DNA of 64,000 nt from Odontesthes bonariensis. Its lineage: Eukaryota > Chordata > Actinopteri > Atheriniformes > Atherinopsidae. The translations under genes were made by a program, and so were the position numbers. Shown here in pieces: positions 1 through 64,000 of this stretch; the first letter of the stretch is position 1; the number at the start of each line of letters is the position of its first letter. The notes under the pieces were generated by a model. The model made no database searches and had not been told where the DNA came from. It worked only from the letters and a program-made list of their open reading frames with translations. The stretch covers positions 1,982,501-2,046,500 of the forward strand of contig NC_134520.1 of NCBI RefSeq assembly GCF_027942865.1, given 5' to 3'.

Positions 1-37
1 CTTTTTTTACACTTATTATCTCTGTTTGTTTTGTCAG

Positions 38-3000
38 TGCCTCGAGGGAGTGAGACAGCTTGGCTCTACAGCTCGAGTGAAGGCCGGAGGCAGCTGGCAG
101 CCAGCGCCAACTTTCGGCGCCTAGTTATTGTTGCGATGCACAGGAGTCAGGAGTACACAGACATGCAAGCAGTTCAGTCAGAACTCTCACCAGTAGTAAT
201 GGACTTGGCTCCCCCGGGCATGCCAGCCAATCAGCAGGTAAATACACACAATATTCCTTTTTTTTTAAGGCGCTTTTTTAAAACAATGACGATGTTAAGT
301 CATGAGAATAAACACATCCGTGCATCAGTTTGAGCTGTCTGTGTCCCTTAAGGTCCCATTTCTGTCAGTGGGAGGAGATCTCGGCTGGCGAGAGGAGGTC
401 AGCAGGGGTGTGAGTCAGCTCAGTGGGGAGTACTGTGTGGAGAACGTCAGAGGAGAAGATGGAGAGCTGTATCGCAGACTGGTGTTTCTGTCTAACACCG
501 CCCTTGTCCAATCAGAGAGCCGCCTTGTCTCATCAAATACTGGTAATTTGCTTTGTCCTCCCTCTTATTAATCAGTTTATTATATTGTATTTTTCCTCAT
601 ATTTAATCTTTTTTTGTTCATTTTTCAGTGGTCATAACATTTGCAGGAAGAGGTTCCTTGCATTCAATTTGTGCAAACTCCTCTTTAAGATTCAGATGGT
701 TCTGCAACTGATTCCGAGCAGAGGAAACAAAGGAAATGTAAAAAAGACTTTTAGTGTCTTCATGAACCAAATTCACTGGAATTAAAAACTTAAAAGAAAC
801 CTAGAATTTAACGCCAGCAGCAGACCCAAAACATTTGGGATGGGGGCAAAGAAAGACAGGCAAGTTTATGAAATACACAAGTAACAGCATTCTGGACGTT
901 TCTACAATCAACAGGTAAAATGGTGATAGATGAGGATGTCACAATTAGGTGTAAAAGGAGCATCCACCAAATGCCTTTGTTTCTCCAAGCATGGACGGGT
1001 TGTGAGTCACTAATTTGTGCCAAACTCCATCAGAGAATCATCGATCGAGATTGCAAAGAAATTTGGTCTCACAGTAGTGTCCATAGTGGATAGTACTGTG
1101 AGAAGATTCAGGTTGTCTGGGGACATCTCGGTATGGAAAGGCCAAGTACAGAAACCACTGCTGAATGCGCGTTACCTTAATTCTGCTTTACATGAGAAAA
1201 AGCCTTGGCACCATGATTAGTATATAGTGAAAAAATATAGCACGCCAAGGTGTGAGGTACCGATCACTGAAATCGTCCAAAAACCTTTTTAAAGTGTTGC
1301 ATACTCTGGCTTTATATTCGTCAAACTTTATGCATCATCAGCCTTCTGGCTTTCACCTCATTTAGTATTGAATAAAGTGCAATGCATATTGAGCTGGAGC
1401 ACACCTTCAGGTTTCTTCTTCTTCTCGGTCGGGCAGACAGGAGACAGATGTTTAGTGGTCAGATGCTATGTTTTAGCTACTTTTGTGAAATAACTGAAGT
1501 CTGATTTTGCATGCCAAACACTAGAAAGATTGTCCAGGCTGTTCCAAGTAAAACCTGCAGAAGCCTGCGTTTGTTATGGTGTAGGGGTGCGTCAGTGTAC
1601 ATGGCGTGGATGAATGGATGATTTGCATTTGTTCAGAGGTGATTATTGGACTTTTGGAGAGACATATGCTGCCATCAAGGTGACGTCTTATCATGTGAGA
1701 TCCAAGGTTATTTCAGCAGGACAGTGCCAGACGTGGCTTCATAGACACATTGTGTGTTTGACTGGCCTGCCTGAAGTTCAGATCTGGCTTCCACTGAAAA
1801 TGAATGGCCATCATGAAGAGAATGAAACAGGGATGACTTTTGACCGTTGAGCAGCTTAAATCACTGGACACGGGTTTCTTCTTGCAAAACCACAATAATT
1901 AGCATCCTCAGTTCCCCAAATTATTAAAAGATTGAACTAAAAGGAAAGGTCATGGAAAACGATGGTAAATGTGAACGAGTGTGTTACTGGCATTCGATGC
2001 TGGATTGCACAATGTAGTTGATCGTGGAACACGCCGAAAACAAGAACAACAGCGTATTTGTTTGAAGGATAATACTTGTATAATGGTTTGCTGTAATGTA
2101 AATAAGTGAAAGAAATTAGTGTTTGTGTCTTGCAGCATCAAGTCACAAAAAGAAGAACAAAAAGAAGGCCAAGGCGACGTCCTCCGCCCCTCTGTCGGTG
2201 GACAGCGGCTTCCTCTGCTGTGCTCACCATGAGGTCATGGTGGCAGGTCTTGCTCTGCTTGGGGTGGGGATGCTGCAGAGCAAAGGTGTGTGGATTTGTA
2301 CATACTTGGCAGTGTTAGAAGAAGAAGAACCTGCCATGCAATCAGAATCTTTCGACACTCATTCATTCCTCCCTATCTTCCCGATTAGACGTCCCAGTGT
2401 CGGTGCTCCTGGTCGGGCTTGGTGGAGGAGGCCTGCCTCAATTTCTGCGCGACTTTGTGCCCAGTGCAACTGTTGAGGTGGTAGAGCTAGACCCTGTTGT
2501 ACTGGAAGTGGCAAAGGAGTGGTTTGGGTTTCAACCCGACGACCGTTTGACCATCACTCTGGGAGACGGCCTGGAACGCATCTGTGCACTGGAGAAAGAA
2601 GGTTGGTGATGTCAAGGAGAGGCTGCACAATTTGATAAGAATAACTCTACCAACATGCTACTGTGGGCTTCTTCTCCACAGGCGGCCGATTGTTTGATGT
2701 CATCATGTTTGATGTAGACAACAAAGACAGCTCTGTGGGGATGAGCTGTCCACCTGCTGCCTTTGTAGAAATCTCCATACTGCAGAAAGTTTGTAACTTG
2801 CTGACCCCCAGAGGTACAGAATCATTCCTACATTCCTTACTTTAGCTTTAAAAAAAAGAGTTGTGTTTAATTTCCTCTCAATATTATCTTCCCTCATCTC
2901 TCCCTGCCAGGTCTGTTCATACTGAACCTTGTGTGTCGTGACCCAGCGTTGAGGAAAAGCGTCCTTGAGCGCGTGAGCGGTGTGTTTCCCTCTGTCCTCT

Positions 3001-3179
3001 CTCGAAAGATAGCCGAGGAGATCAATGAAGTTCTTCTGTGCTCCTGTGCAGAAAAGGATGCCGCCCATATCCTCCCAACCTTGAGCCAGGCAGCGCAACA
3101 TTTGCAGAGTGCGCTGTGCTCCAACCGCAGGCCTCACATAGACATTGCAGAGCTGTTAAAAGAACTGAAAGTAGAGTAA
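38..3179 (+). CDS. mettl13: eEF1A lysine and N-terminal methyltransferase, 3' part of gene
   Basis: Six exons, partial at the 5' end: 38-237, 353-542, 2136-2285, 2389-2601, 2682-2813 and 2911-3179 (TAA at 3177). All junctions are AG/GT and keep phase, giving about 384 C-terminal residues. The protein is a dual methyltransferase acting on elongation factor eEF1A. In the family the C-terminal domain, the part seen here, methylates the eEF1A N-terminus, and the N-terminal domain (upstream of this window) methylates a lysine. Visible marks are VPFLSVGGDLG in exon 2, a lysine-rich linker in exon 3, the SAM-binding glycine loop VLLVGLGGGGLPQF with the acidic VEVVELDP strand in exon 4, and DVIMFDVDNKD plus GMSCPPAAFVE in exon 5. 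Exon 1 starts inside a codon, so upstream exons lie outside. The neighbour downstream is dnm3 in the same orientation, as in other vertebrates. Confidence 0.95.
543..2135 (+). other. mettl13 intron, no recognisable element
   Basis: A 1.6-kb intron between two clear mettl13 exons. It is AT-rich with short open frames only. I see no coding similarity, inverted repeat or microsatellite that I can name. Confidence 0.6.
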
Positions 3180-3351
3180 AAGTGGCAGCCGGATTGGGAA
3201 AGCAAGGGATGTGTTAGATTTTTAACCGTGTGCCAAGACTGTGTGAAACTACATGTGGAAGACTGAGTGCTTTGACATTTCCATTCGCAGCAATGCACTG
3301 AAAGTATGTGTATGAGCATGTATTATTATTATTAGTCACAATCACATCACT

Positions 3352-3357
3352 ATTAAA
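3352..3357 (+). terminator. possible mettl13 poly(A) signal (ATTAAA)
   Basis: ATTAAA lies 173 bp after the mettl13 stop codon. It is the first good poly(A)-signal variant on the plus strand and lies well before the dnm3 promoter region. The cleavage site is inferred. Confidence 0.4.
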
Positions 3358-3599
3358 CGTTGCTTTCGGTTTTTCTTTGATTTGCCTCTGGTTTCCAGTG
3401 CATGGCACTGTGCACACGCCCTCCCGGGAAAAGAATGCAACAGCGTTATTTACAGTAGATGATACACTCTCAGATACATTCTGTGGCTCCCGTTGCAGTG
3501 TTTATAGGGCTGCTGCGATACCCTACCCACACTGTGTGGGATCTGAAATAACCGTTGGCCTAAGGAGCGAGCGCATTTTGGGTGTCTGGTAATTGGCCA

Positions 3600-4114
3600 T
3601 GAGGTTTGTCTGTCTTCATTTTGTGAGAGGTGGGAGGTGGGGTACAAACTTACTAATGCGCATGCGCAAAGAACTTCAGTCCGTTAGCTGTCAAAGCAGA
3701 ATGTTTTCCTACTGTCCGTGGACCAAAGTCAGCGCAGCGGCGAGTGTCTGAAATGTCTCTAGAGTTGAAGGTAAACGACTCAATGCAGACATTTGGAGTC
3801 TGAGCAGAAGAAAAATGCCTTTTGCGAACTTTTGTGGAGGGGCTGCGATCTTTGAGAACAACTGTGGACACTACCGTCGTAGCAGGATCCCCTTACTCTG
3901 AAGTGCTAACGGCTGGAGAAGTTGCGGACCTTTAAAAGTAAGCGCGAAGAGTACTTTCTTTAAGCTCATTCCGTTTGAATTCCAAAAATGAAAGTATAAC
4001 TTCAGGTAACCAACAGGTATGACAGTTAGGCTGTTAACTAGTGAGGATTAGAACCGGGGAGGGGAAACTGATCGAAAGGAGGGCTGGACAGATCGGAGCT
4101 GGTCTCCTGTTGCG
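3600..4114 (+). promoter_or_regulatory. dnm3 promoter and 5' UTR with NRF1 site
   Basis: The region upstream of the dnm3 start is CpG-richer than its surroundings. It contains the perfect NRF1 palindrome TGCGCATGCGCA at 3657-3668. There is no ORF here related to either neighbour. The transcription start is not determined; the 5' UTR probably lies within roughly 3700-4114. Confidence 0.5.
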
Positions 4115-7100
4115 ATGGGCAACCCCGGGATGGAGGAGCTGATCCCGTTGGTCAACCGCCTCCAGGATGCCCTGAGCGGCGTGGGGCAGAGCTGCAGCCT
4201 CCACCTGCCGCAGATCGCTGTGGTGGGCGGCCAGAGCGCGGGCAAGAGTTCCGTGCTGGAAAACTTTGTGGGCAGGTAAGCCGCACACATTCAACTCTGA
4301 GGTGCAAAAAGTACCTGCGCGTCAGTGTCGGTTGGCTGGGGTTTGGACAAAATTCCGATGTGGCGCAACTTTTATGTTCAATCCAGTTAACAGGTAACGC
4401 CTACCCACTACAAAACCACGAAGGATTTTAGACTTTATTCCCAATTATGACTGAATGAACAATTAAGTGGTTGGATTAATGGATTGCCTAAAGTTAAACC
4501 ATGTAGGCCTGCGGGAGCCGGTGATCAGGACATGCTCAATATTTCCTGAAGCGAGACTTCGTGCAACTTGACTGTGTTCCACTTTCTGTATCGTGGCATC
4601 GAACACAGCATCATGGAATTTTTTTTTTTTTTTTTTTTGCCGGTCTGAAGTGGCGGATGCCGGACATGGCAGTGATTGTGGAACAGGAATCAGAGCAGGA
4701 GTTCATCTAACAGATAAGCACGGAAGGTTTCAGTGGGGCTGAGGCACAGAAGAGGCTAAACTCAGTTCAGCTGAGCAGAACAAAGCTTTGTTGTGTCAGG
4801 TCTTACTTGGGCTTTTAAGAAATGTCGTGCTCCTAAAAAAATAATGGTGAATAGAGCAGCTTGTTTGTGGATAAGCAGGGTTGTTTGGGTAAATCAGAAA
4901 GGCAGCAGAGATGGTTCTGGTGTGAGCTGAGGCTCAGGTTGTCTGTTCTCTGCTCATTGTCTCAGCTTGGGCTTTGTTATGATTGTTGGACTGCAATAGC
5001 AGTTTGATCTGAGACAGGATGCAATAAAACTAACTTCCTGAATAGGATTTTGATAGGAAAGAGGAGGACTATATTTCCCCCTGTGCCTTCTGTTTCTCCA
5101 TCATCAGGTCTGCTTTCAGCTCTGAATGCTTACGTTGATGATAGCAAAGCTTTTCTTGGCCTTTGGGAGGTTTTCAAATGAAAACTAGCGCATTGCCCGC
5201 AGACCACTCAATATAGGCTCATGATGATTTAATCATCATCACAGTTTCAGTGCAGGGGTCACTGCTGCCTGCGCAGAGTTTGAAATGATTAGAAGAGATG
5301 TTGCCAAACTCATGTCTCAGATTATAGACCAGGAGCCCAGAGGGGTCAGCCTAGCTGGGAAGGTTACCACTTTTTATGGGTACTATGATGTCTGGCATGG
5401 TCCCCAGATAGAGGAACGGCATGTCTGCCGGGTTCCCTCTGGTGGGTGTGGCAAGGGGGGGTATAAAACTGGCACCCAAAAAATGGGCTAGGTTAGCTGG
5501 TGAGGTTACCACTTGAAACCTGTTGCAAATTGTTTGTCATGGGCCCCTGATTGAGGAATGGCCACTGCCAGACATTTTTGTTGGTGGGCGGGGCTTGCCA
5601 GACATCATTAACTGGGGGGGGGGAAATGGGCTAGGTTAGCTGGTGAGGTTACCACTTGAAACCTGTTGCAAATTGCTCATCATAGTCCCCTGATAGAGAA
5701 ATGACCACTGCCAGACATTTTTAGTGGTGGGTTACCCCCGGCAGACACCCCCGTACGATGACACCCCCAAAAATGGGCTAGATCAGCTGGTGGGGTTACT
5801 GATTGAAACCTGTTAACAATTGTTTGTCCCCTGGTCCCCTGATTGAGGAATGGTCACTTCCATACATTTTTGTTGGTGGGTTATACCCACGCCAGACACC
5901 CCATTGTGAATGCACCTTCTTGTGAAGTCGCCTGCACACAAAGCGACTGTCATCTTGACCATGTGACCCAAATATAATCAGTTCATGTATTATAGTGTAA
6001 GCACACAAGATTCATTGCAAAAAGGTTGGCCATCTAGAAAGTGTTGGGCTGAATCTCAGATGGCGCACTTGTGCACTTCGGGCACTATGTTTTAGTGCGT
6101 AATTAATATGCCATACGCACTAAAACATGAACACTTCAGTGCACAAGTGCACCATTTGAGATTCAGAGTAGGTCTCAAGATGTAACCTGCACTTCATATG
6201 GAGTGTTGGCAACATACAAGGACTGGAGCAAATCCAAGCACTTGTTCAAAAGTAATGGGCCAAACATAAAGTCGCTCGTGTTAAAAGTCGGTCGTCTTAA
6301 AAGCCTTGCCCTGCGAAATCAAATCTTTTCATGTACCAATCATAGAGCATTACCACACAAAATGTGGTGAAGATCCGTCCACTCTTTCAAAAGTTATAGC
6401 ATTTACTCGAAATATCTGTGGTAGTTGCCAGCAAAAAACATAAAATCTTAATTGCGCGCTGAATAATGTCCTGAAATTTGAATCAACATAAATCCATGTC
6501 ACTTTGTCTACCGAGTCAATTACTAATAGTATTTTCGACAACTAACACCTTGAGTGTTACTTTTTTTTCCTAACACAACGTAAGGGATAAAGGAGCTGAT
6601 CCTTGCCACATGTACAGTAATATCCCATCATCTGAAGGCTTCAGATCACCGTCCTCATTTTCCAGATTTTTCACATTTTTTAAGATCTCAAATTTCTGTG
6701 TTAATTCAATCAATGGGAACGGACTGTTATTTGGATCAAGCAGAAGACTGCTGAAGGTTGGTTCAAACATTTTCTATTATCATGTAATATTAATATTCAT
6801 GAATTTTCCAATTTCTTTATAAATGTAGCCCTATCAGTATTTGCCCCTCCTTGTTGAGTTCACTATTTGCATATGCATGTATGTATGTATGTACGTACTG
6901 TATGTGTGTACATATATGTGTATATCTGAAGGTTGCAAAATCACTGCCTGCAAACCCATTCTTCCAGATATAGGCTTAGGATCTTAGAAACTCATTCAGT
7001 TGATAATTCTGAATATTTAATTGATAGACCTAAGAATTATTTAAGCTTATAGGCCTTCCACAATGAATTCTGGTGGTGACTTGATCATAATCTATCTTGC

Positions 7101-10100
7101 TTCAGTGCGCTGATATGTACTCAGATGGACTGAGACAATGAGGAGGGAGAAGAGCCAACCCAAGGCAATGGCTTCGAAGAAGGACTGCCCCAACAGAGTA
7201 TGCCGCTTATCTGTGGAAGTAATGAAAATGCAGAGGTTAGTACCCTATTTGGGTGTAACTAAACACCTAAACACTGGAACGTACCGAAACGGACAGGAAC
7301 GTACCGAAAACAGACAGAAATGGACCGAAACGGACCCAGATTTAGTAACATACACATTTAAAACTCATATGTATTTAATATTCAATTCAATTCAATTCAA
7401 ATTCAAAAATACTTTTTTTATCCCAGAGGGAAATTAAATGTTGATGTAGCTCAATTAAATTAAAGAGTTATTATAGATGCTGATGGCTGTGGGCAGGAAA
7501 GATTTCCTGTAGCGGTCCGTTTTGCATCCAAACTGAAGAAGCCTTTGACTGAAGAGACTCTGTTTTCTGATAACAGTCTCATGGAGAGGATGTTCAGGGT
7601 TGTCCATAATTCTCTTGATTTTATGCAAAATCCTTCTTTGCATTATTGTCTCCAGAGGTTCCACAGTCGTCCCCAGAACAGAACCAGCCTTCTTTATCAG
7701 GTTGTTGAGTCTTTTTAGGTCCCTGGTTCTGATGCTGATGCCCCAACAGATGACGCAAGAGGAAATGACGCTCTCAACAACAGACTTGTAGAAGATCTGC
7801 AACATCTTGTTGCAAACCTTGAAGGACCTTAGCTTCCTCAAGAAGTACAGTCTGCTCTGTCCTTTCTTGTAGATGGCTTCACTGTTGTGTTTCCAGTCCA
7901 GTCTGTTGTCCACATGAACACCAAGGTATTTATATTCCTCAACCACCTCCACTTCTTCTCCCATGATGGAAACAGGGTTTGATCTGACCCTGTTTCTCCT
8001 GAAATCTACAATCATCTCCTTTGTTTTGTTAACATTCAAGATGAGATGATTGTTCCCACACCATGCCACAAAGCGGTCCACCAGCTCTCTGTACTCAGCT
8101 TCTTGTCCATCTCTGATACACCCGACCACTGCAGAGTCATCTGAATATTTCTGTAGATGACAGGAGTCTGACTTGTACTGGAAGTCTGAAGTGTACAGAG
8201 TGAAAAGGAATGGTGAGAGTACAGTCCCCTGTGGTGCTCCTGTGCTGCTGATCACCTGGTTAGACACACAATTCTTCAGTCTGACAAACTGTGGTCTGTT
8301 TGTCAGGTAGTCATTAATCCAGGTGATTGTTGAGGCCTCCACCTGAGTCTTCTGGAGTTTCAGACTAAGCAGATCAGGCTGGATTGTGTTAAATGCACTG
8401 GAGAAATCAAAGAACATGATCCTCACAGTGCTGCCTGCTTTGTCCAGATGACAGTGGGTTTGTTGAAGCAGGTGTATGATAGCGTCTTCAACTCCAACTC
8501 CATGGCGATAAGCAAACTGCAGGGGGTCCTGATATGTGCTGGTTTGCTTACACAGGTGGGTCAACAGGAGTCTCTCCAGGACCTTCATGATGTGGGATGT
8601 CAGGGCAACAGGTCTGTAGTCATTGATGTCTGAAGGGTGAGTTTTCTTTGGTACCGGAACCAGACAGGATGTCTTCCACAACAGTGGTACCTTCTCTTGG
8701 GTCAAGCTAAGGTTGAAAAGGTGTTGCAGAATCCCACAGAGCTGCTCTGCACAGGCCTTCAGGACTCGGGGGCTGACACCATCTGGACCTGCAGCCTTGT
8801 TCCGGTTCAGTCTCTCCAACTGCCTCTTCACCTGACTTCTAGAAACAGAAAAGTGGGAGGGGGAGGCTAAGGGGAAAGCAGCATCTCCTGATTTGGTTGA
8901 AGACAAACTAGTGGAAGCAGAAGAATCCATGACTGAGGTGGAGGTGGAGATGTTACAGGAAAGCTGTGGGTCAGAGGAGGGTGGGATGTCTCTTTGGCTG
9001 GGAACAGGAGGGGAGGATGGTGAGCTTGTTCCTGAACTGAACCTGTTGAAGAATGTGTTCAGCTCATTTGCTCTGTCCAGACTTCCATCCATCCGATCCT
9101 CCCTCTGCTTGAGGCCTGTGATCTTCTTCATTCCTGACCACACATCTCTGATATTGTTCCTCTGCATTTTACTCTCAAGCTTCTTTCTATACACCTCCTT
9201 GCTCCCTCTGATCTTGACTTTGAGCTGCTTCTGTATACTCCTCAGTAACTCCCTGTCTCGCTCCCTAAAGGCTCTTTTTTTCCTGTTCAATAGTTCCTTT
9301 AGCTCACTGGTGATCCAGGGTTTGTTATTAGGGAAGCATCTCACTGTTCTGGTGGGGATGGTGTTGTCCACACAGAAGTTTATATAGTCAGTCACACACT
9401 CAGTCATGGCATTAATGTCCTCTCCATGTGGCTTACAAAGAGAAATCCAATCGGTTGCATCAAAACAACCCTGTAAGGCTTCTTCAGCTTCCTGTGACCA
9501 CTTTCTAACAGTCCTTTTTGTGACAGGTAGTCTCTGGACAAGGGGTTTATATGCTGAACAGAGAAAAACAAGGTTGTGATCTGATTTACCCAGGGGAGGT
9601 CTTGATTTGGAAATGTATGAATCCTTGACATTTGTGTAAAACAAATCCAATGTCTTGTTTTCTCTGGTAGAGCAGCTGACAAACTGTTGAAAAGTTGGCA
9701 GTGTAGCAGAGAGTGAGGCATGATTAAAATCACCAGATATTGCCACAAAAGAATTGGGGTGTTGTGTCTGTATCTTAGCAACAACGGAACTGATGACATC
9801 ACATGCAGTGTCGGCAACAGCTGAGGGTGGAATGTAAACAGCCACCAAAACAACACTGGTGAACTCTCTTGGCAAATAATATGGACGAAAACTTAGTGCC
9901 AATAGTTCAATGTCAGGACTGCAGAGACGACTCTTCACAGTAACATGTCCTGGGTGACACCATCTGTTGTTGACAAGCACTGCCAATCCACCCCCTTTCC
10001 TTTTCCTGCTACTCTTTAAATCTCGATCTGCTCGTACAGTCAGGAAGCCCGGCAGAGAGACGCTGGAGTCGGGGATATGATCCTGCAGCCATGTCTCAGT

Positions 10101-13100
10101 AAAACACATTATGCTACATTCCCGATATTCTTGCTGAGTCCTTATCAAGGCTAAAAGTTCATCCAACTTGTTAGCTAACGATCTTACATTTCCCATGATG
10201 CAGGATGGCAGAGATGGTTTGAACTTCTTCTTTCTTTCTCTCCTCTTTGCTCCTGCTCTGCATCCACGACGCCTCCTTTTAAATTCCAGTGGGATTTCTG
10301 GCTTCAGTTGTCGAATTATTTCTGCTTTTCCAATGTTAATCAGCTGCTCCCTGTTGTAAACCACCTTGTTGCTATGGTGATGCATCATGACAAAAGAGTA
10401 AAATATACAAAAGTATTGGGAAAAATTAATCCAGCTGCACAGCATCCAAGGCAGTTGTCCAAAAAATGCAATTTCTTCCAAGAAATAACAGGAATGAAAT
10501 TTAGAAAAAAAGAAAAATCTCAATGTGAGGTACAGAGCTACTCCAACATGCTGCCACCCTCAGCAGCGCATTCTAGAACACATATCTAATGATTATAACA
10601 CCCAATTCTTGGGAGGGTTGGGGTTTATTTTAATATTATTTTTTAATGGAAGAATTGGGTGTTATAATCATTAGATATTAAATACATATGAGTTTTAAAT
10701 GTGTATGTTACTAAATCTGGGTCCGTTTCGGTCCATTTCTGTCTGTTTTCGGTACGTTCCTGTCCGTTTCGGTACGTTCCAGTGTTTAGGTGTTTAGTTA
10801 CACCCAAATAGGGTACTAACCTCTGCATTTTCATTACTTCCACAGATAAGCGGCATACTCTGTTGGGGCAGTCCTTCTTCGAAGCCATTGCCTTGGGTTG
10901 GCTCTTCTCCCTCCTCATTGTCTCAGTCCATCTGAGTACATATCAGCGCACTGAAGCAAGATAGATTATGATCAAGTCACCACCAGAATTCATTGTGGAA
11001 GGCCTATAAGCTTAAATAATTCTTAGGTCTATCAATTAAATATTCAGAATTATCAACTGAATGAGTTTCTAAGATCCTAAGCCTATATCTGGAAGAATGG
11101 GTTTGCAGGCAGTGATTTTGCAACCTTCAGATATACACATATATGTACACACATACAGTACGTACATACATACATACATGCATATGCAAATAGTGAACTC
11201 AACAAGGAGGGGCAAATACTGATAGGGCTACATTTATAAAGAAATTGGAAAATTCATGAATATTAATATTACATGATAATAGAAAATGTTTGAACCAACC
11301 TTCAGCAGTCTTCTGCTTGATCCAAATAACAGTCCGTTCCCATTGATTGAATTAACACAGAAATTTGAGATCTTAAAAAATGTGAAAAATCTGGAAAATG
11401 AGGACGGTGATCTGAAGCCTTCAGATGATGGGATATTACTGTACATGTGGCAAGGATCAGCTCCTTTATCCCTTACGTTGTGTTAGGAAAAAAAAGTAAC
11501 ACTCAAGGTGTTAGTTGTCGAAAATACTATTAGTAATTGACTCGGTAGACAAAGTGACATGGATTTATGTTGATTCAAATTTCAGGACATTATTCAGCGC
11601 GCAATTAAGATTTTATGTTTTTTGCTGGCAACTACCACAGATATTTCGAGTAAATGCTATAACTTTTGAAAGAGTGGACGGATCTTCACCAAATTTTGTG
11701 TGGTAATGCTCTATGATTGGTACATGAAAAGATTTGATTTCGCAGGGCAAGGCTTTTAAGACGACCGACTTTTAACACGAGCGACTTTATGTTTGGCCCA
11801 TTACTTTTGAACAAGTGCTTGGATTTGCTCCAGTCCTTGTATGTTGCCAACACTCCATATGAAGTGCAGGTTACATCTTGAGACCTACTCTGAATCTCAA
11901 ATGGTGCACTTGTGCACTGAAGTGTTCATGTTTTAGTGCGTATGGCATATTAATTACGCACTAAAACACAGTGCCCGAAGTGCACAAGTGCGCCATCTGA
12001 GATTCAGCCCAACACTTTCTAGATGGCCAACCTTTTTGCAATGAATCTTGTGTGCTTACACTATAATACATGAACTGATTATATTTGGGTCACATGGTCA
12101 AGATGACAGTCGCTTTGTGTGCAGGCGACTTCACAAGAAGGTGCATTCACAATGGGGTGTCTGGCGTGGGTATAACCCACCAACAAAAATGTATGGAAGT
12201 GACCATTCCTCATCAGGGGACCAGGGGACAAACAATTGTTAACAGGTTTCAATCAGTAACCCCACCAGCTGATCTAGCCCATTTTTGGGGGTGTCATCGT
12301 ACGGGGGTGTCTGCCGGGGGTAACCCACCACTAAAAATGTCTGGCAGTGGTCATTTCTCTATCAGGGGACTATGATGAGCAATTTGCAACAGGTTTCAAG
12401 TGGTAACCTCACCAGCTAACCTAGCCCATTTCCCCCCCCCCCAGTTAATGATGTCTGGCAAGCCCCGCCCACCAGCAAAAATGTCTGGCAGTGGCCATTC
12501 CTCAATCAGGGGCCCATGACAAACAATTTGCAACAGGTTTCAAGTGGTAACCTCACCAGCTAACCTAGCCCATTTTTTGGGTGCCAGTTTTATACCCCCC
12601 CTTGCCACACCCACCAGAGGGAACCCGGCAGACATGCCGTTCCTCTATCTGGGGACCATGCCAGACATCATAGTACCCATAAAAATTGGTAACCTTCCCA
12701 GCTAGGCTGACCCCTCTGGGCTCCTGGTCTATTAACATACGAGCATTGGCTGGTGTCGGTTTGCTTTGCCTTTGTTTTCGTGTGTGTGTGTATATTCTTT
12801 TCCAACTCAGTCTTTCTCATCTAACAGAGACTTCCTCCCACGGGGTTCAGGGGTTGTCACTCGCAGACCTTTAATCCTCCAGCTGCTACATTCAAACACA
12901 GGTAACTGCTTGTGCAGCTCACTTCCAATTTCTAGTGTTTATCCAAAGATACCACAAGGTGGCAGTATGATAACTTACATCTCAGTGCTTGAGTCATCAT
13001 CTAATATAAGTCATATAAAGTTAGTGTGTCCTACATGCTTTGCTTATAGATTTATAGACAGAAAGATATTATCAAATCAAATCAAATCAAATATATAAGT

Positions 13101-16100
13101 ATAGCACATTTCATGTACAAAACAATTCAAAGTGCTTTACATAAAATAAAAGCATTGCTGCAGGGAGTGGAAGAAGCATTAAAAATACATAAAAGAATAT
13201 AAAGAGAAACAAATAAAATAATTTAAATGAATTTAAAAACAAGCAACAGTCCAGATAAATTAAAAGATAGCGTGCAGATTTCATGCATAGACACATGAGA
13301 ACAGAAATGTCTTTAACCTGGATTTAAAAATGTCTCCATTTGGTGAAAGTTTAATCTCCACTGGCAGTTTGTTCCACTTGTTTGCAGCATAACAGCTAAA
13401 TGCTGCTTCTCCATGTTTAGTCTGGACTCTGGACTGGACCAGCTGACCTGAGTCCTTGGATCTAACAGCTCTGCTGGCTTTATATTCTCTGAACATATCA
13501 CAGATGTATTTTGGGCCTAAACCGTTCTGGGATTTGTAAACCATCAGCAGGCTTTTAAAAATATTATGGAAGTTCTCACAAACTTATGATCACATTGGGA
13601 ATCTTTCAGTTTAACTTATGCTTCTTCCTTCTACTGTGTGTGGGACTTGCCAGAGTATGGAGAATTCTTCCACTGCAAAGGAAAGAAGTTCACAGATTTC
13701 GATGAGATCCGCAAAGAAATTGAGTTGGAGACGCGGCGACTCACAGGATCGAATAAAGGCATTTCCCCTGTTCCCATCAGCCTACGGATTTACTCCCCCC
13801 ATGGTAACACAGAGTGCGCTTGTGTGTTTCTCATGACATACCCCCCCACCCCATAGCATACATTTCTCTGACATAGCGATGACATGAGCTTTATTTCTGT
13901 GTTTACAGTGCTGAACCTTACTCTTGTGGACCTGCCTGGGATCACCAAGGTGCCTGTTGGGGACCAGCCAGCAGACATCGAGTACCAGATACGAGACATT
14001 ATCATGCAATATATCTGCAAGGAAAACTGTCTCATTCTGGCCGTCACACCTGCTAACACTGACTTGGCAAACTCTGATGCACTTAAATTGGCCAAAGATG
14101 TGGACCCACAAGGTAAGCAGCATATGTGTGGAGGATGACTGTTGTAGTGCTATTATTGTCTACTGATTGGAACTCTACAAGTTCCTGTATTTATTCCATT
14201 TTATTGAGCTTTTTTGCAATAACAAAGTAAAAGAAAGTCAAATGTTGAACAAAAATATAAAGTGATCTATTGGCCATACTATAAAAACCTGTAAAAAAAA
14301 CAACAAAAAAAAAACATATTTCCACTGGTTTTATGCGACCAAAAATGATGTTATCTCTTCTTAGGTCAGCGCACAATTGGTGTAATCACAAAGCTGGACC
14401 TGATGGACAAAGGAACCGACGCCAGGGAAATACTAGAGAACAGGTTGCTTCCCCTACGCAGAGGTGTGCTGGCTTTGTGTGGATGTGTTGAGACTGCTAG
14501 CGGCAATCGGTGCACAAAAGAGCCTGTTAGAGAGGACTGACACAGTGACTGTCTGTTATCACTCGCCACAAACTTCCCCCTCAAGCAGGCATAGCTGGCC
14601 GTAACCTATATATGACTTGCACTGAGTGTGCGTCTGTCTGTGCACATTAATTCTTTTGTGTAAATATGCAAGAGATGAAGGGCAAGAAATGATGTAATCG
14701 ATAGCTCTGGTTTGTGTGGCAGCCTGAAGTGAAAAAGTCTAATAAGGGGAGGGGGTCCTATAGGCACCAGCTTGCCTGTTGGTGAGTAAAAAGTTGTGCT
14801 TTGTGTGTGTGTGTGTGTGTGTCGGTGCGTGCGCATGTGTGAGAGCGAGCGGAAAGGAGACAGGCTTGGAAAAAGTGAACCCTGGAGGTTCCCGGGGAAG
14901 TGCACAGATTGGGTAAAGCAGCACCAGGTGCAGGGTCCTTCATGCTTCTATTCCGGTACAAATGCATTAACCACGGAAGGCCACTGATATAACTGCTCTG
15001 GTAGCAGCACTGAGCTTAAGCATTAGATATGAAGTCTGGTGTTATTACATCTATTGCTGCACTCAGTTACGGGATTTAGCCCCTTTCATGCAACATGCTT
15101 TGCTGTTGCAGAGACCCACATTTCCTGCTTGTACTATATGCCACAGTCATAACAGAACAAAAGGCAACGTGGGAAGAGTACTCGAGCACACATCAGAAAA
15201 TGAAAGTTGAATTTGTGTTACATGAAAGGCTTTTCTCCTTCCTTATGCTGCACGTTGTCAGGGCAGCTTACAGTGATCACACGCTGTCCGTTCCCCCTTC
15301 ACCTCTGTTTCCCAAGGTTACATAGGGGTGGTGAACCGCAGTCAGAAGGACATTGATGGTAAAAAAGACATTACGGCAGCTCTGGAGTCGGAGAGGAAGT
15401 TCTTCCTGTCCCATCCGGCCTACAAGCACATGGCTGAACGCATGGGGACCCTGTATTTACAAAGAATACTTAACCAGGTTAAAAAAACACACATATGCAC
15501 TCACATTGGGTTCTAAGTACATAATGTGTATGTATTGACAGTTTTTATTTGCAGCAACTGACAAATCACATCCGGGACACACTGCCAGCCTTCCGCGGTC
15601 ATCTGCAGAGCCAGCTTCTGGCCTTGAATAAAGAGGCAGAGGAGTACAGGCAGTATAGTCCTGATGATCCTGCGAGGAGGACCAAGACACTGCTACAGTC
15701 AGTCAGTCATTCTGTGTCTGCGAACTCATGGTTTTTACGTGCCTCTATTTTTTTGTCCCTCAGTCTGCGTGTCTCTTTTCTCCAGGTTAGTTCAACGCTT
15801 GGCTGTCGACTTTGAGAAACTAATTGAGGGCTCCGGCGACAAAATAGACACAGTTAGTCTGTCAGGAGGTGCGAGGATCAATAAAATCTTCCACGAGCGC
15901 TTCCCATATGAGCTGGTGAAGGTGAGTGCGACTCTCGGTTTGATTTGTGTTTATCTAGCCATACAGCAGTACTTTGTGTTCATTTTGCATTCATTCTGCC
16001 TTCATCCATGTCTAAGTCCTCCACTCTAACTTCTGATTTACCATGCGTGTCTTAAGATTGAGTCTGATGAGAGGAAGCTGCGGAGGGAGATCAACTACGC

Positions 16101-19100
16101 TATCAGAAACATACACGGCGTCAGGTGCAGTGCAGAGTGTGGAGTGCTTTTACTGTACATCATTCACTGTTTTTTTTTTTTTATTTAATGTTTTTTCTTT
16201 TCCCTACAGGACAGGCTTATTCACTCCTGACCTGGCCTTTGAAACTATAGTGAAGAAACAAATATCGAATATAAAAGGGCCATGTATAGAATTTGTTGAC
16301 ATGGTCAGTCAGGAACTAATTAGCACGGTGTACCATTGCATCAGCAAGGTATGAGCGTGCTTGTGTCATAAACACATTCTGGCACGTGCAGGATATTCAC
16401 ACGGTGTCGAAACAGTGTCATTTTCTGCTGTTTTTCCCTCCGCAGCTCAGCTGCTTTCCAAAGCTGCGCGATGAGACAGAGAGGATTATTATCACTGAGA
16501 TACGGGAGCAAGAGAGTAAATGCAGAGACCAGGTCGCTCGCACACATTTACCCAGTGCAATCAAAACACAGCTGCAGATGATTCAGCTCCCTTGAAATTC
16601 TTTTTCTCCAATTAATGTATGTCTCCCCTGTTCAGGCCGTGTTGCTTATTGACATCCAGATCGCCTACATAAACACCAAACACGAAGACTTTGTTGGCTT
16701 CACGAAGTGAGCGACCTCTTCAGTTTTAAAGTTAATAGAAACAAAACGTGCATAAAAACTGTAACTTGCTAAGATTTAACCCTATTATGTGTTATTTATC
16801 CCTCTCAGTTCCCAACAGGTGCCGAATCAAAGCTCCGTGAAGGCTGTTGCACGGATTGCAGGGAACCAGGTGAGGTTGCATCATCACTCTCAGGCCAAAA
16901 GTGCATGAAAGTGATTACTTAAAGTTGCATTTACTGATCAGAATTATGTGTCCATGTGTTGGGAAAAAGTCACACCTGCGTATTTGTGCACAACTGTGTC
17001 CAAAAGCTCAAAAAGGGATTTAAAAAAAAAAAATATATATATATATATATTTTTTTTTTACAGCATTGGGGAAGGGCATGAACTTCCCCAATGCTACGTC
17101 ACCATCCCATATGTTAGCCATTAATCTGCATTAATCTGCATTCATAGCCACATATAAATCAGAGTTTTTGTGAAGTTGTGGGGAAAATGAAAAACACTGT
17201 CCCAGTTCGACTGTGCTACGTCAGTAGCCTTGATGTATGATGCTGATGATGTTGAACAGCAGCACTTTGCAACCACAGCTTAGAAAAATTAAAAAGGACG
17301 TCAGTTATTTATACGGTCTCTCATGCTGCTTTTATAATAGTTAATTTCTAAAAGATCAGCATAAACACCCCAAAATGAAAGTAGAAATTGGCTCCACGTT
17401 AATGTTGCTACTTCATCTCCTGTTTTCTCCAGGGTGGGGCCCATCCCTCAAGGCTGATAGTAGGAAACCAATCTCTTAAAGCCTTCTCTTTACCGCTGCC
17501 TCTGCGCTCAATGTGTGTGTGCAGGATTCAAGCTTAAGGGTTGTGGGTTAACATGCCGCTGACGGCAGCGAACGTGCACTCTGTCGAAAAGGCTTCTCGT
17601 ATCTCTCTGAATCCGATCAAATCTGATCACCTGCAACTGGCACGCTGCTAATGCCCCAAACCTCTTTGGCTCTTTTCTTGTTCACAGTGCCTTCTCTGCT
17701 CTAATACGATAATCTTTATTTTGTAGAAGTTCCTCTGTTCCGTAAATACGTACAGATGTTTAAAAAAAAAAAAAAAGAGTTACTCATTTCCAGGATGTAT
17801 ATGTCATATCTTTGCATGATGTCATATTTCCTGTAGCTTTACTCGTTGCACATCTTTCCTCTACAGTGCCTCTCTCGTCACCCCTGCCTGGTCTCTTCCA
17901 TCCTGTTTTCTCCAGATGTGATGTAGCGACTCTTGTGTCTATGCTCACTGTGTTGTCCTTTATCCATGTATCTAGTGCTCTCTTTGATCACTTCTGCCCA
18001 ACTTGTGGTCAGTGAAATGTTCTGGTGATTGTGCCAACCTGCCAGACTGCATAACATGCATTTCACAAGTTTTCCACTCTTTTTTTTTTTTTTTTCCCTC
18101 CTACATTAACTGTTTCAGTTTCAGGCCTTCATAGCTTCATATAGCTTCCTACAGACCTGTCCTTTCAACTCTTCTCTGCCGGTCTTGTCAGTGTTGTCAT
18201 GTCAGCTCTTTATCCTTGGCTGTTCATACGCAGGTCATACGCAAGGGCTGGCTGACCATCAGCAACATTGGCATCATGAAAGGCGGAGCCAAGGAATTCT
18301 GGTTCATCCTCTCTGCAGAAAGCCTGTCCTGGTTCAAAGATGAGGAGGTGAGGCCCTCACTTTCTTTTATTATCTATTAAGTTATTTTTCTTCTTATTAT
18401 GCTCACTCTTATTATGAGGACTGGCATGCTAGCTCTTCAATATGATCGAAAGTAGTGAAGCCAAAACGCAGCGGCCCAGACTGTTCATCACAAGTTTATT
18501 AAAGCAAATCACAACTTGAAACAGCATGTTAAGTGGTAGACTCTGAGAACCAAGAAGAAAAGAAATCCCTTAACTTATTGTTATCGGAGCTTGAAAAAAA
18601 AGCCCCCAGCCGTCTAATTGAAGAAGGTGTCAGTGCTTTTCTGATGTCAGTGGGGCTGCCATCTGTCTGCCTGTCTGTGCCTGCTGTACAGGAGCAGAAG
18701 GTCTGCACAGCAAGTGTAGACAGGCAGACACACCACAACAGTCTCATCCGGTCACAGCTGATGTTGTTGGAAGAGGAAACGGCCGAATATCGGGATGGAA
18801 ATCAGAAGTGGGGAAATATGCTCCAGCATTCATATATGGACACAAACAAGCGTCTGTAAACATTTCCATCTCAGTGAAAACACAGAAGATAATTACAGAT
18901 ATTCCTGAGGTGTGTAGGCTCCCCCTTTATTGTTTAATTGAATTAATTGAATTAATTGTCTAATGGAGTGGCTGGTCGAAACATTTATTGGAATCCTTTC
19001 ACAAATGCAGCACTAGAATGGCCGGAGGACCATGTTGTTAAACTAAACAAAGCGGCACCATCTTTATGGAAATGTTCTGACCGCAATGCATGCACAACTG

Positions 19101-19874
19101 TTGCTTTTCTCTCCTGCCACCTGGACCTGCAACTGACCCCCACCCCTTCCCCCATTCATTCCTCCGGCACCCCCCTCCCCCTTCCTCCTGCTCTCCCCTC
19201 TCTCTTCCCCCTTACTCCTCCTTTTCTTTCCTCTTCTGGGAGTTGAGGCATTTGGAGCGGCTCACTTTGACACAGCTGGAGCTGCCCCAAGCCAAACTGA
19301 GACGCGCACACAGCTCACGCAAACACACACAGTGGACAGAGTTGTGTATACAGTATACACTACACATGCAAGCTCTGATGTAAACAAAGTGTCATGCAAA
19401 TAGCAGAGAAAAATATACACTCGCTCAGACAGACGCATGGTCACTTTTCAGATAAACACTAGATCGCTTGAACGCAGTGTTCCAGACACAGCCCCAGGCG
19501 TGTATGTCCTATACACGCAGTGTTATAGGTTTCCTTTTGCTGCCATTCCCTTACTGAGCATTTACAGATAAACTCCTACACAGGGACGGGGAATCTGCAA
19601 GATATAATACAGAAAGACGCAGGCAAATGTCTTTCGATCACATCAGAACAACAAAATCTAGCTGCTTGCAGATCACAATAAATCACTTGTGCTTCACTAT
19701 TGGAATATGCCCATCTAAAATCTAAATCTTATCAATGGACTTCAGTCTCGTTGGATTTGTCATTAGTTAATCGTTGCATCCCTACACTGTTATAAAGCTT
19801 ATCAGTTGTTTGTGTTTGGAAGGCCTGAGTACATTTTCAGTCACGGGTGTTATCACAGGAAATCAGATCTACTG

Positions 19875-19926
<52 letters not shown>

Positions 19927-22900
19927 AGCCAAGCTTCTGCTTCTTCTCTCTCACAGTTCCCGCTCTCATAACTCTCGCCCACACTACCTCCACATACATT
20001 TCTTTTTTCTTTGACTCCTGCCCCCTTTTCCTTTCTCTTCCTTCTGCCTCTATTGCCTTTTACTCCTCCTTACTCTGCCTCTTTCTGTCTGTCTCACCCT
20101 CTGTCTTTTTCTCCCCCTCTCTGTGGTTGGCAGTCTCCCTGGGACTGTGCACATTCCTGGCTGGAAAATCTGAAGCTTTGTCCAAACACCAGCGTCCAAG
20201 ATCTGCTCAGAGAAATCCCACATGGCTGTTTCTACATTGCAGACCTCCTCTTTTTGACCCCCCCCCCCCCCCCCCCTCCTTCTAACTCCTCCACAGCGTC
20301 TCTCACAAACTCCCCCTCTTCTTCATCCCCAAAATCTACTCTTCCATCTCCCCTCACCCTTCCTGAGTCGATTACCTCCATACACACAGTTTTTTTCGTT
20401 TCTTTGAGGCTGTGCACTACATCTGCTTTCTATGCACTACAGTATTGATACCCTGCACTGACCTCATACTGAGAGTGCAGAGTTTAATCTCCACAGCACT
20501 GAGCAGACATACATTCCTTCACCCCTCGGCTGCCAGGGCTCCACCAAGCAGCCTGAAGAAAAACAGACGGCCCATGCCTATGCACTCAATCTACATGGGC
20601 TCCTCTGTGTGTATGTGCATGTGTGAGGCCTGCTCCACATCTCAAATCCATTAGTCTGTAGGAAGTTGGAGGGGGGGCCACCCTGATGTATGATTCTTCA
20701 CGACCACCCTGACATCGCTGAAAATATAACATACACAAGCATGCAGACACATATGCATACATTCTTATAGAAAGCAGAGCCACAATGTCTGAGGATGCAA
20801 CATTGCCAGTCAGATGCACATGCAAACACTCCAAAAAACCTGCTGCGTGAAACAAATGTTGACTTTCAAGGTTCTATACAGTAAATACATATAGACTATG
20901 CTCCGCTAACTACCTAGTTCGTAGTTTTCCTAGTTTTAGACAAAAAATCTGCTAGTTATAAGTTAAACCCTCTCTTGGTTGTCCGTAAACCTCTCTGCCT
21001 TTAACATTTACCCGCTCTTTACAAAGACACTTAATTCAAGCTCAAAAATGCTGCAAAATGGAGGAGATATTTCTTGACCTAATGCAGAGTTGATAACAAT
21101 GTTTTGGAGGAATGAATGCATTTAAAAGTGAACGCACATTTAAAGACATCTGCACAATAAAAATGAGAGAATACGAGACCCTATATGTGCCTCTGTTTAG
21201 AGAACATGCAGGTTTCCGTGTTGTCCTGTATGAGCAGATGTTACTAGTGTAGGCTGCTGAGGCACTTCCATGCACAGTCTAACCAATGTGCAGACTACTG
21301 TACACCAGAAAGATCCTGAACAGGTAGTCTGAACACTGGGATGACGGAGCAGGACCCTTTTTCACTTTTTCTTCTCTTCAGACTTGCTTTTTCCATCTCT
21401 GGCTGTTTGCTAGCGGTCTCGCCTGATGTGGAGAGTTGTCAAAAAGGTTTCCTCTGATATTCTGTTCTTTTTCCATTATCCGGTGTCAGCGCTTGGTCGC
21501 AGTGTAAGCGGTCTACACACACATCAGACATCCACGCCAATGGCTGTCCCTCTTGTAGAGATGTTAGCGCATCGTGGGTCGGCCGTCCGCAGGACTGCGT
21601 CCCGGCGTAGTATCCAGTCTTGACGTGGCACATTCACTCATTTAGCTAGGGATCTGCCTGTCCACTCAGGGAAGGCATAAGGAAATAAGGGGAGTGAGAG
21701 AAGGAGAGAGAGTTGGGGAGGAACTTAGCAGCCATATATGGGTTGATGGGACCCATGGGGAATCAACTTTTGGACTGGTCTGGAGTTTCTCCCCATTTCT
21801 GCTGCACGCTCTCTCCTGCTCTCTCTGTTCCTCAAAGTTTCCTTGACTACTATTGCAATTTCACCCCCTTCTATTCTTCTATCCACCTCTTTCCCTCCTC
21901 TTCCTCTCGTTCTCATCTCTACTTTCTATTTTCTACTCCATCCGAGCACCCTATACTCACTCCAGTCTCCTCCTCCTCTGTCCAAAGCGATCCCAGATGT
22001 TGCTGTGTGAGCGCCAATCGCGTTCTGTCATTTCGTTTTTTCGACGTCTGTTACAGGAAGTGGGCCTCTTTGGAAAAAAGGGAAAGGGGAGCAAAGGAAG
22101 AGAGTCGAAGGGTTCAGGGGAGCCCTGTGAGAGGGAAGATTGAAATGTACTGTCACATCTCATCCCATATGCGGGCACTTGCTGAGATGTGGGCACATAT
22201 GAGCGCATCTTTACACAAACTCTGTAGCGCAAACAAGATTTAGGACACTTTTTCTGTGGAGGCCAGTTGTTCTCATTACTACATCCATGGCTGTTCCTAT
22301 TACTAAACTCTCTGGAAGGCCTCAACCCAAAGGTTAGTCAGAGGGAGCAGGCTGGGCAAGAGAGACAAGGGGGAAGGGCTTCACTTTAGGAGAAATGTTG
22401 TGTTAGAGCTTCACTCTTGAGTAATGACTTTCACATGTGGGCCCGGCTTCTTTTGCTTTTCTTTTTTCCTTTCTTTTTTTTTTTTCTAACTGCTTCTCTC
22501 ATTGCTTTCCTCCCTGTTTCAGGTCTCTGTTGTACTTTGCCTCCATACTGTCTGGTTCTCCTCACATCCACTCCTCCAACTGTTATCTGTCATTCATAAG
22601 ATGGAGAACAGTTGGAGGATGATGGAGGGTGATGACAGACTATAGACTTATGGCATCTCTTTGCCTGTCTTTCTTCCTTCTCTTTTCTCTCTCTCCTACC
22701 GATGTGAGGGTTGTTAATGTGAAACACGGCGTCAGGCAGAAACATCTTATACGAACTCGGATGCTCTTCTAGTACAGTGGTCCACATGTCCAGCCTGCAT
22801 CACCTCGCCCTCTGAAACTTTTCCCACTACAGTTCAAGTTTCTTGGCCCTTCACTCTACTCTAGGCGCAGGCTGAAAATTATTTACTACCAGACACAACT

Positions 22901-25900
22901 TTTTATCTTTAGCCCCCAAGTGAACTGGCCTCAGTCTCGTTTGTTGCTCGCTATCAACGCTGATGTGGTCTCTCTGTGATGTAATATTTTACCCCGCATA
23001 CCTCTGTCAAATTTTTATCTCTCTGTACTCTGTCTTTTCTAGGAGAAGGAGAAGAAGTACATGCTTCCTCTGGACAACTTAAAGCTCAGAGATGTGGAAA
23101 AGGGCTTCATGTCCAGCAAATTTGTCTTTGCTATCTTCAACACAGAGTTGAGGTTTGTGTGACTGTGTTTTGTGTTTTTTTTATTTTTTATTTCCTTTTA
23201 ATGCCTGTATCTGTTTGGTGAGTGAGTCAGAAAAGGGAGTTTATGCTCTTGTCACCTGCTTGCTGAAGGTTTGGTGATATTTTACGAGGGTGGGTATTTC
23301 AGTTGAGGAAAAGGGAGGAGATGTTAGAATGGTGTTTCGCCCTTCTTCTGACCTCTTTCATTCAACTTTGCCATCTGAACTGAAAGGATATCCAGTGGGT
23401 ACTGGAAAATATGCCAGGCTCTTTAGGGCTGGGCAGCGTTTGCGTGTGCTGGGTTAACGTGTGCGAAACGGAGACAAAACAAGGGCGCAAGAGAAAAGAG
23501 TCCAAGAGTGTTTAGAAGCTGGAGCTGACCCAAAGCATGCATGATTGTACCAAGCATGTGGGCTTTGTTTATAATTCTATGCTATGTTGCATTTGGACAC
23601 ACAAAACCAGATTTGTAAGTGCATGCATGCGTTTGTACATGCGCGTATATGCCTTCACAAAAGACTGTGCGCAGCGACCACAGCATACCGACGGCAGGCT
23701 CATTAAGCAGCTAATCAAAACCAGAGAGCTTGGATCAGAGATGAGGCTGCTCTTGTTTGGAAAGAATTGCTCGACTCACCACAAAAAGGAGGGAGAGAGA
23801 AGAATTGGAAGAGTTGAGAGGAGAAAAAAGCGGGAGAGAGAGTATCAGAGCCATCAGCCAGGAATGTGTCAAAGTCAGTCCTGTGGCGCCCCTCTACCCC
23901 CGCTCCCCTTTCCTGCACCCTCATGCTCTCTGTTTCTCTTTCTGCGTTTGTGTGAAGGGGGGGGGCACTGGCACACTGGCTTTGTCCCTGTCTGACAGTA
24001 ATCAAAAACCTCAGGAAACTTCAAATCTGGAGCGGTCGGGGCTCTGTAGAAATTCCTCTAGATGGGTGAAAAAGCTCAGAAAAGTAAATACAGTAAAGAT
24101 GACCAGATCAAAAAGTTGGTCTCAGTAATAAATCATCCTAAAGAACTATTTCATTATGTGTTCAGCGGCATGTAGGCATGTTAGTGCCTTGATTGTAGCG
24201 TACTAGCACTCTAGTATTGTCATGGTTGGCCTGGCTCCATGTCTGTTAGTCACCACGCCCTGACTTATTAGTCTCACCCATCCTAGACCAGTCATGAGCA
24301 CACACACTGGAGGCATATTTCTTGATCCTCCTATATAACTCTCCTTGCCTACAGTATATCTGGTTTCCCTCGCTATCGCCGTTGTTTCTCACACAAAGCC
24401 TTCACATATTTGAGGTTAATTGCTGTGTGTTCAGAATGTGAGAAGGGAACAACAAAACAACTGAGTGATTAAAGAAAAATGTTTAACAGATGGGCCACAG
24501 CCTGCTCCAGAGCCTTTGCTCATGTCTTACTTTGCCGTGTTGGCTCCACAGCCAGAGCATAGGGATGGCTGTATGGACTGAACGGGGCTGTGAGAACAAA
24601 CACAAAGGAAAAGCAGGGCGGGAAAAAAACCAACACATTTTGCACGGAAGGAAGTCCGTCATGTCAAGCACTGTGTTAGGGGAGAAATCATTTAAATGGC
24701 TTATTATGCGCAGGTATGCGCCTGTATGTTTAATGACTGTAAGGGCTGTGGTTTGTCCGTGTGGACCGTTCTCTGTTCATTCTCTCTTTCCAACTGTTAA
24801 GAAGCGTCCTCGGCATCGTCAGGAGTAACATCAAGACTATTACTAATATAAGCCAGCAGTGGGTCCCAAGTTTTGTGAAATCATGTCAAAGATCCCTTCT
24901 GTGAGAACCTTAACTTCTCTAGCTTTAGACATTGTAAAATTTCCCGTATCCAATTGTTGTGAGTCGATGGAGAAACCTGTTTCCATTTTAGGAGAATGCT
25001 ACGCCCGGCAAGCAGGGTGGTAAAGGCCATGACACGCTGTGCAGAAACGGGGAGAGTTTTGGACAGAGGGAGACCAAAGAGGGCAGTCAGGGGGTTTGAT
25101 TCTAAATTTGTGTTGAGAGCCTGTTTGAGAGTTTGGAATATATTGGACCAAAAGTTGGTTTGCCTCGGGCACGTCCAGAACATGTGTACATGGTCGGCTG
25201 GGGATTGTTTACAGCCCTTACAGGCATCACTGTGACCTGGATATATTTTTGCTAATTTAGCGTTCGTGAAATGGGCTCTGTGAAGCACCTTCCACTGTAA
25301 TAGACCGTGCCTGGCTGGCACAAATCGACGAAGAATGAATCAATTTTAAAATGTCACTCCACTGAACATCAGTAATGTCTACCCCCAAATCCTCTTCCCA
25401 CACATTTTTAAGCGATACAGTGGAGGCTGGGATCACAAGTGCAATCTTTTTATAAATGACAGATATCAGTCGCTTTTGTCGCATATCGTGAGACAGTAAT
25501 TGGTCTATTTCGGCTTCAGGAGGGCGGTTTGGGAAATATGGGAACTGCTTTTGAATAAAGTGTCTCATTTGAAGATACCGAAAAAAGTGGCTATTAGGTA
25601 GGTTGTATTTATCTGACAAAGAGACAAAGGACGTGAAAACACCGTTTTCATAAAGGTCGTTAAGTGTTCTGAGGCCCTTATCTGACCATACACGAAATGT
25701 AGGGTCAGAGCGGGATGGGAGAAATGTGTGATTGTTCAAAACTGGGGCAAAAGTTGAGGCCCTATGTAAGCCGTGCTGCTTCCTGAACTGGATCCAGATT
25801 TTGATTGTATTGGTGACGACCGGATTAGGTGAAACACCACGGGCACTTATGGGGAGCTGTGAACAGATCGCAGAATGTAGGGAGCAAGAAGAGGATGATA

Positions 25901-28900
25901 TCTCAATGTGAGCCCAGGGTGGACAGGTGTCTGCACCTTCGCCATGAAGCCAGTATATAAGTTTATTAATGTTACAGGCCCAAATGTAGTGGCGAAAATT
26001 TGGCATTGCTAGTCCTCCTTCGGGTTTAGAAAGTTGAACAATGTTTTTTTTAATACGGGCTGGTTTATTTTGCCAAATAAAGTGTTAAGTTGCTGGTCGA
26101 GATTAACAAAAAAGGATTTATTAAGACAAATTGGAATGTGTTGAAAAAGATACAGAAATTTGGGAAGAATGACCATCTTAATGAGATTAACTCGGCCTGC
26201 AAGGGACAGGGGGAGGGCAGCCCATTTGGACAAGTCTGACTTGCATTTATCTAATAGCGGCTGAAAGTTCTTCTGAAAGAGTTCCCTGAAGGAGTTGGTA
26301 ATAAACACCCCCAGATATTTAAATCCCTCTTCAGCTATTTTGAAAGAAAAAACAGATTGTGGGATAGATCTCGCCAAATTGTTAACAAAAAATAGCTCAC
26401 TTTTCTGAATGTTCAATTTATACCCTGATAAGTGTCTGAATTGATCCAGAGTTGACAAAATTGAGGGGAGGGAGGATGTAGGGTTTGAAACAAATAAGAG
26501 AAGGTCATCAGCATATAAGGAGAGTTTGTGAACTAGACCAAAACGAGAAATGCCTTCAAACTCGTTCTGGTGTCTAAGCCAAATGGCTAGTGGCTCGATG
26601 GCTATATTGAACTGCAAAGGTGAAAGTGGACAGCCCTGCCGGGTCCCACGTTTGAGAGGGAAGTAAGTTGAGTGGACGCCATTAATATTTACAGAAGCAG
26701 AGGAGGTGGCATACAGAAGTTTAACCCAAGAAATAAAGTTAGAATCAAAGCCAAATTTCTCTAAAATGAGAAATAGAAATCCCCACTCCACCAGATCGAA
26801 AGCTTTCTCTGCATCAAGCGCCACTACAATTTCAGGAGTGTTTGATGCGGATGAGAATATGATGTTCAACAGCCTTCTGGTGTTAAAGAATGGATGTCTC
26901 CCCAATGTGAAGCCTGTTTGGTCTGATGAGATTATTGATGACATCACACCTTGGAGGCGGAGGGCGAGAACCTTTGCCAGAATCTTATAATCTAGGTTTA
27001 AAAGTGAAATAGGTCTATAGTTTCCACAGGAGTTAGGATCCCTATCTTTCTTCAGAAGCAGTGAAATAGACGCCTCATACAAGGTCATTGGCAACCTGCC
27101 TTTAATAAAGGAGTCATTGAACATTCTCACAAGGATGGGGGCTAGTAACATCGAGTATGCCTTAAAGAACTCTGCTGTAAAACCGTCAGGACCAGGAGAT
27201 TTCCCATTTTGCATGTAATTGATTGCTGCATGCACTTCCAACAAAGAAATGTGTGGTATAGAAATCTGAAAAAGATTTATTGATAATTGCTGGGTCAGGT
27301 AGCTTGATTTGGGAGATCAGTCTAGAAGCACTAGCTGCACGGGCCTGTTGTGCCAAGAGTCTCCCTGCCTTATCTCCCTGTTCAAAAAAGGTTTGATTTG
27401 ACTGTCGCAGCTGTCTCTCCACCACACGTGTCAGTAACAGGTCATGTTCCGAATGTAGCAGTAACCGTTTCTTATAGAGGGTTGGGGATGGAGAGGTGGA
27501 GTAGGTCCCCTCGACCTTTAGAAGTTCCTCTGCAATTTCCGCCAGCCTGACCCGTTCAGTCCTTCTCATTTGGGAAATATAAGATATCACCTGTCCACGG
27601 ATAGTGGCTTTAAGCGCTTCCCACAGAATGCTACTGCTGACATCAGGGGTGTCATTGAACTCTATGTAAGAACGAATTTGAATTGCAACGAAATCTTTAA
27701 ACTTGTTATCTGACAGCAAGTGCGAACTGAACCTCCATCGTGAACGTGGAGTTGTATCCCGTGGAAAACTAATGTCAACTGTGGTAGGAGCATGGTCAGA
27801 GGTAGTTATTGGGTGATACTCACATGCATTCACGCAGTCAAGGAGATTGTTATCAAGCAGAAAGAAATCAATTCGGGAGAATGTGTGGTGTACATGGGAA
27901 AAAAAAGAAAAAGCTCTACCATGGGGGTTTTTAAACCTCCAGGGATCAAAGATTCCCAATTGTGATGCATACGTTTTTACTATGTTCGCTGATTTGGTTT
28001 GTGTAGGGGAAGATCTGTCAAGAGTCACATCCTGCACCAGATTGAAGTCAATAATATGATACACTATGATAATGCGGTGACTGTCAGCATTTGGAATTTT
28101 TGCAAAGAGCCTCATAAAAAATTGGTCATCGTCCCAGGTCGGCGCATAAACTGAAACTAAGACCACTGGTATATTCTGAAGCGTGCCCGAGACCATGACA
28201 TAGCGGCCGTCAGTATCTACAATTACATTTGTTGGCTCAAACAGGACCTTTTTATGAATAATAATGGCTGCCTCTGTTCATTTTCTGTTTGATTACAGCG
28301 TTTTTCATGTCATCCTGGGGAGTCTCTGATCATTCTTTTTTCTAAGTATAATTTTGGGCTTTACACTGATGCTAATGGCCTCTGTTGGCCCTGACGTTGG
28401 ACTAGGCTGTGACATTTGTACTACCTTTGTGATGTTTTGAATGTTAGGTTTTGGTCTAATAGCTAATATTGCACATAAACACTCCAGTCAGTTCACAGTG
28501 ACCTCTGAAGAGTGCCAACGCTCTTCTCTCTACAACACCTCATCTTTCTAAATGTCTGTCAGCTGATTTACAAAAAAAAATGTTATTACTATTTTGTTAT
28601 CTATCTATAACATGTAGCCTATCTTGGATTGTAATTGATACTGCAGCAATATCATGTCCCTTTATAGATTAAGGAAGTATTGAATTGAATTAAAGAAGGA
28701 ACATTTGCAACACACAGTCTCGCAGTACGACTTGAATTAAGGAGTAAAGCTTCTCAGATTCCATTTACTGTGTAAAACGGGAATGAACATTAATCAAAAA
28801 TTTGTAATTGTATGCAAATGAAAATGAAAAAAAAACCTACATTCTTGTGTACAAAGAAAATAGTGCTTTAGTTGTGTTTACATGCTACAGATGAAGGTGA

Positions 28901-31900
28901 TTAGCACTTCACCCTAACTGATATTAGATGATTTGTGTGTTCACCTAATTCACTGTAACTCTGACACAAAGTTCACAGAAAAGAGTGTGTCTTATTTTGG
29001 ATTGTAGTTGACAGATATAAAGTATTGATGATTTAACAGCGGTAGGAATCTAATAGACAGTTTACAAATAGATGTATTTTTTTTTCCAACTTAGGTAAGA
29101 CTAATATGGAAATATGGAGTATATTTCTCTGTATCGTGGACATACTCTTTTAAATGTTTGGAATGTCTATTTCTGAAAACATCTTACGGGACTGTAATGA
29201 ATTGCAGGAACGTGTATAAGGACTACAAATGCCTGGAGCTGGCCTGTAACACTCAGGAGGAGTTGGACAGCTGGAAGGGATCTTTGCTGCGGGCCGGAGT
29301 ATACCCAGAGAGAGTCGCCGTTAGTACTTTAACCCCTAATTCAACCTAATTAAATCTAAGCCTGACCTTAGCTGCACGGTTTGGGGGGGGGGCGGGGGCG
29401 TGCACCTGCCTGCACCTGCCTGCAACGTACCTTTTGTGTCACATGAACTCGTTGCCTTTGCTAACCTCAAACTCTGGCCGCAACCTCGTACCCCTCTCTC
29501 TCCATGTTCCCCCTTCTTTCCCCTGCCAAAGCGAAAAAGCAAGTCCCCCACCCCTTCCATCCCTCTCTGTCGTTGGCTCTTTAGCCCGCATTCTTGGCCC
29601 ATGATGTCACTGCAATGTGTGTGTGTGTTATAGTCTGTTTCTAATCAGAAGTTCCCCGTCCCTCACCCACTCCCCCTTTTCTTTCTTCTGCCCACTTCTC
29701 CTTGCCTCCCTCTTCTGTGTTCCCTCCATTCTGCTTCTCTTGTCCTTCTCCCATCAAATGTATTTCTTCCCATCATCAGCAGTATAGATGACACGATGAG
29801 GCAACACACACAAGCTTCACAGGCTTTCTGGCTGCGTTATTTCCCACCAACATCACTTAGTGAAGATGTACACCCCTTCTGTGTTGCATGTGTTGTATGT
29901 ACTTTATGTCCCAGCTCTCCTGTATGTCACATAGGTTGATGGGCAGGGAAATGGACCTGAAAACTTCACAGATCCCCAGCTGGAGCGTCAAGTGGAGATC
30001 ATTCGTAATCTGGTTGACTCCTACATGAGCATCATCTACAAGACCATCAGGGATTTAATGCCAAAGACCATCATGCACCTCATGATCAACAATGTAAGCT
30101 ATGTACACCACACTGTTGAGTAACACTCCTTTTTTTTTTTTTTTTGTTTATTCAATTTTTGTCTTTTGCCAACTAAAAAGCCCCCCCCCGAGGGTTCAGC
30201 ATTAGCTGCTCTTGTTCCCTCTCTGTTTCTGAAGCTCTTTGGAGTAACTTTGTTTGACAGCCATCTCTCTCGTAGTCTGTATTCCTTTGTCAAACACGCG
30301 TGCATTCAGAATTTGAAAACAATTAGATCCAAGGAAATTTAAACAAAACCCCCAGAAAGACGCAACTTTTTAACAATTTAGTCAGCATACTGAACGTGTG
30401 TTAAAATTCACTTTTGTCTCCAGTTAAACTTGTCACAGCAGTATGAAACCCCTCTGTAGGTGAAGGAGTTCATTAGCTCGGAGCTCTTGGCAGAGCTCTA
30501 CGCTCTGGGGGAATGCTCAGCGCTGATGGATGAGTCACCGGAGCAGCAGCAGCACCGGGAGGAAGTGCTCCGCAAACACGCTGCCCTGAAGGAGGCGCTC
30601 GCTGTCATTGGAGACATCTCCTCCTCCACCTGCACCACTCCTCTTCCTCCACCTGTGGACTCCTCCTGGATACAGCCTTCAAGGTGCAGCACACAGCTTC
30701 GCAAACAAGCAGGCGTGCAGTGATTGAATGTGCGATGGCGAGGGCCGTCACTTAACCGTCTCCTCTCTTCCCAGCTCAAGTTTCCCTAAAAACTCAGTGG
30801 CTGGTGGCAAACCAGTGATTCGTGGCCATGCTCCACCTGTTCCTCGGGTGCCTCACACTGGACCCAGAGCTTCCCCTGACAGCTTTCAGCAGCTAACTAG
30901 TCAACACAACCGCGCAGAGACCAATGTGCCAAGGTGACCCAGAAACCCCAGAAATTAGGCCCTGAAACGTGGCCTCTGCTCGTCATTGTGACCTCCTGGT
31001 TCTGGCATTCAGCTATACAGTCTCACCAATGCACGATCGCCCGTTCCTCTGCAGAGGCACGAAGTAGAGGGAGCTGATATTTGAGCTGGGTGGGGGTCTG
31101 CTGGAAAAATGTGTTTCTCATATTCCCCTTCCCACCAGCCTCAGTAGACAGGAGTTCTCTCTGTGCAGCTTTCTACTGGAGCCAGAAACAACAGTCTGAG
31201 ACTTTTGTCAAGTTTTCATCTTTACATTAACCCCCCCTCATTCTTTTTTTTCTCCAAGCATGCATTTGTTTTATTGCCTTTCTCAGTTTCCCTCACGCAG
31301 TAACGGTTATTTTTCCTTTTTCCCCATGTGCCTTTTTCTTCACTTCTCCTTTCACTGGTTCCTCCCCTGCTTTTGGCCTGTCTCTCATTTTTCTCACTGC
31401 CTCATTTCCTCTGTGCTCTCCAATGGTTTCTTAGGTTCTTTCCCGCATTCACTTTTTCTTTTTGTTTTTTTCTATCCAACCTTGTGCTTCTCTACCTTTC
31501 CTATCACTATAGCTATAGATGATGCTACCCCTAGAAGTCCGGCTGTATGGCAATTTGTCTTGTGTAACAACATATGTGTCATTATGGGCAAATGGAACAA
31601 TAGATCTGTTCATGGAAATTGTACAAGGAACAAATGTAAACTCTTGCACTGCTACATGTGGATCAGATCTTTGTTAAATCCCAATAATCTTGTTCTCGTG
31701 GGGTTTTTTTTGGTCACATTTGAAGGTTTTTCTGTCTCTCTTTAGGGGTCCTGGGGTAATCAGTTAGTTTGTCAGTGGGCAGTATTTTTAAAACCCTGGC
31801 TTCATTTGAATGCTTTAATACTTTATTTAGAAAAAAACCCATCTGGAAACGTAACTTTCAAGCTTCACTTATTGATTAGGATGAGGGATCTGAGCATCTC

Positions 31901-32122
31901 ATGTTGGGTTTCCCTTTAAAAGTAGAAGGCAGCACCTTCTGATTGAAGGTACCAATTAAATGTTTTTCTTCCTTTGTATGTGGAATAAAAGATCTGGCAG
32001 AGATGGATTTATTCCAGGCTTTCTAGTGATAAGCTTTCTATCAGATTGAAGCATTCTGTAATGATCTGTGATGTGATCTTCTCTCCAGGCGTCAACCCCC
32101 TGCAATCCCAAGTGTGAAATGA
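4115..32122 (+). CDS. dnm3: dynamin 3, large membrane-fission GTPase
   Basis: Twenty coding exons: 4115-4275, 12828-12901, 13654-13803, 13909-14112, 14365-14463, 15317-15477, 15555-15697, 15786-15921, 16057-16124, 16210-16348, 16446-16532, 16636-16706, 16809-16869, 18234-18347, 23043-23152, 29208-29319, 29935-30093, 30460-30683, 30775-30933, 32089-32122. They sum to 2,466 nt (821 aa) with every phase matching. The GTPase domain has P-loop GGQSAGKSS (38-46), T65, DLPG (136-139) and TKLD (205-208). The middle/stalk region follows. The PH domain starts near 519 ([15 protein letters not shown]), the GTPase effector domain spans about 640-745, and a short proline-rich tail ends ...[11 protein letters not shown]. 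Dynamins self-assemble on necks of clathrin-coated and synaptic vesicles and cut them using GTP. Assignment to DNM3 rather than DNM1/2 rests on synteny (mettl13, pigc) and the antisense mir-199a/214 pair. One exon-10 variant was seen; alternative exons may be missed. Confidence 0.95.
4276..5321 (+). other. dnm3 intron 1, 5' part
   Basis: Unique-looking intron sequence between exon 1 and the palindrome. It has a poly-T run near 4619-4638. Nothing else is recognisable. Confidence 0.6.
5340..5910 (+). repeat. tandem repeat of ~143 bp inside left arm
   Basis: The block AAATGGGCTAGGTTAGCTGG begins at 5481 and 5624, with a diverged copy at 5771 (spacing 143 and 147 bp). A more diverged copy near 5345 starts GGTCAGCCTAGCTGG. 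Each unit continues with a TTACCACTTGAAACCTGTT block and a GCCAGACAT block. The array is mirrored at about 12146-12716 in the right arm. Confidence 0.8.
6049..6166. repeat. nested 118-bp hairpin, left-arm copy
   Basis: The ends CTGAATCTCAGATGG and CCATTTGAGATTCAG are inverted copies. Inside them are inverted GCACTTGTGCAC and TTTTAGTGCGTA blocks. It may be a small MITE that inserted before the arms were duplicated. Confidence 0.75.
7382..10581 (-). mobile_element. full-length L2-type LINE inserted in the palindrome
   Basis: A 3.2-kb non-LTR retrotransposon on the minus strand. Its 3' tail is an ATTCA repeat (7382-7400) followed by a short 3' end. Its 5' leader, near 10500-10581, contains the GCTGCTGAGGGTGGCAGC block that I associate with fish L2 5' ends. 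It is flanked by ATAT at 7378-7381 and 10582-10585, a probable 4-bp target duplication. A 5'-truncated near-identical copy is at 60292-60619. The element appears complete and uninterrupted. Confidence 0.88.
7455..10388 (-). CDS. L2 LINE polyprotein: AP endonuclease + reverse transcriptase
   Basis: One uninterrupted frame of about 977 aa from the ATG at 10388; the frame is also open further upstream but only from a TTG. The N-terminal part has a basic stretch [18 protein letters not shown]. The endonuclease domain follows, with CFTETWL, GDFNHA and the SDHNLVF motif. The reverse transcriptase has [31 protein letters not shown], the catalytic FFDFSSAFN aspartate, [13 protein letters not shown] and YSDD in place of the more usual YADD. 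The enzyme would nick target DNA and copy the element RNA in place. No stops or frameshifts are present, so the copy could be recently active. It is not a host gene, although it sits in a dnm3 intron in antisense orientation. Confidence 0.9.
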   Translation of the reverse strand: MMHHHSNKVVYNREQLINIGKAEIIRQLKPEIPLEFKRRRRGCRAGAKRRERKKKFKPSLPSCIMGNVRSLANKLDELLALIRTQQEYRECSIMCFTETWLQDHIPDSSVSLPGFLTVRADRDLKSSRKRKGGGLAVLVNNRWCHPGHVTVKSRLCSPDIELLALSFRPYYLPREFTSVVLVAVYIPPSAVADTACDVISSVVAKIQTQHPNSFVAISGDFNHASLSATLPTFQQFVSCSTRENKTLDLFYTNVKDSYISKSRPPLGKSDHNLVFLCSAYKPLVQRLPVTKRTVRKWSQEAEEALQGCFDATDWISLCKPHGEDINAMTECVTDYINFCVDNTIPTRTVRCFPNNKPWITSELKELLNRKKRAFRERDRELLRSIQKQLKVKIRGSKEVYRKKLESKMQRNNIRDVWSGMKKITGLKQREDRMDGSLDRANELNTFFNRFSSGTSSPSSPPVPSQRDIPPSSDPQLSCNISTSTSVMDSSASTSLSSTKSGDAAFPLASPSHFSVSRSQVKRQLERLNRNKAAGPDGVSPRVLKACAEQLCGILQHLFNLSLTQEKVPLLWKTSCLVPVPKKTHPSDINDYRPVALTSHIMKVLERLLLTHLCKQTSTYQDPLQFAYRHGVGVEDAIIHLLQQTHCHLDKAGSTVRIMFFDFSSAFNTIQPDLLSLKLQKTQVEASTITWINDYLTNRPQFVRLKNCVSNQVISSTGAPQGTVLSPFLFTLYTSDFQYKSDSCHLQKYSDDSAVVGCIRDGQEAEYRELVDRFVAWCGNNHLILNVNKTKEMIVDFRRNRVRSNPVSIMGEEVEVVEEYKYLGVHVDNRLDWKHNSEAIYKKGQSRLYFLRKLRSFKVCNKMLQIFYKSVVESVISSCVICWGISIRTRDLKRLNNLIKKAGSVLGTTVEPLETIMQRRILHKIKRIMDNPEHPLHETVIRKQSLFSQRLLQFGCKTDRYRKSFLPTAISIYNNSLI
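10582..12731 (-). repeat. right arm of the giant inverted repeat plus apex
   Basis: 10675-12731 mirrors the left arm. 10582-10610 is the displaced innermost piece of the left arm; it pairs with 10650-10678 across a 39-bp loop (10611-10649). The L2 therefore split the left arm close to the apex. Confidence 0.88.
11890..12007. repeat. nested 118-bp hairpin, right-arm copy
   Basis: Exact-length mirror of 6049-6166 (the sum of coordinates is 18056 at both ends), with a single A/G difference visible in the ACTATG/ACTGTG block. Confidence 0.75.
13071..13556 (-). mobile_element. 5'-truncated LINE 3' end in dnm3 intron 2
   Basis: The minus-strand frame at 13281-13544 encodes the C-terminal end typical of fish L2/CR1-like elements ([17 protein letters not shown] and [19 protein letters not shown]). 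It is followed by a noncoding 3' end and an ATCAA/TTTGA repeat tail at 13071-13093. It belongs to a different family from the L2 at 7382-10581. The remainder of the element is missing. Confidence 0.75.
14802..14822 (+). repeat. (TG)n microsatellite in dnm3 intron 5
   Basis: Uninterrupted TG dinucleotides. The rest of intron 5 (14464-15316) shows nothing I can name. Confidence 0.9.
16870..18233 (+). other. dnm3 intron 13
   Basis: 1.36-kb intron with a short (AT)n run near 17034-17050 and poly-A/poly-T runs near 17761 and 18079. No gene or element is recognised. Confidence 0.6.
18655..18740 (-). ncRNA. mir214: mir-214 precursor (antisense to dnm3)
   Basis: The minus strand of 18667-18687 is the mature miR-214-3p sequence (starts ACAGCAGGCACAG). 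18705-18726 is the complement of the miR-214-5p arm (starts TGCCTGTCTACAC). The two arms pair around a 17-nt loop in the correct 5p-3p order on the minus strand. Precursor ends are estimated. In vertebrates this microRNA is made from the Dnm3os antisense transcript with miR-199a and acts in skeletal and mesenchymal development. Location inside a dynamin-3 intron on the opposite strand matches exactly. Confidence 0.96.
19879..19925 (+). repeat. (CA)n microsatellite in dnm3 intron 14
   Basis: About 23 CA units between the two microRNA genes, so it would lie inside the inferred antisense transcript. A run of about 18 C residues follows at 20260-20277. Confidence 0.95.
21266..21352 (-). ncRNA. 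mir199a: mir-199a precursor (antisense to dnm3)
   Basis: The minus strand of 21318-21340 is miR-199a-5p (starts CCCAGTGTTCAGACTACC) and that of 21280-21301 is miR-199-3p (starts ACAGTAGTCTGCACATTGG). They are separated by a 16-nt loop. It lies about 2.6 kb upstream of mir-214 in the direction of minus-strand transcription, the same order as the mammalian cluster. The copy number suffix is not assignable from this window. Confidence 0.96.
21353..23042 (+). other. dnm3 intron 14, 3' part
   Basis: Pyrimidine-rich and purine-rich stretches that open several long but low-complexity frames. Nothing coding is recognised. The antisense promoter for the microRNA host should lie here or further downstream. 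Confidence 0.5.
23153..24789 (+). other. dnm3 intron 15, 5' part
   Basis: Intron sequence between exon 15 and the L1-like element. The open frames are purine-rich shadows. Nothing is recognised. Confidence 0.5.
24790..28266 (-). mobile_element. frameshifted, 5'-truncated L1-like LINE in dnm3 intron 15
   Basis: The minus strand keeps most of an L1-type second ORF, broken over four frames: 28196-27186, 27244-26009, 26006-25257 and 25321-24881, with a further shifted end to about 24799. The first piece is the endonuclease end ([14 protein letters not shown], then [13 protein letters not shown]). The second is the reverse transcriptase ([60 protein letters not shown]). The last piece has the C-terminal zinc-like [18 protein letters not shown]. 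The endonuclease start is missing because the element stops near 28266. No poly(A) tail or target duplication was found. It is inactive. Confidence 0.88.
28267..29207 (+). other. dnm3 intron 15, 3' part
   Basis: AT-rich intron sequence between the L1-like element and exon 16. Nothing is recognised. Confidence 0.55.
29320..29934 (+). other. dnm3 intron 16
   Basis: 615 bp, C/T-rich with a G-run near 29383 and short TG repeats. No element is recognised. Confidence 0.6.
30934..32088 (+). other. dnm3 last intron
   Basis: 1.15-kb T-rich intron. The donor GTGACC reads as an in-frame TGA directly after the arginine codon, so retention of this intron would give an ending of ...NVPR. No further exon is obvious within it. 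Confidence 0.6.
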
Positions 32123-32388
32123 GTCTTTTCATCTGAGTGCTCCTCTATCCATCTGCCCCTGTGGTCCCCTCAGCTCCAGCTGACCACTACCCAGAGACAC
32201 CCATCACCTGCATGATGTGTAATCCAGCTGAGGCACTTTCTTGGGCTTCTCTCTCGTCTCCTCTGGGAGCTGCTGTCTGCTAAATTCACTCTGTGCAGAG
32301 CCTGTTTTGTACATAATATGACTGGCCGTAAATGCTGGAATTTGAGCAACTGTCTGCCGATTCCTTTCAGGAGGAATTATTTTGTATA

Positions 32389-32456
32389 AATAAAAATCCT
32401 ACTTTTGAATGGTTCTTTTGAACACACATGCACTGTTTTTACTGTTTGTGAATAAA
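32389..32456 (+). terminator. dnm3 poly(A) signals
   Basis: AATAAA at 32389-32394 and again at 32451-32456, about 270 and 330 bp after the TGA. Both fit the end of a short 3' UTR. Confidence 0.65.
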
Positions 32457-32739
32457 CTAGTGTTCTATTTTTCAAGGCGTCCTGATTTCTCAATATTCCG
32501 GGACACCAGAGGAAACACTTTTTCGCCTGAAGCATCAATCCCAGTCACTATTGGAGTTTGAACATTATTTCAGAATGACATCTGATGCTCTCCATTTTAC
32601 TGTGTGAAAAATACATACTTACAAATATTAATGGGAGTGATGAGACCGAGGGGAAAATGACATGGTAGCAGACATAGATATGTATAGAATGGCTTTACAT
32701 ATCTATGGTAGCAGAAATGATTGAACCCCTGACAGTTCG

Positions 32740-32896
32740 TGACGTGGAATTATCGCGACACGCTCTCGCCTGTGGTTCTGCGCGGCACTGAGGAGGCTCC
32801 GCGGCCGCAGACGGCTCGACTGAACCTTTGTGTTAAAGCCGGGCTTTTTTTTTTTCTCTCTCTCTCTCTCCCCCCCTCCTCAGCTCGGTTCAAACC
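32740..32896 (+). promoter_or_regulatory. CpG-rich segment upstream of candidate small gene
   Basis: A short CpG-rich block (GCGCGGCACTGAGG, CCGCGGCCGCAGACGG) is followed by a long T/CT tract ending CAG at about 32882. The tract looks like a 3' splice site before the ATG at 32897. Function is inferred only. Confidence 0.35.
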
Positions 32897-33471
32897 ATGG
32901 CGCCAGTGCTGCAGTCAATACTAGCGGCAAATCCCGCAGCTACAACCAAGAGGAGAATAGAGTTGAAGGTATGACACCTAGCGACCACTGCGCATTGGTG
33001 CCAGCTTGGCTGCATTCGTTGCTCCCCGGTATCTTTACACAAGTTGGCGGTAATGTGGCTGCTTACGGTGTGTCAAGTGGTAGAAGAAGCGAATGTTGTT
33101 TAGCGAGGTGCGGCGACTTAATGGTACACTGAAAACCAGACTGAAGACCGTGACCTCGTGTTGTTGATATTTAAATTATTTAGACAAAAGTTAAAAAGGT
33201 AAACGGGAACTGTGGTTACGCTCTTCGTTGAGTGCGAACCAAAGGGAAGAGTTCAATTTAGAGTCCAGTAGCACAGAAAACAACTACGGCAAGCAGCCGC
33301 CATACTTCTCTATGTGGTTAAAATGATTTAATCAACGTAACAGCTGTTTTTTAGCTGTCTGACACATTGTGACGTCACCGACTGGAGTTTGGGTGCTGGT
33401 GGTTACAGATTCCACCGTGTCTAGATGCGCAGTACTACATCAGCACAGAGAAGCACGCGGGTCATAAATAA
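32897..33471 (+). CDS. candidate tiny two-exon gene, unrecognised
   Basis: Exon 1 (32897-32968) starts with ATG in a good context (AACCATGG) and encodes MAPVLQSILAANPAATTKRR plus IELK before a GTATGA donor. Exon 2 (33409-33471) would follow the acceptor GGTTACAG in phase and encode IPPCLDAQYYISTEKHAGHK then TAA. AATAAA overlaps the stop (33467) and recurs at 33474. The total would be 44 aa. I do not recognise the product. Exon 1 is the better half; exon 2 is short enough to be chance, and the true gene could use other exons across the pigc region. It is convergent with pigc. Confidence 0.25.
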
Positions 33472-33479
33472 AAAATAAA

Positions 33480-34074
33480 AAACTGCCATTGTCATCATAA
33501 ACCGTTAAAACGAATTACAAGTCAACAGTGAACTAATTTTCTCTGTACCATATGTTAACAGGTGGAATGATATATCTGGCCTGCATGTAAACAAATGATT
33601 TTTTTTTTTTTACTCACAGAACACAGAAATACTGTGTCTTACTTTTTAAATACCCCTTAGAAGTAACAGCCCTTTTTTTTTAATATTCATGCACACACAC
33701 AAACACCGGCGACCCATAAAACGCAGAACATCTCCCACAGACGATGAAAACATGATTGATATCAAAGTGGTGCATAGCAACAGAATAGGTCAGCCCTGCA
33801 GATTAGTTCATACCCTCTGTACAGAGTCAGAGGTCAGTGCTTACAGAATAGCAGCTTCAACATTAAAACCACCCTGATGCTTTTTCTGCATGAAAAGAAC
33901 AGTTTAAAAAAAAAAATAATAATTTTATGGCCATCCAAAATGTAAAGGTTTGTCATATAAGATGTATAGTGTGAACAAAACTGCACTCTCTTGGCAAAAT
34001 TAGTCACAAAAATCTCAGTTTCAAATGTCAGTTTGGTCAGGAGCTGCCTGATTTAGCTTAGTTTGCTCAGTTCA
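33480..34074. other. region after pigc stop codon
   Basis: AT-rich, with poly-T/poly-A runs at 33600, 33672 and 33907. It probably includes the pigc 3' UTR on the minus strand. No clear AATAAA was identified on that strand. Confidence 0.45.
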
Positions 34075-35057
34075 TTAGTGAAGGAACCGGCTAAGATCCT
34101 CATGAATCTCAGCCTCATCCCAGGGTCCATGGATGTTATCTTTGTGCCTCTGCAGCCAGACGAGCAGCAAGGGACAGAGTAATGTAACGCTCACCAAGGC
34201 CAGCGATAAGAGCACGGCTCCGCCCAGCGTCTGGGAGCCCAGGCCTCCTACACCTGCGATACATACTCCCACACACATCCCAGTAAACTGGTGAGGGGCA
34301 TTTTCCCTCATCCTCTGCAGCAGACAGGGCCACAGAGCAAACACCAGCAGGGCACAGCTGAGCATGGCGAAGGTGTGGAGCGCACCAGGCAACCTTGAGG
34401 CCAAGCACACGGAGGCAAACAGGGCTGCGTTTAAAGAGAGGCTGCCTGGAGGGGAGGGCTGGGAGTAGGGAAACGACAGCAGGTGGGCCAGCAGCATCAC
34501 AGCAGACATGGCGTACACTGTGTCTGTACTCACAGATTCTGTTAATGTCTTAAGAACTGGTGAGAAGCCAAAGGTGAAGGAAAGAAAAATAGCAGCGCTC
34601 TGTAAATCAGCAAGGCGCGTGCGGGGCTCACTACATGATTCAGTTTGAGATGTTAAAGCTTGGTGCAGTCCATAACCCAGCAGGACACAGAGAAGGCTGG
34701 TCCACAACAACGTCTCAGGAGTCAGCAGACCCTGTAAGAGAAGACGGCAGAGATAAGGGTTCATCACACATTTCATTCATTAAAGACACACTCTGCTGCA
34801 TGAAGACCGTAGATGTTCTATACTTGTACCTCCTCCATGTAGAGCCAGAAAGTGATAAAAATGGCCACACAAGACAGCTGCTGCCCCACAAAGCCTGCTT
34901 CTTTCACTACAGCCCAGTAGCGGTACTGCCGGATGCCCTCATTCCTTCGCAACTCCTCCAGGAACCGATGGTCCACGTAGTTATCAGGGAATGGCTGACG
35001 TTCCCACAGCACCTTCCGCCAGGGCACTGCCTGACCTGGGGCCCCGTCTGGCCCCAT
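34075..35057 (-). CDS. pigc: GPI-GlcNAc transferase subunit C
   Basis: Two coding exons on the minus strand: 35057-34830 and 34731-34075 (TAA). They join in phase 0 at WLYMEE / GLLTPETLL and give 294 aa, close to the 297 aa of human PIGC. PIGC is a multi-pass ER membrane subunit of the complex that adds GlcNAc to phosphatidylinositol, the first step of GPI-anchor synthesis. Diagnostic blocks are [18 protein letters not shown] near the N-terminus, [20 protein letters not shown] in the middle, ASRLPGALH and [19 protein letters not shown] at the C-terminus, with long hydrophobic segments between them. The start is the ATG at 35057 ([13 protein letters not shown]); the frame upstream of it is a TG-repeat intron end. 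A noncoding exon ends at 35801 (CCAGCCACG/GTAAGC) and joins an acceptor at 35067, just before the ATG. Confidence 0.95.
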
Positions 35058-35066
35058 AATCCTGAT

Positions 35067-35800
35067 CTCACACACACACACAAGGAGTCAGGTCTGTGGG
35101 CACTGTTTAAATCCACTGTTCAAAGTAGCTGATAGCACTTCATCAAGGAGATACCTTTATGGACAAGCATAGCCAGAACAGCATGTGGGAAACCCCAGAA
35201 GCAGGTTTCCTGAGTGTGAACCAGTTAGCAATCACTTCATAAATTATTTGTAGGAATGATTAGCAAATAAATCACAATATCCACTAAAAAAACAAACTAC
35301 CCAAATGTCTTTAATATATGTTCCACTTTGTGAAATGTAGGTCCAGCTATAAATCTCAGTTTTGACCTTATGTGCTGAGTAATACAGGTTGTTAATTAGA
35401 CGGTGTGCGAACTCGGAAAAGAAGGAATGAAAACACACTACAGTAGCCTCGGCCATTCAGTGGAACGGAAGTCTGCTGAGATCAACACGAAAACAGGATC
35501 TATTTTATCAGAGGTTTGTCCAATGAACACGGATAAACTCTCCCGAAAGCATTAAACATAAAAAGGTCCTTCTTAATTCTTCCACTGGCAGCTCAAATGG
35601 CCAAATAAAAACGAGGTTGAAACACATTTGCAGCGTGTAGCGAGCTGTCAGGTGAATGAACTTGGGTGTATTTTGACGGTAGATCAGCTTTGACTGGCTC
35701 CGCTGGTTTGATGCAACTTTAAAAGTAAAATTGTGAATAATAGTGTGCTGTCAACTGCTTTAAACATCTGTGAAGTATTTCAAATGTATTAGTTGCTTAC
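35067..35800 (-). other. pigc 5' UTR intron
   Basis: Bounded by GTAAGC (minus strand, 35800-35795) and a TG-rich ...GTGAG acceptor at 35067. No element is recognised inside. Confidence 0.6.
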
Positions 35801-35974
35801 CGTGGCTGGGATTTTATTCGGCGTTGTTGCTACAATCTCGTGACGTTTGTCCCGGAAGTGAAGCGCCCTGTTGTTGCTCACAGCGCCCTCTTGTGTTGCA
35901 CACTTTAGAAAGCACAATGCCGACTGTCCGTCAACCACACTGTCAGTTTTGTTTCTTTTTTTTTTTCTCACAAG
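35801..35974. promoter_or_regulatory. bidirectional promoter, pigc / small gene
   Basis: Only about 170 bp separate the pigc first-exon donor (35801, minus) from the ATG at 35975 (plus). The interval holds a CRE-type TGACGT at 35841-35846 and an ETS site CCGGAAGTG at 35852-35860, both typical of compact housekeeping promoters. There is no TATA box. Confidence 0.6.
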
Positions 35975-36704
35975 ATGGCTGTGTTGAGCATACGTGGGCC
36001 TTACTCTATTGAAATTACAAGACCCAGTCAACAGATCGGCAGGCCTTCTGAAAGGTAACCTGCAAATTTCACATGTACAAGTCTTATAGTTGTGATGGTT
36101 TGCACTATGTTCAAGCATTACTCTGTGCAGTGATATTCATCAACTAATCTACAGTCTATCAAAAACAGTTTTTCAGTGTGTAGACCAAAGCCTCCCGTCT
36201 CCCTGGGAGCTACGCAGATAGGCAGTAAGCAGGTCAGCTTTAAGAGTGTGCCAAAGGAGCTACAAACATCAACCACCACCACGGTACTTTCTGCCAACAC
36301 AAAGGAGCCTCGCCATTCCACCTTTTGAGGAAAACATATTTAGAGTGATAACATTACAACATAGTCCTACACTTCTCAAAAGGTTTCAGTCTTCATCACA
36401 TGCAGCGGTCGTCTTTTTGTTTGTTACATATCCCTAATGTTCCGACTTTACAGATGGGTTCGTGCCAAAACAATGTTTCCACTAGGACCGGATCATCCAC
36501 ATGGTATCAGATAGGCCAGTGGGTAACATAAAAACAAAATAGAATACTTTAAAGGTCAATTAAACATGGAACTATTATTTTCCTTCCTTTCACTCCTCGT
36601 AGGTGGCACCTATTGCAGTTAGGAGGGGCGTCCGGTCCTGCAATGAAATCCTGTCTGATCATCAAACCGCTGCACGGCCACGCACTGAAGAAGAATCCAG
36701 ATAG
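35975..36704 (+). CDS. unrecognised three-exon gene, 93 aa
   Basis: Exons 35975-36054, 36184-36283 and 36603-36704 (TAG) have GT-AG borders and fit in phase (80+100+102 nt). The protein starts MAVLSIRGPYSIEITRPSQQ, continues RPKPPVSLGATQIGSKQ then SFKSVPKELQTSTTTT, and ends RTEEESR. It is basic and Ser/Thr/Pro-rich, with no signal peptide or membrane segment, so it is probably disordered. The ATG context is AAGATGG. The exon-2 acceptor (GTGTGTAG) has a weak pyrimidine tract, and the last exon could use an alternative donor at 36715. It sits in the position between pigc and suco where human has C1orf105; I see no convincing similarity to that protein, so orthology is not claimed. AATAAA at 36877 would end it. 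Confidence 0.5.
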
Positions 36705-36876
36705 CACAGCTGCTATGAAAGAGTAAGAACAACTTCCTCAAAGAAGCCTTTCAGCTGCTTGATACACTGTTTCTATATACTGATTTTTGATCAGAAAACA
36801 AACAAAAGAACACATAGGTCAGAAAAAGATAGGACTGTTTAATTTGTACACATTTACAACTACAGGACATTAGTTG

Positions 36877-36882
36877 AATAAA
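36877..36882 (+). terminator. poly(A) signal for the 93-aa gene
   Basis: AATAAA, 173 bp after the TAG of the small gene. It converges with the tmed5 3' end on the other strand. Confidence 0.4.
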
Positions 36883-37047
36883 TATCAAGTCATGTTCCTT
36901 CTTCCCCCAGTGCACCATCATAGTAGAATTTCTGTTATATATATATATATATATGAAAAAAAGAACGTAACCGTGGTCTCAGAAACTTTAATATTATCAG
37001 TAACGTAGATATACTTTTACACGTGTCATATTTTTGCAATCAGAATG

Positions 37048-37053
37048 TTTTAT
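37048..37053 (-). terminator. possible tmed5 poly(A) signal
   Basis: Minus-strand AATAAA, which would give tmed5 a 3' UTR of about 1.7 kb (37030-38747). That stretch has no other gene and no element I recognise. Confidence 0.35.
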
Positions 37054-38747
37054 TAGAAAACCATATAAAACTTTCAGAATCTCAACATATCGTATTCAGA
37101 CAACAGCAGCTGCACAGAGGAACAAGGAGTAAGCTCTGAGATGAACAGCTGCTTCTTACACCCACGCATCCAAGAGGTTACTGCTGGCATTTACAAAAGA
37201 AAAGAAAAGATAAATGTACACACATCTACATATGGGGAAAATGAAGAATTAGGCCACAACATTTTGGTTCTAACGTAAGGCTCTGTAAATCACGAAGGCA
37301 TGATCTCACTGTATGATCTTCATCTTACAGCACAGGTTGAATTCACAGGATGGCAGCATGGAGCCAACCAGCCATGAACGTGAGCAGCTGGGTTTCAACA
37401 GTGGAGCGGAGTAAAACCAAAAAAAATAAAATAAATAAAACTAAACAGAACCACTAGCCACAGCAGCATCTGAATAGAAAACAAGCAACACATGAATTAA
37501 AACATTGCGATAGGTGCTCCTTCACAAAACGTATCACAATGGCTGTCACCCTGTTTCTGGTGGGCCCCATCGTGTGATCCAATTCTAAAAAGATTCAGTC
37601 TTGATTTCAGTGTAAAAATGTAAGAATGTTAATACCCAAAAGTCTGTTGTTCGGCGGCATCTGAGGCAGTGCAATAAATCAAGACGTTAGTTTGTGAGCT
37701 TGGCTAAAAGAGAAGTTCAACGGCGAGATGCTTTCAAAAAGAATGCTGACGTAGCAGAGGCATTGGATGGCTGGAGCACATTTATCTGAGCAGTGCAGTG
37801 GCAAAGTGGCAATGACCTTCCAGGTGTCTGTCAGACAGAAATAGACTAGTGTCACCAGAGAGACGGGCAGGATCAACATCTTCGCATAGGAGGTGGGCTG
37901 TAAGCAGACACCTACCAGCAGCCATGAGGCTTCACAGTGGAGGGCAACGGAGCTGGCTGCAGCTCAGACGACAAATCCACAAACTGTGGGCGTGGGGAGA
38001 GTGTGGCAGTAGTCAAGGTTTCTTTTTCTTCCTTCCTTGGGTGTCAGAACAGCATTAGCGGCACAGCCTTACTCACAGGCCTGACATTTTTTTTGACACA
38101 TTCGCATGAGAGGAAAAGTAACAACATACGTGTTTGTTGCAAACAACAAAGGCCTCACAAAGATCGACAGTTAACTTAGGACAGTGACTAATATCTCAGG
38201 AAGACATGCTGCCAGTCTGGTAGCACCTCCCACTATTGTTTGGCAGACAGAAATTCATCATCTTTCATTAATCTTAGCTTAAAACTCAAAAGCATGTCAA
38301 AAGAAAGAAGGACATTTTGGCAAACTAAGCATTAGCCTGAACTTACCAGGGCAAGTTGGAAAGGGGATTGCTTCGTAAACATGCTTCTTACGTCACTTCC
38401 TCTTTAAAGAACTACAGCAGTTAGGGAGGACCGTAAAACTATACACCTTTAAAGAGACTTCTTTATGGCAAACAGACAGAGGGTGGATGTACAGCAGAGG
38501 GGATGAAAGTTATTCAGCTTTCATTTCAAATTTCATTTTCACACTGTCCCAAACACCAATGGATTTAAAACCAGAGCAGCCATTGTGGTGAATTTGCCCT
38601 GGTAGTGTCTGATTATATGTGCATGCACATCTATGTGTGGGATACCTTAAAACTAACAGGAAGGAAGGAAGAAAAAAACAAAACAAAACAAGGTATTTGT
38701 ATTTAAGCGCATTAGTTTCCTGGTCTTTCCCTTGACTTCAGCTGGTG
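37054..38747 (-). other. probable tmed5 3' UTR
   Basis: No coding frame of interest and no repeat family recognised. Assigned to tmed5 by position and by the distal AATAAA. Confidence 0.4.
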
Positions 38748-40864
38748 TTAAGTTCGAATTTTCCTTTTATCTTCAAACAGCGAGCGGACTAGGTAGACCT
38801 GAATCGCTGACACAACCATCATCACAACGAGATTGACCACCGACCAAAAGTTCACCCTTTCAAAGTTACTCTCCTGGAGGTTTCGGTCACGGGCCTCAAA
38901 CGCTCGCAGCAGCGTCTGGATCTGTACACTTTTGCCCAGCCGAGACTTCACATTGTTGATGGTGTCCTAGAGGAAAGGCAAGGAGCTCAGATTAGCTGAG
39001 AACAGAGCTAATATGTGACCTGTATGCAGATCCCAATCTACCACAGGAGCACAGCAAAACAAAAATAACAGTCTGAGCTTTTTGTAAACAAAGCAGCTTA
39101 ATCAGGTGTGTTCCTTCCTGAATGATAAAAAAAAAAAACAACCTTCCTCTACATCTGGAAAACCCATTTGCTGTCTCTTTACCCTGCCGTGCCTGCCTGA
39201 CTTCTGACACAAAATGAGGCTGCTCATGGAGAAGGGGTGGTGCAAGCTGAAACAATTGGCTGTCGTCAGCCTATAGGTGAGAGTTCATTGTCTATTCTTG
39301 TGACACACTGGAGCTGTGCCAGTATGTGGTGAACTGCATACTGTTTTCTGGGTAACCTGCTGGGTCACCGGTGTCATCCTGTGAGTATTAGGGGCACTTT
39401 GACAAATCTCTCGCTGGCAGACAGCAAAGGGACAAAGTCTAAAACATCACGTGAGAATATATTTAAAAAAAAACACCCTTCTGTGAATCGGTTTGAAGTT
39501 TTCAGCCGCACTATTAAGATTAAAAAGTTCTCACAAATACAAATCTCTCAAACATTAGCTACTCGTGCAGTTTTGGAAACTAACTGCACCCTTACCATGA
39601 TGTCTTCCAGCTTCATGTCCAGAATATCTGTCCCGTGGACGTACTCCTTCCAGTCATCAGGGTCTTCATCCGTTTCCATGTTGTCAAGGATCAGTTCAAA
39701 GAAGATGATCTTCTCGGAGACGGCGCTGAATGTGTTGTCAAAGCAGAACATGTAGTCTCCGTCCTCCTCGGTCTCTATGCTGCAGGACAAAACGAGCAAT
39801 GAGAGCTTGAACACTCAAACCGAGCCTTTAATGGCCATTTGATAATAGTCGCTTACGTGTGGACACTATCCGACTTGCGGTAGTCGTTGAACAGCAAGTG
39901 GCCTGAAGGAGAGGAGATGAGGAAATCTACATCGAGCCCAGCACCATCTAATACCTGTGGAATGTAGAAGTGAATGAGAGCTGGTAGCAGTGGGTGACAT
40001 GCTGCAATGACTGTCAACGTTTGTCAGCATGTGTAAAACTCTTTTTTCCCCCTTTAATTCAAATGATAAAGGTTTAAAATAAAGCAAAGACGAGTTTGCG
40101 TTAGAGAACTTAAGAATGCATTTTACACTTTCAATGACCAACCAAAAAAAAAAAAAAAGCTTTTCGCTGGAAGGTTTTCACATTGTTCCTGCTTTCGGCA
40201 GCTTCTTGGAGCCTCTAAGCGATGAGTGGACACTATATGCCTGCACACCTGATTCTTCACGGTAGACACCTCAAGATTTGGAAAATGCTTGGAATGCTCT
40301 GCATAGCCACTGACATATGGCATCGCTTAGCTTCTATACAAACCAAAGAAAGAACCATTTTGAGCATTAACTCGTAAACTGACCAGCAAAGCAGGTTTCC
40401 AAAACAGTCATTTGAAAAAAACTAGGTGTGATCCGCATAACCTACCGGTTCTACAGCTTTAAATAAACTAACTGAATATAGAGATCTTCCAATCTGGGAA
40501 GTACGTGGTTTGAACGAATAATCACAATAAGTGGATTATCTAACAGGTCGGACAAGTCTAATATCAATCAATCAATTTTGGCGCTCCCTTACAGGTTACA
40601 GATGAGTAAACCGATTACATTGGTTAAATGTCTTGGTTTGTCCTAACACAATAGTATACAAGTTGTGTCAGTCCTTATAACCTGATATTCAATCTCCAGC
40701 GAGGCATGTTTCTTCATGGTCTGAAAGAAGCACTCCTTTCGTCCGGCAGGCAGGGTGAATGTGAAGTCGCTGTCCGTAGCCTGGGAGAAGGCAGCCACAA
40801 ACCAATCCAAGACGAGCGAAACAAACACGAACAGAACGCACAGAAACACCCGGACTGGGCCCAT
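38748..40864 (-). CDS. tmed5: p24-family cargo receptor TMED5
   Basis: Four minus-strand exons: 40864-40682, 39954-39857, 39779-39596 and 38966-38748 (TAA). They join in phase and give 227 aa (human 229). TMED5 is a type I membrane protein of the p24 family that cycles between ER and Golgi in COPI/COPII vesicles and helps sort cargo such as GPI-anchored proteins. Visible parts are a signal peptide ([20 protein letters not shown]), the GOLD domain with [17 protein letters not shown] and [20 protein letters not shown], a coiled coil ([20 protein letters not shown]), one membrane segment ([20 protein letters not shown]) and a short basic tail ending FEDKRKIRT. The start is the ATG at 40864 (AGCATGG); the frame upstream has only a TTG. 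The tail and coiled coil fit TMED5 better than TMED1. Confidence 0.95.
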
Positions 40865-42242
40865 GCTGGGATTTGCGCGCAAGGTAATCCAAAGGAATCC
40901 CAGTAGTATTTCAGTAGCTAGAAAAAGCCGACGGGAAGGCTTAGAGAAACTTGCGACATTCCCCCAAAGTTGACTGCTGTTAAAATGTTCTTACTCAGTA
41001 GTAGTAGAGTCTGTCGACAGTTCAGGACCCCGCCTGTTTGAAATAAAACAAATGTAATCTGTTTCTCAAATCAGCGTCAAATTAGGCAATGTTTTCATCT
41101 AAACTATTTTTTAGGTGTTCCATATCCACAAAGTGAATTAAACACAATAAAACAAAATAGTTTTAAATGGCAAATTTTGAAAGCCCCTCTCGAGTTGCAC
41201 CTTGGGATATGAAGTTAATTTGTACCATGTGGCTCATACGTAAGGTATTAGCGCTTAGCATAGTTGTTTAAACTTCAGACTTGGTACTAAATAAATATAT
41301 ATCCAAATATATATCCCTTTATTAATAAAAGTGCAGTTAAAAATACTGAACAGGACAGGGCCATTCTTTGTTGTACCAACACCAGATTTATGATGGGGAG
41401 ACTGTTGTGTAAATGTGATTTTAGTTGGCAATTTTTTTTTTAAATCCTGCTATTTCTAACGTTCTGTAAAACATCAAGAGAATATAACTAGAATTTTATA
41501 TTGACAATTATTTTAGTTACTCGGAAATTTATATGAAACTCGATTAAAAAAAAGAAAATAGGTATTCATCATAGACTGATTCAGGATGTGAACTATTTTC
41601 TGACTAAATACATGACTTTATTGTGCATTTAACATTGACAAGGAAGTAGTGTTTTGTTCGTATCTTGTTTTAAATCTCTTAAAAGTGTTATGCAGTTTTT
41701 GTGTGATGTTAATAAGTACAGCGTGTTCACAATTTTCTCAGGCACTCACCACACATCTTATTAGATCGCATTACCAAAGATACAGTGGTACCACAGCTTC
41801 ATCTGCAATGAACAATCAGATGATTGTGCAATAATTTCAGATATTGTTAGTTTCACTGATTTGCTTATCAAACAATGTGTGACGCGTCCTGCCCCACAGT
41901 TACCAACTCATCCTCAGTCCGGGGGGGGGGGGGCGGCGGCGTCGTAAATTCTCCTCTGATTGGCTGACCAATACTTTAGCCTGATTTCATTGGTCATCCG
42001 TTGAGCGTAGGTTGAACTTAGCAGGAGCCGAGCTTCTCGTTAACAGCAGAGCCCACTGAGGCTGAAAAAGAGGCGGACACTCTGTCCTTATAATGACAAA
42101 AAGCTCACCCCAAATACAAGTTTTTTACCCGCAGAAGACAGTCATTCGTTTCCTATTAATTAAGTAGGCACTCAGCCCACGTAAAGGTAGCTTTCGGTGT
42201 ATCGTGCAGCGGCGACAGATCAGGAAAAACCAAAGAGCGAGG
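40865..42242. promoter_or_regulatory. divergent tmed5 / suco intergenic region and promoters
   Basis: 1.4 kb between two head-to-head genes. The suco side is GC-rich and has three CCAAT boxes: ATTGG at 41959-41963, CCAAT at 41968-41972 and ATTGG at 41990-41994. They lie just after a run of about 13 G (41921-41933). The middle (41100-41880) is AT-rich with nothing recognised. The tmed5 promoter should lie just above 40870. Confidence 0.55.
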
Positions 42243-42266
42243 ATGTTGGTCCCCGCGGGAAGATAA
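42243..42266 (+). CDS. short upstream ORF overlapping the suco start
   Basis: ATG at 42243 opens seven codons (MLVPAGR) and stops at TAA 42264-42266. The last A is the first base of the suco ATG (TAATG). This is the classic layout for termination-reinitiation, or for repression by an upstream ORF. Whether the transcript includes 42243 depends on the unseen transcription start, but the distance (23 nt) makes it likely. Confidence 0.5.
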   Translation: MLVPAGR

Positions 42267-45200
42267 TGAAGAGGCTGCGTGTTTTGTTGGTGTGCCTCAT
42301 TGTAGCTCTCCTGTGCTGGTAAGCTTGGCCTGACAGCTCCATTAACGTTTTTAACGACATGTCTGATAAATAACAGCTATAACATTAGGTCAACCATGTT
42401 CCATGATTAACATAATCCGACATGTCGTTTTTTTGGTACTTTTTTTTTGCGGCATATCCGCCAATAATCAGATGTTTAGTGACAGGAATTACCCATGCTA
42501 CATAGCTAACAGTATCTGCTTGTTATATCGTATTTTTTTTACATGTTCATGCAAGTCAGAACAAGAGCTTTAAGGTATTTTATCGGTGCTTGTCAGATCT
42601 GACGGATATAGTTTGCTGTTTAAATGGTTTTATTGGTTAAGTAGGTGATGAAGCCAGCTGTTGAGTAGCAGCTCAGCTAGCTATTTTAAGTTGGTCAGTG
42701 ATGGCATATGTTACTTAACTGGGGGATAGTAACGATAATGTTGCTTAATAATGATGATATTATTGATAATAATAATGTCTCTTTTTCCTCGCATCAGTAA
42801 CTTAAGGCTTCAAGTGAATATTTAACCTATTATGGGTTCCTTTTTCATTTCCAAATCCACAACACCATCCAATAAAATTCAAAGGGATGTCTAGTCTGAG
42901 CAACTGACCAAAACCCAGGATGGCATTTACCATATAATCATACAAAATATATGAAAAAAAGCATTCCTCTGTGAAATTTGAACACCCAAGGAGCACAAAC
43001 GAAAGCAACCCTCCATTATACATACTATTGTTACAGAGATCGGTTATTGAGTTGTGTAATTAGGTTTCCCCTCTTAAAACCATGATTCTTTTCCCAAACA
43101 CGTGCAAGCAAAGGTCTTGTAGATCAACACAAACAAATTAATTTGCTTAATCTCAGTAGCACGCAGCAGGTAACAATATGCAGGGTTTGTGAAATTGGAT
43201 TAACAGTCCAGCTAACGTGCCAACTTTGTTCAGATTGGTAATTTAAGAACAGCAAACTATGCAGGCAGAGACCTGCAGTCTGTCTCTGTCCACCATCCTG
43301 GACAATTTTGTTGTGAACAACACTCATGGTCACTGTCTTTGACAAAACACCGGGTTGGTCTCTACTCGCAATTATTTGCTTTATAAGGACAACACAAGAC
43401 TTATTTATCGTAGTAAATGACACTTAAAGCTGTTGAGAAAACCTCGACAGTTGAGCTTCACTGGTTTATTGAATGTTTGTCCAATACACTGTCAGGAAAT
43501 GCCACCCAGTACCTTTGCTTTTGGTACGGAGCCTGCTGTAGTTTTTGTAGCCCATAGGGCATATTGATCATATCCTCATACTTGAAGCCAGTGATCATTC
43601 TGGTTTAAAGCACACTTTAGTTTTTTTCTCACTTTACTCACAGCACTGGAAGCTGATTTTAATTGTGTGATGTCAGACTAAAATCAAAAACACAATTTCG
43701 CTCGTTGGCTAAATCAGACTACTGCACTTCTTATTTTGTAACCCCTGTATCTTTTTTCTTTTCTTTAACATGATTGCATTCCTATGAATAGTTTCAAAAG
43801 AGATGAGTAAGACAGCAGATAAGCATATATTTTTGTCCTTATTGCTGGGGAGGAATAAAAGGAGCTAACAGAACAATACCTTCTGAAAGCTACTCAAACA
43901 GTGATACTGAGCGACTGCAAGGGGCTGGGCATATCAGTGGTATTAGTAGGCATTTAGATTTGATGAAGGCCCATGGAAATACTAAATGATAGATTAAACC
44001 CACGAATGATACTGCCCTCAGTTTCTAGTACCAACCAAATTTAATCAAAGCCTTGCAGGTCAGGTGTTTGCTTGTGTAAAACACTGGTGCACTTTTTCAC
44101 TTTCCTGCAAAGTAATATCTATGCCTCTACATGCAGAGGATTCATTACTAATGCAAATGCCTCTCACTCCCCCGTGCCAGCTCTCACACGTCCCAGTCGG
44201 AACAGAGAAACGGGGAATGCAGTCCTTGCAGTAATCTGAGGGTTTCCAAGGGAGCAGCGTTTTTAGGCATTGAAAAGAGGCTGTGTGTTAGAAAGGCAAG
44301 GCTGGTGGTAAATAGCTACTTTTGGTTTAGGCGGGGGTGGGTGGGGGGGGGGGGTGTCATCATGACTCACCTTGTTTTTTTGCAGCAGCCTTGTGCTGGT
44401 TGACACAACCTGGGCTAATGTTGGTATTTTTCTTGTTCTGGCGTTTTATTTCCTATGTGAATTTTTGTCTTTCGTACCTCAAAGCTGCTGTGTCTGCTTG
44501 GCAGTAGATCTCTGTGCTCCCGCACTCAAGAGAGGCAGAACGTGTTCTGCGTGTGTCATGCTTCCTCTTCACTCATGTTGTCAGCAAAAGGGATCTCACT
44601 GCAACTACGGTTTGCCAGCTTAGGCTGTTGACATCTAGCCTGGGCAAAAGCCGACTGTTGACTCCGTCAAACAGTCTGGGAAAACCCAAGAGGAATCCGT
44701 TTCCATGGAGGGTGGGACCTTACTCAGCAACTTAAATTCATTGGAGTTCCCTTAACCAATCAGTAATGTTTAGAAAGGACGTAGGTTATGCGCCGAGGTT
44801 CATGCTTACTCTCGCGAGGCTCTAGCTCGCGAATCACGCTTCCCACATCCGCTTTCATTATACCGGTACCATTTGATAAATCAAACTTTTCCCAAAGCCA
44901 GTTGGAAGGAGAGCTACGACATCCTTGCCACTAACAAAATTGACGAGGCATTCCTCTTGCTCTTGTTTAAATTGTGTAATGCTCTCCAGAGTTGAGACAA
45001 CTTCATGGATAGCTTCTAGCGTTCTTCCGTCACCATGTTTATTTCCGCTGCGGTTGAACTACAATTATATGGACTACAATGGACTCCGCGCGTGAGTTCT
45101 GCGTCACCACTCGCAACTGTTTGCTGATTGGCAAAACACTGAGCGAACCGAGGTAAGGGGATTTGGCCAGACTATGTGCGGAGCCAAAATCTTTGGGCGG

Positions 45201-48200
45201 AAGTACGTAGGATGGCGTCGCCAGGCTAGTTGACATCAGCATTGCTGGAGAAACAGTGCATGTGTTCTCGACACCATTTACGTGCGGGTGCACTGTTCCA
45301 GACAGGTTGATTGTCAGTAATGATAGTTTCCTTGCACAAACACGTAGTTTTCCCCCTATTTAGGTGTTAATTTTACTGCTGGGATGTTGGCTGAGTGCTT
45401 ACTTTTGGCACTTGCGGAAGGCCATAAATTTTTTTTATATATTTGTCAAATAATTGGTAACTTTATGCTAATTGTATATTGTACAAACTCACCTCTGAGG
45501 CACAAGTAAAGGACATTCATTCTTCATCGTCTCGTCCGTCCCTGCTTCATAGGCTTATTAGTTTCACAGCCATTGGAAGATTATAGTTATCATGTAATAT
45601 GATTAGCACTCAAGAGACAACTCAGCAGCCAGTTGACCAGTCAGAGATTTTCTGTTGTATCCCGGTTGACTGCAGACCCTTAAATACAGAGCATTTGCAG
45701 ATGTAATGAAACGGTTCAGCCAGAGCTGTTGGATTTTTATTTCTACTGGCTAACCCGAGTTTTCTATAATTTGTTGATTAGGGTTATTTGTAATTTTCCA
45801 GGCACCGGTGAGATCTCGCTTCTTAAAAAGTGTTTGCTTCCGCTTTGATGCCAGTTCAGTAGGAAAGCACAATATTGTTCTGCTCGTACAACCCGTTTCC
45901 TCCTAGAAATCATCTATAGTAAGAGGGAAACTATATGGGCTCATTTCACAGCCCTCAGGCACCTATAGACAGGCTGTTATCTTATAGCAGTGCTTATATG
46001 TTCCACCGCAGGACTCTCGCAGCTCCTGGACTGGGTACAGAGTAAGGCTACGGCTACACGAAAACGAAACAAGGGTTTTTTTGAAAACGGGTACGAAAAC
46101 GATTTCGACCACACAGGGGAGCTTCTCTGTCCAGATGGAAACGCGACGCTTGCTGAAAACGATGCAGTACACACGAAACACCTCTATGTGCGCTGTAAGC
46201 CACCCCCACCGGTTACACCAGAACAATAGAAGAAGCAATGCGCATGCGTGTACGCCCCTACTTCTACCAGCGCGAAGCTCACGTTGTTCCTTCAACAACG
46301 CCGCTGTAGTTAGCAGTGTCTGCAGCAGTGCTGCTATCAATGTTGTGGTCCATGATGATCGCTGTCTGTCCTTGTTGTGTTGTCTTCTTCTTCCGGATTT
46401 TGAATAGAAGCCGCTTTTTGTTCTGGTCACTGACGTATGTGTATACGTCACTGCGTTAGCCATGTGGCTGTGACGCAGATGTAAACGAATCCGCTTTCGC
46501 TGTAACAATGGAAACGAAACGACGCCGTTCTCAGATCTTCCCACTCTGGAACCCGTTCTCAAAAACTATCGTTTTGGGGTAGTGGGAACGCCGGCTCCGT
46601 GTGGCCGCGACAGCCAAACGATAAGAAAAAGTATCGTTTACAGTGAAAAACGTTTTCGTGTAGCCGTAGCCTAAATCACACTGAGACGAGGCTTTATGTG
46701 TTATGGCTATTTCAGCTATGGAGGACGCCTGTTTCAAAGTTGCGAAACTTACCATGAGAGGCTACTTGATTTCTTACTTTAGCTTTCTCCTAAGCTCATC
46801 ACCTCCCAGCTATTTATTGCATCCAGCCACCTTGTAACATGAATGTCTTCTGATGCCATCTAGGTGTTATGATTTACAGCATGTGTGTGTGTGTGTGTGT
46901 GTGTGTGTTTAGTTTTCTCCGTGGTGAAATCCTTTTATGTTGTAGGATGGAGTAGTTTCCTATAGGACACGATACCTAAACCAACTGTTGTAATTGTTTC
47001 ATGTGTGTTTATGCAAGTAACAGTGGAAGTTTAGACTTGATGAATTCATTATGAAATCAATACTGTACTTTAGATTGTGTGAACAGTAGGTCACTGTTTG
47101 ATTTCCTAATATAAAATCATCGCGTTTCGGAGTGCGTCCACGTTCTAGTTTGTTATTACGAAATGATCAAGTTTGCTTGACTAACTCTCTGTGCAACACA
47201 TGTCAACTCTCGCCTGAATTGTATTTTCTTATAGACGCAGTTTTAAATATTAACTTGTAAAGACGGGAAAAGGATGAAGCAAAACAAAAGACGTCACAAG
47301 CTTTTGTCTTTTTAAAGCAAACATGACATTTGACCAACCTGTCAAAAATACAGCTGAGTCGTAAAATCCTAAAATTACAAACCGGACCCGGCCTTATCAT
47401 CCTCAGCCATTTTTAATCAATGCATTTTTCTTGCCTCTGCTTGGCATTGTCAGGGATTCAGTTTGAAAAAACAGGTCCTGCGGTACAAAGGTTGGTTAGT
47501 CGCTTCCTCGTCAGCAGAGAATTGGTCACTCAAGTCAATTGTCAAATAGAAGTATGAAATATGATCCGATCATTTTAAATGTTCTACAGATGTGTTCTCC
47601 GATTGGCTGCCGAAATATTAAGGAAACGCTTCTCTTTAGGTTTCACCGTCAAGTTTGGTGGAGTGATTTTTGTCATATTGTACGGCTAATTCTAACAAAT
47701 CGACTTCCCGGTTCATTTAAAAAATCTCTTTCAAATTTAGTCAGTTTCTGTTTGCTGAGAGACTAGAGGACCATGAACTCGGTCTGCATCTCTGTTTCTC
47801 CAGCCCTTTTGTAAATTTTTTATTTATTTTTAATCACTGTAGGTTGGCAGCTCTAGTTTAATGTGAGGAGACTGAGTTGGACTTTGTTCCTGCACGCTGA
47901 CTGTAGACAATGATGAGCACCTGATGAACAGGTTTCTTGCTTGCTGGTCCTCCTGTGCCCGAGCTGCACAATCCAAAACACATTTTAGATTCAGTGTTGG
48001 ATTCAGTGATACACCAGCGCTGAGGGTTAAGCTTGGTTATCAAAACGCTTCTGATTGTTACAAAAGTTTTTAAGCTAAGTCAGTGAGAAAGTATGGGATG
48101 AATATTACGATTTATGGAACATGACTCATTAGCCTGGCGTTGCCACCTGTCACCACAGATTTAAGGAGCTGCTCTATCCAAGTATTTTCTATAGAAATGA

Positions 48201-51200
48201 ACTAGGTCTAAAATCTCATTTTAAAAAGGGATCAATGCATTTCTGTATCAGTCTCATTCTCGTGTTGTTTTTCATTTGTTTCAATACAAAAAGATTCCTC
48301 TATCTTATTTGAAGTGTGATGTCAAAACTCTCCTTGAAAGTGTCCCACATTGCCTCATAGCTATGAATCCCTGTCCTGCTTTTAGAATAGGTAGTGCTGT
48401 GGTGACAGTTGAAAGCGATCCAGAAGCCAGAGGCTCTGTCAGTGGTTTGAAAGTAAATACTACTGTTTACAGTAATGCTGTACAGTGTTCTGAGGGTGGA
48501 GACACCAGGGTTTTAAAGGTGGGGACTTGCGTCAGAAAACTGTTGTAGTGTTTGCACACATCAGCAAGCAGATTGGTATTAGTATTCGACACCTTAGCAT
48601 TCATTTGAAGCTTTTTTTTCTTGGGTTTGAACTTTTTTTGTGGGTACACAATGAACAAATAAACTTCACACATGGTTTACCAGGTTAATTTTATAGAATG
48701 AATCTGTTTTATTACATCCAGTTTCTCGTTTTCTTCCTGGATACAATGAATACATGAACCTTCGGATTATATTTCCTTTTTTTTCTGCCCCTCTAGGAAA
48801 AAGGCACCACTGTTATGAAATGGTTTGCTTCCCCTCCCCTCCCCCACTCTACTCTTTACTGTTTACGTCTTTGCATCTACCAGCCAGCTCTCATGCATGA
48901 ATTGTATGTGTGTGGAACCATGTTTATTAATTTATTTGTGTTGTAGTTTATATGTTGTCTTTATAGTCTTCTAACTCTGTGTACCTCGGCCTGTGAGCTG
49001 CCTTGAAGAGGGCAGTTCGCAGAAAGAGGCCCCTGTCAATGACAAACGAAGTGATAAAAGAACATTGTGTACTGAAGGCTTGTTCAGCTCCAGCTTTTAC
49101 ATAAAGACATTCCAGTGCCATCGAATCAACTCTCCCCATGCTGCCTACGAAATAAAGTACGAGTACTACGAAGTAAAAATGCTGAAATTACTGGCTTTAA
49201 CATTTCGATGGGTAGAGGGTGTCGGATTCAAATGGTTTGTTGTTTTAGATGAACTGAATTAGAATTTTGCACTGAATGACTGCGCTGTATTATTCAAAGC
49301 TGAAATAATGCGGTTGTTGTGTAGGTTTTTTTTTTTTTTTTTTATTTAATTTTTTTTAGTTTTGGTGTATGAGGTTGCTGTATGGTTAATGTAAATGTGT
49401 AACCACGCCATGTGTGCAGACGTAAATAAGTGATGAGTCTTTGTCCTTCTGCTATCCTGGCTGATGTGCACACACACGATGGGGAATACACATATTTTTG
49501 TATTCACACTTACATAAACTAATCCTCACTGGCAAAGTGGCTTCTCCTATCAGACTGTATTATACCACATGACTGCATCCCTCTGTCCCATTGTCCTGAG
49601 CCGATGTTCCTGATGCCATGTTGCCATGTTCCCAAGCCTTTTTGATCCTCGGTCTGACCGGGACCGGTGCGCCAAACTGAGACTGCAGGTCGATTGTGCA
49701 GCTCGGCTTTAAAAAAAAAAAAAGAAAGAAAAAAAAGATGTAATAGCTTAAATTTGTGACATATTTAGGAAAAAGATTTTTTGTTCTGATGTTAGATTAA
49801 CTGTAATGTGATTAATAATCAACAGTTGTTATTGTTGGTCCCTTTTTATTCCCCACAAAAATGCCAAATTTCCTAGCCTGGAAAACCAGCGCCAACTGCT
49901 GGACGGCAAAATGTTTTGCCTGCGGTTGGGTCTGGCCTCAATCCACTTGTCATTTTGAAAATACTGCCCTGAATCTGGCAGATGGCAACTAAACCAATCA
50001 CAACGCAGAGATGTGTTTTGAATCAACGCGGGCGGGCCAGAGGGTTCTGAGGGAGTGACGACAGAGCAGTGCGACGTTGGGCAGTGGAAGCGAACATAGA
50101 CAAGCGAAAGCACAACAAGAAAGATGGCGGCGGCAATGGAACAGTGCTCGTTTGATTCAGCCTTGGCACACAGCCATTATAACGAACAGCCTTGCCACTC
50201 TGTATTAAGCCCCATTGTACCGGCTTTTTGGCTGCAGTTCCACCAGAATTCCACTGGGAGCGTCGGTGGAGACCAGAATGAATGGGGCCCAATGGAGCTA
50301 GATGCTACAAATGGTCAGTTTCACCTAAGTCTCCTCAAGAGCGCTCAGATTTGAATGTAGTTTCTGAGAGCTCAACATGGGTTTCAAGTAAAAAATCTAC
50401 TGAACGAGTACATATATCCCTTTGATTTCTTACTGGTTGGCTTCTTGTTGTCCACAACGCGCTAGCATTGTGCTAATGACAGCTGGTCGACCAGCTATGT
50501 ATGACGTCATATACACTTCAAATCCTTTTTTTAAGCAAATGAGTGGCTCTAAAAATCTAAAACTCAGCCATGGGTATTTTCTAAACACCCTCTTTCGAAA
50601 ACAACATTCGAATTACTAGAGAAAAAATTATATCTTGAGATAAGGGCACGAAAGGGCGTATAGCTCCATAGGACTCCATTCATTCTGGTCTCCAAAATTG
50701 GGCGCCCCACGTGGAAAGAGGGTGGAACTGCAACCAAAATCGCCTCGTTGGAAACCGGAAATGCACCGTGAGTGGCGTATCTGTCCTATTATAGAATCTG
50801 TGCTTGGCATCAGTTTTGGAAGAGTCCCCTCCCACCAAAGCTTTCTGTCGCGCTTACTACGTCACAGTCAGTTGCGCTGATTGGTCAGAGCGTTGGCCTA
50901 TAGGCACAGACGCGGTTTGAAAGACAACGGGTTGTGCTCATCAACAATGTTCCGTTGTATCCATTGATCGGTGCCAGACTAAATTAGACATCCAATCCAT
51001 TTAGGCTGGTTTATCAGGCTACAAATTTCCTACACACCCATCCACAGAATTGGTGGATGATTTCCTTTTCCATATAATGATATTAAAGTAATCCCATTTC
51101 ACGGCGTTTGATGCACGGGTATGTGACCCTGAGCTTGGGGACATTCTGGCAGGCATTTTGCTCTATTTCATCTAGTTTTATAGACCAAATAAAGCTAGTT

Positions 51201-53147
51201 ATAAACAAGTTATTGTAACTTGTAATGAAAAAGATGGCCAACATGTTTGGTTTGGTCTTAATGGAAATAGCTTTGATCAAACCCTCTCTGCTTATCTGTT
51301 GACCAGCTTTTCGTTTCCATTAGAGTGCAGAATGCTTTCGAACTTCGGTCATCTTACTTTTTTCCTTTGTGATTACAGCTGAACAACACCTAAATACTTA
51401 TCATCAGTTTCGATTGATGAAGGAAGCCTGCTATTCGTCAGTTGTTTGTTGGCTTGCTAACTTCACAGGAGCCAGTCTTTCTTTGACTTGGTGATTTGAC
51501 CTACTTGGTTTTCCCGGATAGCTGCCAAACAGAGGTGTGTCTGTTCGGTCCTCCTAGAGAAAGGCTCTCATGTACATTTTGAAGGATTGCTGTGCGTCAC
51601 AGCGTCGGTGTGACCAAAGAACGATACTTTCAGATCAGAAAGACAAACGAGCTTTACAAGTGGCTGAAAGTGGCATAAATTCTAAAATTTTGTGGCCTTT
51701 AGATATAGTGAAGGTACTCGAGTCTTTGATTAAATTGTAAGTGTCTCGCATTAAAGGAAAACTGAATCACGTAATTGCATTATGTCATGAACTGCTGAGG
51801 GTTATTTAAGGCTCTAGCATGGTTGTCGTAATGGCTCGCGCGAGCGGTCTTGATGACGTCACGGTTTCGTGCCCGCCATTTATAGTGGCGCTAGTCGATG
51901 CGCCAGTAGTTCCAGTTTTCTCCGTTACAGAGGTGTCGCTGCTACGTGAAGGTTACCGCTACTCTCCAACCACGAAAGTGGAGAAGAAAACAATGCCCCT
52001 GTCATCAATAATACTGCTGAAGTATCTGGAACATGAAATGGTGCTTAGAACCTTGACAGCGAAAAGGCGACGAAAGAGAAAGATTACTTGCATAATATCT
52101 GATGAGCCTGCAGAAGTTGAATCATAGGCATGATGGTGCCCATCTCACCTCCAAATTCCTGAGCATTCTCACCCATTACTTTGCTGATGAGCCTTCATCA
52201 TTATAGTCTGATATAGTAGTTAGAATATTGTTATAGGATCTTTAAGTGTATTGTGTTACCCTTTCTTTGTTTTGTTAGTGTGCTTCAGTGGACACACTTG
52301 GGAATTATCGTTACCTTTCAGGATGCAACAATAATAATAATAGATCGGTTTTATATAGCGCTTAATACTCAAAGCCGCTTCCAGTGAATGAAACAACAGC
52401 AAATTCCTAACGACACAAGTTATTTACAAATAATTGCTCAAAGTATTTTACATGACACAACCGTCAGCCGTGAGCCTGTTTTCAAGTTGGTCCATCCGGT
52501 TTGTCATTCTCCACACGTGCCAAGTTACAAATTTTGACTGGTGCACGACAACGCGCTGTACCGCCTTTTCATGGCGTACGCCAGGCCAGAAACGTCCTTT
52601 TGACGTGACGCGCCATCCGTGCCGTGACCGACGCGTCAACTATAAATCCAGCTTTACTCCTGTTTCCTTCCGTGCTGCATCTGTTTTCGCGAGGTTGCGG
52701 TCTGAGCTGGAGCTCCCATCATGCGGACAACACTTCAGCAGTCACAGCTCAACATAATCTGCCTCTTGTTTGAATTCCACGACTTCCGTTTGTCTCATTT
52801 GGTTTTCATCAACACTCTTCAACTTTGTTTTTGGTTTTCACACAACAGCGTCACTGCACGCGTTTCACTCAATGCGTTTCATTCCATGCTGGGATCCTAT
52901 TGGTTGATTAGGAGATGCTGGTCATAGCAGCAAATGCGCTGCGAGATGATCATCCTAAATTTTTAGCACTGTCGGGCTACCTTTGGTCGCAGGACCATAA
53001 CACAGGCAGTCTTTGAGTCTCTCTCACAGTACAACGTAAGGACACTGTTTAGGGGCCACCACCAACCAAACCTCCAAGATTGTCAAACGATTGTTGGCCC
53101 AAAATCATGCAGTTTATACCAGGCGTGATGGCTTTCCAGTCCAACGG

Positions 53148-53181
<34 letters not shown>

Positions 53182-56100
53182 GTTTCGTTGTTTTAACTAT
53201 GTGAGGAATAAGCAATAAATGCAGTCATGTAGCATGGGTGAAGTGATTGGCTATATGTGAATGATTTTGTCAGTGTTCATTTTTAATTTTTTTTTTTTAT
53301 TGCCATTCATGTCATTTATTTAGAAAAATACAAATTGAGTACCAAACAGTCTAGGATGGGTTACTTGCCAAATGATGTGTGTGAAAGAGCGGGGGAGGGA
53401 GGGAGAGAGAGAATCCCCTTCTGTAAAGACTACAGTATTATATTTTTGTTCTTCCTTTTTTTTTTTTTTTTTTTTTTTCAAATAAGTGCAGGTTGTCCTT
53501 AAAGCTAATTCAGTTTGAGTAATGAGGATGATTTGCATATCTATTATTGGCTAACCGTGCCTTTCCATCCGTTCTGAAAGCAGGACTGGAAAGTAACATG
53601 TTGTAATTGCATTTCCTCGTTTGAATTAAACATAAAGCAGACATTTATTTTATTTTTTTTTTTCTGCCATTTTGCCAATGCAATAGTGTCCCTAAAGATG
53701 AAGAGAAGCAGTCTGAGACCGTTTGCCTTGTGTGTTTAAAGGTCCCTGTTGACATTGAAATTTATATTTATTTTTTTTCCCCACATATTTTCACACCCCT
53801 TGGGTTGCACATTCATGTTTATTCAGTAACTAGGTAGTCCTGACATGGTAAAGACAGCTGGAGCACTCTCATTATTTCAAAAGGACATGGAGTCTAAATG
53901 CTGGATCAGAAATAGTTCTCAGTTTTCGGCCAGTAACGTAGGCCTTCCTGATCCGTAATGCTGTACAGGCCTGTACCTTTGTGTCAGACACAGGCCTCGG
54001 ACATATTTCTTGGAAGGGTAAGAAATCTACCGCTGTGTCTCTACTCTTCCAGTACAGCACGTCAGCGCACAGCTTTGGACTACTTACAGAAATGAGCTCT
54101 TAACTCAATGCCCGTTGGCTAATACAATGCCTGGAGTCCCAGCGTTTAGCAGTTTCTAGTAAACCCTTTTGCTGCTTGTCTTTAATGTCAAAGTCAGGGA
54201 AAATGAGGGATGAAAAATAAATAAGTAAAAATTATTTTTGATCCACTTTTCAAATATAGCTCCAATTAAGCTCTGAGATCGCGTGGTGATGACTGCAGAT
54301 TTAAAAAGCACCTTTTTAACGATGCTAAACATTATCAGACGAGGATGACATTTTGATCGTGTGTTGCAAATCTACAGTTCACACTTAAAGAAGCCACTTG
54401 ACTAACTGATTGTGTGAAACTGATTTGTCAACAGATCCGAGAGGTTTAAGATCAGCCCTGCACTTCAGATCAGTGAAGAGGGGTCGGGGTCTCTCGTCTT
54501 TTTATCAGTCACGTTGTTCCGGGAAGGGTCCGTTTCAGAGCTTTGGCTGCGGGGCCAGAGAGCTATTTGCCTGTTCAGCCAATGTGTCCTTGCTGCTATG
54601 AGGATGCACCAGCAGGGAGGATTATGGAGGATCAGCAGGCTTTAAAACAAACTGCTGCTCTACATTATTTCATGCTTCCATGTGAAGGAATATCGAAGCG
54701 CACATGCACATGCAAACTTAAACGCACACAGTCGGTCCTCTTAAAGCAGGGCTTTTTAGGCTCTGCACCCTCTCTTCCTCCAAACAGTGACGGCATGTTT
54801 TTTTTTTTTTTTTTTTTTTCGTCTGCTGGGCAGATGCACTGGCCTACTTTCCTACTTTGTCTGGTGAGCCCTGGCACGTATCCCTGGCCTACAATCCTCA
54901 TCTGCCCGGATTGTTTCCTCAGCTCTTTTTCGTGTCCTATGGCTGCCTCCCAGTTTGTTGTTTTTTTTTCTTTGCACATAAACCATGTGAATGTACAGTT
55001 CGAATATAGTTTGTCTGGCCGCTTGAAGAATTTATTCTCAGAGGAAAATAAATCCCTCTGGGAGATAACGGCAGTTTTTCTTTTTTTTTTTTTTTTCTTT
55101 TTTTTTTGCGGGAGCTTTTTAAGGGGATGCTTTGTTCTCTTAAAGCATGTGATCAGGCGCGATGACGGCCCAGTTTAAAAGGACTAACTCAATGCATCAT
55201 CATGCTGTTATCCATCGGTCTTTCTCACACAGTTAACTACACTCCCAAGTTCCTCATATCATACATAAAATTTAATCCGTTTTAGGGAAAAACAATCACA
55301 AGACTTTCCAATCTGTCAGGAAGGCAGACAGACAAATGTAGTGATTTAACTTGGGACTCCTGTCAACTTTTTGCAGCAACTGTTTACTGATATTTTTCAT
55401 TTAGGACAGTTGAAGACAACACACGTTGTGTGTGTGTGTGTGAGATAAGGAATGAGATAAACAAGCTGGCCTTAGAGTCGGGTCAGGAAAAGGAAAGACG
55501 GCAGCTAATCTACTCTAGTTCAGGCTATTTGCAGCATGACTTGCAATGTAATGTCATGACAAAGATGAGTTTGTGTGAGTGGGCAGAATGGCAAGGCAAA
55601 CTTGTGGTGATTCTTGTGGACTTTAAGGATAACCGTGTCATACCAGTGATGGATGAGTGAGAGGCAGCGCAAGACCTGGGGCCAAAGAGAATGATACCCA
55701 CGAGATAACAGGTCCTCATGCCTGTTACCTTTGAAAACTTGTAATCACCAGGAAAAAGTCCTGCCTGACAGGAGATGAAAGCACACTTTGCATGCCATGC
55801 AGCTGGTGATAATGTTGGACTGCCGTGGGCAGATTAATCCCTCCACTTGTTGTCTTTGCAGTTTCGTCTCCTCTGTGTCAACCCAGTCGGTTATTTCAGT
55901 ACAGTTGATTTGGTGGGGTTGTACGATGCCCCCATGATTCTGAATAGTCCCAAAGCCAACAGGAAATATCAGGGGCTTTGGCTGCTCGGAACCAGTACAG
56001 ACGGTGTGTTTGGGCATTTAGGCAGTGTCTCTGGGCACATTTGTCTAAAGTGATCCTCTTCAGCTCATGTGAGGGGAAAGAAAAGAAAAGAAACGAAAAG

Positions 56101-59100
56101 AAAGACATTGTAGCATTCAGAGAGGAGCACTAAGACTGAGGCTATGTACACACGTAGCCGGGTATTTTTAAAACTGAATATTCCCCCCCCCCCTCCGTTT
56201 ATAAAATAATTTGTATCCACATTACCTCGTTTTCGAAAAAAACACCTTCCACACATAACCGAACATCTGCGTTTTCACCTGTCTTGACAACCCAAATGCA
56301 TTTGCTGTTTTGCGCAATCTGCCCTCGTCAGCTAAATAATAAAGTGTGCACGCAACTTTTTTGAGCACACTGACAGGTGATCGCATGACAGTGGACTGCC
56401 CCTCGATATGAGGACGTAATAATTCCGACAGTGACAGGAGTGAGGACCGGGACATGCGAAATTGTCACGCCATTCCTCTGGGAGTACGACTTGGGCGTGT
56501 AAAATCAAGGCAGTAAACAGCGCCTGCACAATAATAACCACCACAGTTCTGAAGACATCCATGCTTCTTCAGTAAACAAAGGTCGCACTTTAGACTTTAA
56601 AGCAGATTTGTTGTTGTTTTGGCGCATATTGTGACGTTCGAAAACGCAAAACTCCGGTTATCTCTGTCTACACGCAGCTGCATAAACGGAGTTTTCAAAA
56701 ATCTTCACTTTGCCCGGAGTTTTTAAAAACATTCGTTTACGATGCGTTTTTATGTGGATGACAGGTCCAAACGTAGAAAAATATATTCGTTTTAGCAGAT
56801 ACCCGGCTAAGTGTGGATGGGGCCTGAGTGGAGTCTTGAAGAGGCTTCGCAGAGATCTCCAGGTGCTTCTGAATTGAGAACAGGAAATGGGGATTATGAC
56901 ACAATGAAGAAGAGGGTAGTTGCAGATTGCTGAGTCATAAATCTTCTCTCTGGCTCCTCCTTCCCGAACACGACCCACCGCTAGTAACATACATGGCACA
57001 TTTAGTGTTCAAATGGTCTGTATGTCTTTCCATTTGTGGGTCATACTCCCACCTTTGCATAACCGTGTTAAGTAAAAGTAGGTCACATTATCTCAGATGC
57101 ACCCCCAAAGCAGATCCTCGCAGATTGGCTCCTTAGTATTTTTTTCTCCCTTCACCAGCTTTTTTTTTTTTTTTTTTTCCCACCTCTGTAAGGAATGTCG
57201 GCACTCAGATATTTCCATTCATTCAACCTCCAGCCCCCCTCGAGGGGAAAAAGCAAAACAAAGCCAAAAAAAACCCCATCCCACTTTGTTTGGCTTGTGT
57301 TTTTGCATGTATTTCACTAAAAGCTTTTTGCTGTTGAGTGGCTCCACGTCTTTAATCTTTGTATTTGGATATTTCTGATTCCAGTATAGGGCTTTTTTTA
57401 ATATAAAAGTCCCGATGAAGCCATGGTTCAATGAATCACATTATGGAACTTTATCAGATTTGCATCTGTCATTACGGAAGCTTATAAGGATGTTTGACTT
57501 TATGACGCAGTCACCCAAACCTGTACTCAGGTATTTGATCTGTTATCCACCCACGTCTGTTTACACAAGTGTTCGTGTGCCTGAGTCAAAGAAGGCCCTT
57601 CATCAAATGGTAACCAGGTAGGTTTGGGAACCTAAATGGCTTAAGACATAAGTGGGTCAATAATTAAATTAGTCAATTATATTATAGTAAAAGCAGCTAT
57701 AAATACAGATGCATTAGAAAATGATACCTTTGCATGATGAGGTGACTATTAAAGCAGAGCCTCGTGCAGCTCATCTGAAACTGGACAGTTAAAGAGCCAA
57801 GATTTGTCTAAGAAAGTCCGCAGAGGTTAAGACCATATCCCCACATCTGTAAATGTTAACTTTATGTCACGCCTTTTGGAGAAAACAATTACACGACACT
57901 CTGCTACTTGTTACACTGTGAAGGTAAACAGATTGCGCAGTTAACAGACGCCAGAACAGTTGAATGATAATGCTTTAGGTAGTTTCCATCTCCAGATTCC
58001 CATTTAGACATGAATTGCATCACGTTGGTTCTTGTGTTTTTGGTATATGGACGGTGATATTCATGTGCTCTGTTGTGACTGTCAGCACACCATATTCACA
58101 CTTTAAAACGGATTTGTGAATTGATTTCATGATTTATGAACTGTTTCAAGTTCAGAATCGGGATGAATAATCTATTAAAGCTTTTATGAAATATTCATTT
58201 ACTGAGCGCATTTTAGAGCCCCCTTTTTTCTGGGCCTGTATCTGTAACACTTAAATCCTTTGAAAATTTTGGTTTAAGTCACACAGACATCTCAAACTGC
58301 GTATAAAAAACAGTTAAAGGAACAGAGAGCTACATTTGCTGCTGTCTCAGATAAAGGCTTTATGGTTTTTTATTTATTTATTTTTTCTATGTTCTTATTT
58401 TTCCCGTCCATTGAAAACTATGATGTTAGCACACATGGCTTCTGTAGTGTAGGCAGGCACGATCTCTTCAGTGCATCGTCTGACATGGTTTTCCTGTGAA
58501 TCACGGGGAGTAGATCTCGTAGACGTGACTGAACATGTCATTTGAGAATTTTTCTTTTGTCAGACCATGATTAACTGTCATTTGTTGAGTTACTGAATCG
58601 ATATTTGCACTCAAACGGTTGACATTAAAATTCTATTTTGTTTCAAATGAAAAGAAACAAAACGACTTTCACATGCTGTCCTTGTGACTTGCTGGGAGTC
58701 TGTTACCAACTCAGATGACCTCTTCAGTTAAATAAGGGCAAAACATGTTTCATCACATGTTCCATGTGTGTCCAAGACTGAAGACAGACATTTGAAATGG
58801 AATACATCTAAGGCTAAGCTAAGTTTAGCTTGGCGCCTACATTAGTCCATGGCTCGTATTGTATTTACCACCTAGTATGTATAGAAAGCCTGGCGTTCAG
58901 GTTTCCCTCACTGACTTTGTGGCCTCTTTTAGTCAACTGGCCTCTTTCTTAACTGATTGAGAAGAACGAAATTGACATAATAATATAACAAAGGGTGACA
59001 CCTAGAAGCAAGTGTCATTTAGAGCCCCAGAACATTGGAACATACATCAGCGGTGATGCTTGCCAAATGAGGGGGAGGATTCATAGATGTGTTTTAGTTT

Positions 59101-62100
59101 GCTGACATTGACGCATTTTACCTTCACTATTGTTTTTGCAAATTGCTTCCAAGCTATTAGGGTCTCGGTTTGTGTTTAGTTCAAAACAAAAAATGTGTCC
59201 ATTTTGGTGATGTTTGGCATTGCATTTAAACTGCTGAACTACCAAAATGCAAATTGTCGAATGGTAGAAGATAAAAGAATTTAACTTTTTTTTTTTGCGC
59301 TGAAGTGCTATTAAAGCATAGCAGGAGATGGTATGTCTTGGACTCATTTCCGGCCTGTTCCCGAAACACTCGCATACCTCAATTTTAAAGCCTTCCCAAC
59401 ACATTTGGCATCAAGTTACGCTCACCAACCACGCACCCTGTAATCGCAGCAAAATAACAGCAAAGAAAATAAGACTGAGGAAAGTAAAAGCATTTCAGCA
59501 TATTCTCTTGTCTCTTTTGGCTACTGAATTGAAATGATAAACCTTTCAGTATGTCATGAACACTTATCATTGGAAGGTACTTTTTCTGTCGAAGAGGAGT
59601 TGCCCATGTATCTCCACATTGGGTCTTCATTTAGAAATCCTCAGCAGTCACAAGAGTGACTCCACACAGGGTTATGTCACAGTTGGGAATGTTTGGGGAC
59701 CGGATACGAACTGGACTCTGGAGAGAGCCTCAAACTGAGGAAATTAAAAGGGAAATGGTTTTGTCTATATGTTTTTATACAGATGAAGGAAAAAGATTCT
59801 AATGACACTCGAAAGCATGAAGGATGGTGCACATGTTTCTTTGTCAGCAGAGATCCACCTTTTCAAAAGATAATTTTAATTACCAGGATGTTGTTGACAT
59901 ATGTGGTCTCATCATTCAATCACCTCGAGTGATATATAGAGAAGAATACAGATGGAGAGGCTCTCTGATTGACAGAACACGGTCTTGCACAGATGGCTTT
60001 TGCTCAGTGGTTGCAGGTATGTGTGCGGCTCTGTATTCGCCTCACTCCTGACAGTCGGGCTGACAGGGTGCTAACATGAATGTCCATGTGCCCTCCTCTT
60101 CCCTGCTGCTGATATTTGACACCTGCAGGAGAATCGCTGTCGTTTGAGCTTTACTCGTGTGCTTTCTGGCTGAACTGGGTCAGAAACTTTCACTTTGAAC
60201 AAATGTACAGTTCTACAGGCATTGTATAACACAGTTGCACAGTTCTCTGATCTGATGACATAGTTTGTATTTCAGCGCACAGTTCTGTTTGAAATTCAAT
60301 TCAATTCAAAAATACTTTATTTATCCCAGAGGGAAATTAAATGTTGATGTAACTCAATTAAATCAAAGAGTTATTATAGATGCTGATGGCTGTGGGCAGG
60401 AATGATTTCCTGTAGCGGTCCGTTTTGCATCCAAACTGAAGAAGCCTTTGACTGAAGAGACTCTGTTTTCTGATAACAGTCTCATGGAGAGGATGTTCAG
60501 GGTTGTCCATAATTCTCTTGATTTTATGCAAAATCCTTCTTTGCATTATTGTCTCCAGAGGTTCCACAGTCGTCCCCAGAACAGAACCAGCCTTCTTTAT
60601 CAGGTTGTTGAGTCTTTTTGTTGTTGAGTGATGAAAGTTAAGGACCAGAGTCTAAAGGGGTCTTTGTTTGGTGTTTTTAGTTCAATTCAGTCTTCATAAT
60701 AGCAAGTTATGGCTCACGGCTCCAGAGAAATTTATGCGTGATTTATTAAGCTCAAAGTGGTTAAGTATAGATGCAGTTTATGGGTTAGTTGGCATCACAG
60801 CAGAGAAAACATGCTGAGAACAACCTCTCGCTGTGTTCCTCATCCCATTTCAACTCAAGTGACAAGACAAATAAAGTTCAAGCTCAGCAAAATGCAGTAC
60901 AGTTAATCATAATCTAATTCAATCCAAGTTCAAATGAAATTAAAATCCTATAAAATACCAATATTTAAAAGTAGCCTGGCTAAGAAAACCATTGGACTGC
61001 ATCACATCTTCAGTTTTACTCAACCGTTTGAGTGGTGAGAAGAGAGAACAGACATAATTAATTTATGATGATTTAATCATGCTTATCGCTGTACGTGTCT
61101 CTGTTTGGATGAACATGGTGAAGTTGCATTTTTCCTAACAAACATTCCCTTCTCTGTGTTTCAGGTACCCCAGTCAACATGTGCATTGTTCAGAGCAGAG
61201 CTTGTCTGGCTCAGGTCCGTCTGCCCAGGACAAAGACTCTGACAGCCGCGAGCATGAGCAGGACCCCACACAAAACCAGGTGTGTTGAAGCTGCAGCAAC
61301 ATTCCCCTGTTTAAAATGTTTTGTTAACCGTCGTTGTTGCAGCAAAAATAAACTATGTTTTCAGTTTGGCTGAATCTAACGTCTCGGCTCTGAATTGGTG
61401 AGATGCATAGTTTGCATGACACCAAGAGGATGCTGGTAGGAGCTGGGTCATACACGTTCTTGACCTACTGACCCCTGCTGAGCAGTCAGAGGTGTGGAAA
61501 GAGAAGGAGCAGCTATAGAGATTTAGTGTCTCCCCCTCTTACTCTCTAATATAGTTTATCCACTGGACTTATATCATCTGAGGCTGGTGGTAGATATAAG
61601 ATCCATTCTCCCTGCTCAGTACAGCTGACAACAGGACATTTGAATGACTCATTAAGTGAGATATTTTAAAACCCCCCCAAAAAATTGCTTCGGTTGTGAT
61701 TTTTACTTTTCTAATGACTTCAGAACCCCAAACATGCTGTTAAGCACAGAATCTAAAAGGAGTTTTTTTTTTTTTCTCATGATATGTCCCCTTTGAAGGG
61801 CATCGTGGATCTTGTGTTAAAGTATTTTCTTGCTCAAATATGGGGCAAAAGTTACCTATTTTTTTACGGGGTCTACTTGGTCAGAACTCCCCCACCCCCC
61901 CAGAAAGGATAAGAATGTTCAGTACAATAAAATTTGCTCCTCTTCAGGTACATTTTTACTCTGAAAGTAGCTAATTTCCACGTTGTGTCACATCGTCAAG
62001 TTAAACATTAGCTTCTCTGTCAAATGAGTCCCAGAGGTCATAGTGATATAGGTGAGGACCAGTCGTGCAGGTTTGGGGTTCAGGGTTTACGAAAGCTTTT

Positions 62101-64000
62101 AGCCATTCTCTACTTTTTAATATCTTTCTTTAGCCTCATGGCCTTTGTAGTTGAACTGTATTGTTCAATGGGGGGGGGGGGTTGATTGTTGTTGGTCCGC
62201 AGTCATCTGATGCAGGCTCAGAGCTCTGTGTAAGTCAAATTTGAAATATCCTCAGTGCTTATGAATGGGTCCTAAAACTGTCTGTTAATGTGCTCCTTTC
62301 TGTTAGAATGAATGATAATTTGTGGAAGTGAGTGTTTGGTATGAGAACAGAAGAAAGGGAATCATTGTTTGAGCTTCAGCTACAAACAGGCCCACCGGGG
62401 CAGTTCAACCGGCCTGGCAGACTGTCATCAGCCTCATAACATGGTCTTTGTCCATGAACAGAAGGCTATTTCACCTCCCAGATAACATGCTTTTGTCAGA
62501 AAATGCCCTTTAGAAATAAATTAAAAAGCTTTTATTTTTACGCTGCAAATAATTTCTATTGTTGTTATTTTGTGATATTTCATGTTAGTTTTTAACATCT
62601 GTCTTTTTTTTCCTCAGGTGGTGGAGGAGTGGGGGACACCCGCATCATACGATATGGGATTAGAGACAGAGAGAGGAGAATGTGAGAAGCTAGCAAATGT
62701 ACATCATGAACAGGTAAGAACACACGTGTCGTTTACTGTCAGATTCCCACATCATCGAAGGGTAATATTGCGAAAAAAAAAAAAAAAAAAAGAGAAATGC
62801 ACTCCATAGAATAAAACTGAGCGACGATATTAGACGTAAATATGTTTTTGTGTTGTGTTAACAGACTGTGAATCTGCTGGAAACCGTGGTGGACGAGACA
62901 AAGCCAGACCCAGAGTCGGATACTGTATCTGTTGCTCCTGAGCCAGAACCCACCCCAGAACCCCAGGCTGACTTGGACTTGCAGACTCGCTCCCAGGTCC
63001 ATGACCTGGATGCCCCGGTTCACGCCACACCAGAAACGGTTCCGACAGTGGGCCACCTGGCCGCAGATGCTCCAGCCCCAGCGGAGACCTCGAGCGAAGA
63101 CCTTGCTGCGAATCCCAGCCCAGACTCGCACCCAGCCACACCCCCAGATGAAGCTGAAAACATACCTACCTCACAGAGTGCCGGCCCAGCCCACACAGGG
63201 TAAGCTCGGATTCACTTCATCATTCCAGAGACCTGGCCCTTTGGCATTAGAAGTTGGCTCTAACCACAGAGAAGTTTCATTAGTCAACTGAAAATACTAA
63301 CTTAATGGGCTAGAAAAATCTTCCTCTATTTGGAGTTAAAGCCAATTTCAACCCAATCCAGGCATAATTTGGTATTAAACTGTTGCTGTTGTCATCAGTT
63401 ATTACATATTTTTGTTGGTTAACTTTTGTTCCCTTCAGTTTTATTTTGATTTCTTATTTATTCATTTTGATTTAACCATGAATTTACTGATCACAAAGTG
63501 AGAGACTTGCTTAGACGACGGGACATCCTTGACAACACTTTTCATGGAACTGGTGGCCAGCATATTAACTTACACTACACTGGACCTTTTGTTTTTTTTT
63601 CCTGATGGATTTTGTGATGCAAACTCATGAGCATTGAGGACAAGCATCGGTGTGGATATGGAACTTTGACCGAGATATCATCTGAGTTGAACCTGAAAGA
63701 AGAAAGTGTGACCAGTGGGCATCAATGTATTGAGCATCAGGACATTTTAGTCATAGTTTCTGGATGTGTACATCACCTGCCCAACCAGCGAGCAACCTCT
63801 CTACCCTTCCTCGCAACCCAGCTCTCTCCATCTTTTCTTCCTTCCTCGCCTTCTCTCTATCTTGCTCTGTGTCTTCCTTTCTCCCCCACCCCATCCTCTT
63901 GTCTCTAACCTCCCCAGTGTGAGGAGGTGTGGTAAACGCGATGTCCTTTCTTTCCCTCAGTGCAGTGCGGGTTGCCAGTGCAGGAGATGAACTCCCAGTA
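42266..64000 (+). CDS. suco: SUN domain-containing ossification factor, N-terminal part
   Basis: Five exons, open at the window end: 42266-42318, 61165-61279, 62618-62713, 62865-63199 and 63961-64000+. Phases match at each junction, giving about 213 residues so far. The first exon encodes a signal or anchor segment (MKRLRVLLVCLIVALLCW). Exons 2-4 encode an acidic, Pro/Glu/Ser-rich low-complexity region (SVAPEPEPTPEPQADL). SUCO is a glycosylated ER membrane protein with a SUN-like domain needed for collagen output in bone-forming cells; the SUN domain lies beyond this window. The assignment rests on the signal segment, the acidic N-terminal region and the conserved position after pigc, so it is less direct than for the other genes. 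Confidence 0.78.
42319..44626 (+). other. suco intron 1, first part
   Basis: AT-rich intron sequence. A G-run lies at 44342-44354. No element or gene is recognised. Confidence 0.5.
44636..45228. mobile_element. 593-bp TIR element with 9-bp target duplication (copy A)
   Basis: The ends are TAGCCTGGGC and GCCAGGCTA. The perfect direct repeat GTTGACATC flanks both sides (44627-44635 and 45229-45237). There is no transposase frame, so it is nonautonomous. The end sequence and 9-bp duplication match copy B at 49874-51021. A 9-bp duplication is typical of Mutator-like enzymes, but the superfamily is not proven. Confidence 0.85.
45238..46042 (+). other. suco intron 1, between transposons
   Basis: Intron sequence; nothing recognised. 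Confidence 0.5.
46046..46671. mobile_element. 626-bp MITE with GGCTACGG ends and TAA duplication
   Basis: The ends are perfect inverted copies over 21 bp, beginning GGCTACGGCTACACGAAAAC. TAA is on both sides (46043-46045 and 46672-46674). No coding frame is convincing. End type and 3-bp TNA duplication suit a PIF/Harbinger-like nonautonomous element, and it resembles the element at 56140-56824. Confidence 0.82.
46675..49864 (+). other. suco intron 1, middle part
   Basis: Mostly unique-looking AT-rich sequence with a (TG)n run at 46882-46908 and a poly-A tract at 49709. A solo TAGCCTGGCG at 48130 resembles the ends of copies A and B, but no partner end was found. Confidence 0.5.
49874..51021. 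mobile_element. 1,148-bp TIR element with 9-bp target duplication (copy B)
   Basis: The left end is TAGCCTGGAAAACCAGC. The right end, complemented, is TAGCCTGATAAACCAGC, with two mismatches in 17. CAAATTTCC flanks both sides exactly (49865-49873 and 51022-51030). Inside is a second inverted repeat of 34 bp (50267-50300 against 50661-50694) containing GAGACCAGAATGAATGG. This may mark a nested element or a composite structure. No transposase frame is visible. Confidence 0.85.
51031..56136 (+). other. suco intron 1, long middle part
   Basis: Contains long poly-T runs (53152-53179, 53457-53479, 54800-54820, 55080-55107). Near 52330-52400 there is a short ATAATAATAG...TATATAGCGC block like fish LINE 3' tails, with no coding remnant. 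A (TG)n run lies near 55425-55442. No gene is supported. Confidence 0.45.
56140..56824. mobile_element. 685-bp MITE with GGCTATG ends and TGA duplication
   Basis: The left end GGCTATGTACACACGTAGCC and the complement of the right end, GGCCCCATCCACACTTAGCC, are imperfect inverted copies; both continue GGGTAT. TGA lies on both sides (56137-56139 and 56825-56827). It is the same structural class as 46046-46671 but diverged. There is no coding capacity. Confidence 0.75.
56828..60291 (+). other. suco intron 1, third part
   Basis: AT-rich intron with a poly-T tract at 57161-57178. Nothing else is recognised. Confidence 0.5.
60292..60619 (-). mobile_element. 5'-truncated copy of the L2 LINE
   Basis: Near-identical to 7382-7715 of the full element, including the ATTCA tail and the last 69 codons of the polyprotein (IYNNSLI end). 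Identity stops at 60619 in AGTCTTTTT, the point of 5' truncation. The same strand orientation relative to the window is kept. Few substitutions (for example GGAAAGATT/GGAATGATT) indicate a young family. Confidence 0.9.
60620..61164 (+). other. suco intron 1, last part
   Basis: AT-rich. A TAGCCTGGCTAAG at 60972 again resembles the ends of the 9-bp-duplication family, without a found partner. Confidence 0.45.
61280..62617 (+). other. suco intron 2
   Basis: 1.3-kb intron with a G-run at 62170-62180 and a T-run near 61760. Nothing is recognised. Confidence 0.5.
63200..63960 (+). other. suco intron 4
   Basis: Ends in a long C/T-rich tract before the TTTCCCTCAG acceptor. Short open frames inside are pyrimidine-tract artefacts. 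Confidence 0.6.

Follow-up and report, generated by a model that had tools for sequence, protein, structure and literature searches.

Foldback (FB) transposons have long terminal inverted repeats (TIRs) with tandem repeats. Long palindromic sequences are unstable. When their arms are nearly identical, the cause may be youth or gene conversion, two histories that are often indistinguishable. In Galileo of D. mojavensis, the TIRs grow by taking in internal sequence in inverted orientation (TIR1-F1-F1-TIR2), and the TIRs within one copy are 98-100% alike, for which recombination and conversion were proposed (in the part of PMC3573991 drawn on here). In Tetris, two complete copies each have repeats that cluster with one another rather than with those of the other copy, and homogenisation was suggested (in the part of PMC4079207 cited here). 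Recombination between the TIRs of insertion sequences is, from the portion used here, the subject of a further report (PMC3004938). The element described in this study lies in a window of 64,000 nucleotides on contig C20 of the 945-Mb Odontesthes bonariensis genome. It resembles Galileo, a member of the P superfamily, in its long and internally repetitive inverted ends, the extension of its arms and the likeness of the arms within a copy, as far as these are covered in the cited part of that report. Like Tetris it has long TIRs with tandem repeats, but the Tetris TIRs, up to 1,735 bp in the cited part of PMC4079207, surround a middle domain, whereas only a 39-bp loop is found here.

The host gene is dnm3, since matches to dynamin exons occur on the plus strand (4115-4276 for exon 1 and 12826-12900 for exon 2) together with antisense mir-214 (18649-18747) and mir-199 (21271-21350), a pair that we take to be a marker of this gene. 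On the plus strand, mir-214 also scored above the Rfam gathering score at 18647-18745, more weakly than on the minus strand. Most of intron 1 is taken up by the element, whose right end lies ~95 bp upstream of exon 2, in agreement with the intronic placement given by the first-pass annotation.

Self-BLASTN and the target duplications delimit the whole element at 5325-12731 (plus strand), which is a non-autonomous DNA transposon with a nested LINE. Its ends read TAGACC..GGTCTA and are flanked by a 3-bp target duplication, which by flank comparison of the two-ended copies is TTA in the window copy (5322-5324 and 12732-12734). The outer left arm (5325-7381, 2,057 bp, plus strand) and the sequence at 10675-12731 form an inverted match of ~2,058 bp with 99.7% identity, far beyond chance; in the BLASTN self-comparison (10675-12732 against 7381-5324), 2,053 of 2,059 columns were identical, with four mismatches and two gaps. 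Because each arm carries one of these single-base gaps, the arms show no net indel, and the coordinates of the arm pairs sum to 18056, so that the near-perfect inverted arms noticed from the letters alone were confirmed by alignment. The innermost inverted pair (10582-10610 and 10650-10678) is a perfect 29-bp match enclosing the 39-bp loop (10611-10649), which likewise upholds the loop proposed for the structure before the LINE arrived. Its left member is the innermost part of the left arm (plus strand), severed from the remainder by the LINE; the right arm occupies 10650-12731 (2,082 bp, minus strand). These pieces fit a single arm pair divided by the LINE, with ~2.08 kb on each side of the loop once the LINE is removed. 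The single-stranded DNA fold of 10520-10760 was much stronger than those of shuffled sequences (z -6.4).

Three tandem subterminal repeats of ~145 bp lie in the left arm at 5475-5902 (plus strand) and are mirrored at 12154-12581. Farther inward, near arm position 1800, an acidic N-terminal frame that forms the start of a gene was read by eye; this first-exon remnant of a lost transposase-like gene (7125-7235, plus strand, limits also by eye) is interrupted in the window copy and open in the sibling copies L012 and L017. The LINE (7382-10581, minus strand) has an uninterrupted open frame of 1,034 aa, and its assignment to L2 is the label of the first-pass annotation alone. Its insertion duplicated ATAT, and one copy of this duplication adds the final four bases of the outer left arm, at left-arm positions 2054-2057.

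The arms also contain sequences found elsewhere in the genome. A 118-bp palindrome at 6049-6166, mirrored at 11890-12007, is probably a nested MITE: 102-121-bp pieces of it match at least 12 places outside the transposon family with 97-100% identity, and this separate small family is therefore also young. A GTACCGAAACGGAC-type short repeat at 7265-7366 occurs in tandem on contig C13 and as inverted pairs on C3 and C1 among the matches listed, and possibly represents another small element family.

To find other copies, the terminal 156 bp was searched genome-wide, giving 28 matches (28 of 28 candidates scored); a search for a 26-base end pattern, at most three mismatches being allowed, gave 26. 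All of these fall into sixteen places (the window copy W, L009-L012 and L015-L025), a count in which L013 and L014 are parts of the L025 copy and which excludes fragments without the terminal 156 bp; whole-arm searches scored the best 40 of 98 and the best 40 of 63 candidates. The family thus has copies at fifteen places besides the window, many of them decayed. Ten copies have both ends, and in eight of these the 3-bp duplication is perfect and different each time (TTA, CTG, GCA, AAG, CAG, GAA, TAT and GTA). The remaining two, L011 and L025, show one mismatch in the duplication, and L016 and L025 have an altered base at the first position of the element. When duplication lengths of 1 to 12 were compared over the ten copies, 3 bp alone fitted, save for an agreement of 1 bp in L019 and L025. 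The inference of transposition from the TTA flanks therefore holds through the 3-bp duplications at the ends, but any specificity for TTA does not: with eight triplets in eight copies, TTA is the duplication of the window copy only and no target rule.

PIF/Harbinger elements target TTA or TAA. The present family departs from this rule, as its duplications also include CTG, GCA, AAG, CAG, GAA, TAT and GTA. The 7-bp duplication of a Galileo-type P element is not found either among lengths 1 to 12 in the ten copies, which give 3 bp; unlike Galileo, with its 7-bp duplications and P transposase, the present family combines 3-bp duplications with a different transposase-like remnant.

Comparison of the copies separated palindromic from non-palindromic forms. 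In non-palindromic copies, for example L011, L012 and L017, the inverted ends span ~577 bp or less and enclose gene remnants. On one side, the inverted end is followed by arm positions 577-1877 and then by ~1.05 kb of different sequence. This inner stretch runs collinear in L011, L012, L016, L017, L019, L022 and L024, although partial in some, and contains the 3' end of a gene. In palindromic copies the arms extend farther into the 5' side, to position 2087, and the 3' part is missing. Internal sequence has thus been recruited into the TIRs in inverted orientation, as seen from the ~577-bp ends of the siblings against the ~2.08-kb arms of 5' sequence. The 39-bp loop is present with identical sequence at four of the sixteen places (W, L009, L010 and L018), and because of this identity the simplest reading is a single origin of the palindrome followed by its mobilisation. 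Two long arms are retained in W and in L009 (contig C28), whose right arm is without one of the subterminal repeats; the loop copies L010 and L018 have largely lost one arm.

Several copies carry further rearrangements. L014 (3181-3193) and L015 (5484-5499) share a joint of arm positions 788/1245 in opposite orientation, linked in L015 and L025 via a short AT-rich stretch; the joint may stem from a deletion in the middle of the palindrome or from another fold-back event, in a derivative that itself moved. In L018, nearly the same AT-rich filler of ~13 bp occurs at both joints (~1512-1526 and 3260-3275) in opposite orientation, and an inverted arm piece (1543-1186) stands in place of the left end. 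Arm positions 292-725 are deleted in L022 and L024, a deletion bounded on one side by the nested MITE.

The gene whose start is preserved in the arm ends in the ~1.05-kb inner sequence, where its last exon carries an acidic tail at its end. This transposase-like exon is kept in five sibling copies, two of them partial, and in the family copies the end exons are all that is left of the gene. A search with the 108-aa last exon returned the five copies of the family itself and seven distant matches with 33-34% identity in open frames of 215-597 aa. The exon and the ORF of this relative were 34% identical over 61 aa (pair score E 1e-8). The relative family, from the same genome, has ends (TAGTC..GACTA) close to TAGACC..GGTCTA and, from flanks read by eye, 3-bp duplications (TAT, AAT and TAA) in three copies; one copy, L042, has four plus-strand open frames from 1002 to 5309. 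The Pfam search of the last exon and the relative's ORFs gave no named transposase, the matches of the ORFs being a CXC (TCR) domain below the cut-off and still weaker ones alone, and the relative's 596-aa ORF had no nuclease match in Pfam. Its PDB search returned three matches alone, to an unrelated protein (E 0.088 to 0.16), and its single-sequence fold was unusable (pLDDT 35). The relative's long-ORF type is one that we take to be Academ-associated, and the family is tentatively Academ-like, based on the duplication length and on the type of protein. Target duplications of the AcademX lineage of Academ are 3 or 4 bp in the cited part of the source (PMC10045372), and those found here are 3 bp, perfect in eight of the ten two-ended copies and with one mismatch in the other two; the relative, too, joins 3-bp duplications with similar ends and long ORFs. 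Academ elements carry a DDE transposase and an XPG-like nuclease; the copies here hold end exons only, and the Academ likeness is one of duplication length and ORF type.

Where the first-pass annotation had spoken of an unidentified enzyme, the last exon in five siblings narrows the identity, with the superfamily still tentative. Its proposed genome search for other copies and a full-length relative yielded fifteen further places and the long-ORF relative family, but no autonomous copy of the family itself was found among the sixteen places with terminal sequence. The 9.6-kb L025 copy on contig C26 was rejected as an autonomous element, as its length is due to an inserted retroelement with Pao-type peptidase matches.

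Youth and conversion can be separated at this locus because the single-arm siblings, together with another palindrome that shares the loop, provide an outgroup state for each site. An alignment of 26 arm pieces from 15 places was used, with the L021 fragments, the left-side pieces of L015, the left end of L025 and the broken left and short right ends of L018 left out, and with the left piece of L010 including a poorly aligning joint. Sites were scored where at least three other pieces were present and at least 70% of them agreed; three sites at which both arms had changed differently are in neither the shared nor the one-arm counts. Over 2,070 sites, the window copy had 10 private changes present in both arms, two more shared changes also seen elsewhere and four changes in one arm. 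The 10 private changes span arm positions 98 to 1951 and occur in none of the other pieces that cover these sites (4 to 20 at each). L009, in contrast, had no private shared change, one shared change also seen elsewhere and 19 one-arm changes over 1,930 sites (Fisher p about 1e-5), a contrast based wholly on the two palindromes with both long arms. In seven non-palindromic copies, four shared and 150 one-arm changes were counted over 2,476 sites, although misalignment of the subterminal repeats may have raised the one-arm counts in L012, L022 and L011. A FastTree analysis of the 14 of 26 arm pieces longer than 900 letters placed the window arms as sisters (support 0.998, tips 0.001, stem 0.006), and the arms of L009 were not grouped together.

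Ten identical private changes would hardly arise independently in both arms, which argues for copying between arms, and their presence in the window copy against none in L009 argues that it took place after the copies had separated. The comparison thus shows that one window arm was copied onto the other after divergence from L009; in this the locus differs from Galileo, as the outgroup copies date the likeness of the arms to copying after the copies separated. The unstable structure would still be near-perfect because one half was recently copied over the other. A newborn palindrome, with too little time for its arms to diverge, would agree with arms that differ by just four substitutions and two single-base indels, but we consider it improbable, given that the same loop exists at three other places, that the L009 arms are 19 substitutions apart and that the palindrome must be older than the 10 private changes carried by both window arms. 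Of the earlier alternatives, very young or kept uniform, the sequence comparison favours uniformity through arm-to-arm copying, and with the loop at four of sixteen places the palindrome is not newly born. The copying itself may have taken another form, in which a half element that had lost one arm rebuilt the palindrome by fold-back copying at the same loop. L018 and L010 are existing copies of such a kind, with the loop and one arm largely gone, the shared changes extend over arm positions 98 to 1951, and at no scored site is an unconverted patch needed; however, long-tract conversion predicts the same pattern and would likewise leave the loop unchanged, and we regard such a rebuilding as quite possible without thinking it likely.

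Long palindromes are a known source of assembly errors, and one arm might be a false inverted copy. This is hardly credible here, because the arms stop exactly at the 3-bp duplications and L009, on contig C28, is another palindrome with this loop but with different arm changes; the six differences between the window arms and the single LINE that they enclose speak against it too. Retention of the hairpin for a function in dnm3, as a dsRNA source or an editing target, would suit its position in intron 1 of a protein-coding gene, where a transcript could pair over 2 kb. Against this, the family occupies fifteen other places, with many copies decayed, and the arms now stand a 3.2-kb LINE apart, which makes such retention very unlikely; no host function in dnm3 is indicated by these comparisons.

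The nested LINE bears on the timing of the copying between arms. It belongs to a young and highly copied family, with 2,676 first-look candidates in the genome, of which the forty scored, the window place included, were all 99-100% alike. Compared with three relatives, it had 7 private differences in 2,001 bases, the relatives having 6, 7 and 7. One-arm changes (4 in 4,162 bases) are rarer than the private LINE differences (7 in 2,001; p 0.047, weak), and the last arm copying is therefore possibly younger than the LINE, although the private differences may include some that predate the insertion. An in-place rewriting of the arms later than the LINE insertion, with uniformity kept by conversion across the 3.3-kb spacer and a tract ending at the LINE, is a reading we hold as doubtful.

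Taken as a whole, a history of inverted duplication of the 5' end, mobilisation, arm-to-arm copying in the window lineage and LINE insertion appears probable to us. From the anatomy, the palindrome would have been born during break repair or abortive gap repair, when a strand folded back, perhaps by way of a short inverted repeat, and was extended along the 5' end as far as its tip, leaving both ends as the same 2.1 kb of 5' sequence, inverted, around the 39-bp loop. The product would have kept two working ends and could move by a transposase acting in trans, an enzyme that we infer as no autonomous copy of the family was found. Mobilisation would account for the several copies observed with the same loop and for their decayed derivatives. 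After the copies had separated, as the shared private substitutions show, one arm of the window copy served as template for the other along at least 1.85 kb, presumably by gene conversion or by a new fold-back copy. The LINE went into the left arm close to the loop and interrupts the hairpin.

Arm extension and alike arms are already known from Galileo, and what is unusual here is the clarity of the history and the nearly pure palindromic end state. The process looks like one of the Galileo kind in another superfamily and host. In a transposon with 3-bp duplications, the inverted ends expanded, as in Galileo of flies, until little else remained, and the element was still copied to several places. 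If the arms were indeed rewritten after the LINE landed, a 2-kb palindrome in the intron of a gene would still be being kept uniform.
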